Notes under the pieces: model-generated | Database searches by the model: none | What the model saw: the letters and a program-made list of their open reading frames with translations, nothing else | What the model was told of the DNA's origin: nothing | Assembly (NCBI GenBank): GCA_017614505.1 | Contig: JAGABT010000014.1 | Location: 62,001-126,000 of the forward strand | From: Selenomonadaceae bacterium | GTDB lineage: Bacteria; Bacillota; Negativicutes; Selenomonadales; Selenomonadaceae | Direction: 5' to 3' | DNA: 64,000 nucleotides | Translations under genes and position numbers: made by a program | Shown: piece by piece, positions 1-64,000 of the stretch | Position numbering within the stretch: position 1 is the first letter of the stretch | Layout of the letters: each line of letters begins with the position of its first letter

Positions 1-338
1 GAATCAAGCAGAAACAGCGGCAAATGGCAATGTCACGAATGATGCAGGAAGTGCCGAAGGCGGACGTTATCGTTACGAACCCGACGCATTTCGCAGTTGC
101 GCTGGTCTACGAAAAGGGAATGTCGGCGCCGAAAGTTCTGGCGAAGGGTCAGGATTTAGTCGCGCAGAAAATCAAGGAAATTGCGCGCGAAAATCGAATA
201 GCTATCGTTGAGAACAAACCGCTGGCGCGGGCGCTCTACGACACGGTAGAAATTGGCGGATTCGTGCCGGAGGAACTCTATCAGGCAGTGGCGGAAGTTC
301 TGGCTTACGTCTACCGCCTCAAAAAGAAAAAATTTTAA
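1..338 (+). CDS. flhB: Flagellar export apparatus protein FlhB, C-terminal part (5' end outside window)
   Basis: The open frame runs in from the window edge (first full codon at 3), so only about the last 111 residues are present. FlhB is the export-gate component that switches the flagellar type III apparatus from rod/hook to filament substrates by cutting itself at NPTH. The NPTH motif is visible at 78-89, and the text on both sides ([20 protein letters not shown], then [14 protein letters not shown]) is typical of the FlhB cytoplasmic domain. The transmembrane part lies upstream. The gene ends 12 bases before a histidine phosphatase gene and is followed by flhA and flhF, so it belongs to a flagellar operon. 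Confidence 0.96.
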
Positions 339-350
339 GGAGTTGGAACT

Positions 351-1049
351 ATGAAAATTTGTTTGAGATTTTTAGCACTGGTACTGGCGGCGATAATTTT
401 CGCGCCGGTGCAGGTTTCTGCTGCAGGCGAAGTCACGCGCGTAATTCTCGTGCGGCACGGCGAAACCGCAAGCAATGTGAAAAATATTTATCAGGGTTGG
501 CTCGATACGCCGCTCAACGAAAATGGCATTCGTCAGGCTGAAGCGCTCGCGGAATATCTGAAGGATGTGCCGATTGACGTTTTCATTTGCAGTCCGCTCA
601 AGCGCGCTTACGTCACCACGCAGAAAGTTGCCGAGCTCCACGGTATGCAGATTGATTATACTGACCCGCGCCTCCGCGAAATTAACTACGGCGACTGGGA
701 AGGCAAATCCGCTGACGAATGGAAGAAAAAGAATCCCGAACAGTTTGCAATGTGGAAGAAAAAAACCTGGCTCGTGATTAATCCCAACGGCGAAAGTCTG
801 CAGGATTTGGCTAACCGCGCCCGCGCCGCACTCAATGACGCCGTTGCACGCTACCCGGGCAAAACGATTTTCATTGGCGCTCACGGTCACACGAATATTT
901 CTCTCCTTTGCGACGTGCTGAATATCGGGCAGGAAAATTTCCGCAAGTTCACGCAGAGCAACACCTGCATTAACGTGCTGGAATACAAGGACGGCGCGTG
1001 GAAAGCCGTCGTGATTAACTCCACCGCGCATTTGAATAAACTCTTTTAA
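351..1049 (+). CDS. Secreted histidine phosphatase family protein (phosphoglycerate mutase-like)
   Basis: The protein has 232 residues. Residues 1-24 form a signal peptide (hydrophobic stretch ending in VSAA), followed by the catalytic RHGE motif at 35-38 and a second histidine in GAHGHTN. These are the hallmarks of the histidine phosphatase superfamily, which forms a phosphohistidine intermediate. The export signal suggests a phosphatase acting outside the cytoplasm rather than a glycolytic mutase; the substrate is unknown. The start has a clear AAGGAG upstream. It sits between flhB and flhA, which usually adjoin, so it is an insertion into a flagellar operon. A cofactor-dependent mutase is less likely because of the signal peptide. 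Confidence 0.85.
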   Translation: MKICLRFLALVLAAIIFAPVQVSAAGEVTRVILVRHGETASNVKNIYQGWLDTPLNENGIRQAEALAEYLKDVPIDVFICSPLKRAYVTTQKVAELHGMQIDYTDPRLREINYGDWEGKSADEWKKKNPEQFAMWKKKTWLVINPNGESLQDLANRARAALNDAVARYPGKTIFIGAHGHTNISLLCDVLNIGQENFRKFTQSNTCINVLEYKDGAWKAVVINSTAHLNKLF

Positions 1050-1086
1050 AATTTGAAACTTAACGGAAACGAGAGGAGCGAAGTTT

Positions 1087-3174
1087 ATGGCTGCACCCGA
1101 AGGAAGTTTGCAGGGCGAATCGTCTGTTCTGGGCTCGTTCATTCAGCGATACAGCGACGTAATAATCGCCGTGACGCTCGTCATGATCGTCATAATGATG
1201 ATAATTCCGCTGCCGACGGCGCTCCTCGACGTGCTAATCTGTCTGAATATCACAATCGCGCTGGTAGTCATCATGAGCGCCATTTACAACGAAGAGGCGC
1301 TGGATTTATCGGTATTCCCGTCGCTGCTGCTGGTGACGACGCTGTTTCGACTGGCGCTGAACATTTCGGCGACGCGGCTGATTCTGATTAACGCCAACGC
1401 CGGTGAAGTTATCCACGCGTTCGGAAATTTCGTCGTAGGCGGCAACCCCGTCGTCGGCTTCATCATGTTTATCATTCTTGTTATCATAAATTTTATCGTC
1501 ATTACCAAAGGTTCCGAGCGCGTGGCTGAAGTTTCCGCCCGTTTCACGCTGGACGCTATGCCTGGCAAGCAGATGGCTATCGACGCGGATTTGAATCAGG
1601 GCGCGATAACTGACGCCGAGGCTAAAGTCCGCCGTGAGAAAATTCAGCGCGAGGCGGATTTCTTCGGCGCGATGGACGGCGCGTCGAAGTTCGTCAAGGG
1701 CGATGCCATTGCCGCGATTATCATTATGCTGATTAATATCGGCGGCGGCTTTCTTATCGGTATGGTTCAGCGCGATATGGACGCCACGACCGCGCTCAAT
1801 ACCTACACGCTTTTAACCGTCGGTGAAGGTCTTGTCAGCCAGATTCCCGCGCTGTTAATTTCCACGGCAACCGGTATTATCGTCACGCGCGCGGCGTCCG
1901 AAGGCAACCTCGGCAGCGACATTGTAAACCAGCTTTTCAACAACGAGCGCATTTTCTTTATCAACGCCGGCGTTCTGGCTCTGCTTTCAATCGTGCCTGG
2001 CTTGCCTGGTATTCCGTTCTTTACACTGGCTTGCGTCTGCGCGTTTATCGGCTACAGCCTGCACAGGAAAACTTCCGTGACCGAGGAAACTAAGGTTGAC
2101 GAAAAAGAGGCGCAGGCTAAAACTGAGGCGACGCGTCCAGAAAATATCGTTTCGCTCCTGCAGGTTGACCCAATGGAACTGGAAATTGGTTATTCGTTAA
2201 TCCCGCTTGTCGACACGGTACAGGGCGGCGATTTGCTTGACAGAATTGTTATGATTCGGCGGCAATGCGCGCTGGAACTCGGTCTGGTTGTGCCGACAAT
2301 TCGTATCCGCGATAACATTCAGATTAAGCCGAATTCGTACATAATCAAGCTCAAGGGAATGGAAATTGCGCGCGGTGAACTCATGCTCGACCATTTTCTG
2401 GCGATGAACTCCGGCACAGTTTTCGAAGAAGTCCCAGGAATTGAAACTACCGAACCGGCATTCGGACTGCCCGCGCTGTGGATACCAGAAAGCGAACGCG
2501 AACAGGCGGAGCTCAACGGCTACACGGTAGTTGACGCGGTATCGGTGCTGGCAACGCATTTGACGGAAGTTATCAAGCAGCACGCGTCGGAAATTCTGGG
2601 GCGGCAGGAAACTCAAAATCTCGTCGACAACCTCGCCAAAACGCACCAGTCGCTTGTCAACGAAGTCATTCCAGATTTACTGGGAATTGGCGAAGTGCAA
2701 AAAGTGCTGTCGTACCTGCTTGACGAAAGAATCTCAATCCGCGATATGGCGACGATTATGGAAGTGCTGGCGGATTACGCGCGGGTTACCAAAGACCCCG
2801 AAATTCTTACCGAGTACGTCCGACACGCAATGGCGCGCCAGATTACCCAGCTTGTCACGCAGGATAATATTCTGCCGTGCATTACGCTCGACCCGACGCT
2901 GGAAAATCGAATCGCAGGCAGCGTTCAGCGCACAGACCACGGCTCCTACGTCAATTTCGACCCAGATTCAATGCGCCGCATGATTAATTCGCTCAACGCT
3001 GAACTCGAAAAAATTAACAACATGGGCTATCCGCCAATCGTGCTGACAAGCCCCGCCGTTCGCCTCTACTTCCGCAAACTCGTCGCCCGTTCCGCGCCTG
3101 GAATTGTTATCGTTTCGCACGCCGAAATTACGCCCAACGTCGAAATTCAAATCCTTGGCGTCGTCAGATTGTGA
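1087..3174 (+). CDS. flhA: Flagellar biosynthesis protein FlhA
   Basis: The 695 residues are the usual length. The first about 330 hold some eight transmembrane segments (the first near residues 20-60) and the FHIPEP-family region containing DAMPGKQMAIDADL. The rest is the cytoplasmic domain that forms the nonameric ring and docks export chaperones, ending in SAPGIVIVSHAEITPNVEI. FlhA is the ion-driven export engine of the flagellar secretion system. The start follows GAGAGGAGCG with good spacing. It lies 37 bases after the phosphatase gene and 10 bases before flhF, so the three are probably co-transcribed. Confidence 0.97.
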   Translation: MAAPEGSLQGESSVLGSFIQRYSDVIIAVTLVMIVIMMIIPLPTALLDVLICLNITIALVVIMSAIYNEEALDLSVFPSLLLVTTLFRLALNISATRLILINANAGEVIHAFGNFVVGGNPVVGFIMFIILVIINFIVITKGSERVAEVSARFTLDAMPGKQMAIDADLNQGAITDAEAKVRREKIQREADFFGAMDGASKFVKGDAIAAIIIMLINIGGGFLIGMVQRDMDATTALNTYTLLTVGEGLVSQIPALLISTATGIIVTRAASEGNLGSDIVNQLFNNERIFFINAGVLALLSIVPGLPGIPFFTLACVCAFIGYSLHRKTSVTEETKVDEKEAQAKTEATRPENIVSLLQVDPMELEIGYSLIPLVDTVQGGDLLDRIVMIRRQCALELGLVVPTIRIRDNIQIKPNSYIIKLKGMEIARGELMLDHFLAMNSGTVFEEVPGIETTEPAFGLPALWIPESEREQAELNGYTVVDAVSVLATHLTEVIKQHASEILGRQETQNLVDNLAKTHQSLVNEVIPDLLGIGEVQKVLSYLLDERISIRDMATIMEVLADYARVTKDPEILTEYVRHAMARQITQLVTQDNILPCITLDPTLENRIAGSVQRTDHGSYVNFDPDSMRRMINSLNAELEKINNMGYPPIVLTSPAVRLYFRKLVARSAPGIVIVSHAEITPNVEIQILGVVRL

Positions 3175-3184
3175 GGTGAATTAA

Positions 3185-4609
3185 GTGCATATAAAAGTTT
3201 TCAAAGCCGGCAGCATGAAGGAAGCAATGGCGGCGATGAAGGCGGAACTCGGTCCAAACGCCGTGATTCTCCACAGCAAAAAGTACAAGGAAAGCGGGCT
3301 GTTCGGATTCCGCAACCGCGAAATTGTTGAAATTACCGCCGCCGTTGAAGATACTCCGCCGCCCGCTCAGCCAGCGCCGCCGCCAGTCCGGCAGATAAAA
3401 AAACCGGCGCCGCCTCCGCCTAAGCCAGTCGAACCCGCGCCAGTTGTGCAGGAAGAACCAGCGCCGGTCGAAATTGAATCGCCGTCCGACGCAGAAATTT
3501 TAAACCTTCACGAAGAAAAACCCGCGCCGCCTAAGCCAGTCGAACAGGTAACCGAAACGCTCCCGCCTGCGTCGAACGAAAGTGCAACCGCAATGCCGGA
3601 ACTCACGCCGGAACAATTCGCGCAGGTCAAGGCAATGGTGCTCGCGCAGTTGCAAATTCCACAGCCGCCGCCCGTCGAAGAAAAACCGCCGGAACCGCCG
3701 CCGCCTTCCAAATCCGAAGCGGTCACCGAAACGCTGGAACAGTCGAAAATCCGCAGGCTCGAAGATGAACTCGCGCAGATGAAGGCACTGCTCGCAGGAG
3801 TTTTGGGCAAGGACAGCAAGAAAAGCGGGCTTAGCCTTCATGACGCTTTGAAACTGCAGGAAATTGACGAAAATATTCTCAGCGAAATTTCCGCCGGCGT
3901 TGGCGACGTTTTCATAGACAGCCAGTCCAACGCCGCCCGCTGGATGTTTTCTTCCTACCTCAGCGAACACATAAATTTTTCCGACGGAATTAAGCTCAAC
4001 CGGCGCGGCTGCAAGGCTATCGCGCTGCTGGGTACGACCGGCGTCGGCAAAACTACTACGCTTGCCAAAATCGCCGCCAAATTCGTGCTTGAGCAGAACG
4101 TCACCGCCGCCATGATTACCGCCGACACCTACCGCATTTCCGCCGTCGACCAGCTGCGAACTTATTCTGACATTCTCGGTCTGCCGCTCGAAGTGGTTTA
4201 CAATCCGCAGGAACTCACCGCCGCGCTTGAGCGTCACCAGAACAAGGATTTGATTTTAATCGATACCGCCGGTCGCAGTCAGCACAACGATTTCCAGATG
4301 CAGGAGCTGGTAGATTTTTTCAGCGCCAATCCGCAGATTGAAAAACATTTGGTTATCAGCTCGACTACCAAACTCGCCGACGCGAAGGAAATTATCAAGC
4401 GCTTTTCCGCCGTCGAACCCGAAAAAATTATTATCACGAAGATTGACGAAACCGGCGGGCTCGGTATGGTTATCAATCTCCTGCGCGATGAGAAACTGGC
4501 GCTGTCCTACGTCACCACGGGGCAGAGCGTCCCCGACGATATTGAAATTGCCAGCGCCGACGTGCTTACGAATATTTTCCTCAAGAAAGCCGCCGAATGG
4601 GTCGTTTAA
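3185..4609 (+). CDS. flhF: Flagellar biosynthesis SRP-family GTPase FlhF
   Basis: The gene encodes 474 residues from a GTG start with GAGGTGA upstream. The N-terminal domain opens as in FlhF (MHIKVFKAGSMKEAMAAMK). A long proline- and glutamate-rich linker covers roughly residues 58-190. The C-terminal NG domain carries the P-loop GTTGVGKTTT near 281-290 and DTAGRSQHND, as in SRP GTPases. FlhF places flagella at defined sites and recruits early basal-body parts. It is the last gene of the flagellar run here. FlhG, often the next gene, is absent; a structured repeat and the convergent rpoC operon terminator follow instead. Confidence 0.96.
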   Translation: MHIKVFKAGSMKEAMAAMKAELGPNAVILHSKKYKESGLFGFRNREIVEITAAVEDTPPPAQPAPPPVRQIKKPAPPPPKPVEPAPVVQEEPAPVEIESPSDAEILNLHEEKPAPPKPVEQVTETLPPASNESATAMPELTPEQFAQVKAMVLAQLQIPQPPPVEEKPPEPPPPSKSEAVTETLEQSKIRRLEDELAQMKALLAGVLGKDSKKSGLSLHDALKLQEIDENILSEISAGVGDVFIDSQSNAARWMFSSYLSEHINFSDGIKLNRRGCKAIALLGTTGVGKTTTLAKIAAKFVLEQNVTAAMITADTYRISAVDQLRTYSDILGLPLEVVYNPQELTAALERHQNKDLILIDTAGRSQHNDFQMQELVDFFSANPQIEKHLVISSTTKLADAKEIIKRFSAVEPEKIIITKIDETGGLGMVINLLRDEKLALSYVTTGQSVPDDIEIASADVLTNIFLKKAAEWVV

Positions 4610-4616
4610 AAGATTA

Positions 4617-4706
4617 ACTTTCCTTCTGCGAGAAAGCAGCCCGCTGCGGAAAGCACTCCTTGCTACGCAAGCTGCGCAGGCGGCACGTCCATGTGCCGCT
4701 TCTTAA
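4617..4706 (-). repeat. Structured intergenic element, copy A (3' of flhF)
   Basis: This is one of three related elements (others at 15244-15340 and 51917-52062). Read on the minus strand it begins TTAAGAAG. A perfect 7-bp stem with a six-base ATGGAC loop follows (arms 4680-4686 and 4693-4699), then a second imperfect hairpin, the block GCAGCGGGCTG, and a degenerate CTTTCTC box. The stem sequence differs from the other copies but remains fully paired. No coding content is apparent. Confidence 0.7.
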
Positions 4707-4727
4707 ATTCGATTCGATTTTTATAAT

Positions 4728-4765
4728 AAAAAAAAGCCAGCACGCTGAATTTCAACGTGTTGGCT
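4728..4765 (-). terminator. Rho-independent terminator of the rpoB-rpoC-aroH operon
   Basis: On the minus strand a 15-bp near-perfect stem (arms 4735-4749 and 4751-4765, two G-U pairs) is followed at once by eight T residues. It starts 8 bases after the aroH stop codon and so ends the minus-strand operon. Confidence 0.9.
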
Positions 4766-4773
4766 AATATATT

Positions 4774-5136
4774 TCATGTCAAATCCGGACGAAGTTTTTT
4801 GGCGCCGCCGAGGTAAACGTGGTGAATTTCCGCCGGTTTTTTATCCACGTCCGCCAGCACCAGCACGCGCACGCACATTGGCATTGAGCCTTCGACAAAA
4901 GTTTCCTGCGCGTCGAACAGCGGCACCAGATTAAAGCCAGGCAGCTGTCTCAAGCCGGCGGTAGGGAACGAGGCGGTTAAATCGTTCGTCGACGTAAAAA
5001 TTATCGCGCCCACGTTTTCCAGTAAAATTTCGTTCAGTGATAAAATTTGTGTTACGAGCAATTGCGCCGCCTTGGAAATTTCTTCCCGCGAATTTTCTTC
5101 GACGGTCGCCGCGCCACGTATTCCTCGCAGTGCCAT
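4774..5136 (-). CDS. aroH: Monofunctional chorismate mutase, AroH type
   Basis: The 120 residues match the AroH fold (Bacillus AroH has 127). It starts MALRGIRGATTVE-like (here RGIRGAATVE), contains CVRVLVLADV, and ends HVYLGGAKKLRPDL. These hold the arginines and tyrosine that line the active site in the family. It converts chorismate to prephenate in phenylalanine and tyrosine synthesis. The ATG at 5136 is chosen because AAGGAG lies just upstream and the protein then begins at the conserved motif; a longer frame reaches into rpoC. It begins 22 bases after the rpoC stop, so it is translated from the rpoBC transcript, an unusual place for this enzyme. Confidence 0.93.
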   Translation of the reverse strand: MALRGIRGAATVEENSREEISKAAQLLVTQILSLNEILLENVGAIIFTSTNDLTASFPTAGLRQLPGFNLVPLFDAQETFVEGSMPMCVRVLVLADVDKKPAEIHHVYLGGAKKLRPDLT

Positions 5137-5158
5137 TCGCCCAGCTCCTTCCCAAATT

Positions 5159-8100
5159 TTATTCGACGTTCGCGATAATATCTTCTTCCGCCGATTCTTC
5201 CGCCGCAATATCGACAACCTGCAGGTCGCGATAGCGCGGCATACCCGTGCCAGCCGGAATGAGCTTGCCGATGATAACGTTTTCCTTCAAGCCAATCAGC
5301 GGGTCGATTTTGCCCTTGATAGCGGCGTCAGTCAGCACGCGCGTAGTTTCCTGAAAACTTGCGGCGCTGAGGAAAGAATCCGTCGCCAGCGAAGCCTTAG
5401 TGATACCGAGCAGAATGGATTTGGCAACGGCAGGCTCGCCGCCCTCTTCGATAGCTTTGGTGTTCGCCGCCTCGAAAACGTTGATGTCGACAAATTCGCC
5501 AGGCAGAAAATCCGTCGTGCCGCTTTCCTCGATTTTGACCTTGTGGAGCATTTGCCGCACCATAACTTCAATGTGCTTATCGTTAATTTCGACGCCCTGC
5601 GATTTGTAAACTTTCTGGACTTCGTAGACGAGGTAGCGCTGAGTTTCCTTGAGCCCGTTGACGCGGAGAATGTCGTGCGGATTGATTGAGCCTTCAGTAA
5701 GTTTCGTACCGGCTTCAATCCAGTCACCTGGGTTAACGCAAATTCTGGAGCCGAAAGGAATTGTGTAGTCGCGCGGCGTTCCGACGGACGGCGTAACGGT
5801 AATCTGCGTCAAATCGTTTTTCTCGTTTTTGCCGAAAGTAACTTCGCCTTCGACTTCGGAAATAATGGCGTTGTGCTTGGGCTTGCGCGCTTCAAAAAGT
5901 TCCTCGACGCGCGGCAGACCCTGAGTAATGTCATCGCCCGCCACGCCGCCGGTATGGAACGTGCGCATCGTGAGCTGGGTGCCAGGTTCGCCAATCGACT
6001 GCGCGGCGATAATTCCAACGGCTTCGCCGACTTCAACGGGCGTCTGATTCGCGAGGTCGCTGCCGTAACATTTAATGCAGACGCCGAACTGGGATTTGCA
6101 GGTAAGCACGCTGCGGATTTTGACTTTTTTGTTATTGGACTTGTTCTTGACGGCGGCGATTTTTTTCGCGAGGCGGGAATTGATGTCGTCATTAACCGAG
6201 GCGATTTTGACGCCGTTTTCATCGTAAATATCCTCGGCAAGCACGCGCCCGACGATTCTGTCTTCAAGCGATTCGATAGTGCCGGTGCCTTCGGTTATGG
6301 CTTCGACTTCGATACCGCGAACGTTGTTGTTGCGGACGAAAATTTCCGGCGCGTCGCTGTCGAGGAGCGCGTCAAGCATTTCGTGCGTGAGGTGGTCGCC
6401 TTCGTCATAAAATTCGTCGCCGCATTGGACGGGCTTAGCGAGTTCCTTGCCGATAATTTCATGAATGAAGGAGTGGCGGCGTTCATCGCGTTTAGCCTCG
6501 TCGCGGGTGCCGAGCGTGATAGTTTCCTGAACGAGGGAATGGCTGGCGGAATTTGGCGCGGTGAGACTCCTGCCGCGAATGGAAATTTCATCAACGCCGA
6601 GCTTGCCGATTTTTTCCAGCGCTTCATCGTCAAGAATTGTATCGCGGCGAATTTCAACGTCTTTGGTCGTGGGGTTGTGAATATCGGAGGCCAGCACGCG
6701 TCCCAGAAGTTCGTCATTCAGAATGGCAATGGCGTCGAAAGTTTCCTCGGCGAGAATTGCGCGTTCGAGTTTGAGATTGATAATCGAAACGTCGCAGTCT
6801 TCCTCGCGGACGATAACGTCCTGCGCAACGTCAACGAGGCGGCGGGTGAGGTAGCCTGAGTCGGCGGTACGCAGAGCGGTATCAGCCAGACCCTTGCGGG
6901 CGCCGTGGCTGGAAATGAAGTAGTCGGAAACGCTGAGACCTTCGCGGAAATTGGCGGTGATAGGCAGGTCGATAATTTTGCCGGACGGGTCAGCCATAAG
7001 CCCGCGCATACCGGCGAGCTGGCGCATTTGCTGCTTGTTACCGCGCGCGCCGCTGTCCGCCATCATGAAAATTGGATTGAACGGGCTGTTTTCGCCGAGG
7101 TTGCTCATCATCGCGTCCGCAACGTCTTCGGTAGCCTTCGTCCAAAGGTCGACAACTTTTTTGTAGCGCTCGCCGTCGGTGATAAGCCCGATATTGAACT
7201 GCCCCTCAACCTTGGCAACTTTCTTGCGGGTTTCAGCGATAATTTCCTGCTTTTTGGGCGGAACGATAACGTCAGAAATTGCAACGGTCATACCGGCAAC
7301 GCAGGCGTAGTGGTAGCCGAGATTTTTCACCTGGTCGATAACTTCAGCGGTCTTGGTTGCGCCGAATCCGTCGAAGCAGGCGGCGACGAGTTTGCCGAGC
7401 TCCTTTTTATTCATGACGATACCGAGTTCCCATTCGCCGTCGGAATTTTTATGGAAGTAGCGCAGGCTGGGAGGAAGAATTTCGTTGAAAATCATACGCC
7501 CGACGGAAGTTTTGACAATCAGATAGCCGTCGGGACATTCAGCGCGCATGGATTTGGGCAAGTCTTTTAGACCAACCCGCGCGATAATTTCTTCCTGCAG
7601 TTTCAAATCGCCCTGCCTGTAAGCCATGAGCGCTTCGTTAATGCCGGTGACGATTTTCGGGCGTTCGCCTTCCTTTTTCCGCTGGAGGATTGTCAGATAG
7701 TACGTGCCGAGAACCATGTCCTGAGTCGGGACGATAATTGGCTTGCCGTCTTTCGGCGCAAGAATGTGGTTGGCGGCGAGCATAAGGACGCGGGCTTCAG
7801 CCTGAGCTTCGGCGCTTAGCGGCAGGTGGATAGCCATCTGGTCACCGTCGAAGTCAGCGTTGTAAGCGGTACAGGCGAGCGGGTGAAGTTTTATCGCGCG
7901 GCCTTCAGTCAGCACTGGTTCAAAAGCCTGAATACCGAGGCGGTGCAAAGTCGGCGCGCGGTTCAAAAGCACTGGGTGTTCCTTGATAACTTCTTCGAGG
8001 ACAGCCCAGACTTCCGGCGTTGCGCGTTCAACCTGCCGTTTCGCCGCTTTAATCGTGGTGTTGTTGTTGGCGGAAAGTTTTTTCATAACGAAGGGCTTGA

Positions 8101-9214
8101 AAAGTTCCAGCGCCATTTCTTTAGGCAGACCGCACTGGTGAAGTTTGAGTTCAGGACCGACAACGATAACCGAGCGTCCGCTGTAGTCGACGCGTTTGCC
8201 GAGAAGATTCTGGCGGAAACGCCCCTGCTTGCCCTTGAGCATATCGCTTAAAGATTTGAGCGCGCGGTTGCCGGAGCCGGTAACAGGACGCCCGCGCCTG
8301 CCGTTATCTATCAGCGCGTCAACGGCTTCCTGGAGCATGCGTTTTTCGTTGCGCAGAATCAAATCAGGAATGTTGATGGTGAGCATTTTTTTCAGGCGGT
8401 TGTTGCGGTTGATAACGCGGCGGTAGAGGTCGTTGAGGTCGGAGGTAGCGAATCTGCCGCCGTCGAGCTGAACCATTGGGCGCAGTTCCGGCGGAATGAC
8501 GGGGATAACGTTCAGAATCATCCATTCGGGTTTGTTGCCGGATTTGCGGAAAGCCTCGACGACTTCAAGGCGGCGAATTGCGCGGAACCTTTTCTGGGCG
8601 CTGGGAGAATGAATTTCCTGCCGGAGTTCCTCGCTCATTTTGTCGAGGTCGAGTTCCTTGAGCAGGTACTGAATTGCCTCTGCGCCGATACCGACTTTAA
8701 AATTGTCGCCGTACTTTTCGCGGGCGCGCCGGTATTCGCCTTCAGTCAGCAAATCCTGTTTTTTGAGCGGAAATTCTTCTGTGTCAACATTTCTCGGCGG
8801 CTCAAGAACGATGTACGACGCGAAGTAAAGGACGCGCTCAAGATTTTTTGGCGTCATACCGAGAATGAGACCCATGCGGCTGGGAATACCCTTGAAGTAC
8901 CAGATATGCGAAACGGGCGCCGCCAGTTCGATATGACCCATGCGTTCGCGGCGGACTTTCGCGCGGGTTACTTCGACGCCGCAGCGGTCGCAGATAATTC
9001 CCTTGTAGCGGACGCGCTTATATTTTCCGCAGTGGCATTCCCAGTCGCGCGTCGGTCCAAAAATGCGTTCGCAGAATAAGCCGTCGCGTTCCGGCTTGAG
9101 CGTGCGGTAATTTATCGTTTCGGGCTTCTTAACTTCACCGTGAGACCATTCGCGGATTTTTTCGGGTGACGCCAGCCCTACGCGCATTGAATCAAAAACA
9201 TTAACGTCAAGCAT
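5159..9214 (-). CDS. rpoC: DNA-directed RNA polymerase subunit beta'
   Basis: The protein has 1351 residues. It shows the N-terminal zinc site ([20 protein letters not shown]), the rudder/lid region, and the catalytic NADFDGDQM near residues 449-457 that holds the three magnesium-binding aspartates. The trigger-loop region includes [19 protein letters not shown], with a second zinc region ([13 protein letters not shown]) upstream. It forms the active site of RNA polymerase with RpoB. The start has GGGGAAG upstream and lies 15 bases after rpoB. Downstream is aroH rather than the rpsL-rpsG-fusA genes usual in Firmicutes. Confidence 0.99.
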
Positions 9215-9229
9215 ACTACTTCCCCCTGC

Positions 9230-12200
9230 TTAAACCTCATCGTCATTTCTGTCGTAGTTATCGTCGTTATTGTCGTAGCCGTCGTAATGCATGTGGTCGC
9301 TGTAACTTTCATCTTCGCCGCTGGGAATGTCGACCCAACTATCCTCAAGTTCGGGATTTATATTGCCGTACTCCTTGTTGATAGATTCCATATCGTCGGC
9401 AGTCGGCTCAATGTCAATTTCGGGTTCTTCGGGTTCAGGTTCCTCCGGCGCGGGCGGGACTGCATCGAGATTTTCAGCGATGCCGCTCTTTTCAAGTCTG
9501 GCACGCATAGCGCGAATTTCGTCTTCTTCTTCGTCGCGGATAACAATTTCCTTGCCGTCGGGGCTCAAAACCGTAATGTCGAGACCAATGGACTGCAGTT
9601 CCTTAATCAGAACCTTGAACGATTCGGGAACGCCTGGCTCAGGGATATTCTGCCCCTTGACGATTGATTCATAAGCCTTGACGCGCCCAACAACGTCGTC
9701 GGATTTGACGGTAAGAATTTCCTGCAGGGTATAAGACGCGCCGTAAGCTTCGAGCGCCCAGACTTCCATTTCGCCGAAACGCTGACCGCCGAACTGCGCC
9801 TTACCGCCGAGCGGCTGCTGCGTAACGAGGCTGTAGGGACCTGTTGAACGCGCGTGGATTTTATCGTCAACGAGGTGGTGAAGTTTGAGCATGTAAACGC
9901 AGCCAACGGTTACGCGGTTTTCAAAGGGCTCGCCGGTGCGCCCGTCGTAGAGAATGGTTTTGCCGTCTTCATCGAGACCGGCGAGTTTAATCGTGCGGAT
10001 AACGTCGGATTCTCGGGCGCCGTCGAAAACGGGCGTGGAAATGTGCAAGCCAACATCTTCAACTTTCGGCACGCCGTATTTATCCGCATCGTAGCCGATG
10101 GTACGGAGTTTCGCAAGAAAACCGTTGGGGTCTTTTCTGATTTTCATACCGAGAGTGCGGACTGCCATTCCAAGGTGCGTTTCGAGAATCTGCCCGATAT
10201 TCATGCGCGAAGGCACGCCCAGCGGATTCAGCACAATGTCAACCGGCGTACCGTCCGGCAGGAACGGCATATCTTCCTGACGCATAATCTGCGAGACAAC
10301 GCCTTTGTTACCGTGGCGACCAGACATTTTATCGCCGACGGAAATTTTACGTTTCTGCGCGATGTAAACGCGAACCTGCTTGTTGACGCCAGGCGCCATT
10401 TCGTCATTGTTGTCACGGGTAAAAATCTTGACGTCGACGATTTTGCCGGATTCGCCGTGCGGAACTCTAAGTGAGGTGTCACGGACTTCGCGGGCTTTTT
10501 CGCCGAAAATTGCGCGGAGCAAACGTTCTTCCGCCGTAAGTTCAGTTTCACCCTTAGGCGTGACCTTGCCAACGAGAATATCGCCTGGACGAACGTCCGC
10601 GCCGATAGCGATAATTCCTTCATCGTCAAGGTAAGTCAGCGCGTCTTCGGAAACGTTGGGAATGTCGCGGGTAACTTCTTCGGGACCGAGCTTGGTATCG
10701 CGGGCGTCGCACTGGTGTTCCTCGATATGAATCGAAGTGTAAATATCCTGCTTGATTAAATTTTCGCTGATAAGAATAGCGTCTTCGTAGTTGTAGCCTT
10801 CCCACGGCATGTAGGCAACGATTATGTTATAGCCCAGCGCGAGTTCGCCGTTATCCGTGGCGGGACCGTCAGCGATTGGCTGATTGGCTTCGACGTATTC
10901 GCCGTAGTCAACGAGCGGCGTCTGGTTAATGCAGGTGCCCTGGTTGGAGCGCACGAATTTCTGAAGTTTGTAATTGTCCTTAGCGCCGTCGTCCGTCTGA
11001 ATGGTAATCTGGCTGGAGTCGACGTAAGTAACAGTACCGGCGCGGCGAGCCAGCACCATAACGCCGGAGTCGCAGGCGGCTTTAAATTCCATACCCGTAC
11101 CGACGAGCGGCGCCTGAGTTTTGAGCAGAGGAACTGCCTGACGCTGCATGTTGGCACCCATAAGCGCGCGGTTAGCGTCGTCGTTTTCGAGGAAGGGAAT
11201 CATGGCGGTAGCAATTGAAACGACCTGCTTAGGCGAAACGTCCATGTAGTCGACGCGTTCACGGCGCACGAGCGTAGTTTCTTCGTGGTGGCGGGCGGTA
11301 ACGCGTTCGTTTACAAACCAGTCGCTGTCGTCAAGCGGCTCGTTAGCCTGCGCGATTGTCAGAACATCTTCCTCGTCAGCGGTAAGGTAGCGGACTTCAT
11401 TGGTCACCTTGTGATTGGCGGCGTCAACTTTGCGGTAGGGCGTCTCAACGAAACCGTACTGGTCGATTCGCGCGTAGTTTGAAAGCGAGCCGATTAAGCC
11501 GATATTCGGACCTTCCGGCGTCTCGATAGGACACATTCTGCCGTAGTGGGAATTGTGCACGTCACGGACTTCAAAGCCGGCGCGTTCCCTGCTGAGACCG
11601 CCTGGACCCAGTGCGGATAATCTGCGCTTGTGCGTGAGTTCCGAAAGGGGATTGTGCTGATCCATGAACTGCGACAGCTGGGAACTGCCGAAAAATTCCT
11701 TCATGGCGGCGATAACCGGCTTGATATTAATCAGCGCCTGCGGCGTGATAATTTCGGAATCCTGCGTGGTCATTCTGTCGCGGACGACGCGTTCCATGCG
11801 CGCAAGACCGATTCTGAACTGATTCTGCAGAAGTTCACCGACGCTGCGGACGCGGCGGTTGCCGAGGTGGTCAATATCGTCAATGTTACCGACGCCCGCC
11901 ATAAGGTCAAGCAGGTAGCCGATTGAGCTGATAATATCAGCAATGGTAATGGTGCGGAACTCGTGAATTGGCAGGGTCGGCGCGCAGAGCATCGTAATAA
12001 CTTCATCTTCGTCGCTGGCGTTTTTGATTTTGATTTTGACGGGAATGGGGTTGAGATATCCGTGGTGGAGTTCGTCAGGAACGAGCCCGAAAATTTCTTC
12101 TTCGCGGTCGTCTTCGATAACCCTGAGGTGTTCCTCGGTTATGAGCGTATCGGCAGGAATTAGAATTTCGCCCGTAGAATTATCCACGAGGTCTTCAGCG

Positions 12201-13084
12201 AGGACTTTGTTAAGCAGGCGGCGCTTGAGACCGAGTTTCTTGCCAATTTTGTAGCGCCCGACGGAGGCAAGGTCGTAGCGTTTCGGGTCGAAGAACAGCG
12301 AGTTCAAAAGCTGCTGAGCGTTTTCGGTACTGGTAGCGGGTTCGTTAGGGCGAATGTGCCGGTAAACTTCTTCGAGCGCGCGGGCTTCAGTGCGAATGTC
12401 AGGGTCGTCGCGTTCGAGTTCGTCGCGGATAAATTTGTTGTTGTCGAACAGCGCGAGAATTTCTTCGTCGCTTTCAAAGCCGAGCGCGCGCAGGAAATAC
12501 GTGACGGGCATTTTGCGGGTACGGTCAATGCGGACGCGGACTTTATCGCCTGGTTCAGTTTCGAGTTCAATCCACGCGCCGCGGTTCGGAATGACGGTTG
12601 CGGTAAAAATCGGCTTGCCGGTCTGGTCAATGGTCTTATCGTAGTAGACGCCTGGCGAGCGGACGAGCTGGCTGACGATAACGCGTTCGGCGCCGTTTAT
12701 GATAAACGTGCCGGTTTCCGTCATCAGCGGGAAATCGCCCATGAAAACTTCCTGCTCTTTTACGTCGCCGAGTTCGTGGTTGACCAGCTGGACTTTAACG
12801 CGAATTGGCGCGGAATATGTGCCGTCGCGTTCCTTGCATTCCGCAAGCGTGTACTTGGGCTTGCCGATTATTGGGTCTTTAAAAAAAAGTTTCAGGTTGC
12901 CGGTGGAAATGCTGATTGGCGAAATATCCTCCAGAATTTCTCTGAGCCCTTCGTTTAAAAACCACTTGTAAGAGTTGCGCTGAATGTCGAGAAGATGCGG
13001 AATCTCCATGACTTCCTTGATGCGCGCGTAGCTGTACCTGGTTCGTTTACCAACTTGAACAGGACTAAACATTAACGACTTCAC
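9230..13084 (-). CDS. rpoB: DNA-directed RNA polymerase subunit beta
   Basis: The protein has 1284 residues. The start [20 protein letters not shown], the rifampicin-pocket region ([20 protein letters not shown], near residue 465) and the C-terminal [18 protein letters not shown] are all present. Pocket residues matching E. coli D516, H526 and S531 are the sensitive forms. The C-terminus carries an unusually acidic Asp/Asn/Tyr-rich tail of about 60 residues after the conserved core. ATG follows GGAGTG. It is the first gene of the operon, with its own consensus promoter at 13168-13196; rplJ and rplL are not upstream. Confidence 0.99.
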
Positions 13085-13167
13085 TCCTATGAAACAAAAC
13101 CTCGCATCTATGAATAAAAAAAGCTTTAGGCAAAAAAATCCCAGATAATTATAAAGCGGTAGAAAAT

Positions 13168-13196
13168 ATTATATCTACGAACAAAAAAAATGTCAA
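13168..13196 (-). promoter_or_regulatory. Consensus sigma-70 promoter for rpoB-rpoC-aroH
   Basis: On the minus strand TTGACA (13196-13191) and TATAAT (13173-13168) are separated by exactly 17 bases, a perfect match to the vegetative consensus. Predicted transcription would start near 13161, leaving a leader of about 77 bases before the rpoB ATG. Confidence 0.9.
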
Positions 13197-13232
13197 CGCG
13201 ATAAATTTTGCCGGAAAAAATTCCAAAAGCAG

Positions 13233-13262
13233 TTGCATATATTTCGCGGGATTTGGTAAAAT
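13233..13262 (+). promoter_or_regulatory. Putative sigma-70 promoter for the first diguanylate cyclase
   Basis: TTGCAT (13233-13238), an 18-base spacer and TAAAAT (13257-13262) lie 62 bases before the cyclase ATG. The site is divergent from the rpoB promoter 37 bases away. Confidence 0.6.
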
Positions 13263-13292
13263 ACGCAGTGAAAATGAAACGCGAGGAGGTGA

Positions 13293-13343
13293 ATGCGGCA
13301 GGAATTTTTCTGTCGCGTTTTCTATGACCGGCTCGAACTTTGA
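13293..13343 (+). CDS. Possible 16-residue leader ORF overlapping the diguanylate cyclase start
   Basis: The only good Shine-Dalgarno in this leader (GAGGAGGTGA, 13283-13292) directly precedes an ATG at 13293 that opens a 16-residue frame, MRQEFFCRVFYDRLEL. The cyclase ATG at 13324 lies inside it in another frame. It may be a coupling or regulatory peptide. It could also be a chance ORF with the Shine-Dalgarno serving the cyclase at long range. Confidence 0.35.
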   Translation: MRQEFFCRVFYDRLEL

Positions 13344-15201
13344 AATTCCAGCTGAATTTGACACAGAAATTTACCGCACTTTGAACGACGTAGAGAATAT
13401 AATTTATTTCACGTGGGAAATTGGTACAGATAAGCTGGAATTTGTGACGCCAGTTGAAAATTCCGATTACGCTTTACCACAGTCTGCAATGCCAGCCTCG
13501 ACGGTTTTTTTCGGCGGAAATGTCGTTCACCCCGACGACGGCGAAAAGTTTGCAAAGTTCTTCGATGAAATGTTCTGGCTCCAGAAAACGACCAATGACT
13601 CCAAATTTTTCAGCAATAAAATCCGCCTGCTCGGAAAGGAAGACCGCGGCTACCTTTGGGCGGAACTGCGCCTGCTGCTTTACTTCGACGATAACGGTCC
13701 TGTCAGGGGCTTTGGCTGTATCTGTAATATCAACGTCAAACAGCTCTGGCAGCTGGAACTTCAGCATTCCGCCGAGCACGACGTTCTGACCGGCTTTTTC
13801 AACAAAATTGCAACTCAGCGCCACATTGAAGAATACCTGTCCCAACTTTCGCCGGACGATTTACCGCCGGCGCTTTTAATTATCGACGCGGACGGCTTCA
13901 AGGCGATTAACGATTCTTTCGGACACCTTTTCGGCGACGGCGTTCTCGCGGACATGGGCTTGGCGATTCGCGGCGTTTTCCGGCAGAAAGATATTGTCGG
14001 GCGTATCGGCGGCGATGAATTTATCGTGCTCTTCACCGAAATGCCGTCGCTTGACGTTCTTGAAAGGCGCTGCAATGAACTTCTGAAAAATCTTGACCGG
14101 CACTACGAAAACAACGGCACCAGCCTGCCTTTTTCCGTCAGCATTGGTATCGCGCTGTACCCTGAACACGGCACAACCTACACCGAGCTTTTTACCCGCG
14201 CCGACCGCGCCCTGTACGATTCCAAATCCCACGGGAAAAATCAGTACTCGGTTTACCGTTCAAGTTTAATCGGGCGCAGTTTTTCCGTCGATTCGGCTCG
14301 CGACCCCCAGCACGCTGAGGATATTCGCCAGAAAGCCTTTGAAGATAACATGCTCGAATTTATTCTGAACATGCTCTACGAAACGCAGAATCACGAAATG
14401 ACGATTTCCGTCTGCATTGGAATGTTAGGCAAGCAGTTCAATCTGGATCGCGTGTCCGTCGCACGCTATAATCAAAGTTCCAACCGCTACGTCAACGAAT
14501 TTGAATGGCTCAGCCCGAACGGAATTTCTATCACGTCCGGCGAAAATGTTCAGAAATACGCCGACCTGCTTGAACGCCGCTATCAGATTATCGACGCCAA
14601 TTACCGCCCAACTCCCTACGGCGTAATGTCAATCTGCGAAGATACCATTAAAAAATTCCCGCAGGATATTGAAGTTTTTGAGACGCTCCGCCTCGGCTCT
14701 TTCGTTCACTCCATGATTGCGCACGGCAGCGAAATTGTCGGCAGCGTCGGCTTTGAAACTTCCAATCTCGAACATGAATTCTCCAAGGAAGAATATACCA
14801 GGCTCAGCATTTTTTCCGTCCTGCTCGGTAATGTTCTCCTTTCCCGCCAGCAGGATAGCGTTTCCGAAAAAATCAGCAAGCACCTCCAGAATATTCTCGA
14901 CCACATGCAGGAATTTATTTACGTCGTCGACAAGGAAACTTTTGAGCCGATTTACTTCAATAACACGATTCGCCAGACGCTTATCAGCACTGCGGTTGAG
15001 CAGACCTGCTACAGGCGCTTCCACAACCTCGACGCGCCGTGCGAAGGCTGTCCTATCGCTAAACTTTCCAAAAACGGCAACGAGTACATTGATGTTAGGA
15101 TTAATAACTGGGGCGTCGAAACGCCCGCGCGCGCGTACAATATCCGCTGGGATGACGATATGGATAAGTACCTCGCGCTGATTATTCAGTCTTCGTTTTA
15201 A
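13324..15201 (+). CDS. Diguanylate cyclase with PAS-like, GAF-like and C-terminal CxxC PAS domains
   Basis: The protein has 625 residues and no membrane segment. Residues 1-140 look like a PAS-type sensor. The GGDEF domain spans about 150-310, with the active motif GGDEF near 228-232 and an intact inhibitory site RQKD five residues before it, so it should make cyclic di-GMP and be product-inhibited. About 345-520 resembles a GAF domain. The C-terminal about 100 residues form a second PAS-like domain with CYRRF and a C-x2-C (CEGC) cluster. Having sensors after the catalytic domain is uncommon. The start lacks a Shine-Dalgarno and overlaps a short upstream ORF. It is transcribed divergently from rpoB. 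Confidence 0.88.
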   Translation: MTGSNFEIPAEFDTEIYRTLNDVENIIYFTWEIGTDKLEFVTPVENSDYALPQSAMPASTVFFGGNVVHPDDGEKFAKFFDEMFWLQKTTNDSKFFSNKIRLLGKEDRGYLWAELRLLLYFDDNGPVRGFGCICNINVKQLWQLELQHSAEHDVLTGFFNKIATQRHIEEYLSQLSPDDLPPALLIIDADGFKAINDSFGHLFGDGVLADMGLAIRGVFRQKDIVGRIGGDEFIVLFTEMPSLDVLERRCNELLKNLDRHYENNGTSLPFSVSIGIALYPEHGTTYTELFTRADRALYDSKSHGKNQYSVYRSSLIGRSFSVDSARDPQHAEDIRQKAFEDNMLEFILNMLYETQNHEMTISVCIGMLGKQFNLDRVSVARYNQSSNRYVNEFEWLSPNGISITSGENVQKYADLLERRYQIIDANYRPTPYGVMSICEDTIKKFPQDIEVFETLRLGSFVHSMIAHGSEIVGSVGFETSNLEHEFSKEEYTRLSIFSVLLGNVLLSRQQDSVSEKISKHLQNILDHMQEFIYVVDKETFEPIYFNNTIRQTLISTAVEQTCYRRFHNLDAPCEGCPIAKLSKNGNEYIDVRINNWGVETPARAYNIRWDDDMDKYLALIIQSSF

Positions 15202-15243
15202 AATCTGTTTCAGCATTTCTTTCATTCAGCATTTCTTTTATTT

Positions 15244-15340
15244 GTCACTTTCTTTCGAGAAAGAAAGTAACCAAAGAAAGCTGGGCCGCATAGGTCGCTT
15301 CCGGCGACCTGTGACGGCCCGCGCCCCATCCATGGGGCGC
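15244..15340 (-). repeat. Structured intergenic element, copy B (3' of the diguanylate cyclase)
   Basis: It contains the 22-bp palindromic AAGAAAG box (15247-15268), a CCAAAGAAAG segment, a hairpin GGTCGC/GCGACC, and a perfect 7-bp stem with the loop ATGGAT on the minus strand (arms 15321-15327 and 15334-15340). The order and orientation relative to the upstream gene are the same as in copies A and C. Confidence 0.7.
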
Positions 15341-15344
15341 CTCT

Positions 15345-15378
15345 CAAATGCGTATTAATTTCAAATGCATATTAATTT
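15345..15378 (+). repeat. Two tandem 17-bp repeats upstream of smpB
   Basis: CAAATGCGTATTAATTT (15345-15361) is followed at once by CAAATGCATATTAATTT (15362-15378), differing at one base. The AT-rich pair lies 33 bases before the smpB start. It could be a regulator site or part of a promoter, or it may be a remnant of the adjoining structured element. Confidence 0.55.
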
Positions 15379-15410
15379 TCAAGCTCATTGTTTTGGGTAG
15401 GTGAAACATT

Positions 15411-15881
15411 TTGGCTAAAACTGACGCGGTAAAAATTGCCTGCGAAAACCGCAAGGCTCGCCACGATTATTTCATTCATGAAACTTATGAGGCCGGTATC
15501 GAGCTGCGCGGCACCGAAGTTAAAAGTCTGCGCGGCGGCAAGGCGAATCTCAAAGACAGCTACGCCGAAGTCAAGGACGGCGAAATTTGGGTTGAGCATA
15601 TGCACATCAGTCCCTACGAGCAGGGGAATATTTTCAATCACGACCCGCTCCGGCGCCGCCGTCTGCTTATGCATAAAAAGGAAATTCTCAAGCTTTTCGG
15701 TAAGACCCGCGAAAAAGGGTTTACGCTCGTTCCGCTGAAAATTTATTTCAAAAACGGGCGCGCTAAAATGGAACTAGCGCTGGCGAGCGGCAAGCACAAC
15801 TACGATAAACGCGAGGCGCTGGCTGAAAAATCCGCCAAACGCGACATTGAGCGCGCGCTCCGTGACAAGCAGAGAGTTTAG
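15411..15881 (+). CDS. smpB: SsrA-binding protein SmpB
   Basis: The 156 residues cover the whole family. The N-terminal oligonucleotide-binding fold includes [20 protein letters not shown] and [10 protein letters not shown]. The C-terminal tail holds [20 protein letters not shown]. SmpB brings tmRNA to stalled ribosomes for trans-translation. The start is TTG, fixed by the conserved beginning and GTAGGTGA upstream. No ssrA gene is visible in the window. The stop codon is 10 bases before the TerD-domain gene, so smpB probably heads a three-gene unit. Confidence 0.97.
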
Positions 15882-15891
15882 GAGTAAAGCT

Positions 15892-17049
15892 ATGGAACTT
15901 CGCAAGGGACAGAAAATTCCGCTGAACGAAACTTTCATAAAAGTTCAGTTCGCGCGGAACGCAGGAGCTATTGACATCGACACGGCGGCTTTTCTGCTCA
16001 GCGCCAGCGGCAAGGTTGCCGGCGACGAAGATTTTGTTTTCTACGGCAACGCGCGCCACAATTCCGGCAGCGTCATTCACAGGGACGATGATTCGGTTGA
16101 ACTCGATTTGACGAAAATTCCGCGCTACGTTGAGAAAATTGCAGTCACCGCCACGATTTACGACGCCGATAATCGCCGCCAGAATTTCAGCAAGGTTACC
16201 GGTGCCGTCCTGTATCTCAAAAATTCCGCTGGCGCAGAAATTGCCACCTTCCGGCTGGAAAATTTCACCGTCGAAACTGCGATTGTGCTTGGCGAAATTT
16301 ACCGGCACAAGGGCGCCTGGAAGTTCAATGCAACCGGCGCCGGATTCAGCGGCGGGCTTGCGGCTCTGTGCAACAATTTCGGTATCGAAGTCAGCGACGA
16401 AATGACTGCGCCGCCGCCTCAGCCCGTCAAAATCGATATTCCGCCGCCGCCTAAAAAAGTCGAACTGCGCAAGGGGCAGAAAATTAATCTTACCAAAAAA
16501 GGTTCCAGCCTCGGCGAAATTGTTATCAACCTTAACTGGAGCCAGCCGCCGCAGAAGACCGGATTTTTCAGCCGCTTCACCAATCGCGGCATTGACCTTG
16601 ACCTCGCCTGCCTGTACGAACTCAAAAACGGCAGCATTGGCGCTATTCAGGCGCTGGGTAACCTCTTCGGAACTCTGACAGCTCCGCCGTACATTTCCCT
16701 TGACGGCGACGACCGCACCGGCAGCGTGGCTGAAGGCGAAACCCTGCGCGTCAACGGCAAATTTCTAAACAAAATCCGCCGCATTCTTGTTTTTACTTTT
16801 ATTTACGAGGGCGCCGCCAACTGGGAAGAGGCGAAGGGCGTCGTTACCGTCAAATGCCCAGGCAGCCCCGAACTTATCGTGCGCATGGACGAATACGGCT
16901 CAAACAAGGGCACCTGCGCGATTGCGCTCCTCGAAAATGTCGGCGATACTTTCAGCGTAGAAAAAATCGTCCGCTTCTACCGCGATTCTCAGGAGATGGA
17001 TGAAGACTTCGACTGGGGCTTGCGCTGGACTGTCGGGCGTAAAGATTAA
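15892..17049 (+). CDS. Tandem TerD-domain protein (TerA-like)
   Basis: The 385 residues contain two TerD-type domains (about 1-175 and 190-385), joined by a proline-rich linker containing PPPPKK. Each domain opens with ELRKGQKI. Domain 1 keeps acidic calcium-binding residues (IDIDTAAFLLSASGKV, DEDFVFYGN). Domain 2 is more divergent, as in TerA proteins. TerD-family proteins bind calcium and are linked to tellurite, phage and membrane-stress responses; the molecular role is unsettled. ATG at 15892 with AGGAG upstream is preferred over an in-frame ATG inside smpB. No TerC or TerB gene lies nearby. Confidence 0.85.
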   Translation: MELRKGQKIPLNETFIKVQFARNAGAIDIDTAAFLLSASGKVAGDEDFVFYGNARHNSGSVIHRDDDSVELDLTKIPRYVEKIAVTATIYDADNRRQNFSKVTGAVLYLKNSAGAEIATFRLENFTVETAIVLGEIYRHKGAWKFNATGAGFSGGLAALCNNFGIEVSDEMTAPPPQPVKIDIPPPPKKVELRKGQKINLTKKGSSLGEIVINLNWSQPPQKTGFFSRFTNRGIDLDLACLYELKNGSIGAIQALGNLFGTLTAPPYISLDGDDRTGSVAEGETLRVNGKFLNKIRRILVFTFIYEGAANWEEAKGVVTVKCPGSPELIVRMDEYGSNKGTCAIALLENVGDTFSVEKIVRFYRDSQEMDEDFDWGLRWTVGRKD

Positions 17050-17070
17050 ATTTTTAGGGAGGAATTTTTT

Positions 17071-17649
17071 ATGGCTATCAGTTTGAGAAAGGGTCAGAAA
17101 GTCGACCTCACTAAGGGCAACCCTAATTTGAAAAAAGTTCTGATTGGGCTCGGCTGGGACGTTAAACGCTATGACGGCGGTTTTGATTTCGACCTTGACG
17201 CGGCGGCATTTCTGCTCGGTGCAAGCGGCAAAGTCAATTCCGACGACGATTTTGTTTTCTACAACAACCTTAAGCACGTCAGCGGCTCCGTGGAACACAT
17301 GGGCGACAACCTTACCGGCGCGGGCGAAGGCGACGACGAAGAAATTAAAATCGACCTTGACAAGGTTCCTGCTAACGTCGAAAAAATTGACTTCACGGTT
17401 ACGATTTACGACGCCGAACAGCGCAGCCAGACTTTCGGGCAGGTTGAAAACGCCTATATTCGCGTGGTGAACGCCGAGACTAATGAGGAACTTGTCCGCT
17501 TCGATTTGGGCGAGGATTTTTCCGTTGAGACGGCGGTTGTCGTCGGCGAAATTTACCGCAACAAGGGCGAATGGAAGTTCAATGCTATTGGCTCCGGCTT
17601 CAGCGGCGGGCTTGCGGCGCTCGGCAGAAATTACGGCGTCAACGTCTAA
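17071..17649 (+). CDS. terD: TerD family stress protein
   Basis: The 192 residues form a single TerD domain of standard length. It begins [15 protein letters not shown], with calcium-site acidic residues in [17 protein letters not shown] and DDDFVFYNN, and ends [21 protein letters not shown] precedes the ATG. It lies 21 bases after the TerA-like gene and is closed by a terminator at 17682-17712. Its glycine codons show the GGCC-avoiding pattern very clearly: four of four before C are not GGC, while almost all others are GGC. Confidence 0.93.
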
Positions 17650-17681
17650 ACTTTTTCGTTCACTTACGCTTTTATTTTTTG

Positions 17682-17712
17682 ACCGAACGATTTTTCGCTC
17701 GGTTTTATTTTT
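17682..17712 (+). terminator. Rho-independent terminator after terD
   Basis: The arms ACCGAACGA (17682-17690) and TCGCTCGGT (17695-17703) pair with one internal mismatch and lead into a T-rich run. It should end the smpB-terA-terD transcript, though the next cyclase gene may receive read-through. Confidence 0.75.
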
Positions 17713-17724
17713 GCCAGGGAGGAT

Positions 17725-17760
17725 GTGGAGCGTGCGGTTGCCTTTGCCGTACAAATTTGA
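17725..17760 (+). CDS. Possible 11-residue leader ORF before the second diguanylate cyclase
   Basis: GGGAGG at 17717-17722 is the only Shine-Dalgarno here, 38 bases before the cyclase ATG. A GTG at 17725 opens VERAVAFAVQI, whose TGA overlaps the cyclase ATG (TGATG). This would allow translational coupling. The spacing from the Shine-Dalgarno to GTG is short, so the call is tentative. Confidence 0.3.
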   Translation: MERAVAFAVQI

Positions 17761-19352
17761 TGAACATTACAAAGGGTGTCAGAAACAAGCTATTTATGCT
17801 GCTGCTAATCATGGGCGCGCTGCCGTTCATAATCGTGACGATAGTTTCCGCAAGGACAATGGCGACACAGCTGGAGAAGAGCGCGGAACAGGACGGGCAG
17901 TTGAGAAATTCCATTGTTTCTGAACACATGACGGAGCTATTTGAAAAAAATTTTAACATACTTCACGAACTGGCGCTGAATCCGATGATTGTGCAGTATC
18001 TGACTTCGCCGGAAACATCTGATTACCGCGCGACGATAAATCTGCTGCACGACACGAATACGATTCTGGGCGATAAAAATATTGCGGCGATGACTGCGTC
18101 GGATACAAATCAGCTTATGCGGACAGACGGTGCAAAGCTGGTCAGTCTTATTGGACGCCAGCATTTTTATGAGGCGATGCACGGTCGGGATTTTATTTCT
18201 GACATAATCGTCAGCCGCTCCACAGGCAGGAGTATCGTTGTCGTTGAAGTTCCTGTGAAAGACCGGCTGAACAGACCCATTGGCATGGTGCAGCGGAATC
18301 TGGATCTGATTAGTCTGCAGCAATTTATCAGGGAGCAGGACACGCGCGAAATTTCCGTGATAGTAATGGACAGGGAAGGCAAGACCATTGCGCATTCGGA
18401 CAAGCATCTGGATTTTGAATTTGAGCAAAGCATTGACGGGCGGTACAAATACATTGCGGACAGAATGAGCGATTCTTCAGGTATATTCCGCACGAACGTT
18501 GACGGCGAAGATGCGATTGTCAGTTATTCGCGGAACTGGCTGACGGACTGGGCGGTTGTTACGGTTCAGCCATACCATTTTATTATGGAAAAAGTTCACG
18601 ATAAATTTATCACGCTGGCAGTTATTGGATTTTTTATGCTGACGTGCGTTTTCGTGACGGCTTACTTTTTATCCGAGCGCGCAACTAAGCCAATAATTGA
18701 AATTACCAACGCGGCGGACAATATTATCAAAGGCGGCAAAAATGTCGAAGAGCTGGAAATTAATTCGGACGACGAGCTTGGAAAAATGGCGGCGGCGTTT
18801 AACAAAATCCGCTCTTCGCGTGATGCCTACCGCCTTGAATCTGAACTTGACAAGCTCACTAAACTCTATAACAAGTCCACGACTGAAAATATCGGCAAGA
18901 TGAAAATTAAAACTTTCAGAGAGCAGGATTCTCCCGAAACTATCATGGCGCTCTACGTGATTGACCTGGACCACTTCAAAGAGGCGAATGATAATTTCGG
19001 ACACCAGTTCGGCGACAAAGTGCTTATGGAATTTGCGCGGAACCTTCGCAAGAAATTTCGCCCGAACGACTGCATTGGCAGATTCGGCGGCGATGAATTT
19101 GTGGTTATCATTGACAATCTGCCTGGCATGGAAATTGTAACGCGCAAGGCGCGCGATATTAAAAGGGTTGCCAGCGAGCTGGTTATCGACGGCAAGAACG
19201 CCGGAATTACCGCCAGCATTGGCGTCGCGATTGTTCCGCAGGACGGCACGGATTACGACCTGGTTTTCAAGGCGGCAGACAGAGCGCTTTACCACGTCAA
19301 GCAGAACGGGCGCAACGGCTTTTACTACGCCGGAGCCGAATCTATTGGCTGA
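17760..19352 (+). CDS. Membrane sensor diguanylate cyclase (Cache-like, HAMP, GGDEF)
   Basis: The protein has 530 residues. A transmembrane helix lies near 9-28. An extracellular sensor of about 250 residues resembles Cache domains (FISDIIVSRSTG, VQRNLDLISLQQFI). A second helix lies near 285-303, followed by HAMP (RATKPIIEITNAADNI) and a C-terminal GGDEF domain. The active motif GGDEF is near residue 442, with the inhibitory site RPND five residues before it. It probably makes cyclic di-GMP in response to an extracellular ligand. ATG at 17760 fits the membrane start but has no Shine-Dalgarno. Its end overlaps the convergent DUF192 gene by 11 bases. Confidence 0.9.
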   Translation: MNITKGVRNKLFMLLLIMGALPFIIVTIVSARTMATQLEKSAEQDGQLRNSIVSEHMTELFEKNFNILHELALNPMIVQYLTSPETSDYRATINLLHDTNTILGDKNIAAMTASDTNQLMRTDGAKLVSLIGRQHFYEAMHGRDFISDIIVSRSTGRSIVVVEVPVKDRLNRPIGMVQRNLDLISLQQFIREQDTREISVIVMDREGKTIAHSDKHLDFEFEQSIDGRYKYIADRMSDSSGIFRTNVDGEDAIVSYSRNWLTDWAVVTVQPYHFIMEKVHDKFITLAVIGFFMLTCVFVTAYFLSERATKPIIEITNAADNIIKGGKNVEELEINSDDELGKMAAAFNKIRSSRDAYRLESELDKLTKLYNKSTTENIGKMKIKTFREQDSPETIMALYVIDLDHFKEANDNFGHQFGDKVLMEFARNLRKKFRPNDCIGRFGGDEFVVIIDNLPGMEIVTRKARDIKRVASELVIDGKNAGITASIGVAIVPQDGTDYDLVFKAADRALYHVKQNGRNGFYYAGAESIG

Positions 19353-19692
19353 AAATAATTTTGCTCCCTGTTTCCAGACTGAAAAATTCTGCGTCACCAG
19401 CATTCAGTTCAATCACTGCGCGAGCGCCGAGGCAGACTGAAATTCCCAGCCACGGGCGCAGGTTCCGCACGATTTTTTTCACTACAAAATTTTCGTCGAC
19501 GTACACCGCGTCGATTGGAAACCGCATAAAAAGCATGTGAATGCTGTTGCACGGCAGAAGCAAAAGCCCCTGTCCCTGCGGCAGTTTTTTTCTTCCCATG
19601 AGTCCACGCAGCCGCTGAAAAAATCCGTCCGCAACTTCCAGCTGTAAAAATTTTTTCCCGCGCGAATTTTCTACTGTGCACTTCCTGAGCAT
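19342..19692 (-). CDS. DUF192 family protein
   Basis: The 116 residues match the DUF192 family: FFQRLRGLMGRKKLPQGQGL, the SIHMLFMRFPIDAVYVDENF core, and CLGARAVIELNAG near the end. The function is unknown; the family is widespread and often secreted, but no signal peptide is present here. ATG at 19692 is preferred over GTG at 19707 because AGGTGA sits 10 bases before it. It is transcribed away from the Tad operon and overlaps the end of the second cyclase gene. Confidence 0.85.
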   Translation of the reverse strand: MLRKCTVENSRGKKFLQLEVADGFFQRLRGLMGRKKLPQGQGLLLLPCNSIHMLFMRFPIDAVYVDENFVVKKIVRNLRPWLGISVCLGARAVIELNAGDAEFFSLETGSKIIFSQ

Positions 19693-19726
19693 TTTTAAAA
19701 TCGTCACCTGCTTTTTCTGTTAATGG

Positions 19727-19755
19727 TTGACAAAGATTTTTCTACGCCTTAAAAT
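19727..19755 (+). promoter_or_regulatory. Sigma-70 promoter for the Tad pilus operon
   Basis: TTGACA (19727-19732), a 17-base spacer and TAAAAT (19750-19755) lie 68 bases before cpaB. The same hexamer pair and spacing recur at the convergent TadG gene (32081-32109). Confidence 0.8.
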
Positions 19756-19823
19756 TGCCTCTAACGATATTAGCAGAAACAAACCTTGCAGGTCAAATTT
19801 GACTTGCGGAAAGGAAACTGGAT

Positions 19824-20693
19824 TTGCTTTCGCGACTTTTTGACTGGATGAGCAGATTGACGCCGCGCCGCCTCCTTGCCTTGGCGGGCGGATTGGCAGT
19901 TTTGGTTTTCGCGCTGATGTTTTTTGCGCTGTCATCATTTTCAAAAAATGACGCACCAGTTCCCACCGAGCCGGAAGATACGCCTCCGACGCAGGAAGTC
20001 GAAGTCAAAATGAAAAATGTCGTCGTGGCAAAAAGGAACATTGACCCGCGGGTTATGCTCACGGACGAAATGCTGGAACTCAAAGAGTTTCGCGAAGATA
20101 CAATTCCCTCCGACGCGGTAACTGAACTTGAAAGCGTCCTGAACAAACCGGCGCGTGCAAAGATTTTCAAGGGCGATATGATCACTTCGCAGAAAGTTTA
20201 CCGCGACCCATCGCAGGCTGGTTTCGTCTACACCATTCCGCCGGACTGCCGCGCAGTTTCTGTCGGTATTAACGACGTGACTGGCGTTGCCGGTTTTGCC
20301 AAGCCAGGCGATTATGTTGACGTGATTCTCGTTGAGAAAAATGACACCAGCGCGACCAGCACGCTTATCCTGCAAAACGTTCTTCTGCTCAGCATTAACC
20401 AGAACATGGGGATTTACGATAACCCCAAAGGCAAAAATAAAACTGACGAGGAAAATGTTAATCACGATACTGTTGCGATTAACAATCCCGCGCTGGCGAC
20501 GCTGGCGCTCAGAGCCGATGAAGTTCTGAAGCTCGTCTCCGCGTCCAAGCTCGGCGAAATTTATCTCATGCTCCGTCCTGTCGGCGCGTTCGACACTTAC
20601 TCCTACGATACTGAATATACCTTCGATTCAATTAAGACGCCGCCCGTCGAAGAAACGCCGCGCCAGATTGAAATTATTTACGGTAACGATTAA
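19824..20693 (+). CDS. cpaB: Flp pilus assembly protein CpaB/RcpC
   Basis: The protein has 289 residues from a TTG start with AAAGGAAA upstream. A membrane anchor lies near residues 18-40, followed by a SAF domain (KMKNVVVAKRNIDPRVMLTDEML) and the RcpC domain (RAVSVGINDVTGVAGFAKPG, GDYVDVILV). CpaB sits in the cell envelope and works with the secretin channel of the Tad pilus. It is the first gene of a nine-gene Tad run and has a strong promoter upstream. Confidence 0.93.
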   Translation: MLSRLFDWMSRLTPRRLLALAGGLAVLVFALMFFALSSFSKNDAPVPTEPEDTPPTQEVEVKMKNVVVAKRNIDPRVMLTDEMLELKEFREDTIPSDAVTELESVLNKPARAKIFKGDMITSQKVYRDPSQAGFVYTIPPDCRAVSVGINDVTGVAGFAKPGDYVDVILVEKNDTSATSTLILQNVLLLSINQNMGIYDNPKGKNKTDEENVNHDTVAINNPALATLALRADEVLKLVSASKLGEIYLMLRPVGAFDTYSYDTEYTFDSIKTPPVEETPRQIEIIYGND

Positions 20694-20717
20694 CTGATTA
20701 AAAAGCGAGAATATGCC

Positions 20718-22751
20718 ATGAAAAGGCTTAATTTATTTTTAGTTATCAGCGCTGTTCTTGTGGCACTGAGTTCCGTTTGCATTGCCGCGCCCGAAACGAT
20801 TAACCTGAATTTCAATTCGTCGAAGTACCTCAGACTGCCGCAAACTATCACGAGAATTTATATCAGTAATGGCAATATCGTCAAGGTCAAGCAGCCGACA
20901 ACTTCCATGAATGAAGTTCTGATTACCGCGCTGGAAAAAGCCGGCTCGACGAATGTTTTTATCTGGACGGCGGACGGCGCGCGCTACGAATACGAAGTGA
21001 CCGTTTTCGATAAAAAAATGAGCGAGGCTCAACTCATAGAGCAGGAAATTAATTTGCCGAATGTCAGGGTGAAAAAGTTCGGCGATAATTTTTTACTCCA
21101 GGGTACCGTTGAAAACGAAACTGAACATGCGCATGTTTTACGGATAGTGTCGTTGTTTACTAAGGAAGCAAGAACTATCCGAGATTCTAATCTGAATGAT
21201 ACTGGCGAATATCACGCGGAAACAAAAGAAGAAAAAGGCAGTAAGATAGTAGACGAAATTGAGATACTCAACCCCCGTATCCGTAAGCCGGATATTGAAC
21301 TTCCAGTTGAAATGCGCATTGAGGATAACCTTGAGCTGCCGAATGTTCACGTTAAAAAAATCGGTGACAGCATATTTTTTGAAGGTACGGTAGCAGATGA
21401 AAAAGAGCACGAATATGCTTTGCAGGTTGCAAAGGCTTTCGGTTTCAAAGATGATGCTGTTATCGACCGAATTGAAGTTCTCAACCCGCAGTCGATAATC
21501 GAATTGCAAATTGAACAGGCGATTGGCTTGCCGGACGTTCATGTTAAAATGGTTGACAAAAGAATTTTGCTGACGGGCACCGTTCAAAATCAGTACGAGC
21601 GGAATTACGCAGTGCAAATCGCGCGGCTGTACGTCGGCTCCGGCAGCGACTCCAGCCTGAGTTTTGGCAGCAACGTCAGCCCCTCTCTGCACACGCAGGG
21701 CGCTAAATCCAGCAGTTCAAGTACGACGCTCTCCAATGATAACAAAGTTGAAGACAGCGGCAGCGTCATTGACCTTCTGCAGATGCTGAATCCGACGCAG
21801 ATTCGCCTTGAGGCGCAGATTATCTCGATTAATCCAGAAGACGCGAAAAATATCGGGATTTTGTACGGCGCCAGCGCATACAGCAATGACACGCGCACGC
21901 CCGCTAATCCTGGAATTTTCTACCTCGGCGAAGCGAATTACCGCGGCAGTGGCAATAGTTTCAGAAATAATCCGTGGAGCTGGCTTATGGAACGGCACGC
22001 CGACATAAATCTTTCCATTAACGCGCTGATTACTAAGACTAAGGCGAAAATTTTATCCCGTCCGAGCGTTATGACGATGAGCGGCGAACAGGCGACGATT
22101 CAGATTGGCGGCGAAATTCCCTATTCAGTTTCCAATTCCAACGGCACCACGGTGAATTTCAGAAACTACGGGATTATTCTGCAGTTCAAACCAATCGTCG
22201 ACGCGCAGAATCGTATCGTTTCGACAATTTCCACGGAAGTCAGCAATTTGAGCGGGCAAAGCGTGGACGGACAGCCGATTATTGCAACGCGTCGCGCAGA
22301 TTCCGTCGTAACAATGGACTCCGGCTCGACAATAATTATCGGCGGGCTTATGGATTCTTCGGAGCGCAAAGTTGTAACCAAAATTCCGCTGCTGGGCGAT
22401 ATTCCAATCCTCGGCGAATTTTTCAAGTACACGTCCAAAACTAAAGACAGGCAGGAACTGATAATTCTCGTGACGCCGTACATTGTCAGCGGCTACGAAA
22501 GTTCCCGCGCCGGTATGAGCGACGAAATGCGCGACTATTACCACAAAGGTCAGCGCGAAAAAAATCACCTGCGCGACGTTGACTTGAACGAACCGCCGCC
22601 GGTAATTCCTTCCAAAAAGAAAAATGAAACGGCTAAGACCAAAGCAAATTCGGAAAAAGTTATGAACCCCGAAAAAAATGACGATAATAATGGTACCAAA
22701 AAAACCGGCGGCTGGAGCGTCGGGATTGGAATTTTCGGCGACGCCTTTTAG
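20718..22751 (+). CDS. cpaC: Tad pilus secretin CpaC/RcpA with three BON-like repeats
   Basis: The protein has 677 residues. A signal peptide (residues 1-24, ending SVCIAA) is followed by a pilus-secretin N-terminal domain. Three copies of a BON-like repeat follow, recognisable as LPNVRVKKFGDNFLLQGTV, LPNVHVKKIGDSIFFEGTV and LPDVHVKMVDKRILLTGTV, near residues 105, 210 and 275. The C-terminal half is the secretin barrel (GEQATIQIGGEIPYSV, SGSTIIIGGLMDSSE, VTKIPLLGDIPILGEFFK). A lysine-rich tail follows. It should form the outer-membrane pore for the Flp pilus, which implies a diderm cell. Three BON repeats are more than I expect for the family. Confidence 0.94.
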   Translation: MKRLNLFLVISAVLVALSSVCIAAPETINLNFNSSKYLRLPQTITRIYISNGNIVKVKQPTTSMNEVLITALEKAGSTNVFIWTADGARYEYEVTVFDKKMSEAQLIEQEINLPNVRVKKFGDNFLLQGTVENETEHAHVLRIVSLFTKEARTIRDSNLNDTGEYHAETKEEKGSKIVDEIEILNPRIRKPDIELPVEMRIEDNLELPNVHVKKIGDSIFFEGTVADEKEHEYALQVAKAFGFKDDAVIDRIEVLNPQSIIELQIEQAIGLPDVHVKMVDKRILLTGTVQNQYERNYAVQIARLYVGSGSDSSLSFGSNVSPSLHTQGAKSSSSSTTLSNDNKVEDSGSVIDLLQMLNPTQIRLEAQIISINPEDAKNIGILYGASAYSNDTRTPANPGIFYLGEANYRGSGNSFRNNPWSWLMERHADINLSINALITKTKAKILSRPSVMTMSGEQATIQIGGEIPYSVSNSNGTTVNFRNYGIILQFKPIVDAQNRIVSTISTEVSNLSGQSVDGQPIIATRRADSVVTMDSGSTIIIGGLMDSSERKVVTKIPLLGDIPILGEFFKYTSKTKDRQELIILVTPYIVSGYESSRAGMSDEMRDYYHKGQREKNHLRDVDLNEPPPVIPSKKKNETAKTKANSEKVMNPEKNDDNNGTKKTGGWSVGIGIFGDAF

Positions 22752-22817
22752 AACTTAAAAAAATTAAACGAATCTTAAACATGAATCGATAGAAAGTAAA
22801 AAGGAGGCGGAATTTTT

Positions 22818-23669
22818 ATGGCGAGCGAAAGAAACAGCATTATCATCAGCGTGTTCAGCACGAGTTCTGGGAACGGTAAAACAATCACAGCCATTAATCT
22901 TGCGGCAGGTCTGAACCGTGAAGGCTACGCGGTCTGCCTTATAGATCTGGATTTGCAGTTCGGCGACATCGTGACGTACCTGAAACTCAATCCGAAACAT
23001 TCTATCGGCGAAGCGCAGCTGGATTTTATCGAAAACAACGGGAAGATCAACGTCATCGATTACCTTACAGAATACGTAAACGTAAATGAAAACGGCGATT
23101 CGGTTGAGTTTTCTGTCATGGCGCCGCCGAGCAAGGTTTTCGACGCGTACAACATTGAAGTTGGCTTCGTTGAAAAGTTAATTCGCCAGATGAATTACTT
23201 CGACTTTATCATTCTGGATTTGAGCGCGGTTTTCAGTTCGCTTAACCTCGCAATGCTGGACATGAGCACGATTATCAACTACGTCGGCGTTGTGGATTTT
23301 CTGCCGTCTGTCAAGAATTTCAAGGTCGGCTACGACACGCTGATTCGTTTCGAGTACGAGGGAAGTAAAATCCGGCTGGTAGAGAACCGCGCAAATTCCC
23401 AGAAACTTATCAGCGGACAGGACGTAGAGCGGCTGATTGGCGAAAAATTTTTCCACAGGCTGCCCAACGACTTTCCTTCGGTCAGCAAATCCGTCCGCGA
23501 AGGTCGTCCACTGATGTTCGCAGCGCCAAATTCCGCGCTCACGAAAAGTTTCACGGAGCTCGCGCGCAAGTACACGCGGCACCAGGAACATGCTCCACAG
23601 GAGATTGTGACGCCGGAGAAGCATAATCAGGGCATAATTCCCAGGGTCTTCAATGCATTTTTCGGCTGA
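22818..23669 (+). CDS. TadZ/CpaE-like ATPase without receiver domain
   Basis: The 283 residues form a ParA/MinD-like domain. The Walker A region is FSTSSGNGKTITAINLAA, followed by CLIDLDLQFGDIVTYL, as in TadZ/CpaE. These proteins localise Tad pilus assembly at a cell pole or site. It lacks the N-terminal receiver-like domain seen in the next gene. AAAAGGAGGC upstream fixes the ATG. Two adjacent CpaE-like genes suggest a heteromeric or divided positioning module. Confidence 0.87.
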   Translation: MASERNSIIISVFSTSSGNGKTITAINLAAGLNREGYAVCLIDLDLQFGDIVTYLKLNPKHSIGEAQLDFIENNGKINVIDYLTEYVNVNENGDSVEFSVMAPPSKVFDAYNIEVGFVEKLIRQMNYFDFIILDLSAVFSSLNLAMLDMSTIINYVGVVDFLPSVKNFKVGYDTLIRFEYEGSKIRLVENRANSQKLISGQDVERLIGEKFFHRLPNDFPSVSKSVREGRPLMFAAPNSALTKSFTELARKYTRHQEHAPQEIVTPEKHNQGIIPRVFNAFFG

Positions 23670-23686
23670 TGAAGGGGTGAAAATTA

Positions 23687-24793
23687 TTGGCTTACCGAGT
23701 AATTCTGGTAGAAAGTTCGCCGCCGATGCTGGAAAATTTATCCGCCACGCTCAAGCAGTCGAGGGATTTCGTGCTGTTGTCGACGTACACCAGTTTCAAT
23801 GCTGCGCTGTGGCAGAGCGGAATTTACAATCCGAATCTTTTTCTGATGGACATTGACAATGCGGACTTTTTGGAAAATCTGCCGGCGTTCGTGGACATTT
23901 TCCCCGAAGCGATAATTCTCGGCACGATGTCAGAATGGGACGCGCGCACTGCGTACAAGGCGCAGAAAATGGGCGTCACCGGCTGCATTATCAAGCCGTT
24001 CAAGGCGCAGGAAGTTTTAGATTCAATTCAGCTGTACGAACAGCGGGGGAAATCCAAACCTTCGCAAATCATAACATTCTTCAGCCCGAAAGGACGCTCC
24101 GGCAGGACGACGCTTGCGGCATTGCTGGCGCTGGAAGTGGCTAAGAAAAGCAAAGAGTCCGTCGCGCTGATTGATGCGGATTTACAGTTCGGAGACCTGC
24201 CGATATTTTTCGACCTTGAGCCGCGCCGCACGGTAGTTGACGCGGTGCACGACGTGAAACTTCTGACGCCACTATCTTTCGCGCCGTACTTCCATGAAAT
24301 TACGGAAAACCTGTACCTGCTGAGCAGTCCTGATAGACCAGAATACGCCGAGCTTGTTGACGCCAATGGGCTGGTTGAAGTTATCCGAATGGCGGGGCAT
24401 ATTTTCAGGTATTTATTTATCGACCTGCCCGCCGGTTTCAACCCGCTGTCAATCGCCGTCAGCAACTTCGCCAACACGAATTTCGTCGTGGCGATGATTA
24501 ACACTGGTCTTGAGGTACTGCACATGAAGCGCAGTCTGGATTTGCTCAGATCCGGCGAAAATCGCAAGGAAAACCATTGTCCAATTTTTACGCGCGTCAA
24601 CCCCTGCAACGGCGAGCAGAAAGCTAAACTTGAGGAACAGCTGGGATTTCCCGTCACGGCGATTTTCCCCAACGAGTACAATCTGGTTTCCGTCGCGAAC
24701 AGCGGGCGCATTCTCTACGGACTGCCGCACGATACGCTGATGATGAAGACGATTAACAAGCTGTCCGAAGAAATTATCGCGGAGAAACTGTAA
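23687..24793 (+). CDS. cpaE: CpaE/TadZ-like protein: receiver-like domain plus ATPase
   Basis: The protein has 368 residues from a TTG start with GAAGGGGTGA upstream. Residues 1-115 resemble a response-regulator receiver (MAYRVILVESSPPMLENL, LFLMDIDN, GCIIKPFKAQEVLDS) with a likely phosphoacceptor aspartate in LMDIDN. The rest is a MinD-like ATPase (FFSPKGRSGRTTLAALLALE, ALIDADLQFGDLPIFF). The Walker A has arginine (GRSGRTT) where lysine is usual, so ATP hydrolysis may be weak, as is known for some TadZ proteins. It lies 17 bases after its paralogue. Confidence 0.9.
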   Translation: MAYRVILVESSPPMLENLSATLKQSRDFVLLSTYTSFNAALWQSGIYNPNLFLMDIDNADFLENLPAFVDIFPEAIILGTMSEWDARTAYKAQKMGVTGCIIKPFKAQEVLDSIQLYEQRGKSKPSQIITFFSPKGRSGRTTLAALLALEVAKKSKESVALIDADLQFGDLPIFFDLEPRRTVVDAVHDVKLLTPLSFAPYFHEITENLYLLSSPDRPEYAELVDANGLVEVIRMAGHIFRYLFIDLPAGFNPLSIAVSNFANTNFVVAMINTGLEVLHMKRSLDLLRSGENRKENHCPIFTRVNPCNGEQKAKLEEQLGFPVTAIFPNEYNLVSVANSGRILYGLPHDTLMMKTINKLSEEIIAEKL

Positions 24794-24797
24794 CGCC

Positions 24798-25760
24798 ATG
24801 ATTTTTCTCTTATCGCTGACTACAGCGCTGGCAGTGTTTTTCCTGGTCATAGTCGTGGTGATTTACGTTAAAAACACGCTCAGCATAAATATTTTTTACC
24901 GAATGCGCCGCCATAAGGTTAAGCCGATAATGAAAAAGGAAAACTCCTCCGAAGAATGGCTAATGCGGCTGTACGAGTTCATAAAAAAAATTTCAAAGCC
25001 GCTGGTCGAGAGAAATTTTGCACAGTTTCTTGAAAAAAATCTGAGTCGTGCAGGAATTCCGCTGTACGGCGGCGAATATGTGGTCATAAACTTGCTCCTC
25101 GTGGCGCTGGTTGGATTTTTGACTTTGATGCTTACGATGAAAGCGGTTTACGCGGTAATTGGAATGGCGATGGTGCCGCTGGCGCTGTGGATGATAATTT
25201 TGACGCTGAAAGGTCGGCGGCTGGAGGCGTTCACGGAACAGCTGAGCGACTGTCTGATAACAATTTCCAACGCGCTGCGTGCTGGCTACAGTTTTCAGCA
25301 GACAATCGAAATTATTTCAAAAGAGATGGAGCCGCCAATCGGCGAGGAATTTTCACGAATGAACCACGACGTAATCATGGGCGTGCCGCTGGAAGAAGCG
25401 CTGGAAAGTGCCAACACGCGAATCGGCAGTTCGGATTTCGAACTGGTAATGACGGCGGTTTTGATTCAGCGCGAAGTCGGCGGAAATCTGGCGCAGGTAC
25501 TTGACAACATAAGCTATACTATAGCGGAGCGAATCAGAATGCGCCGCGAAATTCTGGCGATAACCGCTCAGGGAAGATTGTCTTCGATAGTTCTGGTACT
25601 CCTGCCGTTTGCAGCCGGCACCGCAATGTTTTTCTTCAACCACGACAATTTTGTTCAGATGCTTGAAGATCCAATGGGTCAAATGGCAATGGTCGTCGCA
25701 GTGGTATGCGAAATTCTTGGATACATCATAATCCGCCGCATTGTCAACATTGAAGTTTGA
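24798..25760 (+). CDS. tadB: Tad pilus inner-membrane platform protein TadB
   Basis: The 320 residues carry the type II secretion F domain (SDCLITISNALRAGYSFQQTIE, REVGGNLAQVLDNI) with N-terminal, middle and C-terminal membrane helices. TadB and TadC form the platform on which the TadA ATPase drives pilin assembly. The start is four bases after cpaE. Confidence 0.92.
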   Translation: MIFLLSLTTALAVFFLVIVVVIYVKNTLSINIFYRMRRHKVKPIMKKENSSEEWLMRLYEFIKKISKPLVERNFAQFLEKNLSRAGIPLYGGEYVVINLLLVALVGFLTLMLTMKAVYAVIGMAMVPLALWMIILTLKGRRLEAFTEQLSDCLITISNALRAGYSFQQTIEIISKEMEPPIGEEFSRMNHDVIMGVPLEEALESANTRIGSSDFELVMTAVLIQREVGGNLAQVLDNISYTIAERIRMRREILAITAQGRLSSIVLVLLPFAAGTAMFFFNHDNFVQMLEDPMGQMAMVVAVVCEILGYIIIRRIVNIEV

Positions 25761-25807
25761 TGGTTCCCAAAGACTTTTGAAATATTTTAATCACTGAAAA
25801 TTTTTGA

Positions 25808-26053
25808 ATGGGGATGATTATCTTGTTCAAATGGATCGATAAACTCACGGAAAAGATACGCGAAAAACTTTCGGAAAAAGGTCAGGGCATGGTTGAATAC
25901 GCGCTGATTATCGCGGTCGTCGCCGTTATCGCTGTGCTGGTTTTGAATACCAACCTCAGAAACGCTATTACAGGCGCATTTGAAAGTGCGGGCGAACAGA
26001 TTGAATCTACTACAGAGGATATTAACACAATGAGAGATGACGCGGGCAATTAA
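25808..26053 (+). CDS. flp: Flp-type pilin
   Basis: The peptide has up to 81 residues. It has the Flp prepilin cleavage signature, G then QGMVEYALIIAV: cleavage after glycine, then glutamate-tyrosine at mature positions 5-6 and a hydrophobic helix. This is the major subunit of the Tad pilus. ATG at 25808 has no Shine-Dalgarno. TTG at 25823, after GGGGATG, would give a shorter leader beginning FKWIDKLTEKI and is equally plausible. A terminator follows at 26095-26127. No TadV/CpaA prepilin peptidase gene lies in the window. Confidence 0.9.
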   Translation: MGMIILFKWIDKLTEKIREKLSEKGQGMVEYALIIAVVAVIAVLVLNTNLRNAITGAFESAGEQIESTTEDINTMRDDAGN

Positions 26054-26094
26054 TAGCGTTATTCCCGCGTTCTGAAATTTATTCCGCAAAGAGC

Positions 26095-26127
26095 AAGCTC
26101 CCTATGGTTTTCGTAGGGGGCTTTTTT
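26095..26127 (+). terminator. Internal terminator between flp and tadE
   Basis: The arms AAGCTCCCTA (26095-26104) and TAGGGGGCTT (26114-26123) pair almost fully, followed by six T residues. It should cut most flp transcripts and let only part of transcription reach tadE-tadA-tadC, giving excess pilin over assembly proteins. Confidence 0.85.
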
Positions 26128-26145
26128 GGTAAGGAGGTGCCGGAG

Positions 26146-26607
26146 ATGAAACAAAAAGGTCAGGCAGCAGTTGAATTTGCATTTGTGGCGCCAATGCTGA
26201 TATTTCTGTTACTGGCTGTTTTGTACCTCGGTATAACGTTCATGGACTACATACAGTACAGCAACGCAGCCCGCGCCGCCGCGCGCGACCTTTCAATTCA
26301 GGTCGACGCTACAACTACGAATCCTTCAAAATCAAGGGACGCACTCGCGACCAAAATCAATAATCAGGATTCAACAGCTATTAAAAACTACGCAAGCCCG
26401 ATGACAAAACTTTATTCCGCGTACTGGGACGTAATGTTTTTGAAAGCGGACGGCACTGAAACCAGCGAGTCGGCTAACGGCGTCGAAGTTCAGGTTACAA
26501 TATCCTTTGAGCGCGGAGATTTGCCGCTGGCGATTGAGAAACTGCACCTGCTGCCGCGGGAACTCAAGCCGATAAGGTACAAAATGAGAATGGAACTGCA
26601 GAAATAA
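26146..26607 (+). CDS. tadE: TadE-family minor pseudopilin
   Basis: The 153 residues start MKQKGQAAVEFAFVAPMLIF, the TadE signature with a cleavage-type glycine before a VEF hydrophobic helix. TadE proteins are processed like pilins and are needed for pilus formation. AAGGAGGTG upstream decides the ATG at 26146; the longer frame reading through the terminator is rejected. Confidence 0.9.
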   Translation: MKQKGQAAVEFAFVAPMLIFLLLAVLYLGITFMDYIQYSNAARAAARDLSIQVDATTTNPSKSRDALATKINNQDSTAIKNYASPMTKLYSAYWDVMFLKADGTETSESANGVEVQVTISFERGDLPLAIEKLHLLPRELKPIRYKMRMELQK

Positions 26608-26622
26608 CTGGAGGTGGAATAT

Positions 26623-28071
26623 ATGGCAAGGTCTTTATCGTTATTCGAGCGGCTGGGCGGGAAAAAAGAGGTTGAAGAAAGAAAGCCGGAAGCAGAAAAA
26701 CCAATGCCGACGTACAACAGCCGCCTGCAGACGGCGATGAGCTTTGAAAAACCGCTGGAAGCGTCAGCATTCGCGGGGCGGCGCACGGCAATAACTTCGA
26801 CAGAAGGCAAAATGCAGGATTTGAAGATGTCGATACACCGGCGAATTGTCGACGAAATGACGCCGGAGGAACAGGCGCTCATAACGCAGGGCGAGCCGGC
26901 TCGCGACCAGATTAAAAATATCATTTCGGCTTACAGCGATCGCGAAATTACAGAAAATCCTGTCGCTAACCTGACGCGCGGAGAGCGGTTTCAGCTGATT
27001 GACGATATTGCGGACGAACTTTTAGGGCTGGGACCACTGGAGCCGCTGCTTAAAGATGACGAAATTACGGAAATTATGATTAACGGTCCGAAAAATATTT
27101 TCGTGGAGCAGAAGGGCAAACTGCTTTTGACGGACACTTATTTCCACGATGACGCGCATTTGATGAGCATAATTGAGCGGATACTGACGCCGCTTGGCAG
27201 GCGCGTGGACGAATCTTCGCCGCTGGTAGACGCGCGCCTTTCGGACGGTTCCCGCGTCAACATAATCATTCCGCCGCTGTCGCTGGTAGGTCCTGCCGTC
27301 ACGATTCGTAAATTCTCGAAGAACGCGCTGAGCGCTAAAGATTTGGTAAGTTTCGGCACGCTCAGCAATAACATGGCGAAATTCCTTGAAGCGTGCGTAA
27401 GGGCGAGGCTGAATATTCTGGTCAGCGGCGGCACGGGTTCCGGCAAAACCACGACGCTGAACGTGCTGTCGTCATTCATACCGTCGACGGACAGAATCGT
27501 AACGATTGAAGACGCGGCGGAACTGCGCTTGCAGCAGAGGCACGTTGTCACGCTGGAAGCTCGTCCGGCGAACCTGGAAGGCAAGGGCGCAATTACAATT
27601 CGGGATCTGGTACGAAACGCACTGCGAATGAGACCAGACAGGATAATCGTCGGGGAAGTTCGTTCCGGCGAGGCGCTGGATATGCTGCAGGCGATGAACA
27701 CTGGACACGACGGTTCGCTGACAACGGCGCACGCCAACAGTCCGCGTGACGTTCTTTCGCGCCTTGAGACGATGGTTTTGATGGCGGGAATGGAACTGCC
27801 TGTTCGCGCAGTGCGGACGCAGGTTTCCTCGGCGATTGATTTGATTATTCAGCAGTCGCGCATTCGTGACGGCAGCCGGAAAATTACCTACATTACCGAA
27901 GTGCAGGGAATGGAAGGCGACACGATTATTCTGCAGGATTTGTTCCGCTACGTGCAGGATTACATTGACGAGAACGGCAAATCCGTCGGACATTACGAAG
28001 GCTCCGGCTTGCAGCCGCTGTTCGTGGACAAATTCAAAATGAACGGTATCGACATGCCGGATTTGCAGTAG
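26623..28071 (+). CDS. tadA: Tad pilus assembly ATPase TadA/CpaF
   Basis: The protein has 482 residues. The N-terminal domain spans about 1-160. The secretion ATPase core has Walker A SGGTGSGKTTT, an aspartate box (TIEDAAELRLQQ), Walker B region DRIIVGEVRSGEALDML, and the histidine box TGHDGSLTTAHAN. TadA forms a hexamer powering Flp pilus assembly. ATG at 26623 follows TGGAGGTG; an in-frame GTG at 26614 lies inside that Shine-Dalgarno. The stop TAG directly adjoins the tadC start region. Confidence 0.96.
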   Translation: MARSLSLFERLGGKKEVEERKPEAEKPMPTYNSRLQTAMSFEKPLEASAFAGRRTAITSTEGKMQDLKMSIHRRIVDEMTPEEQALITQGEPARDQIKNIISAYSDREITENPVANLTRGERFQLIDDIADELLGLGPLEPLLKDDEITEIMINGPKNIFVEQKGKLLLTDTYFHDDAHLMSIIERILTPLGRRVDESSPLVDARLSDGSRVNIIIPPLSLVGPAVTIRKFSKNALSAKDLVSFGTLSNNMAKFLEACVRARLNILVSGGTGSGKTTTLNVLSSFIPSTDRIVTIEDAAELRLQQRHVVTLEARPANLEGKGAITIRDLVRNALRMRPDRIIVGEVRSGEALDMLQAMNTGHDGSLTTAHANSPRDVLSRLETMVLMAGMELPVRAVRTQVSSAIDLIIQQSRIRDGSRKITYITEVQGMEGDTIILQDLFRYVQDYIDENGKSVGHYEGSGLQPLFVDKFKMNGIDMPDLQ

Positions 28072-28080
28072 GTGACGGAA

Positions 28081-29046
28081 ATGGTCTTTGCATTGGCGGC
28101 GATTGGCGCGCTAATCTGGGGCGCGCTGATATTTGGAATTCTTTACGTGAAGCATACGCCGCGCGCGCAGGTGCGGCGGCGCATACTCACCATGATTGAG
28201 CAGGCGGAATCTGAGCGCGAAAAAGTTGCGGAACAGAAAAAGAAATCTGAGCCGAAGCCGGTAAAAAAAATCTCTCTGCACAGAACTTTCTACGCGCGAA
28301 TCATTCAGCCGATAATTTCGGGGATAGTAAACACGCTTAACGCCATGACGCCGCCCGCAATAATATCCTCGCTGGAGCAGTACGTTTTTCGCGCAGGAGT
28401 GCATGGCAAATGGAGCGTAGAAAGAGTAGCGGCGCTCTGGATTTTGTCGGTAGCGGCGGGGCTTTGGCTGACGTTCATCGCTGTGCAGTACACGAATTAT
28501 TTGCTGACGCAGGAAATTCTGATTGTACTGCTTGGCGGAGTAATCGGCGGGCTGTTCCCATTTTTCGTGCTGAAAAATAAAATCCGGAGTCGACAAAAAA
28601 TGCTGAGGCGTCAACTGCCGGATTTTATGGATTTATTATGCGTGAGCGTACAGGCGGGACTTTCGTTCGACGGCGCCGTAGCGAAAATCACCGTGAGACT
28701 ACGGAACACGCTCTCGGACGAATTTAAGCGCATGCAGGACGACGTAAGATTTGGAATGACGAAACAATACGCGCTGACTCAAATGGCGAAGCGCTGCGAC
28801 ATTGAGGAAGTTTATCTGTTCACAACTTCGATAATACAGGCGGAAAAACTCGGCACCAGCATGACACAGACGCTGACGCTGCAGGCTGATAACATGCGCG
28901 ACCGGCATCGCCAGTTCGTCCGCGCCGAGGCAATGAAGGCGCCGGTAAAAATGCTGTTCCCAATGGTTATGTTCATATTCCCAGCAATTTTCGTCGTGCT
29001 TTTAATGCCGTCGGTTATCACGCTGATTAAGACGCTCGGCAAATGA
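28081..29046 (+). CDS. tadC: Tad pilus inner-membrane platform protein TadC
   Basis: The protein has 321 residues. A membrane segment at the N-terminus is followed by the F domain (LPDFMDLLCVSVQAGLSFDG, EKLGTSMTQTLTLQADNM) and a C-terminal pair of helices. It pairs with TadB as the assembly platform. GTG at 28072 is an alternative start that abuts the tadA stop; ATG at 28081 has AGGTGA upstream. It ends 2 bases before the end of the convergent TadG-like gene. Confidence 0.92.
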   Translation: MVFALAAIGALIWGALIFGILYVKHTPRAQVRRRILTMIEQAESEREKVAEQKKKSEPKPVKKISLHRTFYARIIQPIISGIVNTLNAMTPPAIISSLEQYVFRAGVHGKWSVERVAALWILSVAAGLWLTFIAVQYTNYLLTQEILIVLLGGVIGGLFPFFVLKNKIRSRQKMLRRQLPDFMDLLCVSVQAGLSFDGAVAKITVRLRNTLSDEFKRMQDDVRFGMTKQYALTQMAKRCDIEEVYLFTTSIIQAEKLGTSMTQTLTLQADNMRDRHRQFVRAEAMKAPVKMLFPMVMFIFPAIFVVLLMPSVITLIKTLGK

Positions 29047-29048
29047 CT

Positions 29049-32000
29049 TCAGTCAATCCACGCCGCGCGGTTATATACGAAGAACATATCCTCGACCTTC
29101 AGCTGGCTGTCATTGTCAGGCACCACTCTGTTGACGGTAAGCCCAAATTCGTCCACGTTCATATAAGTGTAATTAACGCGCCACAGCTCGTCAATGTAGA
29201 AGAAGCTGTAGCAGGAATCCTCGCTCAGGTTGAACGTGGATCTGTTATAGACGCGCTCCAGCGCCGGTATGCGGTAATCAGCCCGCGCGCGATATGAACT
29301 CCCGACGTATTTGCCACTGGAAGTAACGGTGCCTCTGTCGCTGGGAATTTCCTCGGGGTCTTTAGGATCGCGCGTGTAATTGCTCCAGTAGGTGCCCAAC
29401 GTCGGTGTTGAAATATCCAGACTGTCGTTATCGTCTTTAGTTTTGACAGTGAAGACTTCGGGCGCCGTGACGGGCTTTGTCAGTACGTTGCCGTGCTCGT
29501 CGACGATAATGTAGTTGTCTTTGTTCTTGTCATTTTCAGGATACTGGTTGTTGTTGTCAAATTTCGTGAAGTAGAGATTATCGCCGTCTTTGGCGTAATA
29601 GACGCCGCCGCTTTTAGTTGTCATCTGGTAATATTTGGCAATAATCTGCGCCTCGCTGCTCATTTCCGCCTTGAGCATGAAATACGCAACGCCGTTTTTC
29701 TCGCCAAACTCAACCTTATCCTTTTTCCAGTTTATGTATTCTTTAGCCTTTTCAAACCAGGGTCTGTCGATTTTCCAGCTGTCACCGTACTTATCAATAC
29801 TAGTGGGATTTACGTATATATCTTTTTCGTCAACGGCATCAACCATTCGGATACCCTTGTTTCCATTCGAGTTGCCGTTAGAATCCTTCAGCAGCTGGAG
29901 GTCGGCGACGCAAACGTAGAAATATTGGTCATTGGTGCGAACTTTTACGTAAGGCAGATTTTTTTTGTCGACGTACTTAGTTGCGCTGCCAGCCTTAACC
30001 TTGACGTAATTGTCGTCTACCTTAGTCGGGCTGAGGTCGGTAGTGTCGACGTAATACGTTGCGGTAGTTTCGTTATAATTTTCGTTCGGGAAAGTAACCG
30101 CCGTGATTTGAGAATCGCTTAAGCCGCTGAAATTTTTGAACGTCTCTTTGTACGTGGCGTTGACATACGCGGCGAAGGTTTTATTTTCGTCATGCTGACC
30201 GTTCGTCTTAACTTCATAGGTCTGGCTGTCGGCTTTGGTGTAATTCAGCAGGATATATTTGGTCGCCTGCAGCATTTTCTTGACAGTGAGTATCTTCGAC
30301 GCTCCATCGTCGGTTATGGTGTATTCGTCGCCGGAGTAATGCGCGTTGATGTCTCCGCGCGTAACGAGTTCATTCAGATTAAAGTAAACGGTACTGCCGC
30401 TGGCGTCGGTGCCTTCGGTGAAATTATCCAATCTGAAGTTTTCCGGCGCGTTGAAACCGTCCCAGAGAATGACGCCATTTCTCATATCTTCGCTCGTCAC
30501 GGTCTTCAGAAAGCATTTGGCGATAACGAAGCCGTGCAGCTCATTGCCGTTGCCGTTGATAATGACGGGGCTGTTGGGCATGTAAATTATCGCGTTCAGG
30601 TTCTCGTTCAGATTGAGAATGACGGGCTGGGAGTGGCGGATAAGCACGCCGTTTTCGTCCGTGGCGGAGTCGATATTTTCCGGTCCAGTGTAAAAAATGA
30701 AGTAGGGGCGGTACTCATAATATTGGTTGCTGCCGCTCCCTGCGACGCTGGTGTTATCGTCGTTGAAGTTTAGCGTAATCTGGCGCACGGAGTTAAAGAC
30801 GCCGACGCCCGCGCCGGTATAGGGATTTTTTATCGGGTCGCTTTCAATTCTGACCCAAAGGGGATCTGCCTGCAGGGAATCGTCACGCGTCGGAAAAGCT
30901 TCGTCAAATTCCGTGTTGAAAAGGATTCGCTTATCCGCGCCGTCGGTTGCGCTCCAGCTGTTGTTGTTCGTGAAATAGTATGAATGTCCTTTTTCTTTAA
31001 ACGCATAACCGAGATCCCAGTCCGAAGTAAATTTGCCACCAACCTCGGCGCGGAAGTCAATGTTTATCGAATCAACTTCGTTTACATCCAATACCCAGTC
31101 GCCATTTGCTTTGGTTGTCTTTAGGCTAGTGCCTCCGGCGCTTGTGGTGACGTCCTTATTATCAGTAGGAGACTTGGTAGCCTTGACAATTACGCTTTCC
31201 TGTCGGTAGGAATTGCCGCTCGTGTACCTTATGCCGTAATTCTTGTCGCTCTTTTTACCCGCCTGATAGTGACCCCATTTGCCGTCGTAAGCGCCAGTAG
31301 TGCCCTGGTACTTATTCGTGTATTCCCAGTTGTCAATGACCTTCGTGCGTTCCAGCTGCTGAATCGGCTCCAGCAAACTAATGTAACGGGGCTTCAGAAG
31401 TGCAACGGCTTTGACTTTGGCTTTCATTGGGTCGAACCAGCCAGACAGCAGGAAATGCCGGATTTGTTTTTCAAGATTGACAACATAATAAAGCGGTCCA
31501 TAAACGTTATTCTTGCCGTCAACAATTTTATACTTGAGTTCAAGCTTGCCGGTAACTTTTCTTTCGCTGTCATTTGCACTGTCATTTGAGGGAACGTTCC
31601 AGCCGTCTTTCGCGCTCAGGGAATACAAGTTGCTGGCGCCTGTCTGTTGAGTGTCGTCGGACAAATTTTTCCGCGTGTACTGCTCAGCGAGGTAGCGTCC
31701 GGCGTTAAGAGTACTGGAAATTTCCTTTTCACTCTTGTAGTTGTTAAGCTTGCCGGTAGAACTGGTGGAGGAGTCGAAAGTATTTTTAAAAACGTCCCTG
31801 TAGTCGTCAAAATCCGCAGGAAGGCTGTTATTCGCAAGGGAAACGAGGTAATAGTTGTCAAAAGCCTGCCCCGATGAAACAAGCGCCTGCGAGCCTGCAA
31901 GGACTGCCGCGTCCGCCGCATTTTGCAGCCGCGATACGTTCAGGTAATACCAGCCTAAATCTGCCGCCGCTCCGATTAACAGGAATATCGTCGGTATCAT

Positions 32001-32051
32001 GAACGCGTAGAAAACCAGAATCTGCCCGCGCTGTTTGAGTTTCTTCAGCAT
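29049..32051 (-). CDS. Large TadG-like surface protein
   Basis: The protein has 1000 residues. The N-terminus (LKKLKQRGQILVFYAFMIPT, then LQNAADAAVLAGSQAL) is the TadE/TadG-like membrane anchor. The remaining about 930 residues, rich in Asn, Asp, Lys and Tyr, match no family I recognise. Within them, near residues 650-720, motifs recur at roughly 22-residue spacing (YYVDTTDL, KYVDKKNL, FYVCVADL). A Gly/Asn-rich stretch (YMPNSPVIINGNGNELHGF) looks beta-helical. It is probably a surface-exposed minor pilus component or adhesin. GGAGGTGA selects ATG 32051. It faces the Tad operon tail-to-tail and has its own promoter of identical type. Confidence 0.8.
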   Translation of the reverse strand: MLKKLKQRGQILVFYAFMIPTIFLLIGAAADLGWYYLNVSRLQNAADAAVLAGSQALVSSGQAFDNYYLVSLANNSLPADFDDYRDVFKNTFDSSTSSTGKLNNYKSEKEISSTLNAGRYLAEQYTRKNLSDDTQQTGASNLYSLSAKDGWNVPSNDSANDSERKVTGKLELKYKIVDGKNNVYGPLYYVVNLEKQIRHFLLSGWFDPMKAKVKAVALLKPRYISLLEPIQQLERTKVIDNWEYTNKYQGTTGAYDGKWGHYQAGKKSDKNYGIRYTSGNSYRQESVIVKATKSPTDNKDVTTSAGGTSLKTTKANGDWVLDVNEVDSINIDFRAEVGGKFTSDWDLGYAFKEKGHSYYFTNNNSWSATDGADKRILFNTEFDEAFPTRDDSLQADPLWVRIESDPIKNPYTGAGVGVFNSVRQITLNFNDDNTSVAGSGSNQYYEYRPYFIFYTGPENIDSATDENGVLIRHSQPVILNLNENLNAIIYMPNSPVIINGNGNELHGFVIAKCFLKTVTSEDMRNGVILWDGFNAPENFRLDNFTEGTDASGSTVYFNLNELVTRGDINAHYSGDEYTITDDGASKILTVKKMLQATKYILLNYTKADSQTYEVKTNGQHDENKTFAAYVNATYKETFKNFSGLSDSQITAVTFPNENYNETTATYYVDTTDLSPTKVDDNYVKVKAGSATKYVDKKNLPYVKVRTNDQYFYVCVADLQLLKDSNGNSNGNKGIRMVDAVDEKDIYVNPTSIDKYGDSWKIDRPWFEKAKEYINWKKDKVEFGEKNGVAYFMLKAEMSSEAQIIAKYYQMTTKSGGVYYAKDGDNLYFTKFDNNNQYPENDKNKDNYIIVDEHGNVLTKPVTAPEVFTVKTKDDNDSLDISTPTLGTYWSNYTRDPKDPEEIPSDRGTVTSSGKYVGSSYRARADYRIPALERVYNRSTFNLSEDSCYSFFYIDELWRVNYTYMNVDEFGLTVNRVVPDNDSQLKVEDMFFVYNRAAWID

Positions 32052-32080
32052 AAAAATCACCTCCGCAAGCTTTTTCGGAA

Positions 32081-32109
32081 ATTTTAGCGCGGAGGTTCAG
32101 CATTGTCAA
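32081..32109 (-). promoter_or_regulatory. Sigma-70 promoter for the TadG-like gene
   Basis: On the minus strand TTGACA (32109-32104), a 17-base spacer and TAAAAT (32086-32081) match the Tad operon promoter at 19727-19755 in both hexamers and spacing. Confidence 0.8.
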
Positions 32110-32115
32110 TTTCGC

Positions 32116-32144
32116 AAAAAAAAAGACCGCCATTGCTGACGGTC
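32116..32144 (-). terminator. Terminator of the manB-pgm-pgi operon
   Basis: On the minus strand an 8-bp stem (GACCGTCA with TGGCGGTC, one G-U) encloses a GCAA tetraloop and leads into nine T residues. It lies 25 bases after the pgi stop. Confidence 0.92.
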
Positions 32145-32168
32145 GGAAAAAATTTTATCGCGCGGATT

Positions 32169-33635
32169 TTATTTTGAGTTTTTGAGTTCCTGAAGTTTCG
32201 GTCCCATAATGCGCTTGTACGCCTCGACGCCTGGCTGATTGAATGCGTCGACGTTTGAAAGTTCGCCTTCATAAGCTACGGACATCGCAAGAAGGTACAA
32301 AAGTTCGCCGAGGTGGTATTCATTGACTTCCGGCATGACGAAGCAGGCGTTGAAGCGTTTGTTGGAGCTGAGTGCGTCGGCGTTGGACTGGCGCGCAACT
32401 TCCAAAGCCTCGCTCATGGTTACGCCGGAAATGTCAGCCAGCTTTTTCGCCTGCGGGAACGCGTTCGGAATGACGTAATCGTTATCCCACTTCGCAACCT
32501 TGATGAACTGAACAACTTTATCGAGCATACCTTCCTGGTGCTGCTGCGTCTGAGAGTGCATATCCGTGGTGCCAACTGCAACCAGCGGCGTGCGACCGTA
32601 GCAGACTTCCTTGCCGTCTTTGTCGAACTGCTTGCCGAGCGATTCCGCCAAAAGCTGAATGTACCATTCGGACAGGGACTTCAAATAATCGCCGTAGGGC
32701 ATCATGACTTCGATATTGCGCCCGTATTTCTTATAAGCCGCGAATTTAAGCGCCGCGTTGAGCATAGCCGGATTCTCGAACAGATTCGGATTCTTGCACG
32801 CCTCGTCCATATCGCGCGCGCCTTCGAGGAATTTCTCAATGTCAATCCCGATAACGGCGGCGGTAACCAGACCGACTTCGCAGAAAATGCTGAAACGCCC
32901 GCCAACTCCGTCGGGAACGGCGAACTGCTGCCAGCCGTTGTCAACCGCCAGCTGCTTCAGAATGGTTTTCTTTTCCATATTCGGGTCGGTGACGGCGACA
33001 ATTTCAATTTCAATGTTCGCGCATTTTTTGAGTTCGTCGTAAATCACCATGAAATTGCTCATCGTGTCGAGCGTGCCGCCGGATTTGGAAATACAAATCA
33101 GACAGACCTTGTACTTGCGGTTTTCGTGCGATTCGGTGACGCCAGCCATCGCCTTAATGTGGTCGACAATGTCGCGGGTGCGGCGCGTATCGATATTCTG
33201 CCCGCTGAAATAAACTTTCGGCAGACCGTTGCGCTGTTCCTTCGTCTTAGCGTTCCAGAATTCGCCGGCGAAAATGTCAAACAGAACTTTGTTGCCGAGG
33301 AATGAGCCGCCGATACCCAGCGAAATTACCGCGTCGATATTGTTGCGCAGGTATTCAGTGAACTCGTGCAGGCGCTTAATGCTGGCGGGCGAATTGAGAT
33401 TGAGCTTGCCGTTTTCCTCGGTGATGTACGGCAGTTTGGAGAAATAAACTTTTTCGGGCGTTCCGTCTTTGGAAAGGTGCGCCTTGATAATGCCGCTCTC
33501 GCGCATGACTTTCATGGCTTCGTGAGCCTTTTTCAAATCTTCCGCGTAGCTGTCAAGGTCGGCCTGCGTGACTTTGCCTTCGCCGAAAAGGTTGTCGTAA
33601 TCGAATGTAAAGCCGGACTTCAAAACCAGTGCCAT
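32169..33635 (-). CDS. pgi: Glucose-6-phosphate isomerase
   Basis: The protein has 488 residues. The sugar isomerase signatures are clear: SLGIGGSFLGNKVLFD, then CISKSGGTLDTMSNF for phosphate binding, and GRTPLVAVGTTDMHSQTQQHQEG near the active site. It interconverts glucose 6-phosphate and fructose 6-phosphate in the cytoplasm. The ATG follows GAAGGAGAA. It is the last gene of a three-gene operon with two hexose phosphomutases, which links glucose 1-phosphate, glucose 6-phosphate and mannose or glucose precursors for envelope sugars and glycogen. Confidence 0.96.
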   Translation of the reverse strand: MALVLKSGFTFDYDNLFGEGKVTQADLDSYAEDLKKAHEAMKVMRESGIIKAHLSKDGTPEKVYFSKLPYITEENGKLNLNSPASIKRLHEFTEYLRNNIDAVISLGIGGSFLGNKVLFDIFAGEFWNAKTKEQRNGLPKVYFSGQNIDTRRTRDIVDHIKAMAGVTESHENRKYKVCLICISKSGGTLDTMSNFMVIYDELKKCANIEIEIVAVTDPNMEKKTILKQLAVDNGWQQFAVPDGVGGRFSIFCEVGLVTAAVIGIDIEKFLEGARDMDEACKNPNLFENPAMLNAALKFAAYKKYGRNIEVMMPYGDYLKSLSEWYIQLLAESLGKQFDKDGKEVCYGRTPLVAVGTTDMHSQTQQHQEGMLDKVVQFIKVAKWDNDYVIPNAFPQAKKLADISGVTMSEALEVARQSNADALSSNKRFNACFVMPEVNEYHLGELLYLLAMSVAYEGELSNVDAFNQPGVEAYKRIMGPKLQELKNSK

Positions 33636-33683
33636 AAATATTTCTCCTTCGTCGAAATTTAGGGATTAGGAATTATTGTAAAA

Positions 33684-35300
33684 TCACACGACGGACGCAA
33701 CAATATCCTGCGCCTCTTTCTGAATCTGCGCGAGGTGTTCGGCGCTGACGAAACTTTCTGCGTAGACCTTGCACATATCCTCGGTGCCGGACGGACGAGC
33801 AGCGAACCAGCCGTTTTTGGTAACGACTTTCAAGCCGCCGATTGAAGCGCCGTTGCCTGGAGCCTTGGTGAATTTTTCGGTAATGGGGTCTCCGGCGAGC
33901 GTGTCAGCCTTGAGATTTTCGGGCGAAAGTTTGCCGAGCGCAGATTTCTGTTCAGGCGTAGCGGGAGTATCTTTGCGCGCGTAGAAGAACGTGCCAAATT
34001 TGTCAGTGAGTTCCTTATGGTGGACGGAAGGATTCTTGCCGGTTTTCGCGGTAATTTCGACGGCGAGCAGATCCATAATGATACCGTCTTTGTCGGTCGT
34101 CCAGACGCTGGCGTCCTGGCAGAGGAAGGAAGCGCCCGCAGATTCTTCGCCGCCGAAGCCCATGGAGCCGTCAAACAAGCCGTCAACGAACCATTTGAAG
34201 CCGACGGGAACTTCGCAGAGCTTGCGCCCAATGTCAGCGGCAACCTTATCGATAAGCGAACTTGAGACCAAAGTTTTGCCTACCATGGCATCCTTGCTCC
34301 AGCCTGGGCGATTCGTGAACAGGTAGCGAATTGCAACTGCCAGATAATGATTCGGATTCATCAGACCCTGCGGCGTAACGATACCGTGGCGGTCGTAGTC
34401 AGTGTCGTTGCCGAACGCGATGTCGTACTGGTCTTTCAGCGCGATAAGATTTTTCATAGCGAAGGGCGACGAGCAGTCCATGCGAATCTTGCCGTCGTGG
34501 TCGGGCGGCATAAAGCTGAACGTGTAGTCGATGTTGGGGTTGACGACGTTGATGGGCTTTTTGATTTTGTAGAATTCGTTAATCAAATCCCAGTAGAAAA
34601 TACCAGAGCCGCCGAGCGGGTCAGCGCCGACGTTCAAGCCGGAATTGACAACGGCGTCCATGTCGATAACGCGGCTGAGCCCCTTGACGTAGGGCAGCAT
34701 GTAATCCATGAAGTGAACGTTGTCCATTTTGACGGCGCGCTCGAAGGGGACGCGTTTGACGATTTTGTAGACGCCTTCCCTGATAATTTCGTTGGCGCGG
34801 TTCTGGATTTTGGTGGTAGTTTCAGCGCTGGCGGGACCGCCGGTGGTCGGGTCGTACTTGATGCCGCCGTCCGTGGGCGGATTGTGCGAAGGCGTGATAA
34901 CGATACCGTCAGCCTTTTTGGCTTCCTTGCGCTCGTAGTTGTGTTCGAGGATAATGCGCGAAACGACGGGCGTGGGGACGGGTTTGAAGTCTTCCTGCAG
35001 AATAATTTCGACGTTGTTTGCCGCGAGAACTTCGACGCAGGAGCGGAGCGCGGGTTCGGAAAGGGCGTGGGTGTCGGCGCCAATGTACAGCGGACCAGTT
35101 ACGCCTTCAGCGGCGCGGTGTTCAGCGACAGCCTGCGCGATAGCGAGAATGTGCTGTTCATTGAAGCTGTGGAGTTTGGAACTGCCGCGGTGACCGGAAG
35201 TGCCGAATGCGACGCCCTGCGGTTTATTTTCGGGGTCTGGTGCGAGAGTGTAGTAATCGCTGATTAACGACGGGAGATTGACGACGATTTTCTTCTCCAT
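33684..35300 (-). CDS. pgm: Phosphoglucomutase (alpha-D-glucose phosphate-specific)
   Basis: The 538 residues are close to the E. coli Pgm length. It contains [20 protein letters not shown] at the N-terminus, the catalytic serine loop [11 protein letters not shown], the metal loop [10 protein letters not shown], the sugar-binding [10 protein letters not shown] and the phosphate-binding [10 protein letters not shown]. It interconverts glucose 1- and 6-phosphate. AGGAGGA selects ATG at 35300; a longer in-frame ATG is not needed. It lies between manB and pgi on the minus strand with gaps of 66 and 48 bases. Confidence 0.96.
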
Positions 35301-35366
35301 TAAAAAATCCTCCTCTGGTTTAGAAAGTTTATTCACGCGCTCAAAATTCGAGCGACCTTAACAAAT

Positions 35367-36731
35367 TCAGCTGCGGATAATCGCCAGCAGTTCGTCACGC
35401 TTAGTTTCCATAAGCTGTCTATCGCCGCGCGATTCGACGTTGAGGCGAATGTAGGGTTCAGTCTGAGAGCCGCGCAGGTTGAAGCGCCAGTTTTCAAAAT
35501 TAACGCTCACGCCATCGGTTTTATCAACGACGCCGGATTTACCGTAGAGCCCCTCGATTTTCGCCATGAGTTCCTGAACTTTTTCGACGCCGGAAACTTT
35601 GGTGTTAATTTCGCCGGAAACTGGGAACTGCGCGATTCTGTCAGCCATAATCTGCGACAAAGTTTTATCGGTCTGGCTGAGCAGTTCCAGAACTAAAAGC
35701 CACGGAATCATTCCGCTGTCGCAGTAGTAGAAATCGCGGAAGTAGTGGTGCGACGCCATTTCGCCGCCGTAAATCGCATTTTCCCTGCGCAGAACGTCCT
35801 TCATGTAGGAATGTCCCGACCGGCAGATAATCGCCTTGCCGCCGAGCCGTTCGACAATTTCCAGCGTGCTGAGGTAAGCGCGGGGCTCGTAGATAATCTT
35901 CTCGCCAGGATTTTTCTTAAGGAACGCCTCCGCCAGAAAACCGATAAGGTAACAGCCTTCGATGAAGCCGCCTTTCTCGTCGAACAGGAAGCAGCGGTCA
36001 AAGTCGCCGTCGAAAGCGATACCGCAATCCGCGCCGTTCTCAATGACAGCGTTGGCAGTTACCGCGCGCGAATCCTGCAGCAGCGGATTTGGGACGCCAT
36101 TCGGGAAAAAGCCGTTGGTGTTGTTGTAAATTTTTATGATGTCGAACGGCAGGAATTTTTCAAGCTCGTTGATAACAGGACCCGCCGAGCCGTTGCCGGT
36201 ATTGATGACGACCTTCAGCGGCTTAAGATTTTTCACGTCGATATAGCTCAGCAGGCGCTTGATGTAGTCATGAAAAATATCGAGGCGGTAAATCGTGCCG
36301 GTTGCCTTGCGGAAAGACCAGTCGCGGTCTTCGACTTCGACGGCAGCCTTAATGTCGAGCAGACCGGTTTTGGGCGCAATCGGAATGACATTTTTCCGCA
36401 CGAATTTCATGCCGTTGTATTCCTTGGGATTGTGCGAAGCGGTGACCATAATCCCGCCGTCAAGTTCCTTGAAGCCGGTCGCAAAATAAATCATCTCGGT
36501 GCCGCACTGCCCAATATCGTAAACGTCGCAGCCAGCCTCGGTAAGTCCGCGCGTCAAAGCGTCGCAGATTGTCGGACCAGTCAGGCGAATATCGTGACCG
36601 ACGGCAACTTTTTTCGCGCTGAACAGTTCTGGGAAAACCCTGCCGACGCGATAGGCAAGTTCCTGGTTAATGCTTTCGGGATAAATTCCGCGAATGTCGT
36701 ATGCGCCGAAACCCGAAGTATTAACTGCCAT
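35367..36731 (-). CDS. manB: Phosphomannomutase/phosphoglucomutase (ManB/CpsG type)
   Basis: The protein has 454 residues. It opens GFGAYDIRGIYPESINQEL and contains the serine loop TASHNPKEYNGMKF, the metal loop FDGDFDRCFLFDE, the sugar loop GGEMASHHYF and the phosphate loop GSQTEPYIRLNVE. Enzymes of this group act on mannose and often glucose phosphates for cell-surface polysaccharides. GGGAGCG selects ATG 36731 over an upstream in-frame ATG. It is the first gene of the operon, with a divergent promoter pair upstream. Confidence 0.93.
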   Translation of the reverse strand: MAVNTSGFGAYDIRGIYPESINQELAYRVGRVFPELFSAKKVAVGHDIRLTGPTICDALTRGLTEAGCDVYDIGQCGTEMIYFATGFKELDGGIMVTASHNPKEYNGMKFVRKNVIPIAPKTGLLDIKAAVEVEDRDWSFRKATGTIYRLDIFHDYIKRLLSYIDVKNLKPLKVVINTGNGSAGPVINELEKFLPFDIIKIYNNTNGFFPNGVPNPLLQDSRAVTANAVIENGADCGIAFDGDFDRCFLFDEKGGFIEGCYLIGFLAEAFLKKNPGEKIIYEPRAYLSTLEIVERLGGKAIICRSGHSYMKDVLRRENAIYGGEMASHHYFRDFYYCDSGMIPWLLVLELLSQTDKTLSQIMADRIAQFPVSGEINTKVSGVEKVQELMAKIEGLYGKSGVVDKTDGVSVNFENWRFNLRGSQTEPYIRLNVESRGDRQLMETKRDELLAIIRS

Positions 36732-36770
36732 TTTTCCACGCTCCCTTCCATTTTCCAATTTTGTTAAACT

Positions 36771-36800
36771 ATTCTACATGCCAGTTAAATTTCCTTTCAA
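36771..36800 (-). promoter_or_regulatory. Putative promoter for manB-pgm-pgi
   Basis: On the minus strand TTGAAA (36800-36795), an 18-base spacer and TAGAAT (36776-36771) lie 40 bases before the manB ATG. The match is moderate. Confidence 0.5.
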
Positions 36801-36835
36801 ATTGCCAGAAAATTTTTAATGAACTTTTGCTGAAA

Positions 36836-36865
36836 TTGACGCCGCCGCGGCGCTCGTAGTACAAT
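36836..36865 (+). promoter_or_regulatory. Putative promoter for the DUF488 gene pair
   Basis: TTGACG (36836-36841), an 18-base spacer and TACAAT (36860-36865) lie 28 bases before the GTG start at 36894, divergent from the manB promoter. Confidence 0.6.
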
Positions 36866-36893
36866 AAATAAAAAATCTGCGCGAGGTGATTTT

Positions 36894-37370
36894 GTGGCTA
36901 AGAAAAAAGAAATTCCGCCGCCCGCTAAAATTTTCACGATTGGTTTTACGCGAAAGAGCGCCGAAACTTTTTTTGAACTGCTTGAGCTCCATCAAATCAC
37001 CGAAGTTATTGACGTGCGGCTCTATGCCAACACGCAGTTCGCCGGTTTTGCGAAGGCGCCGGATTTGAAATTTTTTCTGAAGCGCGTCAGCTCGATTGAG
37101 TACCGCCGCGATTTGAAATTTGCGCCGACGGAGGAGCTGTTCAAATCTTACCAGAAGCAGATTATTACGTGGGCGGATTACGAAAAAATTTTCGCGCAGA
37201 TTATGAAGGAGCGGCACATTGAATCGCACATTCAGCGGAACTACTCTGACTCGCCGGAATTTCGGTACTGCCTGCTTTGCACGGAAGTCAGCGCGGAAAA
37301 TTGTCACCGGCGGCTTGTTGCGGAAAAGTTTGCCGAAGTCTTTGACGGAATGGAGATAATCCACCTGTGA
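36894..37370 (+). CDS. DUF488 family protein
   Basis: The 158 residues from GTG (GCGAGGTGA upstream) fit DUF488: FTIGFTRKSAETFFELL near the start, VIDVRLYANTQFAGFAKAPDL, and the cysteine-containing YCLLCTEVSAENCHRRLVAE near the end. DUF488 proteins have no settled function; conserved cysteine and histidine residues suggest metal or nucleic acid binding. The next gene starts within its stop codon. Confidence 0.85.
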   Translation: MAKKKEIPPPAKIFTIGFTRKSAETFFELLELHQITEVIDVRLYANTQFAGFAKAPDLKFFLKRVSSIEYRRDLKFAPTEELFKSYQKQIITWADYEKIFAQIMKERHIESHIQRNYSDSPEFRYCLLCTEVSAENCHRRLVAEKFAEVFDGMEIIHL

Positions 37371-37840
37371 AAAAAATCATCGTGATTCTCGCCAGAAGCG
37401 CCATTCAGCCGGAAAATTGTTTTTTCTCCAGCGCGACGTGGAAAAAATTCGGACACTGGAACTTGAGCGAGTTTGAAAAATATTGCGGATTCGACAGCAC
37501 GGATTTTATTTTCTACGACAGTTCGCGCAGGCTTGAACCGGCGGCGATTGATAAATCTAATCGGCGAAAGTCGTTGCTGATTCTGCCTGTTGAAAATATT
37601 TCGGTTAATGTCAAGTCATTCGATGACGGCGTTAAATTCCGCGCCAGCTTTGACTATAACGGTACGCGCTACGAAGATTTTGCCGTGGGCGATATTGACC
37701 TGCGCGAGAAATTTTCTGGACAGGGCGAGGGTGAATTTTTTGTTGCGGAGAGCGCGGTTGCTACGTTCAGCCTGACTAAACCGTTCAAGGACGGGCGCTG
37801 CTACAAGGTTTTGGCTCAGCTTTGGAGCCACAGCGTCTGA
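37367..37840 (+). CDS. Hypothetical protein coupled to DUF488
   Basis: The 157 residues begin at a GTG that overlaps the DUF488 TGA (GTGA), implying tight translational coupling. The text (KIIVILARSAIQPENCFFSS, FRASFDYNGTRYEDFAVGDI) resembles the small beta-rich proteins I recall next to DUF488 genes, called dual OB-fold-like, but I cannot confirm it. Its last 25 bases overlap the end of the convergent condensation-domain gene. No signal peptide or membrane segment is present. Confidence 0.7.
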   Translation: MKKIIVILARSAIQPENCFFSSATWKKFGHWNLSEFEKYCGFDSTDFIFYDSSRRLEPAAIDKSNRRKSLLILPVENISVNVKSFDDGVKFRASFDYNGTRYEDFAVGDIDLREKFSGQGEGEFFVAESAVATFSLTKPFKDGRCYKVLAQLWSHSV

Positions 37841-39639
37841 TATTTTTCCATTTGCTGGAGTGCGTGCTGGAGTTTCGATTTGGCAATATCCGGCCGCTCG
37901 CGCAGAAATTCCTGCATTCGCGTCAGCGGAATTAAAATCAGCATGGCTTTTTCGGTAAGCACTTCGGCTGAGATTATCGCGCGTCGTTTCTGCAGGAAAA
38001 CCGTTTCGTTAATCCAGCCGCCAGCCTTAACAATATCCAGCGCGTTGAACCAGCCGTCGCCGGTATCGAGACTCCGCGCCAGTTTTCCTTCGACGACGAA
38101 CACCAGATTTTTATCGAGAGTTTCGCCGGAAATTCTGTCGCCTTCAAAGCGCGTGAGAATTTTGGAGTCGCCGAAAAATTGCGCCGTGCCGACGTACTCG
38201 CCCTGCAGAATTTTGTTTTTGGAAACGAAATCCGCAATAATTTTCTTTTCGTCCTGCCTCTGAAACTGCGTCACGCTTTCCAGTCCGATAAAAATCTGCG
38301 GCAGTAAATTTTCAAGGAACTCCTCAAACGTCGCGTTCCAGTAAACCAGCATTCGCCGCAAAACCAGCGCGTAAGTTTCCGCCAGCCGCTCGCCCGCGTC
38401 GGGGAAAAACTGATTCGCGTCATACTGGAACGTTACCGACAGGCTTTTTTCCGCGTACTGGAAATAGACGCCGAGTTTCATTCTTTGAGCGTCCCAGAAA
38501 TTCCGCGCGACAATTATCCCTTCCGGCGCCGACGGCACCTGCGAATAAAATTTTTCTTCCGCCTTGAAGTCCAGAAAACTCAGGAAGTGGTCGAAAAGTT
38601 TGCCCCTGCGCGAAGTCAGCTTTTGCTCCTCCGCCCAGTCGAACGAGCTGTACGGCTGTGAAACTACCAGCTGCTTGAACTGCTGCCCGACGATACTTTC
38701 AAGCGTGGTGTCCCATTCGCTTTTCAGCCGCACCGGCATAAGATTCAGCGCGAATTTCCCGCTGGCGCTGGTTTTAGAGACGAGCTGGCAGAAAACCGTA
38801 TCTTTGGAATTATTCATCGCCTGCAGCATAAAACCCCACGCCGTCTGCAGCGCGACCATAAGCATTGCGCGGCTCCCCTGCGTCCTTACGCGCAAATCCG
38901 ATAAAACGTCGGCGGGAATTTTCATGCGGTACGCCTGTTCGCGATACTCGCCGGAACTTTCTTTCAAGTAGGGAACTTTCGGCGGCGGCGGCAAATTTTC
39001 CAGTACTTCCGCCCAGTAATCCCGCACGCGCAGTTCCATATAAGTCGTCTGAGAAGTCGACAGCGGCGGGCTGATTTTCTTATATTTTCCGCCGATAATC
39101 ACTGCGTTGAAAAAATTTGTGTCGCTGAATCTGTCGGCAATCAGCTGGGACATTGTAACCAGCACGGCGGCTTCTTCCGGCGCAGTCTGAAAAACCGAAA
39201 AGCGAATCAGATAATCGCGCTGAAGGTCGAAACCCTTGCGGCGGTCTGCCTCCATGATTTTCGTAAGCGTTTCGTCGAGTTCGTCGCCGCTTAGCTTGAG
39301 CATGCGGAAAACAACTTCAGGAATAGTACTGCGCTTCCCAAAAATGACCTTGAGCGTGCGCGTGCCGACGTTGCAGTAATTCGCGCGGAAATTTTCATCT
39401 TCATCAATCAGACTGTTGACGGCGCGGTTAAATTGTATCGGCTTAATATCGCCGCGAACTTTGTACAGAGTCTGAACGCAGAAATGCGGCGACGCGAAAG
39501 TTTTACGCTCAAAAAATTGCGCCTCGTCCGCCGTGAGCTCGCGAATCTTCGTGATTTTGTTCATGCTGTAATTCGGATCTTCGACGAACTTGCCGTAAAT
39601 CTGTTCCAGAACGCTTTTTTCGGTTGGCTTGAGTTCCAA
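37816..39639 (-). CDS. Condensation-like domain fused to a cyclic nucleotide-binding-like domain
   Basis: The protein has about 607 residues. Residues 1-460 follow the plan of NRPS/acyltransferase condensation domains: KIRELTADEAQFFERKTFAS, KVRGDIKPIQFNRAVNSLI, and a pocket near 163-171 where HHxxxDG is replaced by MSQLIADRF, so the catalytic histidines are lost. About 470-607 resembles a CRP-type cyclic nucleotide-binding fold (NLVFVVEGKLARSLDTGDGW, ISAEVLTEKAMLILIPLTRM) with no DNA-binding helix. There is no adenylation or carrier domain nearby. It may be a ligand-controlled acyl-binding or non-catalytic protein. TTG at 39639 has AAAGGA at good spacing; GTG at 39648 is the alternative. Confidence 0.7.
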   Translation of the reverse strand: MELKPTEKSVLEQIYGKFVEDPNYSMNKITKIRELTADEAQFFERKTFASPHFCVQTLYKVRGDIKPIQFNRAVNSLIDEDENFRANYCNVGTRTLKVIFGKRSTIPEVVFRMLKLSGDELDETLTKIMEADRRKGFDLQRDYLIRFSVFQTAPEEAAVLVTMSQLIADRFSDTNFFNAVIIGGKYKKISPPLSTSQTTYMELRVRDYWAEVLENLPPPPKVPYLKESSGEYREQAYRMKIPADVLSDLRVRTQGSRAMLMVALQTAWGFMLQAMNNSKDTVFCQLVSKTSASGKFALNLMPVRLKSEWDTTLESIVGQQFKQLVVSQPYSSFDWAEEQKLTSRRGKLFDHFLSFLDFKAEEKFYSQVPSAPEGIIVARNFWDAQRMKLGVYFQYAEKSLSVTFQYDANQFFPDAGERLAETYALVLRRMLVYWNATFEEFLENLLPQIFIGLESVTQFQRQDEKKIIADFVSKNKILQGEYVGTAQFFGDSKILTRFEGDRISGETLDKNLVFVVEGKLARSLDTGDGWFNALDIVKAGGWINETVFLQKRRAIISAEVLTEKAMLILIPLTRMQEFLRERPDIAKSKLQHALQQMEKYQTLWLQS

Positions 39640-39764
39640 AATAAACACTTCCTTTCGGTGTGAACATTCGCCGTCTGCGCGGAAAATCTTTCTTTTGGGC
39701 AGGGCAGGAATAATCCGGCGGCGTCAAGAATTAACCTGTAAAATTTGCAAAGGAGATGTTCGTT

Positions 39765-41183
39765 GTGGGATTTATCAGAGCGGCGCTTGAGGCTGCCAGC
39801 GGAGTTTTGGGCGACCAGTGGAAGGAATATTTTTACTGCGACAGTCTGAGCGCGGATATTCTGGTTGCAAAGGGTCATCGCCGGACGCGGCGCGGCAGTT
39901 CTAATTCGGGTGACGACAATATTATTACGCAGGGTTCAATCGTGGCGGTTAATAACGGGCAGTGCATGATGGTCGTCGAAAACGGCAAGGTCGTTGACTA
40001 CATTGCAGAGCCAGGCGAATACAAATATGACCGCGGCACCGAGCCTTCGCTTTTTTCCGGCGGCGACTTAGCGGTCAACATTCAGGAAATTTTTTTCCAG
40101 ATTGGCAAGCGTTTCACATTCGGCGGCGATACCGGCAAGGACCAGCGCGTTTACTACTTCAACACCAAGGAAATTGTCGGCAACAAGTACGGCACGCCCA
40201 CGCCAATTCCGTTCCGCGTCGTCGATAACAACATCGGGCTCGACGTTGACATTTCGATTAAATGTTTCGGCTCGTACAGCTACAAAATCGTCAACCCCGT
40301 GCTTTTCTATACGAACGTCTGCGGCAACGTCCGCGACACGTACAATCGCTCGGAAATTGACACGCAGCTGAAGACTGAGCTTATGACGGCGCTCCAGCCC
40401 GCCTTCGCGAAAATTTCCGAAAAGGGCATTCGTTACAGCGCCCTGCCCGCGCATACGACGGAAATTGCCGACGCGCTTAATGAAGTTCTCAGCAAAAAGT
40501 GGGGCGACCTGCGCGGCATTCAGGTAGTTTCCTTCGGCGTCTCGAACGTCAGCGCGAATGAAGAAGACGTTGCCATGATTAAGGAAATGCAGCGTACCGG
40601 CGCGTTGAGAAATCCTGCGATGGCGGCGGCTCACATTACCAACGCGCAGGCGGCGGCTATGCAGACAGCGGCTGGAAATACGGCTGGCGCGGCGATTGGC
40701 TTTATGGGAATGAACATGGCGCAAAACGCTGGCGGGCTTAACGCGAATAATCTTTTCGCTATCGCGCAGCAGCAACAGGCTCAGCAAATGCAGCAGCAAC
40801 AGCAGCAAACTCCGCCGCCAGCTCCGGCGCAGAATACCGGCTGGAAGTGCGAAAGTTGCGGTCACGCTGGCAATACCGGCAAATTCTGCGCGAACTGCGG
40901 CAGTCCCAGAGTTGTTGAAAAACCTGCTGGCTGGAAGTGCGACGCCTGCGGGCATGAAGGCAATACCGGCAAATTCTGCAGCGAATGCGGCAAGCCGAAA
41001 CCTTCCGCCGAAGCTGGCTGGACTTGCCTGAAATGCGGACACAGCGGCAATACCGGCAAATTCTGCGCGGACTGCGGCGCGCCTAAGGATGCGGCTCCCT
41101 CGAACCAGTGGACCTGCCCTGACTGCGGCACTGTCAACAAGGGCAGAAGATTTTGCGCCGAATGCGGCAAGCCCAGACCATGA
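39765..41183 (+). CDS. SPFH-domain protein with four zinc ribbons (YdjI-like)
   Basis: The protein has 472 residues. It opens GFIRAALEAASGVLGDQWKE and FYCDSL as in Bacillus YdjI, then an SPFH/band-7-like domain to about residue 300, a Gln-rich stretch (QQQQAQQMQQQQQQ), and four C-terminal zinc ribbons of 4 cysteines each (first WKCESCGHAGNTGKFCANCG). In B. subtilis YdjG, YdjH and YdjI form a membrane complex that receives PspA under membrane stress. GTG at 39765 with AAAGGAG upstream restores the family start. Its TGA overlaps the ATG of the restriction gene. No pspA is in the window. Confidence 0.88.
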   Translation: MGFIRAALEAASGVLGDQWKEYFYCDSLSADILVAKGHRRTRRGSSNSGDDNIITQGSIVAVNNGQCMMVVENGKVVDYIAEPGEYKYDRGTEPSLFSGGDLAVNIQEIFFQIGKRFTFGGDTGKDQRVYYFNTKEIVGNKYGTPTPIPFRVVDNNIGLDVDISIKCFGSYSYKIVNPVLFYTNVCGNVRDTYNRSEIDTQLKTELMTALQPAFAKISEKGIRYSALPAHTTEIADALNEVLSKKWGDLRGIQVVSFGVSNVSANEEDVAMIKEMQRTGALRNPAMAAAHITNAQAAAMQTAAGNTAGAAIGFMGMNMAQNAGGLNANNLFAIAQQQQAQQMQQQQQQTPPPAPAQNTGWKCESCGHAGNTGKFCANCGSPRVVEKPAGWKCDACGHEGNTGKFCSECGKPKPSAEAGWTCLKCGHSGNTGKFCADCGAPKDAAPSNQWTCPDCGTVNKGRRFCAECGKPRP

Positions 41184-42013
41184 AAAATATCATCGACGCT
41201 GTCAAAGTTTTAATCACGCAGAATCGAATTAATTTGAACGCCGCGCAAAGCGGGCGCAACAGAATTAACGCTGTCGGCTCCGCGCTTGAAGACTACGTGA
41301 AAAATCTTTTCGCCGACAGTTTCGATTTGCCGCCTGCTGAAAAACTTGAACGCTGGAGCGAAACTTTTTCATACCTCGGCAACAACGCCAATCCGCCAGA
41401 TATGATGCTGAAAAATGGTGATGCTGTCGAGGTTAAGAAAATCGAATCGCCGGACGCGGCGCTCGCGCTGAACAGCAGTTATCCCAAGCAAATTCTGCGC
41501 AGGGATAATCCCATGATTTCCAGCGCCTGCCGTGACGCCGAAGACTGGACGGAAAAAGATATTCTGTACGTGGTCGGCGTTGTGAACGGCGATAAACTCA
41601 AGCATTTGTGCATGGTTTACGGGCGCGATTATTGCGCGTCCGAGAAATGTTACGACAGGATTCGACAGCGTATCAAGAATGGCGTTGAAACTATCGAAGG
41701 CGTGGAATTTTCGCCGACGCGCGAGCTTGGCAGGATAAATCGCGTAGACCCGCTCGGAATTACCTATCTTAGGGTTCGCGGAATGTGGCACATCGAAAAT
41801 CCGTAGAAAGTTTTCAGCTACGTTTATCAGCGCGACCTCAATGCGGAGTTTAACTTCATGTGTATCGTCAGCGAAAATAAATGGCGTCAACTTGACAACT
41901 GCGAAAGTTTAACGGATTTGAATCCAAATCTGAAAATTTCTGACGTTCGCATAAAAGATCCCGATAATCCCTGCAGATTTAGCAGCGCGAAACTGATTCA
42001 GTACAAAATTTGA
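41180..42013 (+). pseudogene. NgoPII-type (GGCC) restriction endonuclease interrupted by an in-frame TAG
   Basis: Read from ATG 41180 (overlapping the YdjI-like stop, ATGA), the frame runs 208 codons to TAG at 41804-41806. It then stays open 68 more codons in the same frame to TGA at 42011-42013. Read through, the product is 277 residues, the length I recall for NgoPII. Features include SYLGNNANPPDMMLKNGDAV and VEVKKIES (the PD-(D/E)xK core), GRINRVDPLGITYLRVRGMW, and after the stop KVFSYVYQRDLNAEFNFM and DPDNPCRFSSAKLIQYKI. The family cuts GGCC. The methylase follows 9 bases later. TAG is an ordinary stop elsewhere here (e.g. tadA), so recoding is unlikely. The 208-residue product is probably inactive. 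Confidence 0.85.
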
Positions 42014-42022
42014 GGTGACACT

Positions 42023-43000
42023 GTGCGATTGATTAGTTTGTTCAGCGGCTGCGGCGGACTTGATTTAGGCTTTGAGCGCGCTGGTTTTGAAATTCCCATT
42101 GCCAATGAATTTGATGCCTCGATTTGGGAAACTTTTCAACTTAATCATCCATCGACTGAACTGATTAAAAGCGATGTACGGAAATTATCTGCGGATATTT
42201 TTCCCTGCGATATTGACGGGATAATTGGCGGACCGCCGTGTCAGTCATGGTCAGAGGCGGGTGAAGGGCGCGGAATTAAAGATTCACGCGGGCAGCTTTT
42301 TTTCGACTACATCAGAATTTTGCAGACGGTTAAGCCAAAATTTTTTCTTGCTGAAAATGTCAGCGGTATGCTTGCCAAGCGTCATTTCAGCGCGGTAAAA
42401 TTTATTCTGGAACAATTCAGAGACTGCGGCTACGACGTGACGATTCATCTTGTCAATGCTAAAAATTATGGCGTCGCGCAGGAACGCAAGAGAATTTTTT
42501 TCACGGGTTTCCGCAACGATTTGAATGCTGATTTTAAATTTCCTGCGGGGAATAAGCCGAATTTAAATCTGCGCGATGTTATCTGGGATTTGCAATTTTC
42601 CGCAGTCCCCACCGCTAAAAATAATCAGCATAATTCTACCGCTGAAAACAGCAATGAATTTTTTACCGGCTCATTCTCGACAATTTTTATGAGCAGAAAC
42701 CGCGTCAAATCGTGGGACGAGCCAGCTTTTACCGTTCAGGCTTCGGGGCGCCATTGCCAGCTTCACCCGCAGGCTCCTAAAATGGAATTTGTCAGCCAGA
42801 ATGTTCGCCGTTTCGTTTCCGGCAAGGAAAATCTCTACCGGCGAATGACTGTTCGTGAAATTGCGCGGATTCAAGGATTTCCCGACGAGTTCAAATTCAT
42901 TTACGCCGATACCGACGACGCGTACAAAATGATTGGCAACGCTGTACCCGTTCCTCTCGCTCATGAAATTGCTGTTGCGATTCGTAATTATTTAGATTGA
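42023..43000 (+). CDS. DNA (cytosine-5) methyltransferase, partner of the GGCC endonuclease
   Basis: The 325 residues from GTG (TGAGGTGA upstream) carry the cytosine-5 methylase motifs in order: [16 protein letters not shown] (AdoMet), GGPPCQSWS with the catalytic cysteine near residue 73, [16 protein letters not shown], a target-recognition region around [19 protein letters not shown], and the closing [15 protein letters not shown]. Size, order and the adjoining endonuclease fit an M.NgoPII-like enzyme modifying GGCC. It appears intact, so the genome may still be methylated although the nuclease is broken. It sits inside the YdjI-YdjG-YdjH cluster and is followed 10 bases later by the YdjG-like gene. 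Confidence 0.92.
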
Positions 43001-43010
43001 AGGTGTTTAA

Positions 43011-44108
43011 ATGGCTGAATCCGTCAGTTACAAGTGCCCGAACTGCGGCGCGCCGCTGAGTTTTATTCCTGGCAAGAAAACCGTCACCTGCGAATACTGC
43101 GGCACCGAATTTGAAGTCTCCGCTATCGAAGAAATGTTCGCTGGTAAACTCGAACTCGCCGCCCGCACCGAGGAGGCGCAAAATTCCAACTGGGATATTG
43201 CCGGCGCCGGTGAAAACTGGACGCCCGCCGAAATTTCCAATCTCAGGGCGCTTACCTGCTCCAGCTGCGGCGCGGAACTCGTCTGCGACGAAAATACCAT
43301 GGCGACCGAGTGCGTTTACTGCGGCAACCCCACCATGATTCCCAAGCGCTTCGACGGCAAGCTCAAGCCGGATTACGTCATTCCGTTCAAGAAAACCAAA
43401 GCCGACGCCGTTGCCGCGCTCAAAAAATTTTACGAAGGTCATCGCCTCCTGCCGGATAATTTCACCGCTAACAACCGCGTCGAGGCGATTCAGCCAATGT
43501 ACGTTCCCTTCTGGATGTTCGATTCTTCAATCAATGCGCACGCCGAATTTCGCGCAGAGCGCATTCGCCGCTACGATTCCGGCAACATGCTCGTCACTGA
43601 AACGCAGGTTTACAACTGCCAGCGCGCCGCCAGAATGAGCTTTGAAAAAATCCCCGCCGACGGCTCCAAAAAGATGGACGACGCCTACATGGAAAGCATT
43701 GAGCCTTTCAACTACGCCGAGCTCGTGCCGTTCAGCACCGCCTACCTCACCGGCTATCTCGCCGACAAGTACGACGTTCCCGCCGAAACCTGCGCGCCGC
43801 GCGCCGATAAACGCGTTGAAAACAGCGCGATTGACTTGCTTCAGAGTACCGTCAAAAATTTCAACACCGTCGAAATGCAGAACGCCGCCGTCGTCAAGGA
43901 AGTTGGCAAAGTCATTTACGCGCTGGTTCCAGTCTGGATTCTTACCACGCGCTACCAGGACAAGCCCTACACTTTCATGATGAACGGGCAGACCGGCAAG
44001 GTCGTCGGCAGCCTGCCCTACGACAGCGGCAAGGCGTTCAAGTACCCCGCTATCGCCGCCATTGCTTCTATGCCGATTATTTATATTTTCGCCAGTATGT
44101 TCATGTGA
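43011..44108 (+). CDS. Zinc-ribbon membrane protein (YdjG-like)
   Basis: The protein has 365 residues. It has an N-terminal zinc ribbon (YKCPNCGAPLSFIPGKKTVT then CEYCG) and a second one near residue 84 (CSSCGAELVCDENTMATECV then YCG). A conserved domain (KPDYVIPFKKTKADAV, EAIQPMYVPFWMFDSS) follows, and one membrane helix at the C-terminus (AIAAIASMPIIYIFASMFM). Such proteins are often misnamed PriA-like; the better match is B. subtilis YdjG, partner of YdjH and YdjI in the PspA-linked membrane stress complex. GAAGGTG precedes ATG. Confidence 0.82.
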   Translation: MAESVSYKCPNCGAPLSFIPGKKTVTCEYCGTEFEVSAIEEMFAGKLELAARTEEAQNSNWDIAGAGENWTPAEISNLRALTCSSCGAELVCDENTMATECVYCGNPTMIPKRFDGKLKPDYVIPFKKTKADAVAALKKFYEGHRLLPDNFTANNRVEAIQPMYVPFWMFDSSINAHAEFRAERIRRYDSGNMLVTETQVYNCQRAARMSFEKIPADGSKKMDDAYMESIEPFNYAELVPFSTAYLTGYLADKYDVPAETCAPRADKRVENSAIDLLQSTVKNFNTVEMQNAAVVKEVGKVIYALVPVWILTTRYQDKPYTFMMNGQTGKVVGSLPYDSGKAFKYPAIAAIASMPIIYIFASMFM

Positions 44109-44120
44109 GGAGGCGCGCCC

Positions 44121-44903
44121 GTGCTTAAAAAATTCTGCGCGATTTTAATTCTTATCGTTGCGGCGAGTTTTGGAACTTCCGATGCCGCGCCTTCAAACGA
44201 AAAAATTCTTGACGCGTCCGTTTACGACAACACCGGCTCGCTCAGCACTTCCGAAATTCAAGCGCTTACAGAAAAAATTCGCGCTGTTGAGCAGAAACAC
44301 GGCGTCAAAATCGGCGTCGAATTTCTTGACACGATTGGCAACGCCAGCATTGAAACTGCCGCGCAATCTCTGCTAAAACGCCACTACAGCGGCGCGCAAA
44401 ACGGAGGGATTGTTTTCCTAGTCGATATGGGGCAGCGCAACTGGTACATTGCAACTGATTCGCGAATGAGCAACTTCATTCCGCGCGTCAGCGACATTAC
44501 CGGCGGCGTCAAACAAAATCTCAGCAGCGGCGATTATTTCAGCGCCTGCTCCAGCTACATTGACGCCGTTGACAAAAGTCTGACCTACTACGCGCAGAAT
44601 GGCTCGGCTTACGATTCGAGCGCCGGATTCAATCCAATGGCGGCGATTGTTGCCGTGATTGGCGGGATTTGTTTCGGAATGATGGTTCGCTCGTGGCTTA
44701 TCGGCGGTATGACGAACGTCCGTCACGCGGCGGCGGCTATGGATTATCTCAAGCGCGAAACCGTCAAGTTCAAAATTAACCGCGACACCTACCTTTTCAC
44801 GAACGTCGTGCGCAGACCTAAACCCAGCGGTGGAAACGGCGGCGGTGGTGGTCTTGGAGGCGGAGGCGGTCGCGGTGGCGGCGGTGCAGGAGGCAGTTTC
44901 TGA
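44121..44903 (+). CDS. TPM-domain protein with glycine-rich tail (YdjH-like)
   Basis: The protein has 260 residues from GTG with TGAGGAGG upstream. A signal peptide (residues 1-22, ending SDA) is followed by a TPM domain (VYDNTGSLSTSEIQALTEKI, GIVFLVDMGQRNWYIATDSR), one membrane helix near 175-195, and a tail of some 20 glycines ending GGGGAGGSF. TPM proteins such as B. subtilis YdjH act at membranes; with YdjG and YdjI they form a stress complex. The TGA overlaps the ATG of the next gene (TGATG). Confidence 0.87.
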   Translation: MLKKFCAILILIVAASFGTSDAAPSNEKILDASVYDNTGSLSTSEIQALTEKIRAVEQKHGVKIGVEFLDTIGNASIETAAQSLLKRHYSGAQNGGIVFLVDMGQRNWYIATDSRMSNFIPRVSDITGGVKQNLSSGDYFSACSSYIDAVDKSLTYYAQNGSAYDSSAGFNPMAAIVAVIGGICFGMMVRSWLIGGMTNVRHAAAAMDYLKRETVKFKINRDTYLFTNVVRRPKPSGGNGGGGGLGGGGGRGGGGAGGSF

Positions 44904-45748
44904 TGATTATTGACGAAAAATTTCTGGAGCAAAAATGGCAGTCGCTCACGATACAGGACAATTTTATTTTCAGCCGCGTCATGGAAGAAAATCCTGATTT
45001 GTGCCAGCAGATGATTGAAATGATTCTGAACGTGAAAATTGTCAAGCTGAATTATCCTGAGCGCGAAAAAACCATTGAGAGCCGTCTCGACAGCAAGGGT
45101 ATTCGCCTCGACGTGTACGTTGAAGACGAATACGGCAGGCGCTCGTTCGATGTTGAAATGCAGATTTGCGACAGCGTTCACCTTGCGAAAAGAATACGCT
45201 ACTACCAGGGCTTGATTGACGTTGACAAGCTAAAGCGCGGGCAGCACTACGGCGAATTGAGCGAGTCGTACATAATTTTTATCTGCCCGTTCGACCATTT
45301 TCATAAAGGTCGGCACATTTACACTTTTCGCGAATACTGCTCGCAGGATCCGACGATTCCTTTGGGCGACGGCACTGTTAAGGTTTTTCTGAATACCAAA
45401 GGCACGCTTGACGACGTAAGCGCTGAAATTAAAAATATGCTCGAATACATAGACAAAAATATCGTCGCTGGCGAGTTCGTGGAAAAGCTGAATACCGCCG
45501 TTTGTGATGTAAAATCTATGAAGAAAGCGAGGCTGGATTTTATGACTTTCGAGATGTATTTGAAGGAGCGCGAAATGAAAGGGCGCGAAGAAGGACGAGT
45601 GGAAGGGCTCAAAGAAGGGCGTGCAGAAGCTACAGTCGAGATAATAAAAAATCTTATATCCGCTGGCACTCCGCTTGAATATATCGCCCGCGCGACCGGC
45701 TGGTCTCAAGATAAAATCCTTCAAGCGAAGAATGAAAATCTTAGCTAA
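44903..45748 (+). CDS. Rpn family recombination-promoting nuclease/transposase-like protein
   Basis: The 281 residues match the PD-(D/E)XK nuclease family of Rpn proteins. The N-terminus is FLEQKWQSLTIQDNFIFSRV; the nuclease core is RLDVYVEDEYGRRSFDVEMQ, with the expected Asp and Glu-x-Gln; C-terminally there is a charged segment with EGRVEGLKEGRAEATVEI. Such proteins promote recombination or act as abundant domestic nucleases and are often carried in several copies; no other copy is seen here. Its start overlaps the YdjH-like stop, so it is co-translated. Confidence 0.88.
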   Translation: MIIDEKFLEQKWQSLTIQDNFIFSRVMEENPDLCQQMIEMILNVKIVKLNYPEREKTIESRLDSKGIRLDVYVEDEYGRRSFDVEMQICDSVHLAKRIRYYQGLIDVDKLKRGQHYGELSESYIIFICPFDHFHKGRHIYTFREYCSQDPTIPLGDGTVKVFLNTKGTLDDVSAEIKNMLEYIDKNIVAGEFVEKLNTAVCDVKSMKKARLDFMTFEMYLKEREMKGREEGRVEGLKEGRAEATVEIIKNLISAGTPLEYIARATGWSQDKILQAKNENLS

Positions 45749-45767
45749 AATTGGAGGCAAAGTTTTT

Positions 45768-46412
45768 TTGCAGGAACTCAAGCTCAAAAATAAAGCCGTT
45801 GCATTCGACAGACTCAAACTTTTCGGCTTCGGCGGCGGGCGGTACGAAAAAAATATCTGTGGCGGGCAGTTCAAATTGACGCTGACGGTCGCGCAGGACG
45901 GCAGGATTTTTTCTGCGGTTACTGACAATTTTTCCGGCGAAGAATACATTCTGCACCTCGTAGAAAATTCCGTCGGCAGCTACGTCGGCGCCGTTCGCGC
46001 GGAATATGACGCTGTTGTTTCAAATTTTATCGAGACCTGCTGTGAGTCGAACATTTTCCGTGGGGAAATGACACAGCGGCTGATTGAGTACGTTCGCGAA
46101 ACTTACAGCGGCGAGCTGGAATTTCTGTGGGAAAATTTGCCGAGCACAGCGATTTGGCGGCGGCAGGATACGCGCAAATGGTACGGCGTGCTGATGAACA
46201 TTCCCGAACGCAAACTCAAGCTTGATTCTGATAAAATCGTCTACGTGGTAAATCTGCGCGGCGACGCTCTAACGCTGGCTGACGGCGTGAAGATTTTTCC
46301 TGGCTGGCACATGAACAAGAAAAGCTGGATAACGATTAAGCTGGACGGCTCCGCTGAGCTCGACGAAATTTGCCGCCGCCTCGACGAAAGTTACGCCCGC
46401 GCCGTGAAATAA
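45768..46412 (+). CDS. MmcQ/YjbR-like protein
   Basis: The protein has 214 residues from TTG at 45768, chosen because GGAGG lies 10 bases before it; an ATG at 45732 inside the previous gene is the alternative. The C-terminal about 110 residues (FLWENLPSTAIWRRQDTRKW, YGVLMNI, IFPGWHMNKKSWITIKLDGS) match the MmcQ/YjbR fold, a small domain of unsettled function sometimes said to bind DNA. The N-terminal about 100 residues are an unusual extension I do not recognise. Confidence 0.75.
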   Translation: MQELKLKNKAVAFDRLKLFGFGGGRYEKNICGGQFKLTLTVAQDGRIFSAVTDNFSGEEYILHLVENSVGSYVGAVRAEYDAVVSNFIETCCESNIFRGEMTQRLIEYVRETYSGELEFLWENLPSTAIWRRQDTRKWYGVLMNIPERKLKLDSDKIVYVVNLRGDALTLADGVKIFPGWHMNKKSWITIKLDGSAELDEICRRLDESYARAVK

Positions 46413-46428
46413 ATTTAGGAGACTGCCG

Positions 46429-47106
46429 ATGAAAACTGTAAAAATCGTAGCCGCGCTGCTGATTGTGGCGCTGTTCCTCGCCGTACACCTGATCGCGCCG
46501 GAATTTTTGCCGGAAATTTTCGCGCTGCTAAAACGCGGTGACATCGTGGAAACGGCGGAGTACATCAAAAGCTACGGTTCAATGGCGGTCGTGTTCAGTT
46601 TTCTGCTGACGCTCTTCGTGAACGCGCTGGGCTTTCCGCCGGCGATAATTTTTTCCACGGCAAACACGCTGATTTTCGGGATTTTCTGGGGCATAGTCAT
46701 TTCGGTTGCGGCGGAGACCGTCGGCGTCACGATAAGTTTCCTGCTGTTCAGATTTTTCTTCCGCGACGTTGCGAAAAAGACCATTGCTAAAAGCAAATTC
46801 CTCAGCTCGATTGACAAATACAGCTCGAAAAAAGGTTTCGTCGTCATGCTTATCGCGCGAATGGTGCCGTACCTGCCGAGCGGCGTGCTGAACGCGGTTG
46901 GCGCGCTGAGTTCGCTGAGCCTGCGCGATTATTTTCTGGCGTCGCTGATTGGAAAATTCCCGTCAACCGGCATTGAAGCGATAATCGGGCACGACGCGAT
47001 TACGCAGCAGGAAGACCCGACGCGAATAATCGTCACGGTCATTTTCGCGATACTGCTGATAGTCGGCGCGCTGTGGTACGAAAGAAAGCACGTGCATCGG
47101 TCATGA
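46429..47106 (+). CDS. TVP38/TMEM64 family (VTT domain) membrane protein
   Basis: The 225 residues have an N-terminal helix, a VTT domain (ALGFPPAIIFSTANTLIFGI, LIARMVPYLPSGVLNAVGAL, SLIGKFPSTGIEAIIG) and a C-terminal helix. Bacterial DedA/TVP38 proteins are linked to membrane lipid homeostasis. GGAGACTG precedes the ATG. Its stop overlaps the next start (ATGA). Its place beside membrane-stress genes fits an envelope role. Confidence 0.88.
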   Translation: MKTVKIVAALLIVALFLAVHLIAPEFLPEIFALLKRGDIVETAEYIKSYGSMAVVFSFLLTLFVNALGFPPAIIFSTANTLIFGIFWGIVISVAAETVGVTISFLLFRFFFRDVAKKTIAKSKFLSSIDKYSSKKGFVVMLIARMVPYLPSGVLNAVGALSSLSLRDYFLASLIGKFPSTGIEAIIGHDAITQQEDPTRIIVTVIFAILLIVGALWYERKHVHRS

Positions 47107-48257
47107 GTTTCTTAGAAAAATTTTTAGCGCACTTTAAACATGCGCAGGAATTTCACGCGCCGCAGGTCGGTTACAAAAATCTGACCGCGGCTAAATTTTT
47201 CCGGCAGATAGTCACGGCGGACTCTCGGACTTCGCGGACTGTAATGTGGAACTCCCCCGCGCGTCTGGAGAATGTCCAGCTGGAATACAGAATGGTCGGC
47301 GAGGACGCGGCAAGTTTTGCCGAAGTTACCGCCGATTTTTTTGGCGGAAATTTTATCTACAGTTCGACGCTGAAAAATCTCAAGCCGGAAAGTTTGTACC
47401 ATTACCGTTTGGTTGCTGGCGAGGAGGCTACCGGCTGGCGGAATTTGCGTACGGCGGGCGACGGCGAATTTGAAATGCTGGTGTTCAGCGACAGCCAGAG
47501 TTTCGACTACAATACGTGGCATCGAACTGCGGAAGACGCGCTTAAAAATTATCCTGACGCTGAAATTTTCGCGGTAAACGGCGATTTTACGGACAACGGG
47601 CAGGATTTTTTTCAGTGGCGCGAATGGTACGAGGAGGCGGAAAATATTCTGCGCGACAGGATTCTGGTGCCGGTTATGGGAAACCACGAATGCTACGACG
47701 AAAACTGGCGGCTCTGCCAGCCGAGCGGGTATCTGAAAAATTTCGCGCTGCCGTCGAATGGCGATAAAAACTTCGGCGGGTACTTTTATGCGTTTGACTA
47801 CGGCGCGGCGCATTTTTTTGTTTTGAACACGCAGCTGAACGAGCTAGGCAGTTTCAAAGCCGGTCTGGAGGAAACGCAGGCGCAATGGTTTCGCTGGAAC
47901 GCCGCCACTAACCGCCCGTGGCGAATCGTTTTTATGCACAAGTCGATTTACAACCGCTCGCTCAGCGGATTCGTCGCGGAGGCGGAAAATTATTTTATGC
48001 GGCTGTTTGACGAGCTGGAAATTGATCTGGTGCTGACGGGGCATTTGCACACGTACATGAACGCTGGAAAGTTTTTCGCGCAAAAAAAATCCGAACGCGG
48101 CACGCATTACGTCTTATGCGGGCGTTCGGGCGACCACAGGTACAATCGTGAGCCGGAGTCTTACCTCGCGCTGAAAGTTCGCGCAGATTCGCTTGAAATA
48201 ACCTGCCGGTCGGCAGCCGGCGAAATTCGCGACCAGTTCACGTTGAAAAAAATTTAA
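47103..48257 (+). CDS. Purple acid phosphatase-like metallophosphoesterase
   Basis: The protein has 384 residues. An N-terminal fibronectin-like domain (RTVMWNSPARLENVQLEYRM, LKPESLYHYRLVAGEEATGW) is followed by a metallophosphoesterase domain with metal ligands in VFSDSQS, VNGDFTDNG, PVMGNHE and TGHLHTYMNAG. The architecture is that of small bacterial purple acid phosphatases. No signal peptide is clear at the ATG 47103 start, so a cytoplasmic location or non-classical export is possible. Its stop overlaps that of the convergent secreted protein gene. Confidence 0.88.
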   Translation: MSFLEKFLAHFKHAQEFHAPQVGYKNLTAAKFFRQIVTADSRTSRTVMWNSPARLENVQLEYRMVGEDAASFAEVTADFFGGNFIYSSTLKNLKPESLYHYRLVAGEEATGWRNLRTAGDGEFEMLVFSDSQSFDYNTWHRTAEDALKNYPDAEIFAVNGDFTDNGQDFFQWREWYEEAENILRDRILVPVMGNHECYDENWRLCQPSGYLKNFALPSNGDKNFGGYFYAFDYGAAHFFVLNTQLNELGSFKAGLEETQAQWFRWNAATNRPWRIVFMHKSIYNRSLSGFVAEAENYFMRLFDELEIDLVLTGHLHTYMNAGKFFAQKKSERGTHYVLCGRSGDHRYNREPESYLALKVRADSLEITCRSAAGEIRDQFTLKKI

Positions 48258-48868
48258 TCCTTATCATCGGCAGAATCTTCCTCTTCGCCAGGCAGCGGAA
48301 TTTTGTAAATTGGAAAATCCTCCGGCTTGAGCTTAGAATCTTTCGCGCTGAGTTTGCCGCGCGACCGGCGAATCATCCAGTCGTTGTTTTGCTTCGCCCA
48401 AATCAGAATTTCGCGGTAGAATTTGCAGGCAACCTCGGTGCCGGTGAAGTCGGAAAGTTTGACTGGCTTGCCGGAAGTATCGCTGTCGAGCTCGGTGAAA
48501 GTTTTGTCAATGTCTGCGCGCCGCGTAACCTGCACGGTATTGTTTTTCAAATCGAACTTCAGATAATCCGCGCGACCGGCGAGAATGTTATAGCCCTTCG
48601 TCGATTTATTGTTCCAGCGCCGCTTCTGAATCACGTCCTGAATCTGAACGTCATCGTAGGTGCAAATCGTCGGCACAATCAGCTGGTTCAAATCCAGCGT
48701 GCCGTCCAGCTTGACGTGATAGCCGCAAACCTGGTAGTTGAAGTAGTAATTGCCGCGCGGCGTCGACTGCACCCATTTGAAAATTTCATCCGGCACCTTG
48801 ACTGGATTTGCCGCGAAAGTCACGGCGGGGAAAATCAGCAGCAGCAGTACGATTAAAAATTTTTTCAT
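48254..48868 (-). CDS. Secreted hypothetical protein downstream of metA
   Basis: The 204 residues begin with a signal peptide (MKKFLIVLLLLIFPAVTFAA). The mature part (PRGNYYFNYQVCGYHVKLDG, AGRADYLKFDLKNNTVQVTR) has two or three cysteines and an acidic C-terminus; I do not recognise the family. GAGGTA precedes the ATG at 48868, 10 bases after the metA stop, so it shares the metA transcript. It is likely an exported, cell-envelope-associated protein. Confidence 0.75.
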   Translation of the reverse strand: MKKFLIVLLLLIFPAVTFAANPVKVPDEIFKWVQSTPRGNYYFNYQVCGYHVKLDGTLDLNQLIVPTICTYDDVQIQDVIQKRRWNNKSTKGYNILAGRADYLKFDLKNNTVQVTRRADIDKTFTELDSDTSGKPVKLSDFTGTEVACKFYREILIWAKQNNDWMIRRSRGKLSAKDSKLKPEDFPIYKIPLPGEEEDSADDKD

Positions 48869-48878
48869 AGTCGATACC

Positions 48879-49796
48879 TCAGCCAATCGAGTCAATTTCG
48901 TAGGGCGTTTCCTGATAAACGTAGTAGTTGAGCCAGTTCGCGAAAAGCAAATGCGCTACGCTCCGCCAGCGGACAATCGGCTCCAGCGCAGGATTATCAT
49001 TCGGAAAATAATTCTGCGGCACGTGCGGATTAAGACCGGCGCGCAAATCGCGTTCGTATTCATTTTTCAACGTGTAAGGGTCGTACTCGGCGTGCCCAGT
49101 TATGAAAAACTGTCGCCGCTCAAGATTCGCCACAATGTAAACGCCAACTTCGTCGGACTCGGAAAGAATCGTCAGCGCGGGAACTTTTTCAATGTCAGCG
49201 CGAGTGTTATCAGTGTTGCGGGAATGCGGCACAAAAAATTCGTCGTCGAACCCGCGAAAAAGTTTCTCGAACTTCACGCAAAGCCGGTGCCTGTACACGC
49301 CGGAAAGTTTCCTGTCCATAATGACTTTCGGCACGCCGTAATGGTAATACAAGCCCGCCTGCGCGCCCCAGCAAATGTGAAACGTCGACCAGACGTGCGA
49401 TTTGCTCCACTCCATAATTTCTTCAAGCTCCGACCAGTACGCAACTTCCTCATATTCCAGAAATTCCAGCGGCGCGCCGGTTATGATGAAGCCGTCATAC
49501 TTTTTATGCTTAACGTCCTTGAACGTGCCGTAAAACTCCGTGAGATATTCACTTGGCGTGTGCGTCGGCGTGTAAGTTGCCGTGTAAATGAAGTCAACTT
49601 CCACCTGCAGCGGCGTGTTTCCCAGTAAACGTAAAAGCTGAGTTTCGGTGACGTGTTTTATCGGCATGAGATTCAGTATCAGTATTTTCAGCGGGCGAAT
49701 GTCCTGCGAATAGGCGCGGGCGGCGTTCATCACGAAAATGTTTTCACTTTCTAGAACGTTCGTCGCCGGCAGGTTGTTCGGGATTTTTATTGGCAA
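48879..49796 (-). CDS. metA: Homoserine O-acyltransferase MetA, predicted acetyl-CoA specific
   Basis: From TTG 49796 (AAAGGA upstream) the 305 residues align with E. coli MetA without a shift: [20 protein letters not shown], catalytic Cys142 in ICWGAQAG, and the His/Glu pair in TGHAEYD. Residue 111 is Glu (GAPLEFLEY) where E. coli has Gly. In MetA studies Glu at this place goes with acetyl-CoA use, so the product is probably O-acetylhomoserine for methionine synthesis. The TTG start is seven codons inside the longest frame and is set by the family start. It is divergent from oadA. Confidence 0.94.
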
Positions 49797-49876
49797 AGTT
49801 ATCAGTCCTTTCGGCAAAAATATTCGTCAACCCGCAATTTATTCCTGCAGATATGAATTTTACGGCGGTGCGGCGA

Positions 49877-49905
49877 TTGACATTGCGGGCGATTGATTTT
49901 ATAAT
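49877..49905 (+). promoter_or_regulatory. Consensus sigma-70 promoter for oadA
   Basis: TTGACA (49877-49882) and TATAAT (49900-49905) are separated by 17 bases, a perfect consensus. Transcription should begin near 49912, about 38 bases before the ATG. Confidence 0.9.
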
Positions 49906-49949
49906 TTTGCCAGAAAAGTTTTCGCACAATTTTTTCAAAGGAGAGTGTA

Positions 49950-51392
49950 ATGATGGCGGAAAAAAAGAAAGTCAAGATAATGGAAACAGTCCTGCGCGAC
50001 GGTCACCAGTCACTGTGCGCGACGCGTATGCGCTATCGCCAGATGGAACCGATGCTCGCTCAGCTGGACGAAATTGGCTACAAGGCGCTGGAAGCCTGGG
50101 GCGGCGCAACTTTCGATACATGTCTTAGATTCCTCGACGAAGACCCGTGGGAACGCCTCGATAAGCTCAAGGCTAATCTCAAGAAAACGCCAATCCAGAT
50201 GCTCCTGCGCGGACAGAATCTTTTGGGCTACAACCACTATTCCAACGACGTGGTTGAAAAATTCGTGCTCTGCGCCGCTAAGCATGGTATCGGCGTCTTC
50301 CGCATTTTCGACGCGCTCAATGACATTAACAACCTCAAAGTTGCGATTAAAGCCGCGCTGGAGGCGCCCGAAAAGCCCGAAGTTCAGGGCTGCCTCGTCT
50401 ACACGATAAGCCCCGTCCACGGCAACGATAAATTCGTTGAGCTCGCCGTTGAACTCAAAAAGCTCGGTTGCCATTCCATTTGTATCAAGGATATGAGCGG
50501 TCTGCTCGCGCCGTATGTTGCCTACGATTTGGTTACGAAACTTAAAGCCGCGCTCGGCGATACGCCCGTTGAACTGCACACGCACTGCACCTCCGGCTTT
50601 GGTCACGCAACTTATATCAAAGCCATTGAAGCCGGCGTCGACATTATTGACTGCGCGCTCTCGCCGTTCTCCTGCGATACCAGCCAGCCCTGCACCGAGA
50701 CCATTCTCGCCATGTTTGAAGGAAGCAAGCACGAAGAAGTTGACATTCCCGCTATGGTTGTCAATGCGCGCGACGAATCGCAGACGCTCGACAGGCAGGC
50801 GCTCACGCCTATCGCCAAACATTTCCTCGGCGTTAAGGCGGAACTTATCAAAGAGTTCGGACTCAAAGGCTACTTCGACGTTAATCCCAACGTCCTCGAT
50901 TTCCAGATTCCGGGCGGTATGCTCTCCAACCTCACCAACCAGCTCAAGGAAGCCGGTATGGAAGATAAATATCAGGATTTGCTCGACGAAATGCCGCGCG
51001 TTCGCAAAGACGCCGGTTATCCGCCGCTGGTTACGCCTTCCAGCCAGATTGTCGGCACCATGGCTACTTACAACGTCGCTTATGGCAGATACGTCGCCGC
51101 GCCGAAGGAATTTAAAGACCTCTGCCGTGGCAAATTCGGTAAGACGCCCGTGCCGGTCGACCGCGATTTCATTATCAACACGCTGAAAATTCCCGCCGAC
51201 CAGATTATCGAAGACTGCTCAATCGAAGACGCCAAGGCTGAATCTTTCGACCAGTTCAAGGCGGAACTCATCGACAAAGGGTTCCTCAATCCGACTGACG
51301 AGGACGTTCTCAGCTACGCGCTTTTCCCGCAGGTCGCCGAAGAATTTTTCCGCAAGCACTACACGCAGGTTACCGCCTATAAGCGCCAATAA
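49950..51392 (+). CDS. oadA: Oxaloacetate decarboxylase alpha / carboxyltransferase subunit without biotin domain
   Basis: The protein has 480 residues. The carboxyltransferase TIM barrel opens METVLRDGHQSLCATRMR and includes the metal and lysine region (LHTHCTSGFGHATYIKAIEA). A PYC_OADA-type domain follows (GTMATYNVAYGRYVAAP, FRKHYTQV). The biotinyl (BCCP) domain found at the end of full-length OadA is missing, as in species where a separate biotin protein serves the complex. It may act in Na+-pumping oxaloacetate or methylmalonyl-CoA decarboxylase, or as pyruvate carboxylase subunit B. AAAGGAG precedes tandem ATGs. It is a single-gene unit with a perfect promoter and terminator. Confidence 0.9.
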   Translation: MMAEKKKVKIMETVLRDGHQSLCATRMRYRQMEPMLAQLDEIGYKALEAWGGATFDTCLRFLDEDPWERLDKLKANLKKTPIQMLLRGQNLLGYNHYSNDVVEKFVLCAAKHGIGVFRIFDALNDINNLKVAIKAALEAPEKPEVQGCLVYTISPVHGNDKFVELAVELKKLGCHSICIKDMSGLLAPYVAYDLVTKLKAALGDTPVELHTHCTSGFGHATYIKAIEAGVDIIDCALSPFSCDTSQPCTETILAMFEGSKHEEVDIPAMVVNARDESQTLDRQALTPIAKHFLGVKAELIKEFGLKGYFDVNPNVLDFQIPGGMLSNLTNQLKEAGMEDKYQDLLDEMPRVRKDAGYPPLVTPSSQIVGTMATYNVAYGRYVAAPKEFKDLCRGKFGKTPVPVDRDFIINTLKIPADQIIEDCSIEDAKAESFDQFKAELIDKGFLNPTDEDVLSYALFPQVAEEFFRKHYTQVTAYKRQ

Positions 51393-51420
51393 TTTCGCAA
51401 GGTACGTGTTTACATAAATA

Positions 51421-51456
51421 AAAAAGTCTCCCGTTGCAACTGTAGCGGGAGATTTT
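51421..51456 (+). terminator. Bidirectional terminator between oadA and the HMA gene
   Basis: The 7-bp arms TCTCCCG (51427-51433) and CGGGAGA (51446-51452) are flanked by an A run on the left and a T run on the right, so it can stop transcripts from both sides. Confidence 0.88.
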
Positions 51457-51473
51457 CAGTTTGCAGAAATTTT

Positions 51474-51896
51474 TCAAACTGTAATAACGCCAGCGCGATA
51501 ACCGGCTTTGTTAATGGCGTCGCGCAGAATTTCATCGGGAATATCTTTGCTGAGACCGGCGAGCGCCGTCTGTTTTTCAAGACTGGCAGCCGCAACCTGC
51601 ACGCCGTCAACTTTCTCCAGCGCGCGGACAACATTCGCCACGCAATGTTCACAGGTCATACCGTCCACGTCAATCGTGCGGCGAATGCTGAACTTTTCAA
51701 TCTTCTCGACGCGCGCGCGGTAACTGTTTTCCATAGCGCGCTGCATTTCAGATTTATGCGCCGGACAGCTATTGCAGGAACTGCCGCCAGAATCGCAACA
51801 AGCCGCCTCGCTCTTGAAGAACGCCCTGTAAATTACCCGCAAGCCGTTAGCCAGTGCCAGCGCTATCAAAACTCCAAGTACAACTGTCGCCGTCAT
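51474..51896 (-). CDS. FeoB-associated-like membrane peptide fused to an HMA metal-binding domain
   Basis: The protein has 140 residues. Residues 1-27 hold a single membrane helix and 33-44 a cysteine cluster (CCDSGGSSCNSC), the plan of small FeoB-associated Cys-rich proteins. Residues 70-140 form an HMA domain with metal motif GMTCEHC (Cys82, Cys85), as in copper chaperones. The combination is unusual; the usual HMA partner is a P-type ATPase. AGGAG selects ATG at 51896. It lies downstream of feoB on the same strand, separated by the structured element, and may deliver or sense metal at the Feo transporter. Confidence 0.8.
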   Translation of the reverse strand: MTATVVLGVLIALALANGLRVIYRAFFKSEAACCDSGGSSCNSCPAHKSEMQRAMENSYRARVEKIEKFSIRRTIDVDGMTCEHCVANVVRALEKVDGVQVAAASLEKQTALAGLSKDIPDEILRDAINKAGYRAGVITV

Positions 51897-51916
51897 ATAA
51901 ATCACTCCTAAGGAAA

Positions 51917-52062
51917 AGAGGCGTCACATGGACGCCCGCGCTTAAGAAGCGCCACATTAAGAAGCGCGCCATGGACGGCGCGCCGCCCGCGCCATTCGCT
52001 GGATGCGAATGCAGCGGGCTGTCTTTCTTTGGTACTTTCTTTCTGCACCAGAAAGAAAGTAC
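51917..52062 (+). repeat. Structured intergenic element, copy C (3' of feoB)
   Basis: This is the longest copy. It has a small hairpin GGCGTC/GACGCC (51920-51936), a TTAAGAAG box, a perfect 7-bp stem with loop ATGGAC (51964-51983), a compound second hairpin (GCCCGC 51985-51990 with GCGGGC 52014-52019, enclosing CATTCGC/GCGAATG), and a perfect 14-bp AAGAAAG hairpin (52032-52062). Relative to feoB the orientation is the same as copies A and B to their upstream genes. Confidence 0.72.
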
Positions 52063-52092
52063 ATACTATAATCTATGATTTTCTATGATTTA

Positions 52093-53991
52093 TCAGAAAC
52101 CGAGCAACCTCCCGACCTGGTAAACGAGCATCGACGCTACCCACGCCACTGCGCAGGTGTACAGGAACGCAAACGCCATCCATTTCCAGCTTTGCGCTTC
52201 CTTTTTAATCGTGCCGAGCGCCGTGACGCAGGGCGAATAAAGCTGCGTAAAGACCATGAACGCCAGCGCCGCCAGCGGGGTGAACGCCGTAGCCATTCCC
52301 GTAGCCATTAAAACATTCGCTGTTCCCTCAGCGTCATCCGTATCAACCGCATCTTCGTCCGCGCCGTACAAAATTCCAATCGTCGTAACAACCGCTTCCT
52401 TAGCAAGCACGCCCGTCACGACTGCCGCGCCGGCTTCCCACGTGTCAAAGCCCTGCGGAGCAAAAATCGTTGCCGCCGCCGAGCCAATTCCTGCCAGATA
52501 GCTTTCGTTCATTTCTTCAGTCATTCCGTCGGAATTGAAATTGCTCAGGAACCAAATCGCCACGGACATTGCGAAAATTATCGTGCCAGCTTTGATAAGA
52601 TAGCCTTTGCCCTTGTCCCACGTCTCCAGCAAAACCGTTTTCATATCCGGCATGCGGTACGGCGGCAGTTCCAGCAGGAACGTCGACTGGCGCCCTTTGA
52701 ACGCCGTGCCTCCCAAAACTTTCGCCATGAGTATCGCCGTCGCTATTCCCACGAAGTACAGCGCGAAAATTACGTTCGCCGCGTTGTCTGGGAAAAACAT
52801 TACCGCGAACAGCGAAATTATCGGCACCTTCGCGCTGCACGTCAGGAACGGCGTGATTAAAATCGAAATCATTCTGTCCTTGTGCGTGTCGAGCGCCCGC
52901 GCGCCCATTATCGCCGGTACGCCGCACCCGTAGCCCATAATCAGCGGCATTATTCCTTTACCCGTCAAGCCCACGCGCCGCATTATTGGATCCATTACGA
53001 ACGCCACGCGCGCCATGTAACCCGTGCCGTCCAGAAAGCTCAGGAAGAAAAACAGCGTAAAAATCAGCGGTACGAAACTCAGCACGCTGCCGACGCCCAC
53101 GATTATTCCGTCCGAAACCAGCGACTGCATCCATTCCGCCACGCCCGCCGACGCCATTGCCTCCGCCGCCCACGGCGCTACCGTTTCTTCAAAAAATTCG
53201 CCCAGCATATCCGCCAGCGGCTGTCCTATCCATTCGAACGCAATCTGGAACAGCAGGTAGAACGCCACCAGCATGATTATCAGCGACGATACGCCGTTCG
53301 CCAGGTACGAGTCGAGTTTTTCAGTCAAGCCCTTGTCCGCCGCGTTAATCGTGACTGCCGCGTCCATAACCTTATCAATAAAATCATACCGCGCCGTTAT
53401 AATTTCTTCGTCGATTTTTTCCTGCGGCTGCCCGCTGGCTTTAATCTGGTTGACGCGCGCGAGATGCTGCTGAAAAATTTCACTCGGCTGATAATTCGCC
53501 ATGCGCGTATTCGTGAAAACGTCGAGCAAAAGTTTAACGCTCTTGTTGCTGCGCCCGACGGTATTCGTGACGGGCATACCAAAAATTTCTTCGAGTTTCT
53601 GTTCGTTAATTCTAATCCCGCGGCGCTCGGCTTCGTCCATCATGTTCAGGTTGAGAATCAGCGGAATCCCGTTTTCCATGAGCTGGACGGTCAGAAACAG
53701 GTTGCGCGAAATATTCGACGCGTCGATAATGTTCACGACAATATCCGGCTTGTTCTCGGCAAAGTAATCGCTGACGACCTGTTCTTCCTGCGAACGCGCG
53801 TTGATAGAGTACGTGCCAGGCAGGTCGACGACGGAAATTTTTCTGCCCTTGTACTCGACGAGCCCAACTTTTTTGTCGACGGTCACGCCAGGCCAGTTGC
53901 CGATTTTCTGCCGCGCGCCGGTCAGTTCGTTAAAAATCGTGGATTTGCCGGTATTGGGGTTGCCGGTCAAAGCTACTGAAATCGCTGCCAT
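52093..53991 (-). CDS. feoB: Ferrous iron transporter FeoB
   Basis: The protein has 632 residues. The N-terminal G domain has G1 GNPNTGKST (residues 10-18), then GARQKIGNWPGVTVDKK and DLPGTYSINARSQEE. The membrane part includes the FeoB gate motifs (GYGCGVPAIMGARAL and ITPFLTCSAKVPIISLF) and helices to the end. It imports Fe2+ under anoxic conditions. AGGAGTGA selects ATG 53991; upstream reading reaches into feoA. FeoA lies 11 bases upstream, and an operator at 54284-54300 covers the promoter. Confidence 0.97.
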   Translation of the reverse strand: MAAISVALTGNPNTGKSTIFNELTGARQKIGNWPGVTVDKKVGLVEYKGRKISVVDLPGTYSINARSQEEQVVSDYFAENKPDIVVNIIDASNISRNLFLTVQLMENGIPLILNLNMMDEAERRGIRINEQKLEEIFGMPVTNTVGRSNKSVKLLLDVFTNTRMANYQPSEIFQQHLARVNQIKASGQPQEKIDEEIITARYDFIDKVMDAAVTINAADKGLTEKLDSYLANGVSSLIIMLVAFYLLFQIAFEWIGQPLADMLGEFFEETVAPWAAEAMASAGVAEWMQSLVSDGIIVGVGSVLSFVPLIFTLFFFLSFLDGTGYMARVAFVMDPIMRRVGLTGKGIMPLIMGYGCGVPAIMGARALDTHKDRMISILITPFLTCSAKVPIISLFAVMFFPDNAANVIFALYFVGIATAILMAKVLGGTAFKGRQSTFLLELPPYRMPDMKTVLLETWDKGKGYLIKAGTIIFAMSVAIWFLSNFNSDGMTEEMNESYLAGIGSAAATIFAPQGFDTWEAGAAVVTGVLAKEAVVTTIGILYGADEDAVDTDDAEGTANVLMATGMATAFTPLAALAFMVFTQLYSPCVTALGTIKKEAQSWKWMAFAFLYTCAVAWVASMLVYQVGRLLGF

Positions 53992-54002
53992 AATCTCACT
54001 CC

Positions 54003-54227
54003 TCATTTCAGCTGCGTCACTTGAATGCTTGCGGCGTCGTCCCTGCGCATTGCCAGATTGTACGAGCGCAGTCTCAGCGCGATTGGATCGCCGAACGGCG
54101 CCGAATTTAAAATTTCTACGCGCGTTCCTGGAATTAATCCCATTGTCATGAGCCGCTGCTTGAGCGCCGATTCGCCCAGCGCGTCGATTCTCACGACCAT
54201 TCCTGGCTGTGTATCTTTCAGCGTCAT
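54003..54227 (-). CDS. feoA: Ferrous iron transport protein FeoA
   Basis: The 74 residues form the SH3-like FeoA domain (GESALKQRLMTMGLIPGTRV, APFGDPIALRLRSYNLAMRR). FeoA supports FeoB activity. AAAGGAAC precedes the ATG. It is the first gene of the Feo operon. Confidence 0.95.
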   Translation of the reverse strand: MTLKDTQPGMVVRIDALGESALKQRLMTMGLIPGTRVEILNSAPFGDPIALRLRSYNLAMRRDDAASIQVTQLK

Positions 54228-54271
54228 TGCTTTCAGTTCCTTTCAAGAAATGCTCATCAATTCTAATTGAA

Positions 54272-54300
54272 ATTATAATGCTTTTGATAAATTTTATCAA
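54272..54300 (-). promoter_or_regulatory. feoAB promoter overlapped by a perfect 17-bp palindromic operator
   Basis: On the minus strand TTGATA (54300-54295), a 17-base spacer and TATAAT (54277-54272) form a near-consensus promoter. The perfect palindrome TTGATAAATTTTATCAA (54284-54300) covers the -35 and the spacer, as expected for iron-dependent repression by a Fur- or DtxR-family regulator. Which family binds cannot be told from the site alone. Confidence 0.85.
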
Positions 54301-54314
54301 GTAATTCTGCGCGC

Positions 54315-54349
54315 AAAAAAAAATTCCTGCCGCATTTCTGCAACAGGAA
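54315..54349 (-). terminator. Terminator of sbcC
   Basis: On the minus strand an 11-bp stem (two G-U pairs) closes on a GAAA tetraloop and runs into nine T residues (54323-54315), 12 bases after the sbcC stop. It separates sbcC from the feoAB promoter. Confidence 0.92.
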
Positions 54350-54360
54350 AAAATTTTTAA

Positions 54361-56937
54361 TCAGCTGACGAAGCGGGCGGTGCTGCCGGTCTTGGTTTTA
54401 GTGACTTCCAGACGCACTGGAACGCGATTTTTGATGGCGTCGACGTGGGAAATGATACCGACTAGCCTGCCGCCTTCCTGCAAATCCATCAGCGCGCTCA
54501 TGGCAACGTCAAGCGTTTCGCTGTCGAGGGAGCCAAAGCCTTCGTCGATAAAAATCGTGTCGAGCTTGATACCGCCGGCAGTATTTTTGACGACCGCCGC
54601 CAGTCCCAGCGCGAGGCTTAGAGACGCCAGGAAAGATTCGCCGCCGGACAGGGTTTCTATGGCGCGGGCGGTGCCGTTGTAGGCGTCGATAATTTCAAGG
54701 TTGAGCCCTTCGAGTTTGCGGCGCGTCATGGCATTTTTTTCGCCGCGAAAACTGTAGCGTCCGCCGCTCATTCGTTCGAGGCGCTCATTGGCTTCAGAAA
54801 TTACGTCGCTGAAAATTGCGTCGAGGTAGTAGCGCTGGAAAGTCAGCTTTGAACGCGTACCGTTGGCAACTTCGGAGAGCCTGTTCCAGATTTGGAAATT
54901 TTTCTCGGCGGCGGAAAGTTGGGCGGAAAGTTCAGCGAGGCGGCGGGAAATTTCAATGAGGCGGCTGAGATTATTTTCCAGCGTGGCGGTTTGAGCGACG
55001 GCTTTGTTGAAGGCATCCTGCGCGAGATTTTTTTGAAGTGACAGCGCGGCGAGGTCGGGCTTAACTTTATCGGCGACGGCGGCAGCAGCGTCATGGAGAT
55101 TTTTTTCAGCGGACTGAAGTTTACCGGCGCAGGAGGCATTCCTGTTGCTAAGGAGCTGGAAATTTTTCTGCGCGGCGTTCCAGCTGGCGTCGAGATTTTT
55201 TTTGAGATTTTGTTTAGCGCGGAGGTCGGCGGAAATTTTCTGCGGATTGTCAAGGTATTGCGGAAGAATCTGGCTGGCGGTGGCTGTGACGATACCGCGA
55301 AGATTTTCAGCGGCGCGCGTTTTAGCCTGCAAATCTTTTTCGGCAGCGGCGGCGTTATCTGTAAGCTGCGCAGTGAGTTCCTGCCCGCGCAACAGCCTTT
55401 CGCGGCAGTCTTTCAATTCGTCAGCGCGTTTTTTAGCGTCGTCGAAAATTTTCTTCGCCTCGGCGACGTTCAAAGTCACGGCGATTTTTGCAAGAATTTC
55501 GCGCTGGGATTCGAGATTCGCGCTGATTTTGGCGAGGGAATTACTGGCGGCGGTGAAATCCTGCTCGGCGTCTTTAATTTCTTCGTCGGTGGGGATAGTT
55601 TCCTCGGTGAAGGCGGGCGACGGGTGATGAATGGAGCCGCAAACGGGGCAGGGTTCACCGTCTTTGAGTGTCTGCGCCATTTTGGCGGCGGTACAAAGTT
55701 TCTGCAGAGTTTGGAGGCGGTCGAGTTTAATTTTCGCGGCGTTGAAAATTTTTTGAGCCTGCGCCCAATCCCTTTCGAGCCGCGCGATTTTATCAAGACA
55801 ATCCTGCCGCGCCTGCGAATCTTTCAGTTTCTGCGCTGCGGTAACAAAATCCGCATCGGCGCCGCGCAGATTTTCTTCCTGACGTTTCAAATTTTCGAGG
55901 CGTTTTTCGTAATTTTTAACGTCGGCTTTAAGGCGGTTCAAATTTTCCTGCGCGCTGCGTTCATTTTTTTCAGCGGCGGCAAGCTTACTTTTCTGCCGGT
56001 CGAGTTCGGCGAGGGCGTCGCTGATTTTCTGAATTTCGGCAATTTCGACTTCGAGCGCGCGGCGGGTGGAATCTTCGGCGTTGCGGGCGTCGTACTCGGT
56101 CTTAGCGGCGTTGAACTCGGCGGAAACTTTTTCGAGTTCGGCTTGAGCGGCGCGCAGATTATTTTCAGCGGTCGCGCGGGCGTCGAACTGGGCGTTGAGG
56201 CGTTCACCGGCGGTTAATTTTTCAACGGCGCTGTTCAAATCGGTCTCACGCTGAGCGAGAATTTTTTTAGCGGCGGCGAGATTTTCCGCCAGAATTTTCG
56301 CGTCGAGGCTGCCAAATTCGCGGGAGCTGTCAGCCAAAATTTTGTGCTGCGCGGAAAGTTCATCGCAGATTTTCTTAGCAGCGCCTGCCTTATCCTTGAG
56401 CCGGCTTTCAATCAGCGCGTAAAAATCGGCGTCGAAAATGGTGCTGAGCACGTCGCCGCGTTCACGAGCATTCGCCGTGAGAAATTTTCTGAAGTTGCCC
56501 TGCGGAAGTACGACAACTTGGCGGAACTGCTTAATTTCAAAGCCGAGAATATCCTTAACGCGTTCGTCAACCTCGGCGTAGCTGGCGGTTAAAAGTCTGC
56601 CGTTCAGAAAAAGTTCAGCGGCGCGCTTAGTCTTAGCGTCAAGGGCGGGGCGGCGGCAGACGGTGTAAAATCTGTCGTCGATGGCAAATTCAAATTCGAC
56701 TTCGGTAACGGCGCTGGGTGAAGCCTGCGTCGCGCGGAGCATTTTGTCATTGCGTTCGCCGCCGGAACTGTCGCCGTAAAGCGCGTAGCAAATCGCGTCA
56801 AGAATCGAAGTCTTACCGGCGCCGGTTTCGCCGTGAATCAGAAAAAAATTTTCGCCGCCTAGTCCCTTGTCGAAGTCCAGCTCAATTGTTCTGGCGTAGG
56901 GACCGAATGCCGTCATTTTCAGTTTGACTGGTCGCAA
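54361..56937 (-). CDS. sbcC: SbcC-like SMC-family exonuclease subunit
   Basis: The protein has 858 residues. The N-terminus (RPVKLKMTAFGPYARTIELD) has Walker A GETGAGKTS at 36-44. Two long coiled-coil arms are rich in Ala, Lys and Asn and joined at a zinc hook (CPVCG, near 430). The C-terminus has the ABC signature LSGGESFLASLSLALGLA and Walker B DTIFIDEGFGSLD. SbcC with SbcD processes hairpins and DNA ends. The start is TTG at 56937, with AGGAGG upstream; the longer frame opposite rpmB is rejected. No sbcD is next to it, so the nuclease partner must lie elsewhere. Confidence 0.93.
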   Translation of the reverse strand: MRPVKLKMTAFGPYARTIELDFDKGLGGENFFLIHGETGAGKTSILDAICYALYGDSSGGERNDKMLRATQASPSAVTEVEFEFAIDDRFYTVCRRPALDAKTKRAAELFLNGRLLTASYAEVDERVKDILGFEIKQFRQVVVLPQGNFRKFLTANARERGDVLSTIFDADFYALIESRLKDKAGAAKKICDELSAQHKILADSSREFGSLDAKILAENLAAAKKILAQRETDLNSAVEKLTAGERLNAQFDARATAENNLRAAQAELEKVSAEFNAAKTEYDARNAEDSTRRALEVEIAEIQKISDALAELDRQKSKLAAAEKNERSAQENLNRLKADVKNYEKRLENLKRQEENLRGADADFVTAAQKLKDSQARQDCLDKIARLERDWAQAQKIFNAAKIKLDRLQTLQKLCTAAKMAQTLKDGEPCPVCGSIHHPSPAFTEETIPTDEEIKDAEQDFTAASNSLAKISANLESQREILAKIAVTLNVAEAKKIFDDAKKRADELKDCRERLLRGQELTAQLTDNAAAAEKDLQAKTRAAENLRGIVTATASQILPQYLDNPQKISADLRAKQNLKKNLDASWNAAQKNFQLLSNRNASCAGKLQSAEKNLHDAAAAVADKVKPDLAALSLQKNLAQDAFNKAVAQTATLENNLSRLIEISRRLAELSAQLSAAEKNFQIWNRLSEVANGTRSKLTFQRYYLDAIFSDVISEANERLERMSGGRYSFRGEKNAMTRRKLEGLNLEIIDAYNGTARAIETLSGGESFLASLSLALGLAAVVKNTAGGIKLDTIFIDEGFGSLDSETLDVAMSALMDLQEGGRLVGIISHVDAIKNRVPVRLEVTKTKTGSTARFVS

Positions 56938-56962
56938 AATTATTCCTCCTGTAAAAAAAAAT

Positions 56963-56991
56963 TTGCAAATTGGAAAATCCTGTGCTACAAT
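56963..56991 (+). promoter_or_regulatory. Promoter for rpmB
   Basis: TTGCAA (56963-56968), a 17-base spacer and TACAAT (56986-56991) lie 33 bases before the rpmB ATG. Confidence 0.7.
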
Positions 56992-57024
56992 ATCTAAGTT
57001 GTTTTTTGAAGGGAGTGAAATTTC

Positions 57025-57216
57025 ATGTCCGCTTATTGCGAGATTTGCCATAAAGGTACCATGTCGGGAATGAACGTGAGCCATTCGCATTTGAAGACGA
57101 AGCGCAAGTGGAAGCCGAATATTCAGCGCGTGCGCGCGGTTGTCGACGGCGAAATCAAGCGCGTCAACGTCTGCACTCGCTGCCTCCGCTCTGGTAAGGT
57201 CAATCGTGCGATTTAA
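57025..57216 (+). CDS. rpmB: Ribosomal protein L28, zinc-type (four cysteines)
   Basis: The 63 residues are a full L28. Two CxxC pairs (CEIC near the start and CTRC near the end) mark the zinc-binding C+ form. The core reads MNVSHSHLKTKRKWKPNIQR. GAAGGGAGTG precedes the ATG. It is a monocistronic unit with a promoter at 56963-56991 and a terminator at 57233-57275. Confidence 0.97.
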   Translation: MSAYCEICHKGTMSGMNVSHSHLKTKRKWKPNIQRVRAVVDGEIKRVNVCTRCLRSGKVNRAI

Positions 57217-57232
57217 ACCCATAACGTTCCCG

Positions 57233-57275
57233 AAAAAAAATCCCTCGGTCACAAAGCGTGGCTGAGGATTTTTTG
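57233..57275 (+). terminator. Bidirectional terminator between rpmB and the DUF4127 gene
   Basis: A 10-bp stem (57243-57252 with 57258-57267, two G-U pairs) is flanked by A residues on the left and T residues on the right, so it can serve rpmB and the convergent minus-strand operon. Confidence 0.85.
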
Positions 57276-57277
57276 TT

Positions 57278-58873
57278 TTAGTGCAAATTTATGCGCGCCT
57301 CGAACATGCGGTTCCACGGAAATTCGACGTGCAGTTTCGGAATGATCCCGAGTTCCGGCAGATTTTTATGCAAAAACTCCAGCAGCAGCTGACTGCTCCA
57401 ATCCGCCGCAGAATATTTTTTATCGCCGAGCAATTCGTAAAAACCGTCGCCATTGAGCCATTTCAGCTGCGCCGCAACGTCCTGCCGAATGTTCGACTGG
57501 TACGCCCAATCGTCAAGGTAGCGCGTCAGCAAAAGTTTCTGCCGGTCTTTTTCAGAAGTTTTGAGCGCCAAAATTCCTTCGCCGAGCGCAAAACCTGTAG
57601 AGTTCGTGGCGGTATTCCAGCCGGCGTAGGCGTAGAGTTTGAAAAGCAGTCCGCGATTTTTGAGCTGTTCCATGAGCGCGTTATCGGCGCCGTTCGCGTA
57701 GGCAACGTCCGCAACCGCAACTTTTTTGCCGCCGCTCACGTAACTTTCCACGAGATTGGCGAAAAGGTCAGTACCGGCGCGCGGGCGAATGCTGTTAGTT
57801 TTCTGGTTAGCCTCGCGCGTACTGCCCTCAAGGTTCGTGTTCACCGCCAGAATAAAATCCGCGCCTTCGGCAAATTCGGAACGCTTAGCGCCAACCGCCA
57901 GCAGTTCCGCGCCAATCGAATCGTTCAGCGACTCGTCGGAATAAGCCGGAATTGTCTCGCCGCCGGTGCCAAAATTGTACTCGATGAAAACCGTCGGCGC
58001 GCTCTTCGTGTAGTCGTTGACGGCGCGCGTTAAAAGCATGAGTCCGACTTCGTCGATACCGGCGATAGTCTGATATTTATTTTTTTCGACGCCCGCGCCG
58101 TAGACTGCCAGCTTCCTGCCTTCCATGTGCGTCTGCGAAAATGGAGCGTTATCGTCACGTCCGAGCAGCAGGCAGTCGAAAACATTTTCCTTCGCCATGT
58201 CGATAAGTTTTTCATTTGCCGCGAAATTTTTTTCACGCCTCCTGCTCCAGTCGTCGAAGGCTCGCGCAGGAATCAGTTTGCGCAGGAAATTAATTTCCTT
58301 GGTTTCGCGCTGCGTCAGACCTTCCAGCTCGAATTTGTCCTTTAGCGCGGTGTAGCGGAAAATATTGGCGCCGTAGTTGCGGTAATAATCGGGCTCGCCG
58401 TAGCCGGAGGCAACGCCAGTGCGCGGCGTCCGCATAACCGAGCCGAAAACGTAAATCGGCAGTTTTTTATGGCGCTGGCGAAATTCCCTGAAAAGTTCCG
58501 CGCGCTCAAGGATAATCTGCCTGTCGTAATTGTGCTTGCGCGAGGCAACGAGACTGCCGTAGAGCAGGGCGTCGGACGAAACTACCGCCGCACGCACGTC
58601 GCTTTTAACGTTCCTGTCGAGCCATTCCCAGAGCCTGTCGGGGTTGCCGAAATCGTCACGGCTGCCCAAAAGTTCCTTCGGCGGCACGATAATTTTGTAG
58701 CCCGCCTTTTCAACGACGGCAACGGTCTGCTCGTCGGAAATGGGGCGGTTGTCATGCGGAATGTAGAGAATTTTTACCGGCTCAATTTTTCGTTTAGCTT
58801 CGGCGTCGGGCGCCGCTGCCAAAATTCCAATGAGGCTCAGCGCGACGCCCAAAAATTTCAACGCCTTCTTCAA
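57278..58873 (-). CDS. DUF4127 family exported protein
   Basis: The protein has 531 residues from TTG 58873 (AGGAGG upstream, inside the gap after the DUF2225 gene). A signal peptide (residues 1-25, ending PDAEA) is followed by the DUF4127 pattern: ILYIPHDNRPISDEQTVAVV, SSDALLYGSLVASRKH, CLLLGRDDNAPFSQTHMEG, and a Gly/Asn-rich region (AYAGWNTATNSTGFALGEGI). Its function is unknown. It is the last gene of a five-gene run containing alpha-glucan enzymes, so an envelope or polysaccharide role is possible. Confidence 0.85.
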   Translation of the reverse strand: MKKALKFLGVALSLIGILAAAPDAEAKRKIEPVKILYIPHDNRPISDEQTVAVVEKAGYKIIVPPKELLGSRDDFGNPDRLWEWLDRNVKSDVRAAVVSSDALLYGSLVASRKHNYDRQIILERAELFREFRQRHKKLPIYVFGSVMRTPRTGVASGYGEPDYYRNYGANIFRYTALKDKFELEGLTQRETKEINFLRKLIPARAFDDWSRRREKNFAANEKLIDMAKENVFDCLLLGRDDNAPFSQTHMEGRKLAVYGAGVEKNKYQTIAGIDEVGLMLLTRAVNDYTKSAPTVFIEYNFGTGGETIPAYSDESLNDSIGAELLAVGAKRSEFAEGADFILAVNTNLEGSTREANQKTNSIRPRAGTDLFANLVESYVSGGKKVAVADVAYANGADNALMEQLKNRGLLFKLYAYAGWNTATNSTGFALGEGILALKTSEKDRQKLLLTRYLDDWAYQSNIRQDVAAQLKWLNGDGFYELLGDKKYSAADWSSQLLLEFLHKNLPELGIIPKLHVEFPWNRMFEARINLH

Positions 58874-58890
58874 AAATATTCCTCCTGCCA

Positions 58891-59571
58891 CTAGCGGGAC
58901 TTTTTCGACGCGCGTACGTCGCCCCACAAATCCCGCGCCTTATCGTAAACCCGCGGCTCGCGGCTGCGCAAATCCTGATCGCTGATTATTCGCGAAAGAT
59001 ACTGCGTACACTTGTCCAAAAGCCCCAGCCGGTAGTAAATCGCGCCGATGACGTACAAAACGCTGCCGTCGCTCATGCCGTCGACGGGGTAGCGCTCCGT
59101 ACTCAGCGAGCGGTCGTAAAATTCCGCCGCCTTGAGCATGTATTCCCGTTCCTTTTCGTGGTCGTCGTTGAATCGGTACATCCACGCCAGATTCAAATTC
59201 AGCGTTGCGCGCCGGCACGGCGAACCGTTAATCAAATCCTGATACGCAATCGCCAGCTGGTACGAGGCTACGGCGTCTGGAAAAGTGCGCGTCTCGGAAA
59301 ATTCTATGTCGAAATTCTTGCTGTGCAGGAAATTCCAAATCGCCTCCCGCTGCTTTTTCGGAAGTGCCGAAGTGAAAGTTTTTTCTTCCGCCGCGAAGCC
59401 GCAGTTTTCGCAAATCCAGATTTTGTAGTAGTAAGGATTGAAATTTTTGTAGTGGACGCACAAATCCTCGTCGCGCTTTTCGACGACCAGCCGCGACCGA
59501 GTTTTGACGACGCGCGTTTTTTCGTAGCAAATTGGACAAATTTTCTCAACCACGAAAGTATAATCGACCAT
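58891..59571 (-). CDS. DUF2225 family protein
   Basis: The 226 residues begin with a zinc-binding region (KICPICYEKT, then ICENCGFAAEEKTF) and continue with helical TPR-like repeats (ATLNLNLAWMYRFNDDHEKE, SVLYVIGAIYYRLGLLDKCT). DUF2225 is common in Firmicutes and lacks a defined role. It follows the GH13-GH77 gene by 19 bases. Confidence 0.88.
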   Translation of the reverse strand: MVDYTFVVEKICPICYEKTRVVKTRSRLVVEKRDEDLCVHYKNFNPYYYKIWICENCGFAAEEKTFTSALPKKQREAIWNFLHSKNFDIEFSETRTFPDAVASYQLAIAYQDLINGSPCRRATLNLNLAWMYRFNDDHEKEREYMLKAAEFYDRSLSTERYPVDGMSDGSVLYVIGAIYYRLGLLDKCTQYLSRIISDQDLRSREPRVYDKARDLWGDVRASKKSR

Positions 59572-59590
59572 TCAAAGGACTCCCTTGATT

Positions 59591-62500
59591 TTACCGCAGA
59601 TACTTTTTGCAAAGCGCCTTGAGCTTACCTGCGTCCGCCTCCAGCTGATAATCCGGCTTCAAACGCCAGCCCCAGTTCGTACCGACCGTGCCAGGCGTAT
59701 TCATTCTGGCGCGGCTGTCAAGTTTCAGCACGTCCTGCATTGGAACAATCGCAAATCTTGAATCGGACGCGTAAACGAACTCGATAAGTTTCTGGCAAAC
59801 ATCGTCGGGGCGTCGGGCGTCAGCGCCGAGGAGCGCGGCTATCGTCGGCTTGCTGAGGTTATCCACGTCTTCCATGAACCAGCCAACCGCCGTGTTGTTA
59901 TCGTGCGTGCCGGTATAAGCCACGCTGTTTTCCGGCGCCACAAAGCCAATGCGCCCGTCCTCATTGAACTTAAGCTCGAACTGCAGAATTTTCATTCCCG
60001 GGAAGCCGCAATCCTGCCGCAGCTGTTCCACTTCGCTCGTGATAAAGCCCAAATCCTCCGCCACGATATGCGCGTCGCCAATTTCCTTTTTAATTTCGTC
60101 GAAGAACGGCTTGCCTGGACCTTTGAGCCACTGCCCGTTAATCGCATTTTCCTCGTCGGCGTCAACTTCCCAGTACGCCTCGAACCCGCGGAAATGGTCA
60201 ATGCGCACAATGTCAACCTGCTCGTACAGCCGCCGGAACCGCAACTTCCACCACGAATATTTTTCCGCCTTCATTTCGTCCCAGTCGTACTGCGGGTTGC
60301 CCCAGAGCTGTCCTGTCGGGCTGAAATAATCCGGCGGTACGCCTGCAACTTTTTCCGGCCGCCCTTCCTCGTCCAGCTTGAACAGTTTCTGATTCGCCCA
60401 CGCGTCCGCGCTGTCTGCTGAAACGAATATCGGCATGTCGCCCAGAATCTGTACGCCGCGTTCCTGCGCATAACGGTGAAGTTTCTGCCACTGCGTATCG
60501 AAAATGTACTGCTCGAACTCCACGTACAGAATTTCATCCGCCAGCTTTTTCCGCAAATCCGCCAGCGTTTTCTCCTCGCGCTGCTTAATTTCCGCGTCCC
60601 ATTCCGTCCAGCTCGAATCGTTATTTTTCTGCTTGAGCGCCGCGAACAGCGAGTAATCTTCCAGCCAGTAAGATTCTTTCGCGCAGAATTGCTCAAAATC
60701 CGCCTTCAAACTTTCGTCCGCCGCCAGCTTTGCTTTGAAGTTTTTGAACGCGACCTTCAGCGTCGCCGACTTCATCGCTATCACGCGCTCAAATTCAATG
60801 ACCGTCGTATTTGCTGACTGTTTCGGGATTTTTATATCCGCCTCCGCCAGCAAGCCCTGCGCGATTAAATCGTCCAGCGAGATCATCATCGGGTTGCCCG
60901 CGAACGCCGACGGCGACTGGTACGGCGAATAGCCGAATCCCACGGGGTTGAGCGGCAGTATCTGCCAGATTGTCTGCCCCGCCGCCTTGAGGTAGTCAAT
61001 GAACGTGAATGCCTCGCGCCCGAAATCGCCAATCCCGTACTTCGACGGCAGGCTGGTCGGGTGCAGTAAAATTCCTGCGCGCCGGTCGTAATTCTGCTTC
61101 TTCGGATAATGGTGCAGCAAAATTCCTTCCAGCGGCTCCAGTTTGAAATTCACCCGCCCGCGCGTTACGGGGTACTGACGCTGAGGATTTTTCTCGTCAA
61201 GGGCGTCAACAAAAACGCCGCTGGCAAAATCGCTCACGTCGAAGGAAACTTCCCGCGCCTCGTAGCGAGACCGATTGAACGCCGCCAGGAACGCGTCATT
61301 CTTCGCGTCGTTGTCGAAAACGTCCCGCCCGTTGCGAATAACCCGCGCGTAGGCAAAAATGTCGTCGTAGGAAGGCAGCGGCAGAAATTCGCCCGTCTGC
61401 AAAACCAGATTCTCGTTGCGAAGCGCGATATATTTTTTGTACGTCTCGAAAAGTTCCTTATCGCCGCCGCCCCACGGGTACGGTCTGCGATTAGTCGGGT
61501 CTTTGAAGCCCTGCATTCCGAGTTCGTCGCCGTAATACACGCAGGGAACGCCAGGATAAGTCATCTGCCAGAGTGCCGCCATTTTCAGCCGCGCCTTGCC
61601 GAGCCTTTCGCCTTCTGCATCCAGCCGGTACCGCGCCTGCTCAATCGCCGGCATTCTGTCGTAGTACGGCGCCTCGCCGAAAACTGTCATCGGACGCATA
61701 ATGTCATGGCTCGACAGCAGATTCATCATGGCGTAGAAATTTTCCTTCGGATAATTTTCGCGCAGGCTTTCCATTCGACGCATGCAGAGCCGCCCGTCAA
61801 TTTTTCCCAGAATGAAATCGAACAAATGCGCGCGCCACGGATAATTCATCGCCGAGTCCATTTCACAGCCGCAAAGATACTGCCTCTGCACGCCGTAAGC
61901 GACTTTGTTCGACGCGTCTTCCCAGACCTCGCCAATCAGCACGGCATCAGGATTAGTTTTCTTAATCTCGGCGTAAAACAGCTGCGAAAATTCCGGCGGC
62001 AGTTCATCAATCACGTCAAGCCGCCAGCCCATAATCCCTTCGCGCATCCAGTGGTGCAGAACGCTGTCGCTGTCACGAATTATAAAATCCATGTATGACG
62101 GCGTATCTTCGCGCACATTCGGCAGCGTCGGGAAATTCCACCAGCTCTCGTAATCGTGCGGATAATTTCTGAAACTGTACCACTCGTAGTACGGCGATTC
62201 TCTGGACTGGTACGCGCCGACGGAATTGTATTCGCCCGCCGAGTTGAAATAAATGCTGTTGCTGCCGGTGTGGCTGAAAACGCCGTCGATAATTATGTTG
62301 ATACCTTTTTCGTGCGCCGCGTCGAGCAGGTGTCTGAAATCTTCGTTCGTGCCGAGAATCGGGTCAACCTTGTGGTAATCGCCGGTATCGTAGTGGTGGT
62401 TGCTCTCGGACTCGAAGACGGGATTGAAATAAATGGCGGAAATTCCGAGTTCCTTCAGATAATCCAGTTTGCTCTCGATACCGCGAAAGTTCCCGCCATA

Positions 62501-63067
62501 AAAATCGTAGGCGACAATCTCGGTGGTGTCAACGTCCTTGTAGTAGCAGGGCTCGTCCTGCCAGCTGGCGTGGTAAACGGCGCGGCGCTTCTCGATAATT
62601 TCATTGCCCGCGCGACAGAATCTGTCAGGGAAAATCTGGTACATGACTGCATGCTTGAACCAGTCGGGAGTTTTGGCGCCTTTCTGGTAGACGGTAATCT
62701 GGAACGCGGGCGGCGCGTAATCCGTGTAAAGCTGCCCGATACCGCCGAGCTGTTCGGGATTGTTGCCGTAGTAGTACGTGCGGTCGGCGGTGACGATTAT
62801 GAAGTAGTACCAGATAAGCCCGCCTTTTTCCGGCATGGTAACTTCGAGCGAATAAAATTTTTCGTAGGACTTTTCGGAGTCGCGCGTAGTGAGGTTGGAC
62901 CATTTTTCGCCGGCGCCGTCCGACCACGTGTGCAAGAGAACCTGCCGAACAATTTCGTTAGTTTTAATGCGGATACCGAGGCGAACATGACTGCCGGCCT
63001 CAGCCGCGCCGACCGTCGAACGGTAATAAATATTTTGCGAATTGTGCTCGACGTTACTGTTGTCCAT
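59591..63067 (-). CDS. GH13 alpha-glucan hydrolase fused to GH77 4-alpha-glucanotransferase
   Basis: The protein has 1158 residues. About 1-120 is an N-terminal carbohydrate-binding fold, about 130-580 a GH13 barrel with nucleophile in GWRLDVIDELP (near 351), acid/base in GEVWEDA (near 379) and the third acid in SSHDIMRP (near 455). About 660-1158 is a GH77 disproportionating enzyme with VRIDHFRGFEAYW (near 956), AEDLG and GTHDNNT. The N-terminal half resembles neopullulanase or maltogenic amylase; the second half is MalQ. In one chain it can shorten and re-link maltodextrins during glycogen or starch use. GGAGATGG precedes ATG. No signal peptide, so it is cytoplasmic. Confidence 0.94.
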   Translation of the reverse strand: MDNSNVEHNSQNIYYRSTVGAAEAGSHVRLGIRIKTNEIVRQVLLHTWSDGAGEKWSNLTTRDSEKSYEKFYSLEVTMPEKGGLIWYYFIIVTADRTYYYGNNPEQLGGIGQLYTDYAPPAFQITVYQKGAKTPDWFKHAVMYQIFPDRFCRAGNEIIEKRRAVYHASWQDEPCYYKDVDTTEIVAYDFYGGNFRGIESKLDYLKELGISAIYFNPVFESESNHHYDTGDYHKVDPILGTNEDFRHLLDAAHEKGINIIIDGVFSHTGSNSIYFNSAGEYNSVGAYQSRESPYYEWYSFRNYPHDYESWWNFPTLPNVREDTPSYMDFIIRDSDSVLHHWMREGIMGWRLDVIDELPPEFSQLFYAEIKKTNPDAVLIGEVWEDASNKVAYGVQRQYLCGCEMDSAMNYPWRAHLFDFILGKIDGRLCMRRMESLRENYPKENFYAMMNLLSSHDIMRPMTVFGEAPYYDRMPAIEQARYRLDAEGERLGKARLKMAALWQMTYPGVPCVYYGDELGMQGFKDPTNRRPYPWGGGDKELFETYKKYIALRNENLVLQTGEFLPLPSYDDIFAYARVIRNGRDVFDNDAKNDAFLAAFNRSRYEAREVSFDVSDFASGVFVDALDEKNPQRQYPVTRGRVNFKLEPLEGILLHHYPKKQNYDRRAGILLHPTSLPSKYGIGDFGREAFTFIDYLKAAGQTIWQILPLNPVGFGYSPYQSPSAFAGNPMMISLDDLIAQGLLAEADIKIPKQSANTTVIEFERVIAMKSATLKVAFKNFKAKLAADESLKADFEQFCAKESYWLEDYSLFAALKQKNNDSSWTEWDAEIKQREEKTLADLRKKLADEILYVEFEQYIFDTQWQKLHRYAQERGVQILGDMPIFVSADSADAWANQKLFKLDEEGRPEKVAGVPPDYFSPTGQLWGNPQYDWDEMKAEKYSWWKLRFRRLYEQVDIVRIDHFRGFEAYWEVDADEENAINGQWLKGPGKPFFDEIKKEIGDAHIVAEDLGFITSEVEQLRQDCGFPGMKILQFELKFNEDGRIGFVAPENSVAYTGTHDNNTAVGWFMEDVDNLSKPTIAALLGADARRPDDVCQKLIEFVYASDSRFAIVPMQDVLKLDSRARMNTPGTVGTNWGWRLKPDYQLEADAGKLKALCKKYLR

Positions 63068-63085
63068 AAAACCATCTCCTAAAAT

Positions 63086-63376
63086 TTAATCGTGCGAGTA
63101 CTCGTCGAAAGTTTTCAGCACGTTCAGCGCGTACTGCAGGTTGACAAATTCTTTCCAGGCGTTGGGGTCGTACACGCGGAAGGCGTTCTGGATTTGCGGA
63201 ATGAGAATTGTACACGCCCTGCGAATATCGTCGACGACGGGGTAATCCAGCGGCAGAATTTTCGGCATCTCCGCCAGCAGGTGATAATCCAGCCACTCTT
63301 TGGCGTAGGGCGCCTCGTTTTTCATAATCGCAACCACGGCTAAATCGTACAGGAACAAATTTTTATCAACTGCCAT
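63086..63376 (-). pseudogene. Probable internally deleted glycosyltransferase 92-like gene
   Basis: The 96 residues read as two joined parts. The first about 35 (LFLYDLAVVAIMKNEAPYAK, then EWLDYHLL) match the start of GT92/DUF23 glycosyltransferases. The remaining about 60 (MPKILPLDYPVVDDIRRACT onward) resemble the C-terminal domain of the next gene (LPEILRLKYPAAENIRRACI). The transferase core between them is missing. It may be an in-frame deletion derivative, or a small real protein built from these ends. Confidence 0.6.
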
Positions 63377-63386
63377 GAATTTTCCC

Positions 63387-64000
63387 TCACTTACTGTCGA
63401 ACGCCTTCAGCAAATCTTTCGCGTACCGCCACTTGATAACCTGCCGGAACTTTTTCACGTTGAACGCTCTGTAGGAATCTGAAATGCTGTCCTCAATAAT
63501 TTTTATGCAGGCGCGGCGGATATTTTCAGCGGCAGGATATTTCAGACGCAGAATTTCCGGCAATTCGCTGAGCAGCAGCTCAAAATCTGCAAACGAAAAA
63601 TTCTGCCGGAGCATACCGTTGAGCCACAGCAGCGAAAATTCCTCCGCCGAGACTTCTCCGAAACGCAGCTGAAATTTCCGACTGAGCGCCAGACAAACCA
63701 GATAATTTTCTATTTTACCCTCAAGCGGCAAATTTTTCAAATCACTTGTCAGTGCCTTAATCAGCGACTCAACGGCGCGGGAATTACGCTCCTCGTCCGT
63801 TTCGTGCCGTAGCTCCAGTCCTGCGCGAAAATTTCTGTAGCTCAAAATCTCGTCGTCAAATTCCTCGTTGCGGTCGAAGTACTTAAAATCGTCTGTCTGA
63901 TAAACTGCGTCATTCCCGTCCGCCGCACCGCGCCTGAGCTTCTGCAAATATTCTTCGCGCGACTTCACAAAATAATGATTGACAGAAATTCTATCCGCCG
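63387..64000 (-). CDS. Glycosyltransferase 92-like protein, C-terminal part (5' end outside window)
   Basis: The frame is open to the right edge: codons before the first possible GTG (63968) continue as ISVNHYFVKSREEYLQKLRR and GAADG, the typical closing motif of GT92/DUF23 transferases. At least 203 residues are visible: the transferase tail, an acidic segment (FKYFDRNEEFDDEILSYRNF), then a helical C-terminal domain of about 150 residues that is shared in part with the adjacent remnant. GT92 enzymes add sugars to surface glycans. It is the most upstream visible gene of the minus-strand run. Confidence 0.72.
   Translation of the reverse strand, partial: ADRISVNHYFVKSREEYLQKLRRGAADGNDAVYQTDDFKYFDRNEEFDDEILSYRNFRAGLELRHETDEERNSRAVESLIKALTSDLKNLPLEGKIENYLVCLALSRKFQLRFGEVSAEEFSLLWLNGMLRQNFSFADFELLLSELPEILRLKYPAAENIRRACIKIIEDSISDSYRAFNVKKFRQVIKWRYAKDLLKAFDSK

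Follow-up and report, generated by a model that had tools for sequence, protein, structure and literature searches.

A condensation-fold protein fused to a CRP-like sensor domain in Selenomonadaceae and its linkage to partner-switching genes

The window, a 64,000-nucleotide stretch of DNA from an uncultured Selenomonadaceae bacterium of the rumen, encodes a protein in which a condensation fold is followed by a CRP-like cyclic nucleotide-binding domain (C-cNBD). From sequence comparison, we read this protein as a catalytically dead condensation-fold pseudoenzyme derived from an NRPS. The dead condensation domain, the sensor domain and, in many relatives, an operon shared with a phosphorylation switch indicate that the protein is probably a regulator rather than an enzyme. 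The more specific proposal, that this NRPS-derived pseudoenzyme is a regulatory part of a partner-switching pathway, probably its target or output, has in our judgment about an even chance of being correct. The features of the gene are as follows.

37816 to 39639, minus strand: C-cNBD fusion gene, 607 aa from the TTG at 39639, or 610 aa if the GTG at 39648 is used.
39650 to 39654, minus strand: Shine-Dalgarno-like AAGGA, read from the sequence, 10 nt before the TTG start.
38353 to 39525, minus strand: condensation-type domain, residues 42-432 (Pfam PF00668, E 5e-24).
39127 to 39153, minus strand: MSQLIADRF, residues 166-174, at the exact position of HHxxxDG in the homologue alignment.
37849 to 38238, minus strand: CRP-like cNBD fold by profile, spanning about residues 471-600 up to and including the C-helix, with no helix-turn-helix (HTH).
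37969 to 38022, minus strand: place of the phosphate-binding cassette (PBC), residues 543-560, GGWINETVFLQKRRAIIS, with the canonical Gly and Arg not conserved.

The AAGGA element (39654-39650) lies 1 nt ahead of the GTG and 10 nt ahead of the TTG at 39639-39637, a spacing that makes the TTG, which was also the gene end given in the earlier note, the likelier start. Residues are numbered throughout by the 610-aa reading from the GTG. The 3′ end of the gene is overlapped on the opposite strand by a Dual-OB (DuOB) gene (37367-37840), which aligns only to the C-terminal part of its profile (67-209 of 210); the 217-aa homologue at locus L031 is longer. The neighboring DUF488, DuOB and SPFH genes were judged incidental, their recurrence being found mainly in close relatives. 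Elsewhere in the window, an NgoPII-type restriction endonuclease gene is followed by a C5-cytosine methyltransferase gene (41153-43000; Pfam E 1e-89 and 1e-97), and positions 17571-19352 encode a protein that was considered as a SpoIIE protein on a too wide HMM match and rejected, since Pfam gives dCache-HAMP-GGDEF, a likely diguanylate cyclase.

The assignment of the N-terminal part to the condensation fold is strengthened by a 35-member family profile, which over positions 22-445 matches the solved NRPS condensation domains of bacitracin synthetase 3 (6e-53) and tyrocidine synthase 2 (1e-44). Several fold positions are nearly invariant among 99 aligned homologues, including W212 and W271 (99 of 99), R88 (98) and R149 (97), and K63, Q59 and H354 are likewise strongly conserved, as are R88 and W271. 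The fold of a catalytic NRPS condensation domain is thus found by profile, and its HHxxxDG motif and second histidine are absent. This second histidine has a central role in condensation domains and is gone in 95 of the 99 homologues, its position being occupied by Gln in 72, Glu in 9, Arg in 6, Gly in 4 and His in only 4. Neither the HH pair nor a first-position histidine occurs in any of the 99. The aspartate of the motif is retained in 40 and the glycine in 4. No adenylation or carrier partners were seen in the same gene or cluster near the C-cNBD gene in the window.

The C-terminal domain is less evident from the single sequence, in which Pfam cNMP_binding (PF00027) matches residues 508-584 at E 4e-4, below the Pfam cut-off. 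With the family profile, positions of about 468-597 match CRP/FNR-type domains (2pqq, 9e-10; Escherichia coli CRP, about 1e-4), and the C-terminal part of the profile alone gives 1.3e-11 and about 2e-6, respectively. Profile comparison finds no similarity between the two halves of the protein, which are therefore two different domains. Structure prediction was of low confidence, with a pLDDT of 31 from the single sequence and, for the cNBD modeled with one relative (two sequences only), a pLDDT of 43 and a pTM of 0.45; a Foldseek search with this low-confidence cNBD model returned mostly cNBD-containing chains, all at E > 0.3 and TM of about 0.3, values too weak to count as evidence. The PBC signature, GE followed by R[ST], is not conserved. 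The glycine position is Asn in 94 of 99 homologues, the next position is Glu in 55 and Pro in 32, and no invariant arginine is present among the 99, which makes canonical binding of cAMP or another cyclic nucleotide unlikely; a ligand other than a canonical cyclic nucleotide is possible. The chain ends about 20 residues past the cNBD core. Because it stops after the C-helix region, the protein has the cNMP-binding sensor fold of a CRP/FNR regulator by profile and lacks the C-terminal HTH or any other DNA-binding domain, and a reading as a transcription factor was dropped. The earlier note had described the fusion of the two folds in one gene, the replacement of HHxxxDG by MSQLIADRF and the missing DNA-binding helix, all of which are borne out here; its proposal of cyclic-nucleotide gating fares poorly in view of the PBC. 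It had also called the domain combination unfamiliar, in agreement with our failure to find a paper naming both a condensation domain and a cyclic nucleotide-binding domain, in a search that reached few subscription journals and is not proof of novelty.

The C-cNBD protein is present in 109 of 189 Selenomonadaceae genomes and is full length in scores of them. The nearest named record is a sheep MAG at 86% identity, and a scan of genome contigs yielded one locus only. Comparison of the window copy with that of the sheep MAG gives a dN/dS of 0.22 (0.20 for the condensation domain and 0.26 for the cNBD), and both domains are under purifying selection. A chance ORF or assembly artifact was rejected on the basis of the conserved full length and the dN/dS of about 0.2, and a reading as an NRPS fragment was rejected because the cNBD and the full length are conserved. 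Elsewhere in the class there are only a few carriers (genomes G090, G101 and G677); the C-terminal part of the G677 protein, searched against the whole class, gave no further members, and a phylum search outside the host family with the cNBD profile gave almost only frames of ordinary CRP regulator length. A search of viral contigs gave no relative, and one of plasmids gave no full-length match, only NRPS-type condensation domains. The genomes are mostly drafts, which leaves some doubt over the absence or unlinked position of genes close to the end of a contig. Genes of the relatives were called as mechanical ORFs with HMM matches in support.

The carrier G677 (locus L161), from another family of the class, bears on the origin of the fusion. 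Its protein has both Pfam domains above the cut-off and the motif PHITFDG, in which the second histidine and the DG pair are present. The gene is flanked on one side by an NRPS with four condensation matches and a protein with two carrier domains, and on the other by an Sfp-type PPTase. In two maximum-likelihood trees, G677 is basal in the C-cNBD clade (clade support 98/99 and 100/98), followed by G090 (PQMIADG) and then G101 (PQLIEDN and PQIIADG). The motif thus appears to decay stepwise along the tree; with midpoint-rooted trees, this order is an interpretation that falls short of proof. The C-cNBD family would then go back to an ancestor of the same architecture that served in an NRPS cluster. 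The series from NRPS-linked PHxxxDG through PQxxxDG to no motif, often signaling-linked, would record how a domain of an assembly-line enzyme became a signaling part. The earlier note had remarked that no NRPS gene is nearby, and none was seen near the gene in the window; one lies on another contig of the same genome. It had also named, as evidence against its reading, homologues with an intact HHxxxDG and NRPS partners. NRPS partners do exist for the basal relative, the motif of which is PHxxxDG. This agrees in part with the contrary evidence that the note had named, but it accounts for where the fusion came from and leaves the fusion itself standing. The NRPS-linked basal relative, the NRPS of the same genome and the linkage of relatives to partner-switching genes all go beyond that note.

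Outside the window's genus, about half of the C-cNBD loci lie on the same strand and in an apparent operon with genes for a dCache-HAMP-SpoIIE phosphatase, a STAS protein and/or an RsbW-like kinase (HATPase_c_2), as identified by Pfam. In a six-frame HMM scan, 29 of 81 loci had at least one same-strand STAS, HATPase_c_2 or SpoIIE gene no more than 4.5 kb away; the window's genus accounts for 3 of these (among 29 loci) and other genera for 26 (among 52). With 11 further loci, 7 of them linked, the total is 36 of 92 loci, in ten genera and with several gene orders; the window copy is unlinked. The STAS gene is often only 18-135 bp from the C-cNBD gene, and the S-A-G-L-R loop of the STAS partners still has its serine. 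Chance linkage was roughly estimated from gene counts and genome sizes at a few per cent per locus, and the binomial test on linkage used rounded counts (33/60). Of the 109 genomes with the family, 103 have strong SpoIIE matches (E below about 1e-40, counted by hand from tables), as do 22 of the 80 without it. The genus-level figure, 12 of 14 genera with the family and 3 of 16 without (Fisher p 7e-4), is preferred because kinship among genomes inflates the genome-level one. Inspection by eye of the neighboring ORFs in the operons examined brought up no sigma factor. In the window's genus, the C-cNBD gene is away from the module in the window and at 26 of the 29 loci, and we thus infer the role of the window copy. 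Several genomes of the window's genus have SpoIIE genes and no C-cNBD gene, showing that C-cNBD is not an obligate part of the system. In the C-cNBD operons of one genus, STAS is followed by a protein of about 206 aa without a Pfam match, the N terminus of which looks faintly HATPase-like by eye (L076:11107-11727, L043:11537-12202, L078, L080, L082 and L084).

A second association of condensation folds with these genes is found in the same bacteria, in the form of STAS-condensation (STAS-C) fusions of about 540 residues that keep YHxxxDG (L186, L187, L188, L189, L190, L192, L193, L195, L198, L199 and L200, all in other Selenomonadaceae genomes). These adjoin SpoIIE phosphatases and/or MATE-HATPase_c_2 fusions and sometimes an A-T-C NRPS module. 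In the tree, their condensation domains form a clade separate from that of C-cNBD, which suggests at least two separate occasions on which a condensation fold became tied to partner switching. The MATE-HATPase fusion is also present in two C-cNBD operons, L076 (4503-6245) and L078 (13501-15255); such fusions of a MATE exporter with an RsbW-like HATPase_c_2 domain recur in NRPS, STAS-C and C-cNBD loci, including L129, L126, L202, L114 and others. The window's genome has, on contig C5 (L114:9254-19900), an NRPS of C-A-T-C-A-T-reductase architecture together with PPTase, MATE-HATPase, SpoIIE and STAS genes, possibly a peptide-aldehyde cluster under partner-switch control, and on contig C16 a STAS-HATPase-SpoIIE set. 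Contig C1 (L201:2161-7961) carries three tandem lone condensation genes and then a MATE-family gene.

Were partner switching to act on the C-cNBD protein, the membrane dCache-HAMP-SpoIIE phosphatase would sense an outside signal and dephosphorylate the STAS protein, and the RsbW-like kinase would phosphorylate it again. Binding of the STAS protein (or the kinase) to the C-cNBD protein would depend on the phosphorylation state. The condensation fold may still serve to bind a carrier-borne peptide, a small NRPS product or a protein partner, and the cNBD could be a second input or a dimer-holding unit. The unlinked window copy would work in trans with partner-switch genes on other contigs. In this scheme, the physical interaction, direction of control, ligand, output and trans action of the window copy are steps that we infer. 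A broader view is more tentative: condensation-fold proteins may have been wired into Selenomonadaceae partner switching at least twice independently, once as C-cNBD in trans with STAS and once as the STAS-C fusion, together with MATE exporters that carry the switch kinase as a fused domain. If so, peptide assembly, pseudoenzyme relatives and product export would be under direct SpoIIE/STAS/kinase control, not via a sigma factor.

One rival reading is an NRPS accessory protein that takes no direct part in partner switching, in which the non-catalytic condensation domain would dock in trans on a carrier protein or the NRPS and gate or proofread peptide assembly. The basal relative sits beside an NRPS and a double carrier-domain protein, and the window's genome has its own two-module NRPS with a PPTase. 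However, no NRPS was noticed beside the Selenomonadaceae copies examined, the genes that recur in linkage are signaling genes, and several family-carrying genomes, which are incomplete drafts, have no condensation match over the 1e-25 cut-off, and we regard the accessory role as unlikely. An active enzyme of changed chemistry, in which the fold would transfer acyl or aminoacyl groups via other residues, would give a reason for the conservation of K63, Q59, R88, H354 and W271. Such an enzyme would have had to dispense with the histidine that is central in known condensation domains and, mostly, with the DG pair, losses that appear stepwise along the tree, and it seems very unlikely.

Two further alternatives concern the cNBD and the gene linkage. 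The cyclic-nucleotide-gated acyl-binding protein of the earlier note draws on a cNBD fold that is clear by profile and on GGDEF proteins in the genome, such as the one described above at 17571-19352, yet the Gly, Glu and Arg of the PBC are not conserved, and we consider this the least probable of the explanations weighed here. Linkage to partner switching could instead be incidental and the function of the family unrelated. SpoIIE, STAS and HATPase genes are numerous in Selenomonadaceae, so some adjacency may indeed be incidental, and copies in the window's genus are mostly unlinked. Recurrence in ten genera with different gene orders and tight spacing, the genus-level co-occurrence and the independent STAS-C fusions all speak against coincidence, which is quite improbable as a full account.

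Partner switching is known mainly as a means of sigma-factor control; for several of these systems no output is known. If the output here were a condensation-fold protein, it would be a new kind of target for partner switching, and peptide natural-product chemistry in rumen bacteria would be connected to a membrane sensor. No paper on a STAS domain together with a condensation domain was found in the search, which reached few subscription journals.

Compared with the condensation domains of NRPSs (PF00668; tyrocidine, bacitracin and surfactin synthetases), C-cNBD shares homology by profile over about 400 residues and the conserved Trp and Arg positions; it differs in lacking HH, in having mostly Gln for the second histidine, in standing outside an NRPS chain and in its fusion to a cNBD. 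Similar to CRP/FNR-type cNMP-binding domains (PF00027), it has by profile a sensor fold with a C-helix, whereas it lacks the HTH, does not conserve the PBC and places the sensor after a condensation fold. The STAS-C fusions resemble it in tying a condensation fold to STAS, SpoIIE and MATE-HATPase genes and differ in their separate clade, their retained YHxxxDG and the absence of a cNBD. In the canonical partner switch, the phosphatase reactivates the STAS protein, which binds the kinase so that the sigma factor is released; there are also non-canonical systems, the partners of which are different or unknown (PMC8256260). The operons of the C-cNBD relatives resemble RsbU/RsbV/RsbW and SpoIIE/SpoIIAA/SpoIIAB (PMC8256260) in combining a SpoIIE-type phosphatase, a STAS protein that keeps its serine and an HATPase_c_2 kinase. 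They differ from those systems in that no sigma factor was noticed in the operons examined, and their recurring extra gene encodes a condensation-fold protein.
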